Source: a virus. Taken from it: 32,957 nt of DNA. This document shows positions 1 through 32,957 of the stretch, piece by piece (positions within the stretch are counted from its first letter, which is position 1; each line of letters starts with the position of its first letter). Position numbers and translations under genes: made by a program. Under the pieces are notes generated by a model. That model did not search any database. It saw only the letters and a list, made by a program, of their open reading frames with translations, and was not told where the DNA came from. The stretch spans positions 1 through 32,957 of IMG/VR virus record IMGVR_UViG_3300008266_000267. One strand, 5' to 3'.

Positions 1-19
1 CGTTGTAGACGATGAGCGT
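1..19. repeat. Terminal overlap, left copy
   Basis: The first 19 bases match the last 19 bases of the window (32939-32957) except at position 10 (C here, G at 32948). Read on the minus strand, both copies encode TLI(V/L)YN of the gp10-like protein in the same register. This is the join of a circular assembly rather than an internal repeat of the protein. Confidence 0.85.
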
Positions 20-1123
20 GCCGAATTCCCAGCGCACTTGCACACCCCAGTGGTGGCCGGTGTCTTGCACCAGGTAGCCGACATTGCTCGATTGCGGATC
101 TCCGACCAGCCACTTGTCGTAAGCCCAGACCAGATTGCGAGCGCGGTACTGGCTAAATTCAACCAGACTGGTGGTGAGCGTGAACCACACCTGGTCTTGC
201 AAAATCTCGCTCGCGGCTGAGTCATAAACCACGGTGCGATCTGGCAGGTGGACGTATAGGTGCTGATGAGACTTATCGTTACGGGCTTCGAGCTTGACCG
301 TAGCCAGCTGCGCCTCGGTGTAATTGAGCAGCAGAGTGTCGATCTCTTGCGAGCTGATCTTTTGGGTCTGCGCTGAAACCCCGAGGTAGATGCCTGGTGC
401 CTCGTTTCGACCACTGCCAAGAAAAGCGATGCGATCAGAGTAGACGCAGCAGGCGAATGTGCCGAGAACGCCCTTCGGAATCTGAGCGCCATCAATGCGT
501 GCGAATGGAAAAAAGTCTCCGCCCACGTTGTCAAACACCTCGATGGTGTTGAGGTTCAGTGCGTAGACCTCGTTCCTGAGTTTGAGCAAGGCCACAACGG
601 GGTCAGGATCGACTTCGGACGATCCATATTTCAGCGGGTTGACTTGGGTCGGGTCGTTCAGCTCGGTGACGATCAGAAACTCGCCGTCTGTCGTCATGAA
701 GTAGCCATCGACCCAGACCACATCCAGCACCAATCCAAGGTCTGGGTCTGTAACCTGCGTCAAGGTTGAGCCGTCCCAATAATAAAGACGCCCACCCGAT
801 GCGATGGCCAAGAGGTCGAAGCTGTAGTCAAATGTCACCAGCGTGTTGATCGGGCCTCCAACGTCTCCCAACTCAGTCACAACGCCATTGCTGGCTACGA
901 TCACGAGCTTGGTTCCCATGACCCGGTAGCAGACGGCGTTCCAGTTGATGCCGCCGCGGTCAACGCCTGGGCCTGTGCCGTTGGCCACAATGCCGTCGCC
1001 TGGCCGCAAGAACCCATTGCTGATGCCAGACTGCTTTGGCACGGGGACAAAGTTGACAGGGTAAGCGGTGCGCAGCTCTGGAGCGTTGTCAGCGTAAATG
1101 CCGTTAAGGATTGGGATTTGCAT
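1..1123 (-). CDS. P22 gp10-like packaged DNA stabilisation protein, N-terminal part
   Basis: This is the first 368 codons, plus the overlap, of a tail-hub protein that seals the portal after DNA packaging. The ATG at 1123 follows the stop of the upstream gene by three bases. The reading frame is open to the window edge. The translation begins MQIPILNGIYADNAPELRTA, followed by PVNFVPVP, GINWNAVCYRVMGTKL, a GDVGG turn and VYVHLPDRTVVYDSAASEI. The last segment aligns with the IHLP.HVLVYDASSS stretch that I recall from P22 gp10. The gene continues at the other end of the window (32957 to 32655). The joined protein is 468 residues, against 472 in P22. Its place after the gp4-like gene is the P22 order. 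The family assignment is firm. The split is a consequence of where the circle was opened, not a truncation. Confidence 0.92.
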   Translation of the reverse strand, partial: MQIPILNGIYADNAPELRTAYPVNFVPVPKQSGISNGFLRPGDGIVANGTGPGVDRGGINWNAVCYRVMGTKLVIVASNGVVTELGDVGGPINTLVTFDYSFDLLAIASGGRLYYWDGSTLTQVTDPDLGLVLDVVWVDGYFMTTDGEFLIVTELNDPTQVNPLKYGSSEVDPDPVVALLKLRNEVYALNLNTIEVFDNVGGDFFPFARIDGAQIPKGVLGTFACCVYSDRIAFLGSGRNEAPGIYLGVSAQTQKISSQEIDTLLLNYTEAQLATVKLEARNDKSHQHLYVHLPDRTVVYDSAASEILQDQVWFTLTTSLVEFSQYRARNLVWAYDKWLVGDPQSSNVGYLVQDTGHHWGVQVRWEFGTLIVYN

Positions 1124-1126
1124 TGA

Positions 1127-1420
1127 CTACTTCGCCTTGTTTCTGGCCGAGATTTTCTTGGCCTTGGCTTGTGCATCAGCCTTGGACGATGCGCCCCAAG
1201 CTCTCAGACTCAGCAGCAGGCGGGTCGGTTCGCCGTCCTTGTACTCTGGGCCAGGATTGCCACCCATGCGAGCCAAGAACGATGCCCTGCGCGGGTTGTC
1301 GCCAGTTTTGACTGGAGGCTTCAAGTTCATGCCATCGGCCTTGGCAGCAGCACGGCCCTTGGCGTTCAAGCCGCCCTTGGGGTTCTGGCCTTCTTTGCGT
1401 GCGTAGACTGGAGTTTTCAT
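1127..1420 (-). CDS. Small basic phage protein, DUF6321-like
   Basis: This is a 97-residue lysine- and glycine-rich protein. It starts MKTPVYARKEGQNPKGGLNA and carries the segments NLKPPVKTGDNPRRASFLAR and PTRLLLSLRAWGASSKADA. I recognise this pattern as the family usually labelled DUF6321 in aquatic phages; its function is not known. No signal peptide or membrane segment is visible. The ATG at 1420 overlaps the stop of the DUF5872-like gene (ATGA), so the two are translationally coupled. It lies directly before the gp10-like gene, among virion genes. A role as a packaged DNA-binding protein is possible from charge alone, but that is inference. Confidence 0.8.
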   Translation of the reverse strand: MKTPVYARKEGQNPKGGLNAKGRAAAKADGMNLKPPVKTGDNPRRASFLARMGGNPGPEYKDGEPTRLLLSLRAWGASSKADAQAKAKKISARNKAK

Positions 1421-1650
1421 CGAAAGCTCTTGGTCTTTGCAGCCACCTTCTTGGGCTGCTTTGCAAACTGCTTGCCTTCCTTTGTGGCCTCACGCTTTGC
1501 CCGTGTGGTTGCAGCATACTCAGCCGCAGTCAGGGCTTTGATGGCCTTTTCGGGCAGGTAACGCTCGCCAGTCTCAGACGATGGCTTGCCTGACTTGGTG
1601 CGCCAGTTCTGGCTTGACCAATCCTTCAGGCTTTTCTGTGAGGCTTTCAT
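1417..1650 (-). CDS. Small basic phage protein, DUF5872-like
   Basis: This is a 77-residue, strongly basic protein. The start chosen is the ATG at 1650, which overlaps the previous stop as ATGA; the frame also extends further upstream, inside the neighbouring gene. Visible motifs are KSLKDWSSQNWRTKSGKP, TGERYLPEKAIKALTAAEYA and a lysine-rich tail ending KKVAAKTKSFR. They match the family known as DUF5872, common in cyanophages and other aquatic phages and of unknown function. It sits between two other small lysine-rich genes in a tight cassette inserted between the tail protein at 1829-2938 and gp10. Whether it is in the virion or acts on host DNA cannot be told from sequence. Confidence 0.82.
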   Translation of the reverse strand: MKASQKSLKDWSSQNWRTKSGKPSSETGERYLPEKAIKALTAAEYAATTRAKREATKEGKQFAKQPKKVAAKTKSFR

Positions 1651-1829
1651 TTGTAGCCACCGCCCTTTTCCTTGTACTGCTTTGCCAACATCTGAGCTTT
1701 TCTGGCCGACCATTCGCCAGGATCGCCGCCCTTCGTACCTGATTTGATTTTCTCAAACAGGGCTTTGCGCATCGTGGGCTTTGTGTAGTTCCCTGCCGCA
1801 TTGACAGAGGACTTAGGCTTGGTGGCCAT
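1647..1829 (-). CDS. Small basic phage protein of unknown function
   Basis: This is a 60-residue protein with KPTMRKALFEKIKSGTKGG, PGEWSARKAQMLAKQY and a terminal KEKGGGYK. Very similar small proteins occur in many aquatic phages, often beside DUF5872- and DUF6321-like genes; no function is established. The ATG at 1829 shares one base with the stop of the upstream gene (TAATG), and its own stop overlaps the next start (ATGA). It is therefore the middle link of a coupled chain. Charge is strongly positive and there is no hydrophobic segment. I infer a nucleic-acid-related or virion-associated role, with low certainty. Confidence 0.78.
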   Translation of the reverse strand: MATKPKSSVNAAGNYTKPTMRKALFEKIKSGTKGGDPGEWSARKAQMLAKQYKEKGGGYK

Positions 1830-2938
1830 TACGCAGCCACGCCTTTGATCACTGCAAAGTTGAATACTGGGGTCTCAGTCGTCGTGCCGCCAGTGGTGCG
1901 GAATGTGATATTGAAACTTCCAGCCGCCACCGCAGTGACCATCAGGTCATAGAGATCGGTGCCTGACTTCTGGCTCAAGATGATCACATCGGTTGCCGCC
2001 ACCGTGCTATTGGTCACGGTGAAGGTCGCTGCGGTTGTTGTTCCTGCCGCGCTAAACAGCGTGATTGCGCCTGTGGTCTTGTTCAGCACCACGGGGGTGG
2101 TGCGGCTTGTGATTTGAGTAACAGCGCCGCCTGCGCCCGTTGCGTAACCTACGCCAGCCGTGCCAGTCGATGCAATCACGCCCGTCGCGGTCAGACTTGT
2201 GCCGGTGGCTGCGCCGATTACTGGCGTCACCATGACCATGCCCGTGCTGGTGCAAGCCGAAATGACCCCGCTGGCGACTGTGCCCAAGGCTGGGGTCACC
2301 AATGCGGGACTGGTGAATGTCCCGGTGCTTACCGTTGGGTTGGTGATTGTCGGGGTCGCCAGCGTCGGGCTAGTTCCAAACACCAATACACCAGTTCCCG
2401 TTTCATCTGTCATCGCTGCCCGTAGGTTGGCACTTGATGGCGTAGCCAAGAAAGTCTGCACCCCGGCGGCATAGACCGTCTCAGCGTTGATCTGATACCA
2501 CGAGTTCGTAGGTTGGTAGAAGCGAATCGCTGTTGCCGTACCGGCTGCCAAGGATGTCACACCACCGTAGATGGCTGATGCGCCATTCAAGGCAATGGTC
2601 AGCGAGGTGATCTCTTGGGTGGTCGTGATCAGCACTGAAGTGCCATCAGGCACGCCAGTATTCAAAGGCAGGGTGATCGTGCCAGTTGCCAGCGTTCCGG
2701 CAGGTTGCAGCAGCATCCATTGGTCATTGCTGACAGGGGTCGGCACGGTGATGTTGAAGCCATTGCCAGGCACAAACAGATTCACCGCCAGCGTTGGCGA
2801 GGCAAAGCTCTGCTGGAAAAACGTCAACAAACTGCCAATGGATGTTCGGCGAGCGTCGCCATTGTTGGGCGAGTAAACCGGAAGCTGATCCCCGCTCGAA
2901 ATCGTGTTCAGGACGGGAAGCTGATTGATCGTTGGCAT
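1829..2938 (-). CDS. Tail/virion protein with repetitive beta-rich C-terminus
   Basis: This 369-residue protein starts MPTINQLPVL. Its middle holds a module found in many phage tail fibres and virion proteins (FLATPSSANLRAAMTDETGT, then VLVFGTSPTLATPTITNPTV). The C-terminus (GTAGVGYATGAGGAVTQITS through the VAAGSFNI and NFAVIKGVAA segments) is a beta-rich domain also common on phage particles. Threonine, alanine and glycine dominate and there is no catalytic motif. It lies between the gp4-like and gp10-like genes, an insertion relative to P22 order, which suggests an extra particle-surface or tail protein. I cannot say whether it binds a receptor or decorates the head. Confidence 0.75.
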   Translation of the reverse strand: MPTINQLPVLNTISSGDQLPVYSPNNGDARRTSIGSLLTFFQQSFASPTLAVNLFVPGNGFNITVPTPVSNDQWMLLQPAGTLATGTITLPLNTGVPDGTSVLITTTQEITSLTIALNGASAIYGGVTSLAAGTATAIRFYQPTNSWYQINAETVYAAGVQTFLATPSSANLRAAMTDETGTGVLVFGTSPTLATPTITNPTVSTGTFTSPALVTPALGTVASGVISACTSTGMVMVTPVIGAATGTSLTATGVIASTGTAGVGYATGAGGAVTQITSRTTPVVLNKTTGAITLFSAAGTTTAATFTVTNSTVAATDVIILSQKSGTDLYDLMVTAVAAGSFNITFRTTGGTTTETPVFNFAVIKGVAA

Positions 2939-2946
2939 GATTGTCC

Positions 2947-3429
2947 TTAATAGTACTCAATAGGCCCATCAGGGCCAGCAGTGACTGGGTTGGCTGGTGG
3001 GCGGATGAATGGATTGTCGTAGACGCGCCAAGGCTTGTTGCCAGCACCGGCAGGCATGGTGGCCGGCAGTTGCTTCTCAAGCGGGAACGTGGCTCTTTGC
3101 AGCAGGATGTCATAGCCCTGCTTGGCCGTGGTCTTGGTCTCCATCATCACTTGCTTGCCGTAGGACGGAGCCAGCCTGATGCCCAGGCTACAAATGATGG
3201 CCTCATACGCCGAATCAGGAACCAGCGTTTCCTCATCAAGGTCGCTGTCCTGTGGGCTGGATGGCAAAGGGTATCCCAGACGGATGCCCTTGGCGTTCCA
3301 GTCTGCCATCATTGCGTCAAGGCGGCGCAGAGCAGATTGAAGCTGCTCGGGCTGTAGATCAAACACATAAGACGCCAGACCGATCTCCTCAAAGGAGGCG
3401 CTTATGAATTGTCGCTTTGTGTAGCCCAT
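2947..3429 (-). CDS. P22 gp4-like tail accessory factor (portal-proximal head completion protein)
   Basis: This 160-residue protein compares with about 166 in P22. RRLDAMMADWNAKGIRLGY aligns with the DLEAMMAEWYQDGIITGY stretch that I recall of P22 gp4, and LGIRLAPSYGKQV aligns with LACRIAPDYALEA. In P22 this protein binds the portal ring after packaging and starts tail assembly; it also has peptidoglycan-hydrolase activity. The ATG at 3429 has a GAGGA ribosome site seven bases upstream and overlaps the preceding gene by 28 bases. Position after the coat region and before gp10 agrees with the P22 order. The assignment is strong. I have not identified hydrolase catalytic residues. Confidence 0.9.
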   Translation of the reverse strand: MGYTKRQFISASFEEIGLASYVFDLQPEQLQSALRRLDAMMADWNAKGIRLGYPLPSSPQDSDLDEETLVPDSAYEAIICSLGIRLAPSYGKQVMMETKTTAKQGYDILLQRATFPLEKQLPATMPAGAGNKPWRVYDNPFIRPPANPVTAGPDGPIEYY

Positions 3430-3719
3430 GCTGCTTCCTCGATGTGTTTTAGAAGTGTCGCATCTGACCAGCGTTTGTCAATCTTCAGCCCAATCGCCTC
3501 AGCCTGTTGCAGCATTTCTTCGCGGGTTGGTGGGCCTTCTTCCACAGAGGTTTCAATCTCATGGACTTGCACAGCCTGTCCACCAATGGGCGATGGACGC
3601 ACTTGCTTGATCGCCTTGCGCTCAATGGCCTGCGCTTTTTTCAGCTTGCGCTTTTGCAGCCGCAGCTCCCGCCATGGGGCGAGAGCTTTGGTCTTGACGA
3701 TTGCGGCTGACTTGATCAT
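3402..3719 (-). CDS. Hypothetical lysine/glutamate-rich protein
   Basis: This is a 105-residue protein with a very basic N-terminal half (RELRLQKRKLKKAQAIERKA) and an acidic C-terminal half. The C-terminal half includes PTREEMLQQAEAIGLKID, which reads like a small helical, SAP- or HeH-like DNA-binding fold ending in LLKHIEEAAW. That fold suggestion is inference from pattern only. The start at 3719 overlaps the upstream stop (ATGA), and the gene ends 28 bases inside the gp4-like gene. No family is recognised with confidence. Its place between the coat and gp4 genes suggests a head-associated or DNA-binding accessory role. Confidence 0.7.
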   Translation of the reverse strand: MIKSAAIVKTKALAPWRELRLQKRKLKKAQAIERKAIKQVRPSPIGGQAVQVHEIETSVEEGPPTREEMLQQAEAIGLKIDKRWSDATLLKHIEEAAWATQSDNS

Positions 3720-3877
3720 TTCTTCATCGGTGCTTTGCTTGGCTTGCCTGCGGCTTTTGCCGACTTGCTTGCCATCCCAAGCGCCATTGCAACGGCTTGC
3801 TTCTGTGGCTTGCCAGATTTCATTTCCGTCTTGATATTCTTGGAAACGGTCTTGTCTGAATAACCTTTTTTCATCAT
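3716..3877 (-). CDS. Small lysine-rich protein
   Basis: This is a 53-residue protein beginning MMKKGYSDKTVSKNIKTEMK and containing SGKPQKQAVAMALGMA, a motif seen in small phage proteins of unknown function. I chose the ATG at 3877 because GGAG lies six bases upstream. Longer starts (3907, 3889) fall in or next to the terminator hairpin at 3891-3921. The tail is KAAGKPSKAPMKK, rich in lysine. It is coupled to the next gene by an ATGA overlap. It is the first gene after the coat-region terminator, so it would rely on read-through or on its own promoter, which I could not identify. Confidence 0.68.
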   Translation of the reverse strand: MMKKGYSDKTVSKNIKTEMKSGKPQKQAVAMALGMASKSAKAAGKPSKAPMKK

Positions 3878-3890
3878 CTCGTTCTCCATT

Positions 3891-3921
3891 AAAAAACAGG
3901 CCAACATCTCTGCTGGCCTGT
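3891..3921 (-). terminator. Rho-independent terminator after the coat module
   Basis: On the minus strand an 8-bp perfect stem (ACAGGCCA paired with TGGCCTGT) encloses a 10-base loop and runs straight into six T residues (the A-run at 3891-3896 on the plus strand). It lies just downstream of the stop at 3931. It would let coat-module transcripts end here and lower expression of the tail genes beyond. Confidence 0.85.
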
Positions 3922-3930
3922 CTGTTTCAC

Positions 3931-4542
3931 TTACATGATGCGATACACGATGAATGTGTTGGCAGCAGTCTTGCGGAGACGGAAACGTGCCGCTGAGCCA
4001 GAAGTGGCACCAGTTGCAGCACCGCCCACGATGGTCACGCCTGTGTTGACCGTGATGGTCAAAGCAAATGCAGCCAAGGTGATAAGGCTGAAGTCGAACG
4101 AGTCATCAATAGCGAACACCGTTGCGGCTTCAAGCGTGGCGGCTGTTGGCAATTGAATGTTGCGACCAGTCGTTGGAGTTGCCGTGATGATACTGGTGAG
4201 CAACTCAGCCGCAGTCATGACCATCGAACCGCCATCAGCAATGTTGGCTGGTGCAGGTTGATTCTGCCAATTGCCATCGTTGCCGATCTGTGGTGCTACT
4301 CCAACGCTATACAAAACACCTGACGCGCCAGCTTGAATGGTCACATTGGTGGCATTGGTAAATGCACTTGAGATATAGGTGGCGTTATCAACCACGGTCA
4401 ACAGGTCTTGTGCTTCTGGAAAGTTGGGGAAACCGACTTCCTGAAACACGTTTGCTGGCGAGAAAGATTGAATGGCGATCTTCTGTCCAGCAGGAACAGT
4501 AACGGTGGCCGTGCCCTGAGTAAAAATTGCTTGGTAGCTCAT
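3931..4542 (-). CDS. Probable virion protein following the coat gene
   Basis: This 203-residue protein has no charged clusters and much threonine, alanine and valine. The N-terminus (TQGTATVTVPAGQKIAIQSF) looks like a beta-sandwich strand set. The C-terminal half, with TAATLEAATVFAIDDSFDFS and a final RLRKTAANTFIVYRIM, resembles small beta domains in phage structural proteins. The ATG at 4542 has AAGGA eight bases upstream. It sits nine bases after the coat gene and immediately before a terminator, so coat and this protein share the same strongly expressed transcript. Capsid decoration protein is a reasonable inference; a minor tail protein is the alternative. Confidence 0.72.
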   Translation of the reverse strand: MSYQAIFTQGTATVTVPAGQKIAIQSFSPANVFQEVGFPNFPEAQDLLTVVDNATYISSAFTNATNVTIQAGASGVLYSVGVAPQIGNDGNWQNQPAPANIADGGSMVMTAAELLTSIITATPTTGRNIQLPTAATLEAATVFAIDDSFDFSLITLAAFALTITVNTGVTIVGGAATGATSGSAARFRLRKTAANTFIVYRIM

Positions 4543-4551
4543 GATGATTCC

Positions 4552-5838
4552 TTAGGCTTGATTGAACAGCAAGATACCAGACATTTCTGGTTGCTTGTTG
4601 ACCACGCCGAACAAGGTATCGAGGCGATACTTGGTCTTCATGGTGTTGACGTCGTACTGCTTTTGCATGACCAGCTCGATGCCCTGGTCGGTGCTTGCAC
4701 GCATCACTGCGACACCAGCATCAGACGGGACAGCGTAACGGCCAGGCAAAATCTCCAGCGCATCCTTCTGCCAGAAGCAGTTCACCGGTGCAGTGGTGGT
4801 ATTCAAGCGGTTGATGGTGCGACCAGAAGCAGCGGTGACGATGCAGTTCTGGTATTGCAGTTCAGCGTCCGTGCCACCCTGTGCCGAGATGATCGGTGGG
4901 GTGATAACGCAAGTCGTTCCAGTGACCACTTGCACAACACGGAAGGTCTTTGAGAAACCCGTGCCCTGCTTAGTGATGTGATGAACAGCCTCGACGCCTT
5001 GGATTTCGATGGCAGAGCCAGCAGGCAGGTCGGTGGTGCTCGACACGGTAATCGTTTGGAAACGATTGTCCACGTTCTGCGTTTCACCGGTCGTTGCGGT
5101 CGAAGTTGCCACTGGCACGTAGTAGTTATTGGCTCCCACCAAGGTGCTCATGGTTGGGTCAGAACCAGTCGCACCGGTGAGGCGGTTGGCATAGTCCAGC
5201 TTGTAGGTCTCAAAGCCAGCGACCATGCCGACGTAAGAACGCTCGAAGGCGGTATTCGACTTGGTTCCACCGAAACTACGGGCTGCACCACCACCAGTAG
5301 CGCCACCAGCGATGTTGCCAGCGATGCCGTTGTAGTCGCGTGAAGACAGGGCTAGGTAACGGTCAAAGGCTTGGACGCCCTGCTCGTTCATGATCGAGTC
5401 GCACAGGGCCACATCGTCGTAGTCACCAGCAGCGGTGCTCACGGTAACGACCAGCGAGCCCTGGGCTGCGGCCACGTTCATGATTGCGATGTTGATGTCG
5501 GACGCCAGCTTTTGCTTGGCAGCTTCGCCGAGACGACCTTCTTGCAGGGCATCACGCAGCTCGAGTGCGTCCAGAATGAACGGCACGGACTTCTGGAAGC
5601 CGAGCGTTGCAGGAACGGAAAGCTGGGTGTATGCGCCGAAGTTGCCCGTCTGATCCATGCCGTCATACGACTGGGCAATGTAAGGCTGTGGACGATAGAT
5701 GACGTTGTTCGTCCGCTCCATCATCGAACTCTCGGTGTTGTAGATGGACACGTTGCGGGACAAAACCAGCGCGTCGTTGAAGCCTTCGAGGATGTCCTCG
5801 AACGCGACGCGCTCTTCTTTTGAAAAACTATTGCTCAT
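4552..5838 (-). CDS. Major capsid protein, P22 coat (gp5) type
   Basis: The length of 428 residues is close to the 430 of P22 gp5. The most telling region is near residue 255: NVDNRFQTITVSSTTDL followed by IQGVEAVHHITKQ and FRVVQVVTGTTCVITPP. It aligns with NVDNRFATVTLSATTGM and FSVVRVVDGTHVEITPKP that I recall around the P22 insertion domain. The N-terminal third includes LRDALQEGRLGEAAKQKLAS and MNVAAAQGSLVVT, like the helical spine of the HK97 fold. The start at 5838 has a clean AGGAG six bases upstream. It follows scaffold and portal in P22 order and would assemble the T=7-type shell around the scaffold. Confidence 0.93.
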   Translation of the reverse strand: MSNSFSKEERVAFEDILEGFNDALVLSRNVSIYNTESSMMERTNNVIYRPQPYIAQSYDGMDQTGNFGAYTQLSVPATLGFQKSVPFILDALELRDALQEGRLGEAAKQKLASDINIAIMNVAAAQGSLVVTVSTAAGDYDDVALCDSIMNEQGVQAFDRYLALSSRDYNGIAGNIAGGATGGGAARSFGGTKSNTAFERSYVGMVAGFETYKLDYANRLTGATGSDPTMSTLVGANNYYVPVATSTATTGETQNVDNRFQTITVSSTTDLPAGSAIEIQGVEAVHHITKQGTGFSKTFRVVQVVTGTTCVITPPIISAQGGTDAELQYQNCIVTAASGRTINRLNTTTAPVNCFWQKDALEILPGRYAVPSDAGVAVMRASTDQGIELVMQKQYDVNTMKTKYRLDTLFGVVNKQPEMSGILLFNQA

Positions 5839-5855
5839 GAAAAACTCCTAGTGAT

Positions 5856-6725
5856 TTATTTGGATGCTGTCCGTTTTTGCGCCTTGTACTGGATGACCTT
5901 GGTCATGTTTCCAGTACGTGCCGCATCTTCTCGCAGCCGTTCAAGGGTTGAGTCTACTGCGCCAGAAACTCGGCCCGTACCGGACACGATTCTCTCTGGC
6001 GGTGGTGCTGCTCTGCGGTTGGTAACTTTCAAGTCTTTCTCCAGTTTCGCTACCGCGAAAGCAAACTTTACGGGGTCTTTGATGGCTGCCAGTTCTTGCG
6101 CCTTCTTTGGATTCTTTCCGAGTGCGTAGACAACCAGCGCGGGATTATCCGCACCTTGGAGCATTACGCCTTGCTGGGTGACGTTGAACAATTCCTGGGC
6201 CATAGCCTCGGCATCGTCAAAGTCTTTGACTCGCAGCTCAGCTTTCGCCTTACCGTAGCCTTCCAGTTTGGCTTGCCATGCTTTCTGCTGGGTCATAACT
6301 TCAGCTTCTTGCTTGGCGTTGATCTCGTCGGCTTGGCGCTTGCGCTCAAACCAGTTCGTCAATGCTTCCTCAAACTTCTCGGCGTCGTAATCGTGATCTT
6401 CGAGGCTTGGCTTTTTGCCCAGCACGACTGGCTTGATCTCAGTCTGTGCGGAGGTTTGGAGCCTGCCTTGCAGTTCTCGATTCTGGCGCTGTAGTTCTCG
6501 GTTCGTCTTGCGCAGCTCGCGAACCCATTCAGGCGCTTGAGTCTGTTCTTCGGGAGGTGGCGCTTCCTCCCCACTAATGGAGACTACAACTTCGTCGGAT
6601 TCCTCGTCATCTTGGTCTGTGGCCTGATCGTCCTGGACTTGTGCCCTAGGTTGCTCGGTGACCTCGTCCTCGATGACTGCAGTATCCTCGTCGTTGTCGA
6701 TCTCCTGATCTGCCTTTTCGTTCAT
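5856..6725 (-). CDS. Scaffolding protein, P22 gp8 type
   Basis: This 289-residue protein compares with 303 in P22. The N-terminal 60 residues are very acidic and disordered-looking. A predicted coiled coil follows (WVRELRKTNRELQRQNRELQ), then a central helical region, and the C-terminus is basic (KVIQYKAQKRTASK). Acidic start and basic, coat-binding tail are the hallmarks of podovirus scaffolds. There are no catalytic motifs and no cysteines. The gene lies between portal and coat as in P22. It would direct procapsid assembly and leave the shell on packaging. The start at 6725 has only a weak G-rich ribosome site, so an alternative start cannot be excluded. Confidence 0.88.
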   Translation of the reverse strand: MNEKADQEIDNDEDTAVIEDEVTEQPRAQVQDDQATDQDDEESDEVVVSISGEEAPPPEEQTQAPEWVRELRKTNRELQRQNRELQGRLQTSAQTEIKPVVLGKKPSLEDHDYDAEKFEEALTNWFERKRQADEINAKQEAEVMTQQKAWQAKLEGYGKAKAELRVKDFDDAEAMAQELFNVTQQGVMLQGADNPALVVYALGKNPKKAQELAAIKDPVKFAFAVAKLEKDLKVTNRRAAPPPERIVSGTGRVSGAVDSTLERLREDAARTGNMTKVIQYKAQKRTASK

Positions 6726-6800
6726 CTATTGCCCCGTCTCAAGCTCACCCATTGATGCGGCTGGGTGGATGCCGTTGTTTGCATTATCGCCCGTTTCAAG

Positions 6801-8861
6801 TTATCGAACAACAGGCTGAATAATCTGGCCTCGCAGTATCTCTTGCACCGCCTCAGCATTGGTAAGCGCCATATTCTGAGCGGTCTCATCAACCTTGCTC
6901 AAGGTCTCCAGCGTCTTGGCCCTGCTGAGTTCAGCATCGGCCACGGTCTTGACCGTGCTGGCTCGAGCCTGGGCTGCCTTGGCGGTGGCCTCCTCGGCTG
7001 CGGCTTGCAAGTACATTGAATTCGGGTCTTGCGGTGTGCCTTGCATCTCGGCCATGAGTTCTTGGGCCTCGTTGTCTGTCGGCTTGACCACGCCCATGCG
7101 CAAGAGCTTCTTGCGGAAATAGGCGTTGGCGTCACCGATGCCCTCGCCTTCCATGTTCATCATGGCCATGGCTGTGATGACCTGTTGGGTTTCTGGGTCT
7201 TGGGTAATCTGGAGCATGCCGGTCAGCGCCCTGACAGTAGCAGCACGCTTGCTGCTGCTGGATGGCCCGACTTCGGACACCACATCAAAGGTCGCAGAAC
7301 TCAAGTCGTTTGCCATCACCACCGCGCCTGTTTCAGTGTCAATCGTGGGCTGCATCAGCTCCACCATTCCGGCTTCGCCAGTCGGGGCGATGGTCTTCAT
7401 CTTGCGCTTGTCTTCGGTGTAGATTTCCTTGGCCATCGAGAGCCATATCTCTCCGCAGCGTTTCATGCCCTTTGCAAAGTTGGACATGTAAATGTACGTC
7501 TGCATATCCACACGAGTCTGGATCATCTCCACCGCTTTGCCGGATACGCCTGACACCATCTTGTCAGCACCTTGCGGGTTGCCCAGAATGTCCTGCATAT
7601 CTTGCTCTGTGATCTGCAAGAGGGTCGCCATCGCAGGCGGGATTGCTGCGCTGCGGGTATAGGCAACGGGGCCAGTGACCGTTTGGTTTCCGTCTTGATC
7701 GGTGATCGGGTTGACCAACAGATATGGGTAATCACGCAAGTTGTCTTCAGCCCACATGACTTGGTGGCCTGCGACCTGTTCGGGGGTCAAGATTGGTTTC
7801 TCGATGCTGGACAGGGCTGAAATCTCGCCCAGCTTGGAGAGCTGCATGTTCTTCAGGCGTTGGGCATCTTTGGCCAGGCGCACTGCACCCATGCAGCGTT
7901 CGATGTTGTCCACGAACCAGCGTTTGCCGTAGACGGGCACGATGGGAATGCACTTGCCAGCAATGTAGCCTGCGTCTTCCAGCACCTTGCCGCCCGACAT
8001 GATGTATTTTCGAACCCGCGTGCGCTTGATGCGCTTTTGGCGTACCTCGCGGGTGCCGATGGCCAGCAAGGTTTCTTCCAGCATTTCATCGTTCTCGAAA
8101 TCTTGCTGGCTGTAACGCTCCTCGGTTCCGTCAACGCCCTCGAAGATGCGGATCGTCTCAGTCTTTTCCTCGACCTTGTAATACTCAGCCACAAAGACCA
8201 CGTCAGGGGTTGCCCAGTCGAATTCATACTGGTGGATGATCTTGGGCCAGTCGGATGGGTCGTCGTTGTAGATTTCCTTGTAGCTTTCGCGGGTCATGCT
8301 GTTGACCACAAAGCAATATCTGGCGTCGGACTTGTCCTGGCGCTTGGCGTTCAGGTCAAAGAACACCGAGCTGTCGGCATCGAAGATCGGCTCGAAGCGG
8401 ATGCGCTGACGATCATCCTCGGAATCTTCTTCATCCTCATAGACGGTGCGCAGACGCCACGCGCCAAAGCCACCGCCCACAGCCTCCTCAAAGGCGTTGT
8501 CGTAGGCTTCGTCGGCCACCGACGCCTGCTCGTCTGCACGGTAAAGACCGTCGCAAACCTCGGCCAGCTTGTCGTTTTCCGTGCCGTCTTTGCTGACGTA
8601 ATCAACGGTGATGCGGTTGTTGCGGTACTCGTTGACGATCCTGATCACGGCCAGCATGATCTTGTTGACTTCAAACTTGGGCTTGTTCTCGTATTGATCC
8701 CAGAGCGGGCCTTCCCACTGTGCGCCGCAAAGACTGTAGAAGCGCCGGTCTTGCAGGCATTGCAGTCGCTCATCGCGCAGCGCGGTCTGAATGTCGTTGT
8801 ACTGCCGCAAGGCTTCAGCGTGCAGATTCGAGAGCCGCTGATCGTTGGATAGTCGAGCCAT
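6801..8861 (-). CDS. Portal protein, P22 gp1 type
   Basis: This 686-residue protein compares with 725 in P22. Aligned landmarks are DKSDARYCFVVNSMTRESY (P22: DKSDARHCTVIHSMSQ), AGKCIPIVPVYGKRWFVDN (P22: AGEHIPIVPVFGEWGFVED) and GAVRLAKDAQRLKNM. A C-terminal Ala/Glu/Lys-rich helical stretch follows, like the P22 barrel. I set the start at the ATG at 8861, with GAGGA eight bases upstream. The frame stays open for 12 more codons into the terminase gene, but those lack a ribosome site. Twelve copies should form the DNA channel at one capsid vertex and dock the large terminase. The 75 bases between this gene and scaffold hold nothing that I recognise. Confidence 0.93.
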   Translation of the reverse strand: MARLSNDQRLSNLHAEALRQYNDIQTALRDERLQCLQDRRFYSLCGAQWEGPLWDQYENKPKFEVNKIMLAVIRIVNEYRNNRITVDYVSKDGTENDKLAEVCDGLYRADEQASVADEAYDNAFEEAVGGGFGAWRLRTVYEDEEDSEDDRQRIRFEPIFDADSSVFFDLNAKRQDKSDARYCFVVNSMTRESYKEIYNDDPSDWPKIIHQYEFDWATPDVVFVAEYYKVEEKTETIRIFEGVDGTEERYSQQDFENDEMLEETLLAIGTREVRQKRIKRTRVRKYIMSGGKVLEDAGYIAGKCIPIVPVYGKRWFVDNIERCMGAVRLAKDAQRLKNMQLSKLGEISALSSIEKPILTPEQVAGHQVMWAEDNLRDYPYLLVNPITDQDGNQTVTGPVAYTRSAAIPPAMATLLQITEQDMQDILGNPQGADKMVSGVSGKAVEMIQTRVDMQTYIYMSNFAKGMKRCGEIWLSMAKEIYTEDKRKMKTIAPTGEAGMVELMQPTIDTETGAVVMANDLSSATFDVVSEVGPSSSSKRAATVRALTGMLQITQDPETQQVITAMAMMNMEGEGIGDANAYFRKKLLRMGVVKPTDNEAQELMAEMQGTPQDPNSMYLQAAAEEATAKAAQARASTVKTVADAELSRAKTLETLSKVDETAQNMALTNAEAVQEILRGQIIQPVVR

Positions 8862-8890
8862 GTGAGGTTTCCTCAATTTGTGCGATTGTC

Positions 8891-10114
8891 TCACCACTTC
8901 TTAATGTTTGCGATGGGTGTGAAACTCGCTGGCTTTGTAATGGCTGCACGCCGGACGCCTTCGCAGGCGTAGCGCAAAGCGTCAATGACGTGGTTTTTCT
9001 TGTCTTCGAGCACCGGCAATATCTTGCCAGTCAATGGGTCTGTTTTGTAGCTGTAAAGGGTCAGCTCGTCAATCGTGTGAATGCAGCGCGGGTGAACCAC
9101 GATGTCGTAGTTCTTCAGAAACTGGATGCCCTCCTCAACAGATCGCGGGCCTTTGACAGCGGTCATGATCTTGGGGAACCCGTTCTTGCGCATGTGGCTG
9201 ATCGTCTCAGGCCTGGCCGAGTCTGCCACGATGGGCCACTTCTCGGACTCAGGCACCTGCATGAACAGCTCGGGCGTGTTGACGATCTCGCAGCCCACCA
9301 TGTAGACCTCGTAGTCGATGTAGAGCGTGCGCCCGATGATGTGGCAGCGCACCAGCGTAGTCGGATCGACTGCGAAGCCCCAGTCAGCGCCAAGCCGATG
9401 GATGGCGTCAGGCGGTGCGTCGAAGTCCTCAATGCGCCAGTTGTTGAACACTCGGCTATTGCTGTTGGTCAGATACTGACCCATCCAGACGTGAGCATAC
9501 TTGTCGGAATCGCGCCGCTTGTCGTACTCCATCTCGTCGCGCAGGACGTCTGGGAACCAAGGGTTGTCAGTGAAGTTCACCCGCAGGACAGTCGCGTCCT
9601 TCGGTGGCGTCGGGCCACGCAGCAGGAAGTCCACCGGGTCGGACTGCTGGCGAGGGTTCCAAGTGAACCACAGTTCGCTGTCAGGCTTGCGAATCGTTGG
9701 CCGCAGCAAGTCAAGGCTGGTCTGGCTCAGGGACTGGGCCTCTTCCACCCAGGCGCAGTCGTAGCCTTCCAGCGACTTGATGCTGTCTGCCGTGTGATTC
9801 TGCATGCCCTGGAAGATGATCGCACCGTCGCCCTTCTTGGACTTGATGACGGCTTCCTGCACCTCGAAGTAAGCGCCGGCATTCATGTCCTGAATCTTGG
9901 TCTCGAGCAGGCGCTTCACGGACTGGTTCAGCGACTTCTGAATCTCGCGCACGCAAACGCTGCGCCGCTTCTGATCCATGATGTGAGCCTCGATCATCAG
10001 CTCGGCGAACATGTGCGACTTGCCAGAGCCTCGCCCGCCCCACGCGCCCTTGTAGCGGCTTGGCTCCAGCAAAGGCACAGCCCATTCTGGAGTCGATAGC
10101 TGCAAGACGCTCAT
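8891..10114 (-). CDS. Terminase large subunit (ATPase/nuclease packaging motor)
   Basis: This 407-residue protein is close to SPP1/Sf6-type large terminases (Terminase_3 plus its C-terminal nuclease). Walker A is GGRGSGKS at residues 26-33 and Walker B is CAWVEEA at 120-126. The LWFTWNP coupling motif follows at about 148-153. The RNase H-like nuclease shows the expected acidic triad: D244 in GADWGFAVD, D298 in VADSARPE and D378 in NHVIDALRYA. The ATG at 10114 overlaps the small-subunit stop (ATGA). Headful cutting is usual for this group and agrees with a circularly permuted assembly. The assignment is very secure. Confidence 0.96.
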   Translation of the reverse strand: MSVLQLSTPEWAVPLLEPSRYKGAWGGRGSGKSHMFAELMIEAHIMDQKRRSVCVREIQKSLNQSVKRLLETKIQDMNAGAYFEVQEAVIKSKKGDGAIIFQGMQNHTADSIKSLEGYDCAWVEEAQSLSQTSLDLLRPTIRKPDSELWFTWNPRQQSDPVDFLLRGPTPPKDATVLRVNFTDNPWFPDVLRDEMEYDKRRDSDKYAHVWMGQYLTNSNSRVFNNWRIEDFDAPPDAIHRLGADWGFAVDPTTLVRCHIIGRTLYIDYEVYMVGCEIVNTPELFMQVPESEKWPIVADSARPETISHMRKNGFPKIMTAVKGPRSVEEGIQFLKNYDIVVHPRCIHTIDELTLYSYKTDPLTGKILPVLEDKKNHVIDALRYACEGVRRAAITKPASFTPIANIKKW

Positions 10115-10563
10115 GTCTTGACGATCACCCGCTCAATGCGCTGCACCAGTGGATTGGCAGGGTCGCCAGAAACTTCGATCTTGTCGCCAAACTTCTTGGG
10201 TGCCAGCTTGGACAGCAACCATTTGCGGGTGTCCACTTGCAGCTTGTGCTTCTGTACAGCCGCCCAGTCTTTCTTCCCGTCTGGCAGAAAACCAACGTCT
10301 GAATCACTCAACTCCAGCACCTCTTGCGCCATGCGTTCAATCAAGTCTTCCCTCGCGCGCGCATATTCTGCGGCTAAAGCGTCATCATCGTTCAACCATG
10401 TGTTGAATGTGCTCTGATGCACTCCGGCCGCCTCACATGACTTGAGAGCACTCAACCCATTGCGCATTCCTTGCAGCACCAATGCAGTGACTGAGGCTCG
10501 ATCTTCGCTGCCGGGTTTAGTTCGCTTGATTATCCCTTGTGTTTTCTTTTCTTTTGTATTCAT
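10111..10563 (-). CDS. Terminase small subunit, Sf6-like
   Basis: This is a 150-residue protein. The N-terminal half carries a helix-turn-helix-like stretch, SALKSCEAAGVHQSTFNTWL, expected for pac-site recognition. The segment ARAREDLIERMAQEVLEL, then KLQVDTRKWLLSKLAPKKFG, is the oligomerisation core typical of Sf6-type small terminases. The Sf6 protein is about 140 residues. The start at 10563 has AAGGAAAA about eight bases upstream. It is coupled to the large subunit by an ATGA overlap. By analogy with P22 the pac site may lie within or near this gene, but I cannot point to it. Confidence 0.92.
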   Translation of the reverse strand: MNTKEKKTQGIIKRTKPGSEDRASVTALVLQGMRNGLSALKSCEAAGVHQSTFNTWLNDDDALAAEYARAREDLIERMAQEVLELSDSDVGFLPDGKKDWAAVQKHKLQVDTRKWLLSKLAPKKFGDKIEVSGDPANPLVQRIERVIVKT

Positions 10564-10605
10564 GCTTGATTTTCCTTAAATGTAATTCCCTGACTTAGAT
10601 TTTGT

Positions 10606-10839
10606 TTACTGTTGAAATGTTTTATCACCAGCATTCAACCATTGATTTTCTGTCCGATAAAACTTCCACTGAGCAGCTTCTGCCTCAGTAAATGTTTCTT
10701 CACTAACTGGCGCCCCTGTAATCCAAGAGAACAACTCCACCGTCACTCTCCCGTTTGACCTCCCCAGCACGATGCCTTGCAACGCCACCTCGCCGTTCTC
10801 ATCCACCGTGTGGAAAAACTTTCCCTTCTCCATCCCCAT
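10606..10839 (-). CDS. Hypothetical protein upstream of terminase
   Basis: This is a 77-residue protein beginning MGMEKGKFFHTVDENGEVAL. It has a short basic-free beta-rich core (GIVLGRSNGRVTVELFSWIT) and ends KTFQQ. The frame stays open upstream through the TGCCCCT repeat array. That part gives a low-complexity proline/glycine/cysteine translation with no support as protein. I chose the ATG at 10839, preceded by GGGGAG at seven bases. A second ATG at 10833 is possible. Similar short proteins occur next to replication or terminase genes in other phages, but I know of no function. Confidence 0.7.
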   Translation of the reverse strand: MGMEKGKFFHTVDENGEVALQGIVLGRSNGRVTVELFSWITGAPVSEETFTEAEAAQWKFYRTENQWLNAGDKTFQQ

Positions 10840-10893
10840 GTTAGTGCTCCCCAACTTTGTTAAAAAACCTGCCCCGCCCCCACCGCATCCCGT

Positions 10894-11006
10894 TGCCCCT
10901 ACTGCCCCTAACGTATACGTTTTAGGGGCAGGGAGGGGCACAAATAACGGGCTTTTGCCCCTGTTGCCCCTGCCGCCCCTAGGGGCACAAAGGGGCATTA
11001 GGGGCA
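10894..11006. repeat. TGCCCCT/AGGGGCA inverted heptamer array
   Basis: Ten copies of a 7-mer lie in 113 bases. Two TGCCCCT (10894, 10903) face two AGGGGCA (10924, 10934) across an ACGTATACGT core. Then TGCCCCT at 10956 and 10965 and CGCCCCT at 10974 face AGGGGCA at 10981, 10991 and 11000. Spacing within each set is 9-10 bases, so each half forms a large imperfect dyad. The array starts inside the primase stop codon and fills the gap to the next gene. It could be an origin with iterons, a protein-binding array or a pair of RNA hairpins; it lacks the T-tract of a terminator. The flanking bases 10840-10893 hold a further G-rich stretch on the minus strand. Confidence 0.85.
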
Positions 11007-13046
11007 TTGTGTTGGCTCATTTTTTTGCATCAACATCACGCTCGCCTGCACCTCATTGACGAACACCCAACCGCCGTCGCATGACTCCAGAGTGCCTGCA
11101 TTGAGCAATGGTGAGATGATCCCATCTGGCCGAGAAGCATCCATTTTATTCCTGGCGGTGCGTTCAGCCACCCCATCTTTAATTAACAAATCCCGCAACC
11201 CTGCCCTGCTCAAATAAGGTAATCCTTTGCGCTCTTCTGTACCAGAAGCCCACCAAGCACGCTCAACCATTCTGACATTCTCATCATACTTTGATGGTTT
11301 CTTGTTTGGTTTATTGTTGGTGGATTCATCGTCTTGAATAGCCACGCAAGTCGTTGCTTGGTTACCAAACTTGGATACACCCATCTCAACCACCTCCAGT
11401 TTGAAGTAGATGGTTTCTCCCTTGCTTGGCAGTTCGCGTTGCTTGGTCACGTTGACCATGCGGATGCCGTCTTTTTCAATCACCTCAATCTCGGTGTCAA
11501 TGTGAGCGCGGATGCCTGACCAGCCTCGAGCGCCTTTGGCTGCGTCCTTGCCGTTGTGGTGGACGATCATCAAGGCGGCTTTGGTGGCGGTGGCTACCTG
11601 GTCAAAACGAGCCATGACCGGCCCCATGTCTTCACCGCTGTTTTCGTTGGCTCCTGCGCTCATGCGTGCCAAGGTATCGCCAATGATGAGGCGCACGGGT
11701 TGGCCCTTCATCTGCTCAATGGAGCGCACCAACTCAATCACATCGTAGGCATCTTGGTCGCCGGTGTAAAAGTTGATAGGCACGGGCACCATTGCCAAGT
11801 TCTCAAGGTTGCAGTTGTGATACTTTTTGATGGCTTGCATCCGTGATCTGATGCTGGCCGGGGCTTCGGTTGCCAAGTAGATCACCAGACCTGGGTCGGT
11901 CTTGCGTCCGTAGCACAGCGTGCCGCTTGCGATTGCGGTGGCAACTGAGAGCGCCCAAAAGGTTTTGCCTGAGTTGCTGTCGCCATAGACCACCACCGAG
12001 CTGCCAATGGTCATCAAGCCCTCAACCAGTTCGTTTGGCGCTTCGTACTCGCTGCCGAGCTGGTCGCCAAAGACCACCTTGAGCTTATCAAAGACAGCGG
12101 TGCCGGTCTGCTGAATCAACAATGCGGTCAAGTCGTTTCCAGCTTGAGCGTAATCATTGACGTCACCAAGAACTGGCGGCATCACCATCCGCGCCCCATG
12201 CTTGGCGCAGGCTTGCTCTGCGTACCTTTGGCCGACTCCGCTCTTATCATTGTCGGCCACAATCACCAAATCGCTGGTTGGGTGCAGGCCGCGCATGGTT
12301 GCGGTCACCGGCACAAGGTTGGACGCTGAGTATGCAACGACAACCGGCCTTAAGGTGACTTGATGGATGGTCGCAGCCGTGGCATAGCCTTCGGCAACGT
12401 AAATGCTGCCAGGCTCGTCCATTGACCCCAGCACCCAGAACTTGCCGTTGGTCGAACCGCCTGGGTGGTATAGCTTGCCGCCCTCGCTGTCGATGTACTG
12501 GAGTGATGCCAGCGTGCCATCCTGATCGTACAAAGGCACCACCAGACGCCCATCGCCTGTGACCCGTGCGCCGTGAGGAGCGATGCCCTTGCGCCGCAAA
12601 TATGGATGGTCTACTGACGCGCTTATGCAGTCGCTCCAGATGGTGTCAACCACATCCGCAGCCACCTCGTGCTTGCGTGCCTGCTCGAGGTCGCGGGCGG
12701 CTTTGGCTTCGCTCATGCGGCGGGCAAAGGCCATCTCATCGGCCTGGTTGAGCTGCCTGCCCACCTCTGCCCGCCAGGTCTGCTCCATGCCCGCACGCCA
12801 ACAGCCAAAGCGCCCTGCTGGGATGCCGTCGCTGAACGCGATGTACCAACCAGGCTTGTCGCCGTGGCCTGGCGAGCCCTTGGTGCCGGAGCGGAAGCGA
12901 TGAATCTTGCCGTCGAGGTGGATGGTGTCCGGCGGTTCCAAACCAGCATCGCGCATGGCGTCTTGGAGCTGCTGCTCCGGTGGTGCCAGCACGGGTGCGG
13001 GAGGTGGCGACCATGAGCCGCCGAGGATGTGTCTTAGATCAGCCAT
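10998..13046 (-). CDS. Primase-helicase (Toprim plus RepA/AAA_25 ATPase)
   Basis: This 682-residue protein probably both primes and unwinds at the replication fork. A Toprim-type nucleotidyl-transfer domain is seen at about 213-300, with VAEG (E219) and VADNDKSG (D265, D267). A RecA-like ATPase follows: Walker A GDSNSGKT at 355-362, Walker B LIIGDTLA with D457, and the H496-H497 pair in MIVHHNGK, as in hexameric RepA/KaiC-like helicases. I see no CHC2 zinc finger at the N-terminus. The ATG at 13046 overlaps the regulator's stop by eight bases. The C-terminal 120 residues look like a winged-helix region. The gene is transcribed with the late genes and away from the other replication genes. Confidence 0.9.
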   Translation of the reverse strand: MADLRHILGGSWSPPPAPVLAPPEQQLQDAMRDAGLEPPDTIHLDGKIHRFRSGTKGSPGHGDKPGWYIAFSDGIPAGRFGCWRAGMEQTWRAEVGRQLNQADEMAFARRMSEAKAARDLEQARKHEVAADVVDTIWSDCISASVDHPYLRRKGIAPHGARVTGDGRLVVPLYDQDGTLASLQYIDSEGGKLYHPGGSTNGKFWVLGSMDEPGSIYVAEGYATAATIHQVTLRPVVVAYSASNLVPVTATMRGLHPTSDLVIVADNDKSGVGQRYAEQACAKHGARMVMPPVLGDVNDYAQAGNDLTALLIQQTGTAVFDKLKVVFGDQLGSEYEAPNELVEGLMTIGSSVVVYGDSNSGKTFWALSVATAIASGTLCYGRKTDPGLVIYLATEAPASIRSRMQAIKKYHNCNLENLAMVPVPINFYTGDQDAYDVIELVRSIEQMKGQPVRLIIGDTLARMSAGANENSGEDMGPVMARFDQVATATKAALMIVHHNGKDAAKGARGWSGIRAHIDTEIEVIEKDGIRMVNVTKQRELPSKGETIYFKLEVVEMGVSKFGNQATTCVAIQDDESTNNKPNKKPSKYDENVRMVERAWWASGTEERKGLPYLSRAGLRDLLIKDGVAERTARNKMDASRPDGIISPLLNAGTLESCDGGWVFVNEVQASVMLMQKNEPTQCP

Positions 13047-13224
13047 TGACCGCCACCGTGCTGGTGTCGCGCAGATAGTTCTCAATGCTTCGCATGGTGG
13101 ACTTGCTGGGCCTGGTCTTGCCGTTGACCAGCCGGTACAGCGTGAACACGCTCAGGCCAGTAGCTTCGGCCACCACCGGCAGCTTCCGGTCGGCCAAGCG
13201 TTGTTGAATTTCGGTAAGGTTCAT
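13039..13224 (-). CDS. Small Cro-like HTH regulator
   Basis: This is a 61-residue protein that is essentially one helix-turn-helix: LPVVAEATGLSVFTLYRLVN followed by GKTRPSKSTMRSIENYL. Length and pattern fit lambda Cro/XRE-type DNA-binding domains without a C-terminal dimerisation domain. No ribosome site is visible before the ATG at 13224. It may be translated from a leaderless or weak message, which would keep levels low. It is divergent from the first early promoter, whose upstream region contains a TTGCA dyad. Control of that promoter, and of itself, is a natural inference. It overlaps the primase gene by eight bases. Confidence 0.85.
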   Translation of the reverse strand: MNLTEIQQRLADRKLPVVAEATGLSVFTLYRLVNGKTRPSKSTMRSIENYLRDTSTVAVNG

Positions 13225-13240
13225 GTGATGTCAAAAAAAG

Positions 13241-13291
13241 TTGCAGAAAGTTTGCAAATAGTAGCACAAGATCAAAAAGTGATGTTATAGT
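13241..13291 (+). promoter_or_regulatory. Early promoter 1 with TTGCA operator-like dyad
   Basis: TATAGT at 13286-13291 is preceded by TG one base upstream, which makes an extended -10. No good -35 is seen at 16-19 bases. Upstream, TTGCA (13241) and TGCAA (13253-13257) form a dyad with a 7-base spacer. A similar dyad sits at promoter 2. The predicted start is near 13298, directly before a hairpin. The small HTH protein encoded on the other side is the obvious candidate ligand. Confidence 0.65.
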
Positions 13292-13300
13292 TTCACTCAT

Positions 13301-13327
13301 GCGCTGAACAGATGGTCTGACTAGCGC
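13301..13327 (+). promoter_or_regulatory. 5' leader hairpin 1
   Basis: The stem GCGCT (13301-13305) pairs with AGCGC (13323-13327). After a small internal loop, CAGA (13309-13312) pairs with TCTG (13316-13319) around a TGG loop. It begins within a few bases of the predicted transcript start and ends six bases before the AGGAG ribosome site (13333-13337) of the gene at 13345. The outer stem differs from its paralogue at 13676 by a compensatory swap. Confidence 0.75.
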
Positions 13328-13344
13328 GAAACAGGAGAAGCAAA

Positions 13345-13536
13345 ATGGAACAGCAAAACGCACAAGGTTCAGTTCGCATCGGCAGCACCGGCAACAAGTT
13401 GCACCCAGCAATCAACGACCAGCGTTATGGAATGATGATCTGCTGCCGCTGCCCCGGCACGCAGCAGGGGTTGGCATACAAAAACGCTGAGTTCTTCCCC
13501 GGCGTTGAGTCAAACTGCCGGAAGACGCCAGCATGA
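13345..13536 (+). CDS. Hypothetical first early protein
   Basis: This 63-residue protein has a Cys pair and single Cys residues (MMICCRCPGTQQG and SNCRKTPA), which might bind a metal. Otherwise it is polar, with no membrane segment. AGGAG lies seven bases before the ATG, after a leader hairpin. As the first gene behind an early promoter, it is expected soon after infection and could act on host functions; that is position-based inference only. The stop overlaps the next start (ATGA). I do not recognise a family. Confidence 0.7.
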   Translation: MEQQNAQGSVRIGSTGNKLHPAINDQRYGMMICCRCPGTQQGLAYKNAEFFPGVESNCRKTPA

Positions 13537-13631
13537 AGCGCCTTCTGATCGAGGTGGCCCAAGCCACCCTAGTCGCCGCCATCATCGGCGCACCGATCTT
13601 CTACTTCTTCTTGTTTGTGATGACCCCTTAA
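13533..13631 (+). CDS. 32-residue single-pass membrane microprotein
   Basis: This very short frame translates as MKRLLIEVAQATLVAAIIGA followed by PIFYFFLFVMTP. It has a basic N-terminus and one hydrophobic helix (about residues 10-30), as in small phage inner-membrane proteins. The ATG overlaps the preceding stop as ATGA, which supports coupled translation. It ends just before the second early promoter. The function is unknown. Because of its size it would be missed by most gene finders. Confidence 0.6.
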   Translation: MKRLLIEVAQATLVAAIIGAPIFYFFLFVMTP

Positions 13632-13636
13632 AAAAG

Positions 13637-13668
13637 TTTGCACAGACTTGCAAAAGTCATGTTATAAT
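13637..13668 (+). promoter_or_regulatory. Early promoter 2 with TTTGCA dyad
   Basis: TATAAT at 13663-13668 is a perfect -10 and is preceded by TG with one base between (extended -10). TTGCAC at 13638-13643 could serve as -35 with a long 19-base spacer. TTTGCA (13637-13642) and TGCAAA (13649-13654) form a dyad with a 6-base spacer that overlaps the -35 region, so a bound repressor would block polymerase. The start is predicted near 13675, at the foot of leader hairpin 2. Confidence 0.75.
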
Positions 13669-13675
13669 TGCATCA

Positions 13676-13702
13676 GCGCAGAACAGATTGTCTGAAGTGC
13701 GC
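13676..13702 (+). promoter_or_regulatory. 5' leader hairpin 2
   Basis: The stem GCGCA (13676-13680) pairs with TGCGC (13698-13702). The inner CAGA (13684-13687) pairs with TCTG (13691-13694) around a TTG loop. The layout is the same as hairpin 1 but with an A-T instead of a T-A closing pair, so pairing is preserved. An AGGAG ribosome site follows and the ATG is at 13720. A role in mRNA protection or translational control is likely. Confidence 0.75.
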
Positions 13703-13719
13703 AAAACAGGAGAAACAAA

Positions 13720-14133
13720 ATGACCAGCCTTACAACCACCCGCCGCCACATCAAGCAAGCCGCAGCCCAGCGTGAGCAAGAGCAGCGCAGCCAGCAATCC
13801 ATCACCGCTGCTGACCACTACACCGCCGCTGACCGCGCTACCGCTGACAACTTTGCCGCTGCCGAAATGTTTGCGGAGTTTCTTGCAGAGGAGATTGAAG
13901 TGCCTGCTACCCCCAAAGAAGTGCGCGAACTTGTCAAGCACAACGGCAAAGAATACTCGGTGCGCTGCTACAACGGGTGCTGGTCAATCTGCATCCAGTA
14001 CGAAGCCTTTGATGTATCCACCCGGCACTATGCGTTGGTGGCAACAACATGGCGCATCCGGCAGGTTGACGTTGACGGTCGCCTTGGTCGCGCCATCCTC
14101 CGCACGTTGGCAGCAAAGCAGGTGGCAGCATGA
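13720..14133 (+). CDS. Hypothetical early protein
   Basis: This is a 137-residue protein. The N-terminal 60 residues are helical and rich in Ala, Gln and Arg (RRHIKQAAAQREQEQRSQQS). The C-terminal half is mixed, with CYNGCWSICIQYEAF and a final RAILRTLAAKQVAA. No known domain is recognised. It has its own strong-looking promoter and an AGGAG site behind a leader hairpin, so it is probably one of the most highly expressed early proteins. The stop overlaps the next start (ATGA). Confidence 0.72.
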   Translation: MTSLTTTRRHIKQAAAQREQEQRSQQSITAADHYTAADRATADNFAAAEMFAEFLAEEIEVPATPKEVRELVKHNGKEYSVRCYNGCWSICIQYEAFDVSTRHYALVATTWRIRQVDVDGRLGRAILRTLAAKQVAA

Positions 14134-14453
14134 ACACGATATACGACGCACTCGACGCCCGCATCCTTGACGCGATCCGATCCACGGGTTGCACCACCCT
14201 CGATGCCAAGCAGGTTCGCTGCTGGCTCAGTTGCAGCAGCGGGGTTGCCCGCGCTGCGCTTGCCCGGTTGGAACGCGCAGGCTTTTTGGCTGTCGAGCGC
14301 CACCACTTAACCGGCTGGCAGAAGGCTGGGCCGGGGTCTGGCAAATCTCCCATCACGCACAAAACCCGGCTTGAGTACCGGGTTACGCATCGCACGGCCC
14401 TTGTGCCTGCGACGGTTGAAGATGCGGCCACGCTGATGGCGCAGGTATCTTGA
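14130..14453 (+). CDS. Hypothetical winged-helix-like protein
   Basis: This is a 107-residue protein. Residues about 8-65 (ARILDAIRSTGCTTLDAKQV, then VARAALARLERAGFLAVER) have the spacing of a winged helix-turn-helix of the ArsR/MarR kind. The recognition helix would be near VARAALARLERAG and the wing near FLAVERHHL. This is a pattern-level call without family identity. It starts inside the stop of the previous gene (ATGA). A regulator of the early operon is possible. Confidence 0.65.
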   Translation: MNTIYDALDARILDAIRSTGCTTLDAKQVRCWLSCSSGVARAALARLERAGFLAVERHHLTGWQKAGPGSGKSPITHKTRLEYRVTHRTALVPATVEDAATLMAQVS

Positions 14454-14465
14454 CTTTTTACCGCC

Positions 14466-14482
14466 GCCGGTCGGTCACCGGC
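14466..14482 (+). promoter_or_regulatory. Hairpin before the AAA ATPase gene
   Basis: GCCGGT (14466-14471) and ACCGGC (14477-14482) form a 6-bp GC-rich stem with a 5-base loop. It lies in the 60-base gap between two genes, upstream of the GGAG ribosome site of the gene at 14514. There is no T-tract, so it is more likely an attenuating or stabilising hairpin than a terminator. Confidence 0.5.
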
Positions 14483-14513
14483 ACCTACCAACGCCAAAAC
14501 TGGAGAACCAAAC

Positions 14514-15188
14514 ATGGCTGTTTATTTGAAATCAACTGGCGACGCGCACGCCAACGGCGTAAAGATGCTCGAATACGGCCCGTCGGGCGCGGGCAAGACC
14601 ACCTCGATAAAGACGCTGCCCAACCCCGTAGTGCTGTCAGCAGAGGGTGGTTTGCTGTCCATTCAGGACGCCAACTTGCCCTACATCGAGATCACCAGCA
14701 TGGCCGATCTTATGGAAGCCTACGAATGGCTGTCGAGCCATGAGGCAAAGCAGTTCCAAAGCGTGGCCCTTGACAGCATCAGCGAGATCGCAGAGGTCTG
14801 CCTGAATGCTGAAAAGAAAATCGCAAAAGATCCGCGCCAAGCCTACGGTGCGATGGCGGAACAGATGGCAGATGTAATTAGGGCGTTCCGCGATATTCCT
14901 GGTCGCCATGTCCTGATGACCGCCAAACTGGAGAAGACTGCCGACGAGATGGGGCGCATCTTGTACTCGCCTTCGATGCCGGGCAACAAGACGGGGCAGT
15001 CGTTGCCCTATTTTTTCGACGAAGTGCTTGCTCTCAGAGTCGAGAAAGACGCCGACGGCGTGAGCCAACGTGCCCTGATGTGCGACTCTGACGGACTTTG
15101 GATTGCCAAAGATCGGTCAGGCAAGTTGGCAACGTGGGAAGCACCCGACCTTGGCGAGATCATTCGCAAGATTGGAGGCCAGACATGA
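14514..15188 (+). CDS. AAA_24/Sak4-like RecA-fold ATPase
   Basis: This is a 224-residue single-domain P-loop ATPase. Walker A is GPSGAGKTT at residues 22-30. A Walker B-like strand follows at SVALDSISEI (about 83-92), and a HVLMTAKLEK strand later. This is the phage NTP-binding family PF13479, related to Sak4-type annealing/recombination ATPases. It is the first of three linked genes (this one, 15185-15580 and the DUF669-like 15577-16059), a set common in phage recombination-replication modules. It probably acts on single-stranded DNA with the DUF669 protein. The start has GGAG nine bases upstream. Confidence 0.85.
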   Translation: MAVYLKSTGDAHANGVKMLEYGPSGAGKTTSIKTLPNPVVLSAEGGLLSIQDANLPYIEITSMADLMEAYEWLSSHEAKQFQSVALDSISEIAEVCLNAEKKIAKDPRQAYGAMAEQMADVIRAFRDIPGRHVLMTAKLEKTADEMGRILYSPSMPGNKTGQSLPYFFDEVLALRVEKDADGVSQRALMCDSDGLWIAKDRSGKLATWEAPDLGEIIRKIGGQT

Positions 15189-15580
15189 GGCCCATGCGCG
15201 AGATAGCCGCCGAATGGGCGGCTGAGAAGGAGGTCGAGCGCATCGCGGTCGAGAACCGGCGCCGCCTCGAGGATGAGATGGTCAAGTCATTTGGCTTGCT
15301 GCCTGATTTGGATGGCACCGTCAGCAAAGACGTTGATGGCTTTGTGATCAAGATCACCGGACGCATTGACCGAAAAGTTGATGCTGACAAGATTCAGGAG
15401 CTGGCGGCGCAGCACGGTCTTGAGTCTCATCTTTCAACCCTCTGCCGGTGGAAGCCGGAGTTGAATCTCAGCGTATGGAAGAACACCAGCCCACAAATCA
15501 CCTCCCTCTTAGCCCCAGCGATTACCGCGAAACCAGGGCGTCCATCCTTTTCAATCGTTCAAAACAAGGAAGAGAAATGA
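15185..15580 (+). CDS. Conserved hypothetical between ATPase and DUF669 genes
   Basis: This is a 131-residue protein starting MRPMREIAAEWAAEKEVERI. It is highly charged and helical at the N-terminus. A compact centre follows (DGTVSKDVDGFVIKITGRID) and then a tail containing LSTLCRWKPELNLSVWK. The same family regularly lies between AAA_24 ATPases and DUF669 proteins in siphophages and prophages, without an assigned function. The ATG at 15185 overlaps the ATPase stop (ATGA), and its own stop overlaps the next start. A longer frame extends upstream but lies inside the ATPase gene. Confidence 0.75.
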   Translation: MRPMREIAAEWAAEKEVERIAVENRRRLEDEMVKSFGLLPDLDGTVSKDVDGFVIKITGRIDRKVDADKIQELAAQHGLESHLSTLCRWKPELNLSVWKNTSPQITSLLAPAITAKPGRPSFSIVQNKEEK

Positions 15581-16059
15581 AACTCGGAGAAACTTTTTCT
15601 GCTGCTGAATTGCAGCCATCCACGCCATCCTATGACTTGCTGCCTGCTGGTTGGTACACCGCCATCATCACCGAGGCTGAGGTCAAAAGCACTAAAGCCG
15701 GAAACGGCAGCTACATTAAGTGCAGGTATGACATCACCGGCCCATCGTGCCAAGGTCGCGTGGTGTTCTCAAACTTCAACATCCAAAACCCCAGCGTCAA
15801 GGCCGAGGAAATTGGCAGGCAGCAATTGGGGGAAATGATGCGTGCGTTGGGTCTGGCATCCGTCAGCGACACCGACGAACTGATCAACGGCCACCTGACC
15901 ATAAAGGTCGATGTGCGCCCAGCCAGCGGCGATTACGGTGCCCAAAACGAGGTCAAGGGTTGGCGCAGCAACACTGGCAGCCTGCCACCGCAACCTGGCA
16001 AGCCCGACGCGCCTGCTAGTGCGCCGGCCAAGGCATCGCCACCGTGGGCTCGTAAGTAA
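15577..16059 (+). CDS. DUF669-family, probable ssDNA-binding protein
   Basis: This is a 160-residue protein. LLPAGWYTAIITEAEVKSTKAG at residues 20-40, then YIKCRYDITG, VVFSNFNIQN and a variable-length linker, match the DUF669 family, regarded as phage single-strand-binding proteins. The C-terminus is proline/alanine-rich and ends PPWARK, which differs from the acidic tip of bacterial SSB. The start at 15577 is coupled by ATGA and has AAGGA upstream. It is followed by a strong hairpin. It should coat ssDNA for the neighbouring ATPase and nuclease. Confidence 0.82.
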   Translation: MKLGETFSAAELQPSTPSYDLLPAGWYTAIITEAEVKSTKAGNGSYIKCRYDITGPSCQGRVVFSNFNIQNPSVKAEEIGRQQLGEMMRALGLASVSDTDELINGHLTIKVDVRPASGDYGAQNEVKGWRSNTGSLPPQPGKPDAPASAPAKASPPWARK

Positions 16060-16065
16060 AAAAAT

Positions 16066-16091
16066 GCCCCACTCGCGTAAACGGGTGGGGC
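16066..16091. terminator. Strong hairpin after the DUF669 gene
   Basis: GCCCCACTCG (16066-16075) pairs with CGGGTGGGGC (16082-16091), ten pairs with one G-T, around a 6-base loop. On the plus strand no T-run follows. On the minus strand the stem runs into seven T residues (A-run at 16058-16064), so it is best formed as a terminator of antisense transcription. On the plus strand it may only slow or stabilise transcripts. Confidence 0.65.
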
Positions 16092-16117
16092 CAACTGAAT
16101 AAAGGAGAGAAGAGGAA

Positions 16118-17146
16118 ATGGAAATTCCCCAACCAGAGAATAACATCTCTAGCCTGATCGACAAGCACCACGAGGCGCAGGCAGCAACTGAGATGCCCCG
16201 CCCGCACATGGGTTGCTCCATCGTCGGCCATCCTTGTGACCGCTGGCTGTGGCTGAACTTCCGCTTTGCGGTCAAGCCGACGTTTCCCGGCAGAGTCCTG
16301 CGGATGTTTAGAAGGGGTCGCAACGAAGAGGCCACGATCATCGATGATCTGAGGGCCATTGGCATCAAGGTGCGTGCGCTGGAGAGCCAAATGCGGGTTG
16401 AGTTTGGCAGTCACTTGTCGGGCAGCATCGACGCCATCCTAGACGCTGGCGTGCCAGGTGCAGTCAAGACCAAGCACGTTGCTGAGTTTAAGACTCATAG
16501 CAGCAAGTCGTTTGCTGATGTAGTCAAGCAGGGCGTTGAGAAGTCAAAGCTTGAACACTTTGTGCAGATGCAGTTGTACATGGCGGGAACAGGCATCCAC
16601 CGCGCTTTGTATGTTGCTGTCAACAAAGACGACGACAGCATCTACACCGAGCGTTTGGCATATGACGCAGCGGTGGCCGAAAAGTACATTGCCCGCGGTC
16701 AACGCATCGCGCTGGCTGATCGGATGCCCGAGCCGCTGAGTACCGATCCATCGTGGTACCAGTGCAAGTGGTGCCCAGCTTACTCAATGTGCCATGAAGC
16801 CCAGCATACAAAGGAAGTCAACTGCCGCACCTGTGCCCACGCCACCGCCAAGGCCGACAGCACTTGGCATTGCGCCCGCCATGACGCTGATGACATCCCG
16901 CTCGAGTGGCAAGTGCAGGGCTGCGAGAGTCACGTCCTGCACCCAGACATGGTGCATTGGAAGCGCAAGGATGGCCCGAATGAATGGACGGCAATTTACG
17001 TTGTGGACGGCAAGGACGTAGCCAATGGCGACCCAGACGCGCACATTTACTCCAGCAAAGAACTGCTGGCTAATCCTGCGATGTGCGCGATGGGAGATGT
17101 GGAGATTGAGAGGTTGCGGGGAAATGGGGCGAGGGTGGTTGGATGA
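16118..17146 (+). CDS. Cas4/RecB-like PD-(D/E)XK nuclease with Cys clusters
   Basis: This 342-residue nuclease has catalytic residues at D105 (SGSIDAILD), E123 and K125 (VAEFKTH), with the motif QMQLY at 150-154. This is the RecB/Cas4 (PDDEXK_1) signature. C40 together with C216, C219 and C225 (CKWCPAYSMC) is the usual four-cysteine [4Fe-4S] arrangement of Cas4/AddB nucleases. A second set (C236, C239, C252, C269) could bind zinc or another cluster. It probably resects DNA ends for recombination with the Sak4-like ATPase and the DUF669 protein. The start has a long purine-rich ribosome site (AGGAGAGAAGAGG). It ends inside the helicase remnant. Confidence 0.88.
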   Translation: MEIPQPENNISSLIDKHHEAQAATEMPRPHMGCSIVGHPCDRWLWLNFRFAVKPTFPGRVLRMFRRGRNEEATIIDDLRAIGIKVRALESQMRVEFGSHLSGSIDAILDAGVPGAVKTKHVAEFKTHSSKSFADVVKQGVEKSKLEHFVQMQLYMAGTGIHRALYVAVNKDDDSIYTERLAYDAAVAEKYIARGQRIALADRMPEPLSTDPSWYQCKWCPAYSMCHEAQHTKEVNCRTCAHATAKADSTWHCARHDADDIPLEWQVQGCESHVLHPDMVHWKRKDGPNEWTAIYVVDGKDVANGDPDAHIYSSKELLANPAMCAMGDVEIERLRGNGARVVG

Positions 17147-17223
17147 TCGAACTTCGGCCCTACCAGCAGCGCACCATCGACGAGCTGTATGCCTGGTTTG
17201 CATTGTGTCTGTCATTCCTATAA
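17143..17223 (+). pseudogene. Stranded 5' end of the SF2 helicase gene
   Basis: This frame of 26 codons starts in the stop of the nuclease gene (ATGA) and reads MIELRPYQQRTIDELYAWF before diverging to ALCLSFL and a stop. The first 19 residues match the N-terminus of the intact helicase at 17827 (MQLRQYQRRALDMLYAWF). Similarity ends exactly at a TGGTTTG heptamer that recurs at 17875-17881. It is best read as the original helicase start, cut off by the insertion of the HNH cassette. Confidence 0.85.
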
Positions 17224-17241
17224 AATGGACTGACGGACACA
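17204..17241 (+). promoter_or_regulatory. Inverted repeat around a -10 element, upstream of the HNH gene
   Basis: TGTGTCTGTCA (17204-17214) and TGACGGACACA (17231-17241) are 11-base arms with one mismatch that pairs as G-U in RNA. TCC/GGA extends the stem inward. The loop holds TATAAA (17219-17224), a good -10, with TTGCAT at 17198 as a possible -35. The right arm touches the AGGAG ribosome site at 17242-17246. It could be an operator or an mRNA hairpin limiting endonuclease synthesis. Confidence 0.7.
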
Positions 17242-17251
17242 AGGAGCCAAC

Positions 17252-17827
17252 ATGAAGTGTGCATTTGATGGGTGTGAGCGTGACGCCGTGGCAAAAGGAT
17301 ATTGCGACAAGCATTACCGCCGAGTGCTTAGGCATGGCAATGCTAATGATTTTGGAAGCAGAAAAGTTGAAGACGGAAACGCTGTTGAAAGATTCCATAA
17401 AAAGTATGAGATCAGCGAGTCTGGATGTTGGATATGGACGGCAGGCACAAGGCCAAACAGCAAAGGAGCTGCATATCCAAGGCATTGGACAGACGACGGG
17501 CAATCAATTGGTGCTCACCGGTTCTCGTTTGAACTAATGCATGGATCAATACCGAAATTTATGTACGTCTGCCACAAGTGCGATACGCCATTGTGCGTAA
17601 ACCCAGATCATCTGTTTGTCGGAACGCACCACGACAACATGCGCGATATGGTTGAAAAAAAACGCTCATTTATTGGTCGCGGCGAAAACAAAAAAGGACG
17701 CGCAAAACTGACCAATCAACAGGCAGATGAAATTAGAAAAATGGAAATTTCTAATCAAAAACTTGCAATTATGTTTGGCGTTAGCGCATCTTGTATTGGA
17801 AGAATTAAACGTGGAGAAAGTTACTAA
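17252..17827 (+). CDS. HNH homing endonuclease
   Basis: This is a 191-residue protein. An N-terminal zinc finger uses C3, C8, C18 and H21. A central HNH_3 domain (about 58-135) has AHRFSFELMHG with H89, CHKCDTPLCVNPDHL with H108, D111, N117 and H120, and GTHHDNMRD with N129. A C-terminal helix-turn-helix (LTNQQADEIRKMEISNQKLA through VSASCIGRIKRG) supplies sequence recognition. This layout is that of phage homing enzymes such as I-HmuI relatives. Codon use is A/T-rich compared with flanking genes, indicating transfer. The stop shares a base with the helicase start (TAATG). It should nick or cut helicase alleles that lack the element. Confidence 0.92.
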   Translation: MKCAFDGCERDAVAKGYCDKHYRRVLRHGNANDFGSRKVEDGNAVERFHKKYEISESGCWIWTAGTRPNSKGAAYPRHWTDDGQSIGAHRFSFELMHGSIPKFMYVCHKCDTPLCVNPDHLFVGTHHDNMRDMVEKKRSFIGRGENKKGRAKLTNQQADEIRKMEISNQKLAIMFGVSASCIGRIKRGESY

Positions 17828-19416
17828 TGCAACTGCGGCAATATCAACGCCGAGCATTAGACATGCTCTACGCATGGTTTGAGAAGAACGCAACAGGCCA
17901 TCCAGTTTTGAACATGCCTGGCGGGTCTGGCAAGTCAGTTGTGATTGCGTCGCTGGCGAAGGATGCTTTGCAAAACTGGCCGGACACGCGAATTTTGATG
18001 TTGGTGCATAGCAAAGAGCTGATCCTGCAAAACGCAGACAAGCTTCGCAAACTGTGGCCGGACGCACCGCTGGGCATTTACAGCGCAAGTGTTGGGCAAA
18101 GAAACTTTGGCAACCCGATCACTTATGCAGGCATTGGCTCAGTTGCGAAACGGGCGAAACAACTGGGCCACATAGATTTGTGCATCATTGACGAGGTTCA
18201 TGCCGTGTCCACGGTAGAAAGTGGCATCTATCGAAAGCTGATAGCCGAGCTGCTTGGCATGAATTCAGCCATGCGAATCGTGGGGTTAAGCGCAAGCCCT
18301 TACCGGCTTGGGCATGGAATGATTACCGAAGGGCCGACCGCCATCTTTTCAGAAATACTGGAGCCAGTTGGGATCGAGGAGCTTGTTTTTAAACAGCATT
18401 TGGTGCCGTTGCGATCCAAGCTCACAACGCACCGATTGGAAACTGACGGACTGCATAAGCGGCAAGGCGAATACATTGCTTCTGAGATGGAAGCCAAGTT
18501 CAACACCGCTGGCCACAATCAATCTGTGGTGGCCGAAATCATTGACAAGGCAAGCAACCGCGCACATTGGCTGATCTTTTGCTCAGGCGTGGCCCATTCT
18601 GAAGCGGTAGCTGAGTGCTTGCGTGAGGCTGGCATTGCGGCTGAATCGCTAGACGCTACGCATAGCAAAACCGAGCGCGAACGCAAGTTGGCAGACTTTG
18701 AATCTGGCAAGCTACGGGCTTTGTGCAATGTCGGCATCTTGACTACTGGATACGATTTCCCTGCGCTGGACTGCATCGCGTTCTTGCGTGCTACCGCATC
18801 CCCTGGTCTGTATCTTCAAATGGCTGTGCGAGGGATGCGCCCCAGCCTTGGCAAAACCGATTGCTTGGTGCTGGACTTTGCAGGCGTCGTCGGCACTCAC
18901 GGCCCCATTACCTCGGTCACGCCGCCCAAGAAGCAAGGCGACGGCAACGGCGAAGCTCCGGTGAAGGTCTGCGACAACTGCGACGAGCTGTGCCCCATCA
19001 GCGCCAAGGTCTGCCCAGCCTGCGGTCACCCGTTCCCCGAGCCGGAGGCAAAGAAGCTCAAGCTGTACCAGGACGACATCATGGGCCTAGACGGCACCGA
19101 CATGGTTCTGACCGGCTGGAAGTGGCGCGAGCATACTAGTTTGGCAAGCGGCAAAATGATGTTGGCCGTGTCGTACTACGGGCGGCTTTCTGATCCCGCC
19201 GTGACTGAATACTTTCCGGTCTTGCATGAGGGTTATGCAGGACAGCGAGCCATGAGGGAGGTCATTAAGATTGCAGACAAGGCAAGAATTGTCGGCATGA
19301 ATGTAGACAATCTCAGCAGTTTGGCAGCGCAGTTGAGCTGCGGGAAGCCACCGATTCAGATTAAGTATAAAAAGGACGGGAAGTTTTTTAGGGTTTTGAA
19401 AAAGGAGTGGGAATAA
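17827..19416 (+). CDS. SF2 DNA helicase with C-terminal zinc ribbon
   Basis: This is a 529-residue protein. Walker A is PGGSGKS (31-37), the DEAD-box motif is IDEVH (121-125), motif III is SASPYR (155-160), GYDFPALD lies in motif V, and motif VI is QMAVRGMR (331-338). A zinc ribbon follows, with C382-x2-C385 and C396-x2-C399, and then a C-terminal domain that I do not recognise. It resembles phage UvsW/RecG-type and type III restriction-like helicases used in branch migration and replication restart. Its first 19 residues differ in DNA but not in sense from the stranded copy at 17143, so the 5' end came with the homing element. Confidence 0.9.
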   Translation: MQLRQYQRRALDMLYAWFEKNATGHPVLNMPGGSGKSVVIASLAKDALQNWPDTRILMLVHSKELILQNADKLRKLWPDAPLGIYSASVGQRNFGNPITYAGIGSVAKRAKQLGHIDLCIIDEVHAVSTVESGIYRKLIAELLGMNSAMRIVGLSASPYRLGHGMITEGPTAIFSEILEPVGIEELVFKQHLVPLRSKLTTHRLETDGLHKRQGEYIASEMEAKFNTAGHNQSVVAEIIDKASNRAHWLIFCSGVAHSEAVAECLREAGIAAESLDATHSKTERERKLADFESGKLRALCNVGILTTGYDFPALDCIAFLRATASPGLYLQMAVRGMRPSLGKTDCLVLDFAGVVGTHGPITSVTPPKKQGDGNGEAPVKVCDNCDELCPISAKVCPACGHPFPEPEAKKLKLYQDDIMGLDGTDMVLTGWKWREHTSLASGKMMLAVSYYGRLSDPAVTEYFPVLHEGYAGQRAMREVIKIADKARIVGMNVDNLSSLAAQLSCGKPPIQIKYKKDGKFFRVLKKEWE

Positions 19417-19643
19417 TGCAAACTTATCCTTCAGAAGTTATTAACTGGACAATGCATCAATTGCTTCCAGTTTACAAATTAAAGCCAAGGCCAGTTAATT
19501 ATTGGACATATGAAAAATGTCTTGAAGATTCAAAAAGGTTTCAAAGTAGGAACCAATGGTCGCGGGGCAATCGAGGTGCGTTTCAAGCTGCATGGCGCAG
19601 CGGTTGGATGGATGAAATGATGCCGCCTGGGGGGCGCAAATGA
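19416..19643 (+). CDS. Small protein resembling a homing-nuclease DNA-binding motif
   Basis: This is a 75-residue protein with the core YWTYEKCLEDSKRFQSRNQW, then RGAFQAAWRSGWMDEM. The W-T-x-E-x-C...A-x-x-A...G-W pattern recalls the short repeats next to phage homing and Vsr-like endonuclease domains; no nuclease residues are present. The first 35 codons are A/T-rich compared with neighbours. The ATG shares one base with the helicase stop (TAATG), and the stop overlaps the next gene. It may be a remnant or a free-standing DNA-binding protein. The resemblance is by eye only. Confidence 0.6.
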   Translation: MQTYPSEVINWTMHQLLPVYKLKPRPVNYWTYEKCLEDSKRFQSRNQWSRGNRGAFQAAWRSGWMDEMMPPGGRK

Positions 19644-20398
19644 TCCATTACCACGGGTTGCCCATCAATCCTGCTACCGCTGCCGTTCGCGCGGTGTTAG
19701 GTGGGCACGCTTTTGTGTCTTACAGGCATTCGGGTCAATTGACTTTGGCGTTGGATATTTGCCAAAGTTTTGCGGTAGACAACGGGGCTTTTAGCGCATG
19801 GAAAAGCGGTGATCCGGTGCTGGATTGGTCTGAGTATTACGATTGGATCAGAGAGTTGCATCGTTACCCAAATTTTGACTTTGCGGTGATCCCAGATGTG
19901 ATTGATGGCGATGAAGAAGCAAATGATGCGCTTGTAACTGAATGGCCTTGGCGCAAATCAGCCCCGTGGATTGGCGCACCTGTTTGGCATTTGCACGAAT
20001 CTTTAGAGCGATTGTCTAAGTTGGTCGCAGAGTTTCCTCGCGTTTGCTTGGGCAGCTCTGCTGAGTACGCGCAGATTGGCACGCCAGCATGGTGGTCGCG
20101 CATGGCAGAAACAATGGATGTGGTGTGCGACAAAGAAGGCAGGCCTGCTGCAAAAATTCATGGGTTGAGAATGTTGAACCCAGACGTTTTTACACGGTTT
20201 CCATTTGCCAGCGCAGACAGCACTAATGTTGCCAAAAACATAGGAATTGACTCTGCTTGGCGTGGAACCTATACGCCGCCCACAAAAGAAGCAAGAGCTG
20301 CCGTCATGCGAGAAAGAATAGAGTCATCTCAATCTTTATGTGTTTGGGATAGGAAAGTTGGTCAGATTCAAAAGAACCTATTTTTAGGAGTGGCATGA
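19640..20398 (+). CDS. TGT/DpdA-like transglycosylase-fold protein
   Basis: This is a 252-residue protein conserved in many phages. Motifs seen are VDNGAFSAWKSG (D47-N48-G49), FAVIPDVIDGDE (81-92), APVWHLHES (113-121), CLGSSAEYA (136-144), IHGLRML (173-179) and FASADSTNVAKN (189-200, with D193). The DNGAF strand and the later SADS aspartate are placed like the two catalytic aspartates of queuine tRNA-guanine transglycosylases. Phage relatives of these enzymes (DpdA) exchange guanine in DNA for 7-deazaguanines. No preQ0 synthesis gene is present here, so the base would come from the host. The fold assignment is moderate and the DNA role is inference. The ATG is coupled by ATGA. Confidence 0.6.
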   Translation: MIHYHGLPINPATAAVRAVLGGHAFVSYRHSGQLTLALDICQSFAVDNGAFSAWKSGDPVLDWSEYYDWIRELHRYPNFDFAVIPDVIDGDEEANDALVTEWPWRKSAPWIGAPVWHLHESLERLSKLVAEFPRVCLGSSAEYAQIGTPAWWSRMAETMDVVCDKEGRPAAKIHGLRMLNPDVFTRFPFASADSTNVAKNIGIDSAWRGTYTPPTKEARAAVMRERIESSQSLCVWDRKVGQIQKNLFLGVA

Positions 20399-20739
20399 AA
20401 ACTGAACATGAAGAACAACGAGAACTGGTGCAATGGTTTCGCCAGACCTATCCGGCAACGCTTATATTTGCCATCCCCAACGGCGGGGCTAGGTCACCAG
20501 CCACCGCTGGACGTCTCAAGGCTGAAGGCGTTGTGAAGGGCGTGCCTGACTTGTTTATACCAGCGTGGGAAACGTGGATTGAGATGAAGCGCACCAAGGG
20601 CGGCAGTCTTAGCCCAGAGCAGAACCTGATGCATTTGCACTTGCGAGGTCTGTTTTACAAAGTGCTGGTGGCAAAAGGATTTGAAGATGCAAAACAACAA
20701 ATTGAGGAACTGAGAAATGAAGTGGATGAAGTGGCATAA
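20395..20739 (+). CDS. VRR-NUC domain nuclease
   Basis: This is a 114-residue stand-alone nuclease of the VRR-NUC family (PD-(D/E)XK fold). The N-terminal EHEEQRELVQWFR provides the first acidic helix. IPNGGARSPATAGRLKAEGV then KGVPDLFIP carries the conserved Asp, and WIEMKRTKGGSLSPEQ the E-x-K pair. Phage VRR-NUC proteins act on branched or flapped DNA and can replace Holliday junction resolvases. It begins in the stop of the DpdA-like gene (ATGA) and overlaps the next gene by 23 bases. Family assignment is firm; substrate is not. Confidence 0.9.
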   Translation: MKTEHEEQRELVQWFRQTYPATLIFAIPNGGARSPATAGRLKAEGVVKGVPDLFIPAWETWIEMKRTKGGSLSPEQNLMHLHLRGLFYKVLVAKGFEDAKQQIEELRNEVDEVA

Positions 20740-20953
20740 GGGCGAACCCCCAGAGGCAGGCTGGTATCCGGCAATGAGAATTAGAGAACGGGGCGGCTGG
20801 AACAACGGTTGGAGATGGTGGGACGGCGAGCGATGGAGCTGGCCTGCGTTTCCCCATGAGTCGGCTCAGAAGGCAGGCAAGTGGGCAGCGCAGAAGGAGC
20901 CTGCTGGGCATACCCCAGAGATTATGTGGGGAACGCCGCAAGTGATCAATTGA
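20717..20953 (+). CDS. Tryptophan-rich hypothetical protein
   Basis: This is a 78-residue protein with nine or more tryptophans (MKWMKWHKGEPPEAGWYPAM, WNNGWRWWDGERWSWPAF). The EPPEAGWY start recalls DUF551-like phage proteins, which have no known function. AGGA lies about eight bases before the ATG, inside the end of the nuclease gene. The overlap of 23 bases suggests coupled translation. No membrane helix or metal-binding cluster is seen. Confidence 0.72.
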   Translation: MKWMKWHKGEPPEAGWYPAMRIRERGGWNNGWRWWDGERWSWPAFPHESAQKAGKWAAQKEPAGHTPEIMWGTPQVIN

Positions 20954-20974
20954 GTAAGTTTAGGAGAATTATCA

Positions 20975-21136
20975 ATGAGCGATAAATACCACCGCACAAT
21001 GCAGTCAGCATTTGGCCCCTACACATCCAACCAGATTGACGAAGACCCAGACCCTGCTGAGTCGTGGACATTTTGGCTTGCTATTGGCGTCACGATCTTG
21101 CTTGCCATCCTGATCATAGGGTTGCTGATATGCTGA
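20975..21136 (+). CDS. 53-residue single-pass membrane protein
   Basis: MSDKYHRTMQSAFGPYTSNQ opens a polar, acidic N-terminus. A single membrane helix follows at about residues 33-52 (FWLAIGVTILLAILIIGL). Similar small proteins with the AFGPYTS motif occur in other phages and prophages without assigned function. It has a clear AGGAG site eight bases before the ATG. The next gene starts seven bases before its stop. Confidence 0.72.
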   Translation: MSDKYHRTMQSAFGPYTSNQIDEDPDPAESWTFWLAIGVTILLAILIIGLLIC

Positions 21137-21321
21137 TCTTCCGCAGAGCCATGCTGGTGGCTATGATGACCGAAGACGCGTTGCCAGAAAAGGCAGAAGG
21201 CATTGTGCTGGGTTCTTTGGCCGCGATTGGCTACACCATCCCTACGCCCCTTCCTGTGCCCATTCTTCAAGACGTCGTTGGCCTGACCCTGTACATCCGC
21301 AACTATGCAAAACCAATTTGA
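21130..21321 (+). CDS. Small hypothetical protein
   Basis: This is a 63-residue protein from the ATG at 21130 (MLIFRRAMLVAMMTEDALPE). An earlier GTG at 21064 in the same frame lies wholly within the preceding gene. The composition is moderately hydrophobic (EGIVLGSLAAIGYTIPTPLP). No family is recognised. It is tightly packed, overlapping both neighbours (7 and 17 bases). Confidence 0.6.
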   Translation: MLIFRRAMLVAMMTEDALPEKAEGIVLGSLAAIGYTIPTPLPVPILQDVVGLTLYIRNYAKPI

Positions 21322-21457
21322 AGATTGGCAGCGCGAATCGCTGATCCAGTTTGCCCAAGAGGCCCACGAGAAGATCAAGGAGCAGCAGGCCGAGATCGAA
21401 GCGTTGCGCTCAGACTTAAAGATGTTGCTGAAGGTGTGGCGTGATCAAATGTCCTGA
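21305..21457 (+). CDS. 50-residue coiled-coil protein
   Basis: This short frame starts MQNQFEDWQRESLIQFAQEA and continues HEKIKEQQAEIEALRSDLKM. It is almost entirely one amphipathic helix with heptad spacing (I, L, L, L). No convincing ribosome site precedes the ATG; it overlaps the upstream gene by 17 bases and the downstream one by 17. The regular charge pattern and the packing support a real gene, but certainty is limited. Confidence 0.55.
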   Translation: MQNQFEDWQRESLIQFAQEAHEKIKEQQAEIEALRSDLKMLLKVWRDQMS

Positions 21458-21623
21458 GTGCGGCAGGCACGCCAAAGTCAAGGAGTCTCGCCCCCGGCTG
21501 GATGGACGCTACCGGCGGTTCGAGTGCCAGAGTGGACATCGATGGAGCGTTGTGGAACGCAAATCAGAAACTGACCCTGCTCCTGACAGTACCAAAGATC
21601 GTCCTCCTCCTCAAGAGGAGTAG
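21441..21623 (+). CDS. Zinc-ribbon protein
   Basis: This is a 60-residue protein from a GTG start at 21441. MIKCPECGRHAKVKESRPRL then RRFECQSGHRWSVVE forms a zinc ribbon with C4, C7, C29 and H33. It resembles the N-terminal finger of NrdR and Ogr/Delta-type phage activators. The C-terminal third is proline-rich and acidic. It is the last gene of the plus-strand unit and converges on the endolysin 24 bases away. A transcription-related role is possible by analogy only. Confidence 0.65.
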   Translation: MIKCPECGRHAKVKESRPRLDGRYRRFECQSGHRWSVVERKSETDPAPDSTKDRPPPQEE

Positions 21624-21647
21624 CGCAGCCGGCCAGCAGCAGCAGAA

Positions 21648-22163
21648 TCAGCCGACACACATCTTCAGCGCGGTGGCTCGGACTTCTTCAACCCTGCGCT
21701 CCCAGCCTTTGCCAAACGTCGGCCAGGTAGAAAGTCTTTGAAGAAACGCAAGCCGATTGGCTGAGTACTTGTCAATCAACATCTGGGGGTTGGTCAGCAG
21801 CACCAGCTTGAGGGTTTGCTCACCGATAGCACCGTCTGCAACGGCTGCAACGGTTGTCTGGAGCCACTTAGCAGCGCGGCTTGCTCCGCTGTTAACGGCA
21901 GCATCAAAGACAAGGTAGTCCACGCCAGACGGAAGTTTGTCGGCCTTGACGCGATCCCAGTACATCTCGCGGTACAGCGGCGCGACCTTGGCCGGCGTGA
22001 GTGCCTTCATGTTTTCTTCGCTGACCGTGCGGTCAATCCAGTCTTCCCAGACCTCTTGCGTTACGCCGAGATTGGTAACGCCGCCTGGGTCGGACGGGTG
22101 GTTTACAAAACCGCCTTCGTGCTTGAGGAGGTGTGCCAGACAAGCATCAAAGTTTTCGCGCAT
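21648..22163 (-). CDS. Endolysin, GH108 (N-acetylmuramidase) with PG_binding_3
   Basis: This is a 171-residue protein. HLLKHEGGFVNHPSDPGGVT near the N-terminus contains the catalytic Glu (E16) of glycosyl hydrolase family 108. REMYWDRVKADKLP and DYLVFDAAVNSGASRAAKWL complete the family pattern, and DGAIGEQTLKL begins the PG_binding_3 part. I took the ATG at 22163, which has AAGGA close upstream; a longer frame extends into the holin gene. There is no signal peptide, so release depends on the holin. It is the last gene of the minus-strand unit and degrades the host wall at lysis. Confidence 0.92.
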   Translation of the reverse strand: MRENFDACLAHLLKHEGGFVNHPSDPGGVTNLGVTQEVWEDWIDRTVSEENMKALTPAKVAPLYREMYWDRVKADKLPSGVDYLVFDAAVNSGASRAAKWLQTTVAAVADGAIGEQTLKLVLLTNPQMLIDKYSANRLAFLQRLSTWPTFGKGWERRVEEVRATALKMCVG

Positions 22164-22629
22164 CTTTTTCCTTTGAGCCAATCGAAGAACCAAACCAAAA
22201 GTTCAGCATGGTGGCGATCACCGTGCCTAAAAGGAATCCGAGTATGGTGTCGGCAAACCTAACGTTTGACTCTGGGATTATGCTGAACGTAATGAAGCCA
22301 ATGTAGACGGCAGCGCAGAGTGACCAGAACCCCGTCAGGTACATCGTAAAGCGTTTGCTGAACACGTCTGACTGGGCCAGCGCAGCAACTTGCATGGCCC
22401 GAGCGTTTTCGGTGTTCGCGTGCTGAACCCTGATCGTTTCTAGGTCAATCTGCGCCAGTTTCAGTGCGGCGTCTGGATCAGCCGCAACAGCCTGGGTCAC
22501 CGCCTCAACGGTATCTGCTACTCCCAGGTGCCGAGCAATAGCAGACACAGCAGCACTCCCGGCAGGGCCAGCAACAATGCTTGCCAAAGCAGGGGCAATG
22601 TTTCCCAAAAGTCGAAGAAGTTCATTCAC
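22147..22629 (-). CDS. Holin, GTA 3-TM type
   Basis: This is a 160-residue protein. The first 35 residues are weakly hydrophobic (LGNIAPALASIVAGPAGSAA). A long helical linker follows (KLAQIDLETIRVQHANTENA). Two strong membrane segments follow, MYLTGFWSLCAAVYIGFITF and FADTILGFLLGTVIATMLNF. This matches the holin of 3TMs family (PF11351) that releases gene transfer agents and many phages. It ends 17 bases inside the endolysin gene and is coupled to the upstream gene by ATGA. It should permeabilise the inner membrane for endolysin exit. Confidence 0.85.
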   Translation of the reverse strand: MNELLRLLGNIAPALASIVAGPAGSAAVSAIARHLGVADTVEAVTQAVAADPDAALKLAQIDLETIRVQHANTENARAMQVAALAQSDVFSKRFTMYLTGFWSLCAAVYIGFITFSIIPESNVRFADTILGFLLGTVIATMLNFWFGSSIGSKEKDARKL

Positions 22630-22859
22630 TTGTCTGCCTTCCCATCCAGGCGATCAAATATCTTGTTGAGCATTTCTTTGATTTCGTAGATGTCTCGACG
22701 GTAGTCTTCTTTCATGACATATGACCGAGGCATCTCTTCGCGCAGTTTAGATAAATCGGCTTTCAATTCTTTGACTGCCGTCCACATTTCTCTGGCAAAC
22801 CAACCGAGCACGCCCGAGGCTGCAGCAAACGCGAAATTGAGCAGATCTTGTGAGTCCAT
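22626..22859 (-). CDS. Membrane-anchored coiled-coil protein of the lysis cassette
   Basis: This is a 77-residue protein. One membrane helix at residues 6-22 (LLNFAFAAASGVLGWFA) is followed by a charged amphipathic helix to the end (TAVKELKADLSKLREE and IYEIKEMLNKIFDRLDGK). This topology resembles XhlA-type accessory proteins and i-spanins. I see no partner lipoprotein, so spanin identity is unproven. The stop overlaps the holin start (ATGA). The gene probably aids lysis. Confidence 0.72.
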   Translation of the reverse strand: MDSQDLLNFAFAAASGVLGWFAREMWTAVKELKADLSKLREEMPRSYVMKEDYRRDIYEIKEMLNKIFDRLDGKADK

Positions 22860-22865
22860 GGCCGA

Positions 22866-23222
22866 TTACAAGCCCTGACCAGGCGTGATGTATACGGTGG
22901 AGGCAGCTGCTGCCAAGCCGCTGAAATACGTGCCCTGATTGAATCGCAGGATGGCGACTGAACTCGGGAGCAAGACAACGGCTGGCGATGGATCGCCAGC
23001 AATAGGAGCGACTGCATTGGCTGTTGCCTCTGCTGCGGTTGCGCCAGTGCCGATGAATACGGTGTTGGCCGTCGATGCATTGGTAATGCGGTACTGACCC
23101 GCATTCGCGGGGTCGAATTTCGCATAGACAGGGGCTTGGATGCCAGCCGGCGCTGTCGCATCAGCGGCAACAACGATGGTTTCGCCCAGAGGCGAGAAGG
23201 CGATTTGCGAATTGTTGCTCAT
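22866..23222 (-). CDS. Small probable virion protein
   Basis: This is a 118-residue protein from the ATG at 23222, which overlaps the upstream stop (ATGA); the frame also extends 17 codons upstream. MSNNSQIAFSPLGETIVVAA, then YRITNASTANTVFIGTGATA, looks like a compact beta-sandwich rich in Ala and Thr, similar to small head or tail decoration proteins. There is no membrane segment. It lies among lysis genes, an unusual place for a structural protein. The call rests on composition only. Confidence 0.6.
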   Translation of the reverse strand: MSNNSQIAFSPLGETIVVAADATAPAGIQAPVYAKFDPANAGQYRITNASTANTVFIGTGATAAEATANAVAPIAGDPSPAVVLLPSSVAILRFNQGTYFSGLAAAASTVYITPGQGL

Positions 23223-23500
23223 AGCATTGCTCCAATAATCGTCACTGCCGTGATTGGCAGTGCGAGGTTCCAAAAGAAATTATGCGCGTTCCAGACCTTT
23301 GGGTCTAGCGCGTTCCACCAGCGCAAGTTCTCGCGCTTGCCGTCGCCAAACTGAGCGATCCAGCGGTACTCAGCCTGGGCCTGCTCGCGCCCAATCCACA
23401 ACGCAGCGCAGACTGCAGCGCCTGCCCACCAGTTGCCGGTGGTGAGGCCGATGACTGCTTGGAGGCAGAGGCTGATGAGGAGGTGTTCAAGGTTGTTCAT
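23219..23500 (-). CDS. Two-TM small membrane protein after tailspike
   Basis: This is a 93-residue protein. Hydrophobic segments lie at about 7-37 (LLISLCLQAVIGLTTGNWWA, VCAALWIG) and 74-93 (FFWNLALPITAVTIIGAML). Between them is a polar loop, REQAQAEYRWIAQFGDGKRE. Related small proteins occur in lysis regions of podoviruses and prophages. It could be a second holin or an antiholin. The ATG at 23500 overlaps the tailspike stop (ATGA), and its stop overlaps the next start. Confidence 0.7.
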   Translation of the reverse strand: MNNLEHLLISLCLQAVIGLTTGNWWAGAAVCAALWIGREQAQAEYRWIAQFGDGKRENLRWWNALDPKVWNAHNFFWNLALPITAVTIIGAML

Positions 23501-25275
23501 CAGATGACAAACCAATTTGTGCCGTCAGAAATTACTCTAAAAACAGCATACGCCGCTGCGGATGAAACGGACGCAGCGCCATCAATGGTTTTTGTACTTG
23601 CAGCTTGAGGAATTACCGTTAGCGTATTGACTGCCCCGCCATCTGTCTTTTTAACCGTGTAAATTCTTCCTGCAATGCAATCTGCATCTTGTAGCGTCAG
23701 TTGCCTATTCCCACCAGAACAATTTATTAAAAATGCAGTCCTAAACGCGCCACTAGTTGCATTTGATGAAGTGACGGTAGTTCCATATTGCATTGACCCG
23801 TTGGTAAGTTTTGGCACATAAATAGTACCATCGCCCAACTGTTCTTCAATAATGCCGTATGTCGTTGCAGAGTTAAATACAACATTTGTAAATGTTCCTG
23901 CAAGAGCATTTCCAAGAACAACTAGTTTTGTGACGTTTGCGCTGTTTGCGTAAATAAAATAGTTGTAAAACGAGTCGCGGCATACGTTGCCAATTACATT
24001 AAGAGAAGACGCCCTATCGCATTTGATCGCGGTGTACACATCCAAGTCTGGCGAACTTCCGTGGGTGAAGAAGTTCCCTTGAATGTCAAAGGCGTATGTT
24101 CTAGCGGCTGTTGGGCCATCCTCAATGTTGATGTCTGCATAGGTGTACGTTGCAGCAACTGCTTCTCTATAATTGGCCTCAAAGAAATTGCTAATGATTG
24201 ATGCGCTAGAGCAGTCGTACAACCAGATGCCATTACGCCAGCAAATTTGGATTGCGTTACCTTGAATCAAGGCAGTTAAAGTTTCATCCCCAGCGTTAGT
24301 TCCGTTCAAATAAATGCCGTGTTGTTCAGACCAATCCAAACGGTTGCCGCTGATTGTCGAACCAACCGCATTATCAGAATGAATGTGATATAACAAAGCG
24401 TAGATCATGTAGCATTTGTTAATCTCAAATGCGTAACTGTTTTCGGTTTGGACACTTGTGCTGCATTGCGTGATAAAACAATTTTCAATCGCACATTCAC
24501 GGATGCAGTTTTCTGCATAAATGCCGATGGTGGTGGTCGTTGTCCACAACCCATAGCTGAGCGTGCCAGACCTGTTCCCAATAATCCCCAAATTGCACAC
24601 GCGAATTTGCGAGTATTCTCTAGAAAAACCACCCATGTTTATGGCGTTTCCTGTGTGCGTGGGCTTGATGATTGATGTGCTTTGGCTTGCGCCGTAAAAC
24701 GTAGTGCCTTCCCCAACAACAAGGGCGGCGCTTGTTCTGTATAAGCCAGAAGGCAAATACACCGCAGCGGTGACCACATCGACTTTTGTAGGGATGATGT
24801 TTTGCACAACCGTGGCGGCGTAATTCAGCGCAGCTTGAATAGCAGCCGTGTCGTCAGTCACCCCGTCGCCTACAGCCCCAAAGTCCTTCACGCTCACCGA
24901 CTCGCGCAGCTTAGCCTGTACGGTGGTGACGACAGCGCCTGCGCCTGCTGGGTCATAAACCACGCCAGCAGCATTTAGGTAATTTCCCTCTGGGAAGTTG
25001 TAGACCATTGATCCCTTGCTATCCTGCACCAAGATGCTGAAGTCAATGCCGTCAACGTAGACCTGAGCTGGCGTTCCTGCGCGTGAAATGTAGCCATTGA
25101 GCGTGCGCAACGGTTGCGCGGCAACGATGGTCAGTGCGTCGTCGTAGTAGGCCGCGACAGGGTTGGTCTGTGGGTTCAGGTTCGGCTCGCCGATCCAGAC
25201 GTAGCCGTTCTCCAGTGGCTGCCCATCGCGGTCTTGGAAGACTGGGAACGGGACTTGGATAGAGAGTGCGGACAT
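23500..25275 (-). CDS. Tailspike with P22-type head-binding domain and beta-helix
   Basis: This is a 591-residue protein. Residues 1 to about 115 (VPFPVFQDRDGQPLENGYVW, QPLRTLNGYISRAGTPA, VYVDGIDFSILVQDSKGSMV) match the P22 tailspike head-binding fold that attaches to the portal-tail hub. SVKDFGAVGDGVTDDTAAIQ at 128-147 begins a pectate-lyase-like right-handed beta-helix. The body to about 460 is a run of short Asn/Gly-turn coils. The C-terminal 130 residues form a separate beta domain. Such spikes bind, and often cleave, host surface polysaccharide. I cannot identify the catalytic residues or the sugar. The start has AGGAG eight bases upstream. Confidence 0.92.
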   Translation of the reverse strand: MSALSIQVPFPVFQDRDGQPLENGYVWIGEPNLNPQTNPVAAYYDDALTIVAAQPLRTLNGYISRAGTPAQVYVDGIDFSILVQDSKGSMVYNFPEGNYLNAAGVVYDPAGAGAVVTTVQAKLRESVSVKDFGAVGDGVTDDTAAIQAALNYAATVVQNIIPTKVDVVTAAVYLPSGLYRTSAALVVGEGTTFYGASQSTSIIKPTHTGNAINMGGFSREYSQIRVCNLGIIGNRSGTLSYGLWTTTTTIGIYAENCIRECAIENCFITQCSTSVQTENSYAFEINKCYMIYALLYHIHSDNAVGSTISGNRLDWSEQHGIYLNGTNAGDETLTALIQGNAIQICWRNGIWLYDCSSASIISNFFEANYREAVAATYTYADINIEDGPTAARTYAFDIQGNFFTHGSSPDLDVYTAIKCDRASSLNVIGNVCRDSFYNYFIYANSANVTKLVVLGNALAGTFTNVVFNSATTYGIIEEQLGDGTIYVPKLTNGSMQYGTTVTSSNATSGAFRTAFLINCSGGNRQLTLQDADCIAGRIYTVKKTDGGAVNTLTVIPQAASTKTIDGAASVSSAAAYAVFRVISDGTNWFVI

Positions 25276-25305
25276 TACTGGTTCTCCTGAATGATAGATT
25301 GTCGG

Positions 25306-27231
25306 TCAAGGCTGCACGGGCGGCAATGCGTTGAGGGCTTCATTGATTTTTGCTCTGGTGCGTCCTTCCCGACGCATCTTGATGATCTGACGCAGACCAG
25401 AAGCAACCGGCAAAGGCAGCCCCGTGAGAGCCCCGGTAGCGCCAGCTTCTGCGATGGCTGCCATGAGCGTGCCTGCAGTGCCCGAGCTGTTGACCAACGT
25501 ACCTGGCGGAACGGTGGTGACGTAACGCACCACGTCATCTAGATCGCGGACGATCTGAGCATTCTGTCTGCCGAGGATAACGTCCAGTCGACCATTGGCA
25601 TCGAGTGCTTGGACGGACTGATGCAGCTTGGCCGGGGAGACCATCGGGCGGTCTTGCGAGTCCATGCCCATGCCCTTAGTCGCCTCGTCGCGCAAGTGGC
25701 GCACAGTGGCTCCTTGCAGCTCTTTGAAGGCCTGCTGTCCGTCATTGCCGCTAGTCATCAAAACACGCTTCAGAAAGGTTATCTCTTCAGGCGCAGCATT
25801 CAAAATTGACTTGCGGAAAACCTGGTCGGCTGCGACCATAGGATCTTCCATGCCTTTGCGATTCTTGATCAGGCGGGCGACGATGGCGCGATTCTCAAAT
25901 TTGCGGGCCTGTTCAATGCGAGTCTGGCGAGCCTTTTTGTAGAGGTCGCCGCCCAGGCCTTCGGTCTCAGCGTCAAAGACCCGACGCAGTGAACCGCCGT
26001 GAAATTGGTCGGCACCTTCAAAGCCTGCGCGTTGGAAAGTCTGACGCAGACTTTCTGCCTGCTTGAGCGTGATGGGCTGTACGACCAGGTTGCCAGACTC
26101 GTCTGGGATGGCAGCACCAATGGCCAATGCTTTTGCCCGTGCTGCTCTGAGTACCGGTGCCAGATCGCCTTCTGGGATGTTCTCATTGATATAGTTCACC
26201 ACAGAGCTGAGCGTGACATTCTCTTCTAGCTCGCCTTTGTTTTCGGCTGCTTTGTAGGCTGCACGGGTTCTGTTCTTGGCTGCCGTGAGCCCTTCTGTCA
26301 GCGACTTGACGACTGCGCCACCAGTCGCGGAAAGATCCGCCAGTTGTGCGTCGGTCATATCCACCAATGCGTCGAAGTTCTGCAGGGCCTGAAGATTGTT
26401 CTCTTCTGCCCGCTGACGCAGTGGCCCGCCGAGATCGCTCTTGATCTGCTCTTTCTCGAAGGCCAGTTGCTGAGCATCCCGAGTGGCCGCTCCTCTCGTT
26501 AGCGTGACCGGCACTGGCAAGCCCTCGGCCGTGGTGGTGCGCTGCAATGCCTCTGGGGTGGCGGCCGCGCCTGCGGCTGTGCGGGCTCCGGTGGCCGTCA
26601 CTGGTGCGGCTGGGGCCTCCATACCCAAAGTCTCGCGCACGGCCGTCGTGGCCGCTTGGACAGGCCTGGCGATGGCTTGGCCTGTTGCCATGGCTGCTTG
26701 CTGTGCAGCTGCTGTGCCACGTTGGGCCGTGGCTTGCACGATCGGAGTGGCAGTGCGTGCCGCTTGCAGAGCCATGCCTGGCGATGCGATCACCGGCAGG
26801 ACTGGTGGCAGGACGTTGGACAATACCTGTCCGACTGCCTGCACCTGCTCTTGGCCTGCTTGAGTGCGCGGCTGATAGGTGAGGGCTTGGGCACCTTTAG
26901 CTGCTGCCTGTTCAACAGCATTGGCTGCTTCTGGCGTACCGAATTGACCAGACAAGATCTGTTGAGCTAAACCCACTCCGGTGCCAGCGATCGTTCCAAG
27001 CGTCCCGCCGATGGCACCCGTTCCCAGCGTCAAGGCAGTTTCGCCCGCGCCTATGAGCTGCTGTCCGATGCTCGGCTCTTGCGGCGGCCGCACAATTTGC
27101 TGCTGCGTGACTGCCGTGGTTTCCTCTGACTTGGCGAGCTGGTACGCCTGCGCCACAGTGTCGAATTCAGGCGTTCCGCGCTTTGCGGAATTCTGGACAA
27201 TCCAGGCTGCGTATTCGTCGGCCGATGCCAT
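25306..27231 (-). CDS. DNA ejection protein, P22 gp16-like
   Basis: This 641-residue protein compares with 609 in P22. The N-terminus (DEYAAWIVQNSAKRGTPEFD) is followed by a long Gly/Ala stretch with membrane-active character (about 70-105, ALTLGTGAIGGTLGTIAGTG). Then come Ala/Gln/Thr-rich helices and a charged helical C-terminal half. It is the last of three large helical proteins directly before the tailspike, the P22 gp7-gp20-gp16 arrangement. In P22, gp16 enters the host and helps DNA cross the inner membrane. The start abuts the previous stop (TAAATG). The call is by position, size and composition more than by detailed alignment. Confidence 0.75.
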   Translation of the reverse strand: MASADEYAAWIVQNSAKRGTPEFDTVAQAYQLAKSEETTAVTQQQIVRPPQEPSIGQQLIGAGETALTLGTGAIGGTLGTIAGTGVGLAQQILSGQFGTPEAANAVEQAAAKGAQALTYQPRTQAGQEQVQAVGQVLSNVLPPVLPVIASPGMALQAARTATPIVQATAQRGTAAAQQAAMATGQAIARPVQAATTAVRETLGMEAPAAPVTATGARTAAGAAATPEALQRTTTAEGLPVPVTLTRGAATRDAQQLAFEKEQIKSDLGGPLRQRAEENNLQALQNFDALVDMTDAQLADLSATGGAVVKSLTEGLTAAKNRTRAAYKAAENKGELEENVTLSSVVNYINENIPEGDLAPVLRAARAKALAIGAAIPDESGNLVVQPITLKQAESLRQTFQRAGFEGADQFHGGSLRRVFDAETEGLGGDLYKKARQTRIEQARKFENRAIVARLIKNRKGMEDPMVAADQVFRKSILNAAPEEITFLKRVLMTSGNDGQQAFKELQGATVRHLRDEATKGMGMDSQDRPMVSPAKLHQSVQALDANGRLDVILGRQNAQIVRDLDDVVRYVTTVPPGTLVNSSGTAGTLMAAIAEAGATGALTGLPLPVASGLRQIIKMRREGRTRAKINEALNALPPVQP

Positions 27232-28743
27232 TTATTGACCCCTGCTGAGGATGGCGTCTGCCCGTGCGCGAACGTTGTCTAGCGGGGCTGCTGCCGGTGT
27301 CGTCGGGGTGTCTGTCGTCGGAATCCGTGAAACTGACTCTTGACGTCTTTCTTCTGCGATCTGTTCTGGAGATCGGTACTTTTTAGAGACATCGCCGACA
27401 ATGCGCTGAGCAAAGTCGTTGAAGGTCTCGCCAGGCTTGGTGGCGTAATCACCAGCGACAAAAGTGCTCTTGGCACGGGTCAACAAGCCATTATTTTGAG
27501 AAAGCCAATCTGTTTTGGCGTTGTTGATTGAAGAATCAATGTCTTGCAGCTTTGCAGTCCCGCGCAAGAATGATGCAAGTGTTGCAGCATTTGCAGTTTC
27601 GGGCGGTATGCCTTTCAGTGCTAATTCAATGTCTTTGTCCGTCGCAACACCTGGCGGCAATGACTTAATCGCCACTGAGTTTCTAACTCGGGTGTAATCA
27701 TTGCGAATCTGAGTCCACGCATCTTGCTGGCCCAATTGGGTTGCAAACCATTCTGACGCTGAGGTGAGTCTACCCTTACCACCTTGTGCGGCTTCGATGC
27801 GACTAGCAAGATCGAGATATTGTGTTGCCGCTTGCTTTGAAACCGCCGCAGCTGTTGCCGATTCGTTAATGAGTTTTCTGGAGCCCTCTGGAAGATCGGT
27901 AAGGCGTGCTTGAATGCTCGACAATTTTTCAGCGACCGTTGCCTGCGTGGCCTGCACATCCAGATTCAGCTTAGCGGCCCGGTTGCTGATCTCGTTATTT
28001 ATGTTCTTGATCTGTGCGCCGGTCAGGTTCAGGCTGGCTTGTGCCAATGGGCCTGCATATTGAGCGTCGATTTTAGCCTTGCTTGCTTGCGCCTCGAGCA
28101 GTTCCAATCGTGCTGCCTCAGCCTGCTCTGCATTGTTGGCCTGCGCCAGTTTTATGCGGGCATCTGACACTGCTGCTTCAGATTCTGCTTTGGACTTGGT
28201 CTCTACGCTCGGTGCTGTAGCCGCAGTGGTTCTGGCCTTTACTGACTTCTCGAAGCGATCTGGATCAATGGCGGTCAGTGCCAAGTTGACCCCAGACTGA
28301 GCGCCTTTGATGTTGCCGCTTTGCAAGGCGGTCAAGACGTCCTCATAAATCTTGGTCGGCTCACCTGAGTTTTTCTTGGCATCGATGATGATTTGCAGAC
28401 GAGACATTGCGATGTCTGGTGCGCCATTTTCAAGGGCATTAGATATCTCGAAGCCCTGCGTGAACTCTGTGTTTACACGCTCTTCACCGGCCGCTTTACG
28501 CACATCGCCAAAGGCTTCGCGGAACTGCGGATACTTGGCGATCATGCCAGCCCACGCCCTTTGGGAGCCATCGGTCTGAGCCGCTTGCAAGTCGTCGGAG
28601 AATTGCTGCTTGATCTGATCGGCCTGTTGGCGCTTTTGGCGATCTGCCAAGACTTGACCGAACTCGGCAAACTGCTGCCCAAGATTGACTTGGGGAGTCA
28701 TCGCCATGTAATTGGTCGGGGCTTGTAGTGGATTGATGGCCAT
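27232..28743 (-). CDS. DNA ejection protein, P22 gp20-like
   Basis: This 503-residue protein compares with 471 in P22. It is almost wholly helical: FAEFGQVLADRQKRQQADQI near the start, long Ala/Gln/Glu coiled-coil stretches (residues 180-270), and a soluble C-terminus ending in a proline/threonine-rich linker. No membrane segment, cysteine cluster or enzyme motif is visible. In P22 gp20 leaves the virion with the DNA and forms part of the trans-periplasmic conduit. It lies between gp7- and gp16-like genes with 9-base and zero-base gaps. Assignment is from context and composition. Confidence 0.75.
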   Translation of the reverse strand: MAINPLQAPTNYMAMTPQVNLGQQFAEFGQVLADRQKRQQADQIKQQFSDDLQAAQTDGSQRAWAGMIAKYPQFREAFGDVRKAAGEERVNTEFTQGFEISNALENGAPDIAMSRLQIIIDAKKNSGEPTKIYEDVLTALQSGNIKGAQSGVNLALTAIDPDRFEKSVKARTTAATAPSVETKSKAESEAAVSDARIKLAQANNAEQAEAARLELLEAQASKAKIDAQYAGPLAQASLNLTGAQIKNINNEISNRAAKLNLDVQATQATVAEKLSSIQARLTDLPEGSRKLINESATAAAVSKQAATQYLDLASRIEAAQGGKGRLTSASEWFATQLGQQDAWTQIRNDYTRVRNSVAIKSLPPGVATDKDIELALKGIPPETANAATLASFLRGTAKLQDIDSSINNAKTDWLSQNNGLLTRAKSTFVAGDYATKPGETFNDFAQRIVGDVSKKYRSPEQIAEERRQESVSRIPTTDTPTTPAAAPLDNVRARADAILSRGQ

Positions 28744-28752
28744 GTTTTTGCC

Positions 28753-29646
28753 TTAGAAAGATGCTGCCACTTTTCCAATGGAAAGCAGGTCGCCAAATGC
28801 TCCGCGCGCAACATTACCCTTCGCCAGTTGGCCACCCGCTGTGGCTGCACCTTGGTTCGCCAAGAGATTTCCGACGTTGGTGGCTTGGCCTGTCAATAGG
28901 TTTCCGATGTTGCTTGCTCGGCCTGTCAAGAGGTTTCCAATGTTGGTAGCTCGACCTGTCAAGAGGTTTCCGATGTCACTGGCAGATTCAAGTCCTGCTA
29001 ACCCTTGACCAGATGCCGAGGCTTGGCCCAGACTGACAAGATCGCCAGTCACACCGAGACCTGCGCCTGCGATGCCTCCGAGCCTCCCGTATTGCTGCTC
29101 AATCAATGAGTTGAGAACCTGGGGGCGGAACTGAGCTAGGGCTGCTTGCACGTTGCCGCCACGCAGGCCACCGGTGGCCGATGCGTTTTGCAGGATGGCA
29201 TTCTCGCCTTGCTGTTGCAGGGCTTGAAATTGTGGACTTGATTCCAGTGCTGCGATGGCTTGCTGCTGGGCTGCTGGGCCTTGTAGACCGATCAAGGCTT
29301 GCTGCTGGCCGAAAGCCTGCTGGCCTGCTTGCTCATAGGGGGCTAGACGACCAATCGCACCAGACCCCGCCTGGACATACGGGGCCATCAAATTCACCAG
29401 ATCACTGAATCGCCTTTGCTGCTCCTCAATGCCTGCCTGGGTTGATCTTTGCTGCTCTTCAATGCCGGCTTGGGTAGATGTCTGCTGCTCAACAATGCCA
29501 GCCTGAGCTGCCCTTTGTTGCTCCTCAATACCCGCCTGGGCTGCGGCGGCTTGGGTTGCGGCTGCTCTGCCTGCGGCCTTGGCCGATTGCTTTGCGCCGG
29601 TAACGCCGCCCACCACGCTACCGATAGCGTCGCCAACAAAACTCAT
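28753..29646 (-). CDS. DNA ejection protein, P22 gp7-like, with hendecad repeats
   Basis: This is a 297-residue protein from the ATG at 29646, which overlaps the previous stop (ATGA); an upstream extension of 23 codons overlaps that gene and is rejected. MSFVGDAIGSVVGGVTGAKQ is a Gly-rich, membrane-active start as in small ejection proteins. Residues 37-80 are four 11-residue repeats (QAGIEEQQR-type) and residues 224-267 four further 11-residue repeats (NIGNLLTGRA-type). Between them lies a Gln/Ala-rich helical domain. P22 gp7 is 229 residues. It is the first of three ejection genes. The repeats suggest a long helical or tube-forming structure. Confidence 0.78.
   Translation of the reverse strand: MSFVGDAIGSVVGGVTGAKQSAKAAGRAAATQAAAAQAGIEEQQRAAQAGIVEQQTSTQAGIEEQQRSTQAGIEEQQRRFSDLVNLMAPYVQAGSGAIGRLAPYEQAGQQAFGQQQALIGLQGPAAQQQAIAALESSPQFQALQQQGENAILQNASATGGLRGGNVQAALAQFRPQVLNSLIEQQYGRLGGIAGAGLGVTGDLVSLGQASASGQGLAGLESASDIGNLLTGRATNIGNLLTGRASNIGNLLTGQATNVGNLLANQGAATAGGQLAKGNVARGAFGDLLSIGKVAASF
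28846..28977 (-). repeat. 33-bp tandem repeat, NIGNLLTGRAT units
   Basis: Four consecutive 33-base units encode 11-residue repeats with the consensus N-I-G-N-L-L-T-G-R-A-T (residues 224-267 of the gp7-like protein). The first three are close copies and the last is degenerate. It is visible as a recurring AGGTTTCC on the plus strand every 33 bases. Confidence 0.9.
29407..29538 (-). repeat. 33-bp tandem repeat, QAGIEEQQRST units
   Basis: Four consecutive 33-base units encode 11-residue repeats with the consensus Q-A-G-I-E-E-Q-Q-R-S-T (residues 37-80 of the gp7-like protein). On the plus strand TTGCTGCTC recurs every 33 bases. The 11-residue period is typical of right-handed hendecad coiled coils. 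Confidence 0.9.
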
Positions 29647-30095
29647 TTTGAACTCCAATCCAGCCGGGTCATACCCAGCACATAAACGTCCTTGAGCACG
29701 CCACCTTGCATGCACGCTGCACGCCTGCGGCCTTCTTCTTTGAAGCCGAGTTTGAGGCAGTAGTTTTTGGCTGCCTCCAGGCCTTCAATGATGTAGGCGG
29801 TCACGCGCTGGATGGGCTGCGAAAATGCCCACTCCAAGCAAGCCATGCCAAGCTCGCGTGAGTGCTTGAGAACCGATCGCTTCAAAAGCGCATGCAATTC
29901 AATCTCGATGGGAGAAAAGCGAATGGCCATGAAAGCACCAGCGAAGGTGTCGCCGACCCAAGCCGACAGGTAGGTGACGGCTGGATGGTCAATGGGGGCA
30001 GCTGGTCGATGGTCGTGGCCGACCTTGAGGATGTACGGATCAGAATAGACCTCAAGCAAGTGGCCTTTCGTGATTCCTTCCGTTACAGCCAGCAT
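29643..30095 (-). CDS. GNAT-fold protein in the ejection-gene cluster
   Basis: This is a 150-residue protein. The C-terminal half, with SRELGMACLEWAFSQPIQRV and then AAKNYCLKLGFKEEGRRRAA, has the helix-strand pattern and the terminal Y-x5-GF-x-EEG of GNAT acetyltransferases. T7 internal virion protein gp13 and relatives share this fold and position. It could therefore be a virion-assembly protein rather than an active enzyme. AGGAG lies nine bases before the ATG. The 74 bases upstream hold no gene. The fold is fairly sure; activity is not. Confidence 0.75.
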   Translation of the reverse strand: MLAVTEGITKGHLLEVYSDPYILKVGHDHRPAAPIDHPAVTYLSAWVGDTFAGAFMAIRFSPIEIELHALLKRSVLKHSRELGMACLEWAFSQPIQRVTAYIIEGLEAAKNYCLKLGFKEEGRRRAACMQGGVLKDVYVLGMTRLDWSSK

Positions 30096-30169
30096 CGTCG
30101 GCGACTCCTGTTGAGGGGAAGCTGCTGGCGGCTCGGGTGACTCAGCGGATTTATTTTAACACATCCTGA

Positions 30170-30565
30170 TTAATCTTCGTACTCGCGGTCTTCCCACGCC
30201 TGACACACCCGCATGTCGTTGCAGATGAAGTTCAATTTTTCGCAACGACCACGGAACCCTGCCCCCTTGTCATAGGTCGCCAACGGTATGCGCTCAATTC
30301 GCACTTGGGTCATGAGGCTGTTGTCGTAATACTCACAATTGGAGCAATGCTTGCGACGTGCATCTTTCTCGTCGCACTGCATGGCATCAGCCAAACCAGC
30401 GTAGAAATCCTTGTTCGCGCCTGGCTCGTTGGTTGGCACTTCAGGGCCATAGTTCCAGTCCTGCACCGCCACGGCATAGTTCTTCTTGTTCTCGGATGTG
30501 CTGATGAATTCCTCTTCCATCGGCAGGCCCATGAAGCCCTTCGGCATCACCATGAATTCTTTCAT
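30170..30565 (-). CDS. Cys-rich metal-binding protein in virion operon
   Basis: This 131-residue protein starts at the ATG at 30565, which has AAGGAG six bases upstream; the frame extends 12 codons further. The first 60 residues are polar. The C-terminal part has CDEKDARRKHCSNCEYYDN, then RGRCEKLNFICNDMRVCQAW. The spacing (C-x2-C ... C-x6-C-x5-C-x2-W) suits a zinc site or an iron-sulfur cluster and recalls small HiPIP-like phage proteins. It lies between two virion-type genes. Function is unknown and the cofactor is inference. Confidence 0.7.
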   Translation of the reverse strand: MKEFMVMPKGFMGLPMEEEFISTSENKKNYAVAVQDWNYGPEVPTNEPGANKDFYAGLADAMQCDEKDARRKHCSNCEYYDNSLMTQVRIERIPLATYDKGAGFRGRCEKLNFICNDMRVCQAWEDREYED

Positions 30566-30575
30566 GCTGTTCTCC

Positions 30576-30911
30576 TTATACGATTTCACGGCCAGAGGCA
30601 CGGATGGTCAGCGAGGTGGCTGCTCCGGCAATGGTACTGATGAAGCCGCCAGACTCCAGCGCCTGGCCGACCAGCTCGGGGCAGGTGTAGCACTCATCGG
30701 CTGCGATGCTGCGGGTGTCTAGGATCAAGTTGGATGCCGCTGCACTGCCGCCACTGGTCACCAGATTGACGCTGAACGTCACGTTGCCTGCTGTGGTGTT
30801 GGTGACGGTGAACTTGTCGATGATGGTCTTGCAGTTCGTCGCGGTGTACTGCGTCGTTTGCGTGTTCTCGGCCTGCTTGGCCGGGATGAGGACTTTTACG
30901 GTGACGGTCAT
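30576..30911 (-). CDS. Small beta-rich virion protein
   Basis: This 111-residue protein starts MTVTVKVLIPAKQAENTQTT. A sandwich-like strand pattern follows (TIIDKFTVTNTTAGNVTFSV, TSLTIRASGREIV). Composition is rich in Thr, Ala and Val, with two cysteines only four residues apart. Such proteins are common among phage structural genes of unknown detail. The start is coupled by ATGA to the preceding gene. A minor capsid or tail component is my inference. Confidence 0.68.
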   Translation of the reverse strand: MTVTVKVLIPAKQAENTQTTQYTATNCKTIIDKFTVTNTTAGNVTFSVNLVTSGGSAAASNLILDTRSIAADECYTCPELVGQALESGGFISTIAGAATSLTIRASGREIV

Positions 30912-31555
30912 GGCAGCACTCCAAAATGAATTGACTCGACTTCTTCCACCGTGGTGGCGGCATCTACTTGAGCCACCAAGGTTGATTCTCTCTCATACAA
31001 CGGCAACACCTGCGCTGCGATCTCAAGCGCGATCTGCTCGAGCTGCGCCAGCGTGTAGACCGAATAGACGCCGTTGACATCCTTGTAGCCGCACTCGGCG
31101 GGTTGGCCTGCGGCTGCGGCCAGTTGCGTCACTTGAATGGCGATGCTGAGTTTGTTGTTGTCCGACTCTGTGGAGCCAAACACACCCAGCGTAGTGGTCT
31201 TGTCAGCGTACATTGCAACGCTGCGAGCAGAGGCGATCTCAGCCTTCTTCTTGACTTTGGCCTTGTCCAGATCAGGCAGGATGATGTCTGGCGTAACGAT
31301 GCCGCCAAACAGTTTGCAGTTGGCGTCAGCGACCAACAGACCCTCTGCCGTGGCAACTAGGCCCGTGGTGATCGCGGTGTGAATCTGAACAGAGAAACGA
31401 TCGACAGGACGATCTTTGTCTGTTGCGCGGTCTGCGCTGATGAATGACGACACCGTAGCGAACAGGTTATCCTGCGCGTCAATGATGACCGAGTTAACTC
31501 GGTGGTATTCGTAAACGACGCCCTGCGCGTTGGTGAGTTGTTTTGTGATTGCCAT
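30908..31555 (-). CDS. Virion-operon protein with DUF4376-like C-terminus
   Basis: This is a 215-residue protein. The N-terminal part (MAITKQLTNAQGVVYEYHRV, DAQDNLFATVSSFI) is beta-rich. The C-terminal 100 residues (KAEIASARSVAMYADKTT, SIAIQVTQLAAAAGQPAE, YTLAQLEQIALEIAAQVLPL, LVAQVDAATTVEEVES) follow the helical pattern of DUF4376, often found in tail-fibre-linked proteins. It overlaps both neighbours (TAATG and ATGA). A tail assembly or tail component role is likely. Confidence 0.7.
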   Translation of the reverse strand: MAITKQLTNAQGVVYEYHRVNSVIIDAQDNLFATVSSFISADRATDKDRPVDRFSVQIHTAITTGLVATAEGLLVADANCKLFGGIVTPDIILPDLDKAKVKKKAEIASARSVAMYADKTTTLGVFGSTESDNNKLSIAIQVTQLAAAAGQPAECGYKDVNGVYSVYTLAQLEQIALEIAAQVLPLYERESTLVAQVDAATTVEEVESIHFGVLP

Positions 31556-32652
31556 TAGACGATCAATCCTAAGTTAAGCAACGCTGTGCGGAGCGCATTG
31601 ACAAGTGTGATGGCAGTAGCCAAATTGGTGGCAACAGGTGCGCTGGCTTGTTGGTTTACTGGAACTGTTCCGTAAAACCCAAGCTGCGGGTCACCTGCTG
31701 TGGTAGCCGTCAGTTGAATGACTGTGCCGCCAAAGTCGGTATCAAAGAACATTTGACCGTTACCCAACGGCCCACCAAGGGCGATAAATTGAAAATCACC
31801 GCCGACGTCGTTATTTGAGAAGCCAGATTGCATAAGAAAGCCGCCACCTATTCCGGTGTCGGACGATCCAGCGTTCATAGTAAATCCACCGCCTGAACCT
31901 GCTCCTGTTGCAATCCCGGCGTTCATATTAAACCCACCACCACTACCACTACCAGTGCCGTTGCCAGAAGTAAACTCGGTATTGCCGCCGCTTACTGATC
32001 CATCCCCCGCAATAAAACTAAAACTTCCCCCAGTTGCTCCGGAACCGCCGCCAAAAAAATTAAACCCGCCGCCTGTGCCCGTACCAAGGGCTGCGCCGCC
32101 GTTAAACTGCAAACCGCCCCCCGCGCCGTTTGTTGCGCTGGCGTTTTTGCCTAGAAGCCGCAAGGTTCCTGCAACAGTAGCGCCAGTAGGCGCAAGGGTT
32201 TCAATGGTCGTGGTCGCCCCCGCAGGGCCAACGGTGAAGGTGTTGGTTCCTGTAACGTAGGTAAAGTTGGCGCTGCCGCCAAAAACGCCAGCGTTGTTGA
32301 ACTGTACTGAGGTAGTCGGAGAAGCAGGTGTGACAGCAGGAGGTGCGGAAAACGGAGGAGCAGATTGCAACGCTTGAATCTGCTTGCCAAGTTCAGCGAG
32401 ATAAGACAGAACCTCTGCTTGTCCATTAAGGGCTACAACTTGGGCCAAGGCATCAATCTGGGCCAGCGCCTCATTTGCCGTGGCCTGAGCCGTGCCTGCC
32501 GAGATGCTGATCTCGTTGACTACATCCGGTGCGATCTCATCCACGGTGGCAAACAGCAGCTCAAACTGCCTGATCTGTTGCTGATCTGTCAGGAAGGTGG
32601 CGAGCTGGTCTCGCGTGAGATTGAGCTTTCGTGATGTTGGTGCGGTGGCCAT
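31555..32652 (-). CDS. Glycine-repeat tail protein in the tail-needle position
   Basis: This 365-residue protein directly follows gp10, where P22 has its tail needle gp26. Residues 10-95 are helical with coiled-coil character (LTRDQLATFLTDQQQIRQFE, ALAQIDALAQVVALNGQAEV). Residues 178-292 are 14-16-residue glycine-rich repeats. The C-terminus (QLGFYGTVPVNQQASAPVAT, then AITLVNALRTALLNLGLIV) is a common phage tail-fibre end. I prefer the ATG at 32652, just after the gp10 stop, over a TTG six bases earlier. It may be a needle or short fibre; exact function is inferred from place. Confidence 0.72.
   Translation of the reverse strand: MATAPTSRKLNLTRDQLATFLTDQQQIRQFELLFATVDEIAPDVVNEISISAGTAQATANEALAQIDALAQVVALNGQAEVLSYLAELGKQIQALQSAPPFSAPPAVTPASPTTSVQFNNAGVFGGSANFTYVTGTNTFTVGPAGATTTIETLAPTGATVAGTLRLLGKNASATNGAGGGLQFNGGAALGTGTGGGFNFFGGGSGATGGSFSFIAGDGSVSGGNTEFTSGNGTGSGSGGGFNMNAGIATGAGSGGGFTMNAGSSDTGIGGGFLMQSGFSNNDVGGDFQFIALGGPLGNGQMFFDTDFGGTVIQLTATTAGDPQLGFYGTVPVNQQASAPVATNLATAITLVNALRTALLNLGLIV
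31777..32121 (-). repeat. Glycine-rich 14-16-residue protein repeats
   Basis: About seven imperfect units of the form F-x-M/F-x-A/G-G...G-x-G-G-G occur in residues 178-292 (for example FNMNAGIATGAGSGGG and FTMNAGSSDTGIGGG). The DNA shows matching GGN-rich periodicity of 42-48 bases. Stacked beta-coils or a polyglycine-II sandwich would fit. Confidence 0.75.
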
Positions 32653-32654
32653 AG

Positions 32655-32957
32655 TCAATACGCCAGTGCTTCAATTTGTGCTTCGAGGCGAATGAATGAG
32701 ATGTGCGCGTCGCTGTCGCCTCGGAAACGCTGGATGCGCCAGTTACGCATATGCCCCTGCTGGAACCATGCAAGGCGCTTGGAGGTGCTTCCGATGGTGC
32801 CGACTGCGATGCTCTTGTCTTGGCTCCATGCAAGCCCATCTACGCTGTAGCTGGTGCTTATCTGCGGTTCAGTGCCGAGCGCAACGCTACCGGTCAAGCT
32901 GACCAGCTCCAAGCGGTTGAAGATCGCGCCGTTGCTTTCGTTGTAGAGGATGAGCGT
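32655..32957 (-). CDS. P22 gp10-like packaged DNA stabilisation protein, C-terminal part
   Basis: The frame is open from the window edge and ends with TGA at 32655. It reads TLILYNESNGAIFNRLELVS, then ISTSYSVDGLAWSQDKSI, KRLAWFQQGHMRNWRIQRF and AHISFIRLEAQIEALAY. This aligns with the C-terminus I recall of P22 gp10 (LSATTDGINYG..., VLWKRVGRIRRLIGFKLRV). It joins in frame to the partial gene at 1-1123 through the 19-base overlap, adding 100 residues for a total of 468. It is one gene with the feature at 1-1123. Confidence 0.92.
   Translation of the reverse strand, partial: TLILYNESNGAIFNRLELVSLTGSVALGTEPQISTSYSVDGLAWSQDKSIAVGTIGSTSKRLAWFQQGHMRNWRIQRFRGDSDAHISFIRLEAQIEALAY
32939..32957. repeat. 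Terminal overlap, right copy
   Basis: These 19 bases repeat positions 1-19 with one difference (G at 32948 for C at 10). They encode TLILYN where the left copy encodes TLIVYN. See the left copy for interpretation. Confidence 0.85.

Follow-up and report, generated by a model that had tools for sequence, protein, structure and literature searches.

An iteron array directly downstream of a phage primase-helicase gene: a probable replication origin and its candidate reader domain

The alpha protein of phage P4 binds its repeats with a winged-helix domain (PMC4234260). In the initiator helicases Rep of SaPI and Cch2 of SCCmec, it is the C-terminal domain that reads iterons directly 3' of the helicase gene itself (PMC7581432). 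The plasmid pRN1 requires for its replication a stem-loop directly 3' of its primase-helicase gene, and in the stem-loop origin of pRN1 and the Bordetella phage BIP-1 it is the structure that is conserved and not the sequence; specific binding to the pRN1 stem-loop was not found (PMC4234260). The oriV of RSF1010 combines iterons with ssi hairpins (PMC4234260).

We analyzed a 32,957-bp contig, an IMG/VR record of a freshwater phage, and refer to this whole stretch of DNA as the window. One strand carries a Sak4-like gene; the other carries, in order, the genes for a small Cro-like HTH protein and a primase-helicase, an iteron array, a 79-aa ORF, and the genes for an Sf6-like small terminase, the large terminase and a P22-like portal protein (Table 1). 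The primase-helicase matches RSF1010 RepA (1g8y) in a phmmer search (E 7.5e-06), and its primase region is 39% identical to P4 alpha over 172 aa (E 6e-26).

The locus shares with P4 this homologous TOPRIM region, short repeats that occur in both orientations at intervals of about 9-10 bp, and their placement directly 3' of the primase-helicase gene (in NC_001609, crr at 4291-4590 and alpha at 4636-6969). However, the helicase here is RepA-type (AAA_25) whereas that of P4 is SF3/D5, no similarity between the C-terminal domain and that of alpha was detected at the sequence level (hhalign probability 0.2%), and P4 has a second, separate ori. Membership in the P4-type origin was rejected because the helicase and the C-terminal domain differ. 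As with SaPI and SCCmec, iterons come right after an initiator helicase gene with a candidate C-terminal reader, but the helicase families and hosts are others, a common iteron or domain is not shown, and the hairpin described below has no stated equivalent there. pRN1 and BIP-1 likewise have, immediately past a primase-helicase gene, a large stem-loop whose sequence is free to vary, but their primase is archaeal-type, their helicase is SF3, and they lack iterons. RSF1010 oriV has the same helicase family, iterons and hairpin; there a separate RepC reads the iterons, whereas here the reader appears to be fused to helicase and primase. By analogy, the best reading is that the array works like P4 ori/crr and the SaPI ori, as an origin downstream of its initiator gene.

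Table 1. Coordinates of the features of the locus in the window
Feature	Position	Strand	Basis or remarks
Iteron array	10894..11006	.	9 exact TGCCCCT/AGGGGCA and CGCCCCT at 10974; homologous arrays in relatives
Proximal block of the array, three against three	10956-11006		
Distal block of the array, two against two	10894-10940		
TOPRIM primase fused to RepA-type helicase	10998..13085	-	Pfam Toprim_3 and AAA_25; probable start ATG at 13046
C-terminal domain, residues 600-690, putative iteron reader	11016..11288	-	Covariation with iterons
Putative recognition helix, residues 639-652 (VAERTARNKMDAS region)	11130..11171	-	Covariation
Small Cro-like HTH protein, upstream of primase	13039..13224	-	phrog_18104
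Distal hairpin element	10883..10962	- (primase-sense strand)	Similar layout in other lineages
Outer stem arm, CCCGTT on + strand	10889..10894	-	Pairs with 10946-10951 (AACGGG)
Outer stem partner arm, AACGGG	10946..10951	-	Pair covariation
Apical palindrome ACGTATACGT	10911..10920	.	In relatives ACCTATAGGT, CCCTATAGGG, GCCTATAGGC or TTTA-loop hairpins

The preliminary description had reported ten copies of the heptamer. The cluster is real, but nine copies are exact (TGCCCCT starting at 10894, 10903, 10956 and 10965; AGGGGCA at 10924, 10934, 10981, 10991 and 11000) and the tenth, at 10974, carries one mismatch. The facing layout, two against two around ACGTATACGT and three against three around CTAG in steps of 9-10 bp, was borne out, as was the start of the array in the primase stop codon (10998-11000), which the final heptamer overlaps. 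Within its 113 bp the array holds nine of the 11 exact heptamers of the contig, only two further ones lying in the remaining 32.8 kb. In dinucleotide shuffles there were 5.2 heptamers per genome and a maximum of 2 in any 115 bp. A search of phage records at the DNA level returned no match. The element is 122-125 bp long or is swapped for longer forms, not in frame, and the next gene differs between relatives. The ORF that crosses the array is thus not a conserved gene; a coding-sequence reading was rejected, and the earlier statement that no gene accounts for the array holds. Nor is the array an assembly artefact, which had been named as a way in which the description could fail, because the same array or a homologous one recurs on independent contigs. 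An AT-rich stretch at 10560-10660, flanked by the 79-aa ORF and the gene for the small terminase, is a possible opening region.

Eighty contigs with primases 71-97% identical to that of the window formed the close-relative set. Wherever the contig reaches (L033 ends too early), an element of the same type lies at or just past the primase stop, and the gene after it differs. Arrays also follow the primases, 35-40% identical, of three distant phages, namely Salicola CGphi29 (iteron GGGGACA), Alteromonas PB15 (GGTTCAC) and Idiomarinaceae 1N2-2 (GGTACAC). Scans with these three primases added 130-odd loci with many other iteron words, an array being present after most distant primases. The 83 non-redundant arrays hold 5-14 copies (median 8), begin at a median of 6 bp past the primase stop and show a same-strand spacing peak at 9-10 bp. 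The iteron is particular to the lineage (GGTAAC, CGTAAC, GGTACA, GGACAA, GGTTCAC, GACCCCC and others), and from one lineage to another all copies of an array change in concert. Comparison of the homologous regions, which had been proposed as a check, thus found the layout kept and the TGCCCCT sequence not kept. Loss of the heptamers beside retained flanking genes had been put forward as evidence against the element; the heptamer sequence is indeed lost, yet a different array stands in its place.

Not every locus follows this arrangement. About 30, mostly of the L120-L159 group, showed no array after the primase or within the 5-9 kb seen; the primases of this group and of L193, L211, L214 and L088, likewise arrayless over that distance, have a C-terminal domain. 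In one lineage the origin may have been relocated or lost. The L187-L191 primases carry an unrelated C-terminus on a body about 68% identical, yet are followed by a GGGTACA/CGGTACA array. At Burkholderiales and other chromosomal loci, the RepA-type helicases are only 34-51% identical, some lack the primase part, and most have a C-terminal domain unrelated to that of the window; yet many are followed by another iteron array and a CTTTAG hairpin (for example L405, L406, L410, L414, L417 and L420), as are the RepA-type helicase genes of Rhizobium phage 16-3 and Roseobacter phage CRP-831. No array was found directly 3' of the helicase gene of Caulobacter phage RW, and in Roseobacter CRP-406 and Gordonia phage Mahdia an overlapping next gene occupies its place. 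In the E. coli plasmid p1RM9154-C1 (L429, 2150-2350), several AAAGTGAG repeats lie directly 3' of a RepA-family helicase gene, with no TTTA hairpin seen.

The phased copies, the concerted change of the iterons and a covarying protein domain support, by sequence comparison, the earlier suggestions of multimeric protein binding and of an origin at which the primase-helicase recognizes the iterons. Within this enzyme, the part that reads them is very probably the C-terminal domain. Residues 600-690 are the most variable part of the primase and matched nothing in Pfam or the PDB. The distance between domains tracks the distance between iterons when the rest of the protein is controlled for (partial rank correlation 0.26 for residues 600-690 and 0.30 for 625-660, compared to 0.04-0.19 elsewhere). 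Natural swaps of the domain point the same way directly. The primases of L149 and L167 are 97% identical over residues 50-590 and 31% in 600-690, with the iterons GGTACCA and CCGGTAT; those of L101 and L105 are 94% identical in the body and 19% in the C-terminal domain, with GACCCCC and GTTAGCT. Conversely, L197 is 43-44% identical to L030 and L031 in the N part and 63-65% in the C-terminal domain, and the three have a common iteron. Between L109 and L112, DNA identity falls over the domain and the array and recovers beyond. The comparison supports that the two move as a unit; since they are adjacent, the fact that they are exchanged together would not by itself prove much.

The small Cro-like HTH protein, the gene for which adjoins that of the primase in most relatives, had been offered as another reader. 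In L149 and L167, however, this protein is identical (53/53 aligned residues) and the iterons are unrelated, which refutes it as the sole reader, and the same iteron occurs with different HTH recognition segments among phages. That the Cro-like protein reads the array is scarcely credible.

What takes the match of C-terminal domain and iteron beyond linkage is the position of the covariation and its predictive power. The covariation sits in columns 642, 646, 647, 649 and 650/652, and from their spacing these columns look like one face of a recognition helix spanning residues 639-652. We set down prediction rules before retrieving a test set of 64 phages, which were fetched afterwards. The rule for R642, which predicts CCCC, met with CCCC in 12 of 19 phages and CCC in the other 7, and CCCC was found in 0 of the 45 other phages. 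The rule for Y647 (TAAC, GAAC or GGAA) held in 33/36 phages, the exceptions being CGTATCT in two and GGTACAT in one. When the iteron was predicted from the nearest neighbor, the helix recovered 5.51 of 7 positions across the 64 phages, the rest of the domain 4.32, the N part 4.17 and random choice 3.93. The 14-residue segment did better than the other 74 domain residues in 40 phages and worse in 7, and better than the rest of the primase in 43 and worse in 8. Among candidates less than 45% identical in the rest of the domain, at least 6 positions were matched in 30% with the helix versus 2%. Some of the test phages have close counterparts in the training set; restriction to less than 70% N-part identity gave the same outcome (51 better, 5 worse). 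Mere linkage was rejected as the cause of the joint change, as the helix outpredicts parts of the same domain that are nearer the array.

The distal block belongs to a hairpin element composed of a GGGGCAAAA box (10950-10962), an outer stem, an iteron stem, an apical hairpin and a TGCGG box (10883-10887). In 46 distinct sequences from close relatives, CG, AT, GC and TA are exchanged as pairs in the outer stem, with zero G-T, and the apical palindrome varies likewise; the outer and apical stems together gave 389 Watson-Crick pairs, 1 G-T and 1 A-C. Across lineages, 46 distinct apical stems gave 217 Watson-Crick pairs, 2 G-T, 2 A-C and 9 others. An apical hairpin is present in the distal block of 97 of the 147 loci, with the loop CTTTAG, CTATAG, CTTAAG or GTATAC, and between iteron and apex 2-3 additional bases are usually present on the 5' side. 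The loop prefers one strand, CTTTAG occurring 56 times and its complement CTAAAG once. Downstream of the primase in L009, L010, L011, L055, L063-L066, L078 and L080, a longer hairpin (TACCCCC...GGGGTAGGGG) replaces the short one. Several of the relatives with the long hairpin, and CGphi29 (L085, 5205-5262), have, ahead of the next gene, a promoter-like site with a CCTATAGG-like palindrome on either side.

The strong complementary stems on one strand and the strand bias of the TTTA loop would suit a structured RNA in the primase 3' region (a terminator, antiterminator or attenuator at the early/late boundary), akin to the two tandem RNA hairpins proposed earlier. This reading is disfavored, and we consider it quite improbable, because the stems covary almost wholly without G-U, the iteron copies change together, alongside a DNA-binding-like helix, which is unexpected for RNA stems, and Rfam covariance models returned nothing relevant, only sub-threshold microRNA models. 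As one strand is preferred but RNA-like wobble is absent, a hairpin in DNA fits better than one in RNA. Template switching, which perfects inverted repeats, could also produce wobble-free hairpin stems without selection.

An operator was also weighed, through which the primase C-terminal domain would repress or time its own operon and the downstream genes, with the origin elsewhere. The array does lie between co-oriented genes, and promoter-like sites with paired CCTATAGG palindromes occur just downstream in L009, L055, L063 and CGphi29. However, the array is 3' of the gene of its reader and not at its promoter, the 5-14 facing copies with a covarying hairpin exceed what is usual for operators, the reader domain is fused to a helicase-primase, and the CCTATAGG pairs stand apart from the iterons. 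We regard the operator as unlikely. A pac-related site had also been proposed, and the gene for the Sf6-like small terminase does lie about 330 bp from the array in the window. In relatives, however, the array keeps its place by the primase even where 2-6 kb separate it from the terminase (about 6 kb in PB15, about 1.9 kb in CGphi29) or other genes come next; the pac reading is therefore not supported and has very little probability.

From domain content, position and precedent, the array quite probably functions as an origin. As in iteron-type origins, a phased cluster of short repeats is present, and covariation points to a cognate initiator. It is likely that the array serves the phage as its replication origin, or as the portion of the origin bound by the initiator, operating in the following manner. 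The C-terminal domain would bind each 7-bp iteron in duplex DNA through the helix 639-652, and this binding would recruit several copies of the enzyme to a site just 3' of its own gene. Two assemblies of opposite orientation would be set by the facing iterons, which lie about one helical turn from each other, and the RepA-type helicase would then open the DNA. The distal hairpin, folded on one strand, might next act as a signal for loading of the TOPRIM primase or for priming by it, comparable to the ssi hairpins for RSF1010 RepB'; this function is a guess by analogy. Origin activity, oligomerization, strand opening and the role of the hairpin are what we infer for the array.

A DnaA box, TTATCCACA, lies no farther than 420 bp away in 16 of 83 loci, against a background of 0.022 per 420 bp, and is absent in the window. 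In L013-L028, L039, L049 and others, a perfect TTATCCACA box lies about 30-60 bp past the array, just before the next start codon, and P4 likewise has TTATCCACA at the crr edge (L230, near 782). In four genomes, the GC-skew check suggested earlier placed the cumulative minimum at a distance of 1-4 kb from the array, in one of them only if circularized; the minimum is near the array, but it coincides with a divergent promoter and may thus reflect gene direction.

In the open-access papers that the search covered, we found no described origin for these phages or this helicase class. We lean toward the view that the loci represent a widespread, so far undescribed class of phage origin that spans phages and prophages from several classes of proteobacteria. 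It would be defined by a RepA-type helicase whose C-terminal DNA-binding domain can be swapped, followed by an iteron array and a hairpin with a TTTA loop, and domain and array would diversify as matched pairs into dozens of dialects. If true, this would be a natural recognition code, in which the origin word is predictable from the protein sequence, and the matched pairs would be a data set on the joint change of a DNA-binding helix and its site. It would also assign a likely origin to phages for which we found none described, and by layout alone would make origins findable in uncultured phage genomes. The recurring hairpin with its one-strand loop raises a testable question of how RepA-type helicases or TOPRIM primases start, and the iteron dialects suggest how related phages could escape cross-replication when they co-infect.

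Follow-up and report, generated by a model that had tools for sequence, protein, structure and literature searches.

The window analysed here is a viral stretch of 32,957 nucleotides, and the genes and features described below are read on its plus strand. A Cas4-type exonuclease gene (16118..17146; PHROG 1990, E 1.6e-92), which belongs to the resident recombination module and would provide a left homology arm, is followed by a stub, i.e. the first codons of a former resident helicase gene (17143..17202). Then come a conserved inverted repeat in the leader of the element (17203..17242), located directly 5' of the ribosome-binding site GGAG (17243-17246), and a gene encoding an HNH-family nuclease of 191 aa (17252..17827). 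A complete helicase gene lies behind it (17827-19416). This gene is chimeric, with imported and recoded 5' two thirds (codons 1 to ~341; 17827..18850), a resident 3' third (18851..19416) and a right recombination junction at 18796..18870, within the conserved motif VI region (SPGLYLQMAVRGMRPSLGKTDC) or immediately behind it.

Upstream of the helicase, the Cas4-type exonuclease is accompanied by a Sak4-like annealing protein and a single-strand-binding-like protein, and a small resolvase-like gene lies downstream of the helicase region. From these matches to recombination proteins, the target of the element sits in the phage's own recombination module. The helicase belongs to SF2 (Pfam ResIII and Helicase_C), and its nearest solved structure by sequence is the RadD repair helicase (E 1.6e-43). 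A scan of a genome collection with the helicase returned distant archaeal matches only, so no host or prophage was found for it. The nuclease carries an HNH catalytic domain (Pfam HNH_3, E 1.6e-10, above the gathering score). A C-terminal helix-turn-helix gave weak matches in its relatives, L084 among them (E 0.0009-0.008), and the window protein itself matched the PHROG 517 helix-turn-helix at E 6e-4. No sequence relative of this protein was present in the PDB, and its AlphaFold model (mean pLDDT 42.5) was too poor for use. The leader inverted repeat folds at -28.2 kcal/mol (z -5.1), with a mean column identity of 88% among 16 aligned leaders; despite this strong conserved fold, the hairpin displayed no covariation beyond that of shuffles. 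Regulation by RNA hairpins located near the start has been described for homing nuclease genes of phages (PMC2988022). In addition, the window encodes 3' of the helicase (19640-20395) a protein matching PHROG 887 (queuine tRNA-ribosyltransferase-like, E 3e-74), possibly involved in DNA or tRNA base modification.

The start of the helicase gene is thus present twice. The left copy (17143-17199) reads MIELRPYQQRTIDELYAWF and its ATG overlaps the exonuclease TGA as ATGA, i.e. the coupled position behind an upstream nuclease gene given in the initial annotation. The right copy, from 17827, reads MQLRQYQRRALDMLYAWF, and its ATG overlaps the TAA stop of the HNH gene as TAATG. The left open reading frame runs on inside the element up to a stop codon at 17221-17223. 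The two starts share 35 of 54 nucleotides, and their match reaches 67 in BLOSUM62, while none of 300 shuffles exceeded 33. Twelve identical residues out of 18 had been announced; our recount gives 11, and 12 only when both initiator methionines are paired. Seven of these 11 identical residues differ in codon, as had been claimed (at least seven synonymous differences), and the heptamer TGGTTTG is indeed present in both copies. The two-copy arrangement around the HNH gene is therefore confirmed as first described. One could imagine a split gene or an intron, the left copy being a first exon spliced to the right part or encoding a separate subunit, as the stub and the helicase are collinear and transcribed in one direction. 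We nevertheless consider this hardly conceivable, because the start recurs in the right copy, complete with an ATG, Rfam gave no intron match, and L029, L036, L099 and L102 lack the stub. In these four loci the element abuts the exonuclease end, as expected if the stub were debris. Two specific candidates were also rejected: a group I intron, since Rfam gave nothing up to E 1 within 16100-19500 and the gene start is duplicated, not interrupted; and an intein, since the nuclease is a separate open reading frame with a stop codon (TAA) overlapping the helicase ATG and no in-frame fusion. In another phage (L010:2201-2965), the stub and the gene of a second HNH family share one reading frame, which is open over 254 codons (LMLRDYQQRTIDQLYALQCKY..MGKPII); a fusion or a coupled translation is thus possible there.

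We then compared the window with element-free relatives (L048-L058) and with another phage group (L006-L047). The upstream genes share 80-85% nucleotide identity with the element-free set, and the stub ~80-93%. As proposed earlier, the left copy is what remains of the old helicase: it shares 51 of 57 nucleotides with the start of L058, and all 19 residues are identical from the isoleucine on. From 17203 to ~18800, similarity to these relatives is absent except for short weak matches. BLAST similarity returns from 18799-18802 (~18800-18850), with 80-89% identity thereafter. At the protein level, helicase codons 1-324 mostly show 42-62% identity to the element-free set (<=67% in the first 18 codons), while codons 325-528 mostly show 86-94%, with 71-78% in places for L062-L064. 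The pattern is reversed with the other group, to which the helicase front is 82-94% identical. The maximum-likelihood breakpoint falls at codons 341-348 (~18847-18870), with a 2dlnL of 140-197 against permutation maxima of 15-25. The tree of codons 25-318 groups the window with element-bearing phages (p-AU 1e-46 when forced with the residents), while in that of codons 351-524 it branches within L048-L058 (p-AU 2e-8 when forced with the element-bearing phages). The GC content at the third codon position shifts from segment to segment: it is 0.69 for the exonuclease, 0.40 for the HNH gene, 0.58 for the helicase front and 0.72 for the helicase back. On these sequence comparisons, the helicase consists of a foreign part, codons 1 to ~340, and a resident 3' third. 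The proposal that a foreign helicase start had arrived to the right of the HNH gene is therefore borne out, but the size is not: the import comprises the HNH gene plus ~340 codons, not an 18-codon exon. Relatives devoid of the element had also been predicted to begin as the left copy does and to go on into EKNATGHPVL, which does not hold for the resident allele, where AANPHGNPCVV or NAGNTGNPCVV is read instead; the reading IELRPYQ..EKNATGHPVL was found in hybrid alleles (L001, L003 and L004). Two situations contrary to the initial annotation, i.e. the left fragment as an independent small gene or a helicase start always resembling the right copy, were not found among relatives.

To describe the relatives, all of them metagenomic contigs and some short, viral contigs were scanned with the helicase (80 loci), with the nuclease (26 loci) and with the unrecoded L058 helicase (80 loci), and three further scans preceded the final count of nuclease/helicase associations. 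Resident starts (type 2) read YQQRTIDQLYAWF or YQRRTIDELYAWF and were found in 83 uninterrupted loci, with 56 distinct starts. Recoded starts are of type 1 (RALDMLYAWFEKN) or type 3 (SRSIEMLYDWM). A stub located 5' of a complete recoded helicase was identified in 33 loci; all 33 stubs are of type 2 and none of the right copies is. For the window's nuclease family, 17 non-redundant loci carry different stubs, each of which ends at a TGG with TT behind it. The pattern is kept when another gene lies between the exonuclease and the stub (L002, L011-L013, L023, L059). Stub distances track the resident back part (rho 0.60) and the exonuclease (0.55) above the imported front (0.37); this Mantel-type test goes in the right direction, with a moderate difference and with HNH, stub, N-block, C-block and exonuclease distances all correlated. 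Beside other nuclease types, many loci have no stub, which we read as later deletion. In the back-part tree, recoded-front helicases stand beside several resident lineages (the L048 group, L080, L168, L170, L171 and L173). The type-1 chimeras tested break at codons 340-352, at or just past the conserved motif VI region. Of the five type-3 chimeras tested, four have their breakpoint near codons 154-162 (motif III; one ranges to 179) and the fifth near 318. None of the 62 non-redundant helicases with a nuclease directly upstream is of type 2, and none of the 63 unrecoded (type-2) helicases has such a nuclease, type-1 and type-2 helicases coming here from scans with different queries. The nuclease query, which is the least biased test, returned recoded helicases only, and in the scanned loci no member of the window's nuclease family turned up elsewhere than at the helicase. 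That the arrangement results from an assembly artefact joining two phages, as contigs from metagenomes might suggest, is very improbable, the same architecture being repeated in dozens of contigs from different metagenomes.

Three other nuclease types were found in other phages at the same target of ~15 bp. A second HNH family (36-43% identical) is inserted after TATGCG, and an endonuclease-VII-type protein after TGGTT. The third type, inserted after GACCAGC, contains NUMOD3 and I-HmuI-type motifs, and its N-terminus resembles GIY-YIG on visual inspection. Beside related HNH genes of five named phages (L176-L180), no clear upstream duplicate of the start of the downstream gene was detected; for L177, the score was 36 against a shuffle maximum of 40. 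In Roseobacter phage CRP-901 (L179:1909-4138), an annotated HNH gene overlaps the helicase gene directly downstream, and in Vibrio phage 1.191.O (L180:2764-5423) a hypothetical gene matching the HNH query overlaps a downstream helicase; a stub was detected in neither. In three loci (L041:2160-2887, L040:322-1067 and L023:1592-2427), a further nuclease-like open reading frame splits the exonuclease gene near residue 229-233, with no Rfam intron match at these genes. The interrupting frame of L023 has, by eye, a GIY-YIG-like start and zinc-binding repeats. By eye on translations, methyltransferase-like or other genes also occupy the exonuclease/helicase junction of L001, L011, L013, L021, L048 and L052-L055. 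These extra genes are frequent in relatives and precede the helicase start codon without lying inside the helicase.

Ordinary phage mosaicism could in principle have produced the locus, a helicase segment and a passenger nuclease being exchanged by homologous or illegitimate recombination, with a nuclease that does not cut the helicase gene. The breakpoints lie within conserved motifs, which would favour recombination of any kind, and relatives often carry unrelated genes inserted at the exonuclease/helicase junction. However, the position of the left junction is identical in the 17 non-redundant loci, four nuclease types enter one stretch of ~15 bp, and the association of the nuclease with recoded targets is exclusive, so that we regard mosaicism as unlikely. 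Even less likely, in our opinion, is a helicase front acting as selected cargo (e.g. escape from a host defence or inhibitor), the nuclease hitch-hiking or promoting the exchange. The length of the imported tract and the persistence of the recoded front without nuclease in several loci agree with such a selection, but at least two recoded front types (ALDM and SIEM starts) occur with one nuclease, and no single favoured helicase front therefore explains the link.

Recoded alleles without the element were found in seven loci (L001, L003, L004, L014, L021, L028 and L030). In L001, L003 and L004, a resident-like first stretch (IELRPYQ) is joined to the recoded stretch, without the window's nuclease. 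In L014, the upstream gene is the same as in L012 and the recoded start is joined directly to it. These four loci fit a loss of the element by recombination between the stub and the recoded start; alternatively, the recoded tract alone may have been transferred. Loss of the element does not bring back the old target.

Taken together, a free-standing HNH homing element that replaces the start of the helicase gene and leaves a stub of the old start behind is the likely explanation. This reading draws, at the sequence level, on the stub, the nuclease, the chimera, the breakpoints, their recurrence, the exclusive link with recoded alleles and the recoded alleles devoid of the element. The element would pass between related phages during mixed infection, and its nuclease would cut the unrecoded (type-2) start of the RadD-like helicase gene near codons 12-19. 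Homologous recombination would then repair the break from the donor copy, with the helicase stub and the upstream exonuclease gene as the putative left arm and a conserved helicase motif as the right arm (motif VI in the window, motif III in some relatives). The nuclease gene and the divergent 5' portion of the helicase would thus be copied in together. As the imported start brings along an ATG that overlaps the stop codon of the nuclease gene, a complete helicase gene is kept and the chimera would presumably work. The imported target, altered at protein and synonymous positions, should be uncuttable, and the old helicase start would be left behind as the stub. In L012, TATGCGTGG is the same in the stub and in the recoded copy; resistance must then rest on other positions. 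The idea of homing by gene-start replacement put forward initially is thus upheld in its core, but not as a single snapshot, the process being recurrent, with several nuclease types. On balance, we favour the view that several unrelated nuclease families have independently become "cut and rescue" elements at one site of ~15 bp, each with a recoded 5' module, and that their joint action exchanges the helicase front again and again in phage populations in nature, as a natural counterpart of home-and-rescue drives on the 5' end of a gene.

The closest known systems that we compared are eukaryotic. WHO elements of the yeast gene FBA1 (Coughlan et al. 2020, PMC7282813) encode a nuclease that cuts one allele of the host gene, integration swapping one gene end for a resistant version; the corresponding cleavage in phages is presumed. 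Part of the old end persists next to the nuclease gene and is proposed to act as a homology arm (PMC7282813), and by analogy the phage stub may be a left homology arm. The chimera and the stub correspond to this mode, with one gene end replaced by a divergent version and a remnant left. WHO elements differ in being found in yeast, with LAGLIDADG/intein-derived nucleases with a zinc finger, a replaced 3' end and stacked clusters, whereas the phage elements have HNH (also endonuclease-VII or GIY-YIG) types, a replaced 5' end and single stubs. Membership of the WHO family itself was rejected, as an HNH_3 nuclease in a phage helicase gene is not a LAGLIDADG/intein-like protein with a zinc finger in FBA1. 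Fungal mitochondrial mobile open reading frames with C-terminal substitution (Glomus atp6, atp9, cox2 and nad3; Allomyces atp6) likewise associate an endonuclease frame with a foreign gene end, giving a hybrid gene with the native end displaced, but they are mitochondrial, concern the 3' end and encode LAGLIDADG or GIY-YIG enzymes (PMC3630166). Membership of that family is ruled out by nuclease type, host and gene end.

Among phages, intronless homing by the Seg/Mob nucleases of T4 (review PMC2988022; for SegF, Belle et al. 2002 as cited there) also involves a free-standing nuclease adjoining its target gene, with co-conversion of flanks and marker exclusion, and SegE targets the helicase gene uvsW (PMC2988022). 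According to that review, free-standing enzymes cut hundreds or thousands of bases away from their insertion site (PMC2988022), whereas the element described here lies within the start of the gene, with a stub left beside it, a junction that suggests a cleavage site at the insertion point. Home-and-rescue gene drives (PMC7968924) combine cleavage of an essential gene with delivery of a rescue copy; they are an analogy only, being synthetic, CRISPR-based and used in flies. Replacement of a 5' gene end in phages was not found in the literature searched, which mostly did not cover subscription journals, and this absence is not proof.

Homing that replaces a gene end has been described in yeast and in fungal mitochondria; with our results, its known range would come to include phages, HNH nucleases and the 5' end of a gene. 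The resident, invaded and element-lost alleles are a large natural series for the choice of targets, resistance and tract length. Such replacement would also account for the differing histories of the front and the back of a single phage gene, which is a trap for the phylogeny and annotation of phages.
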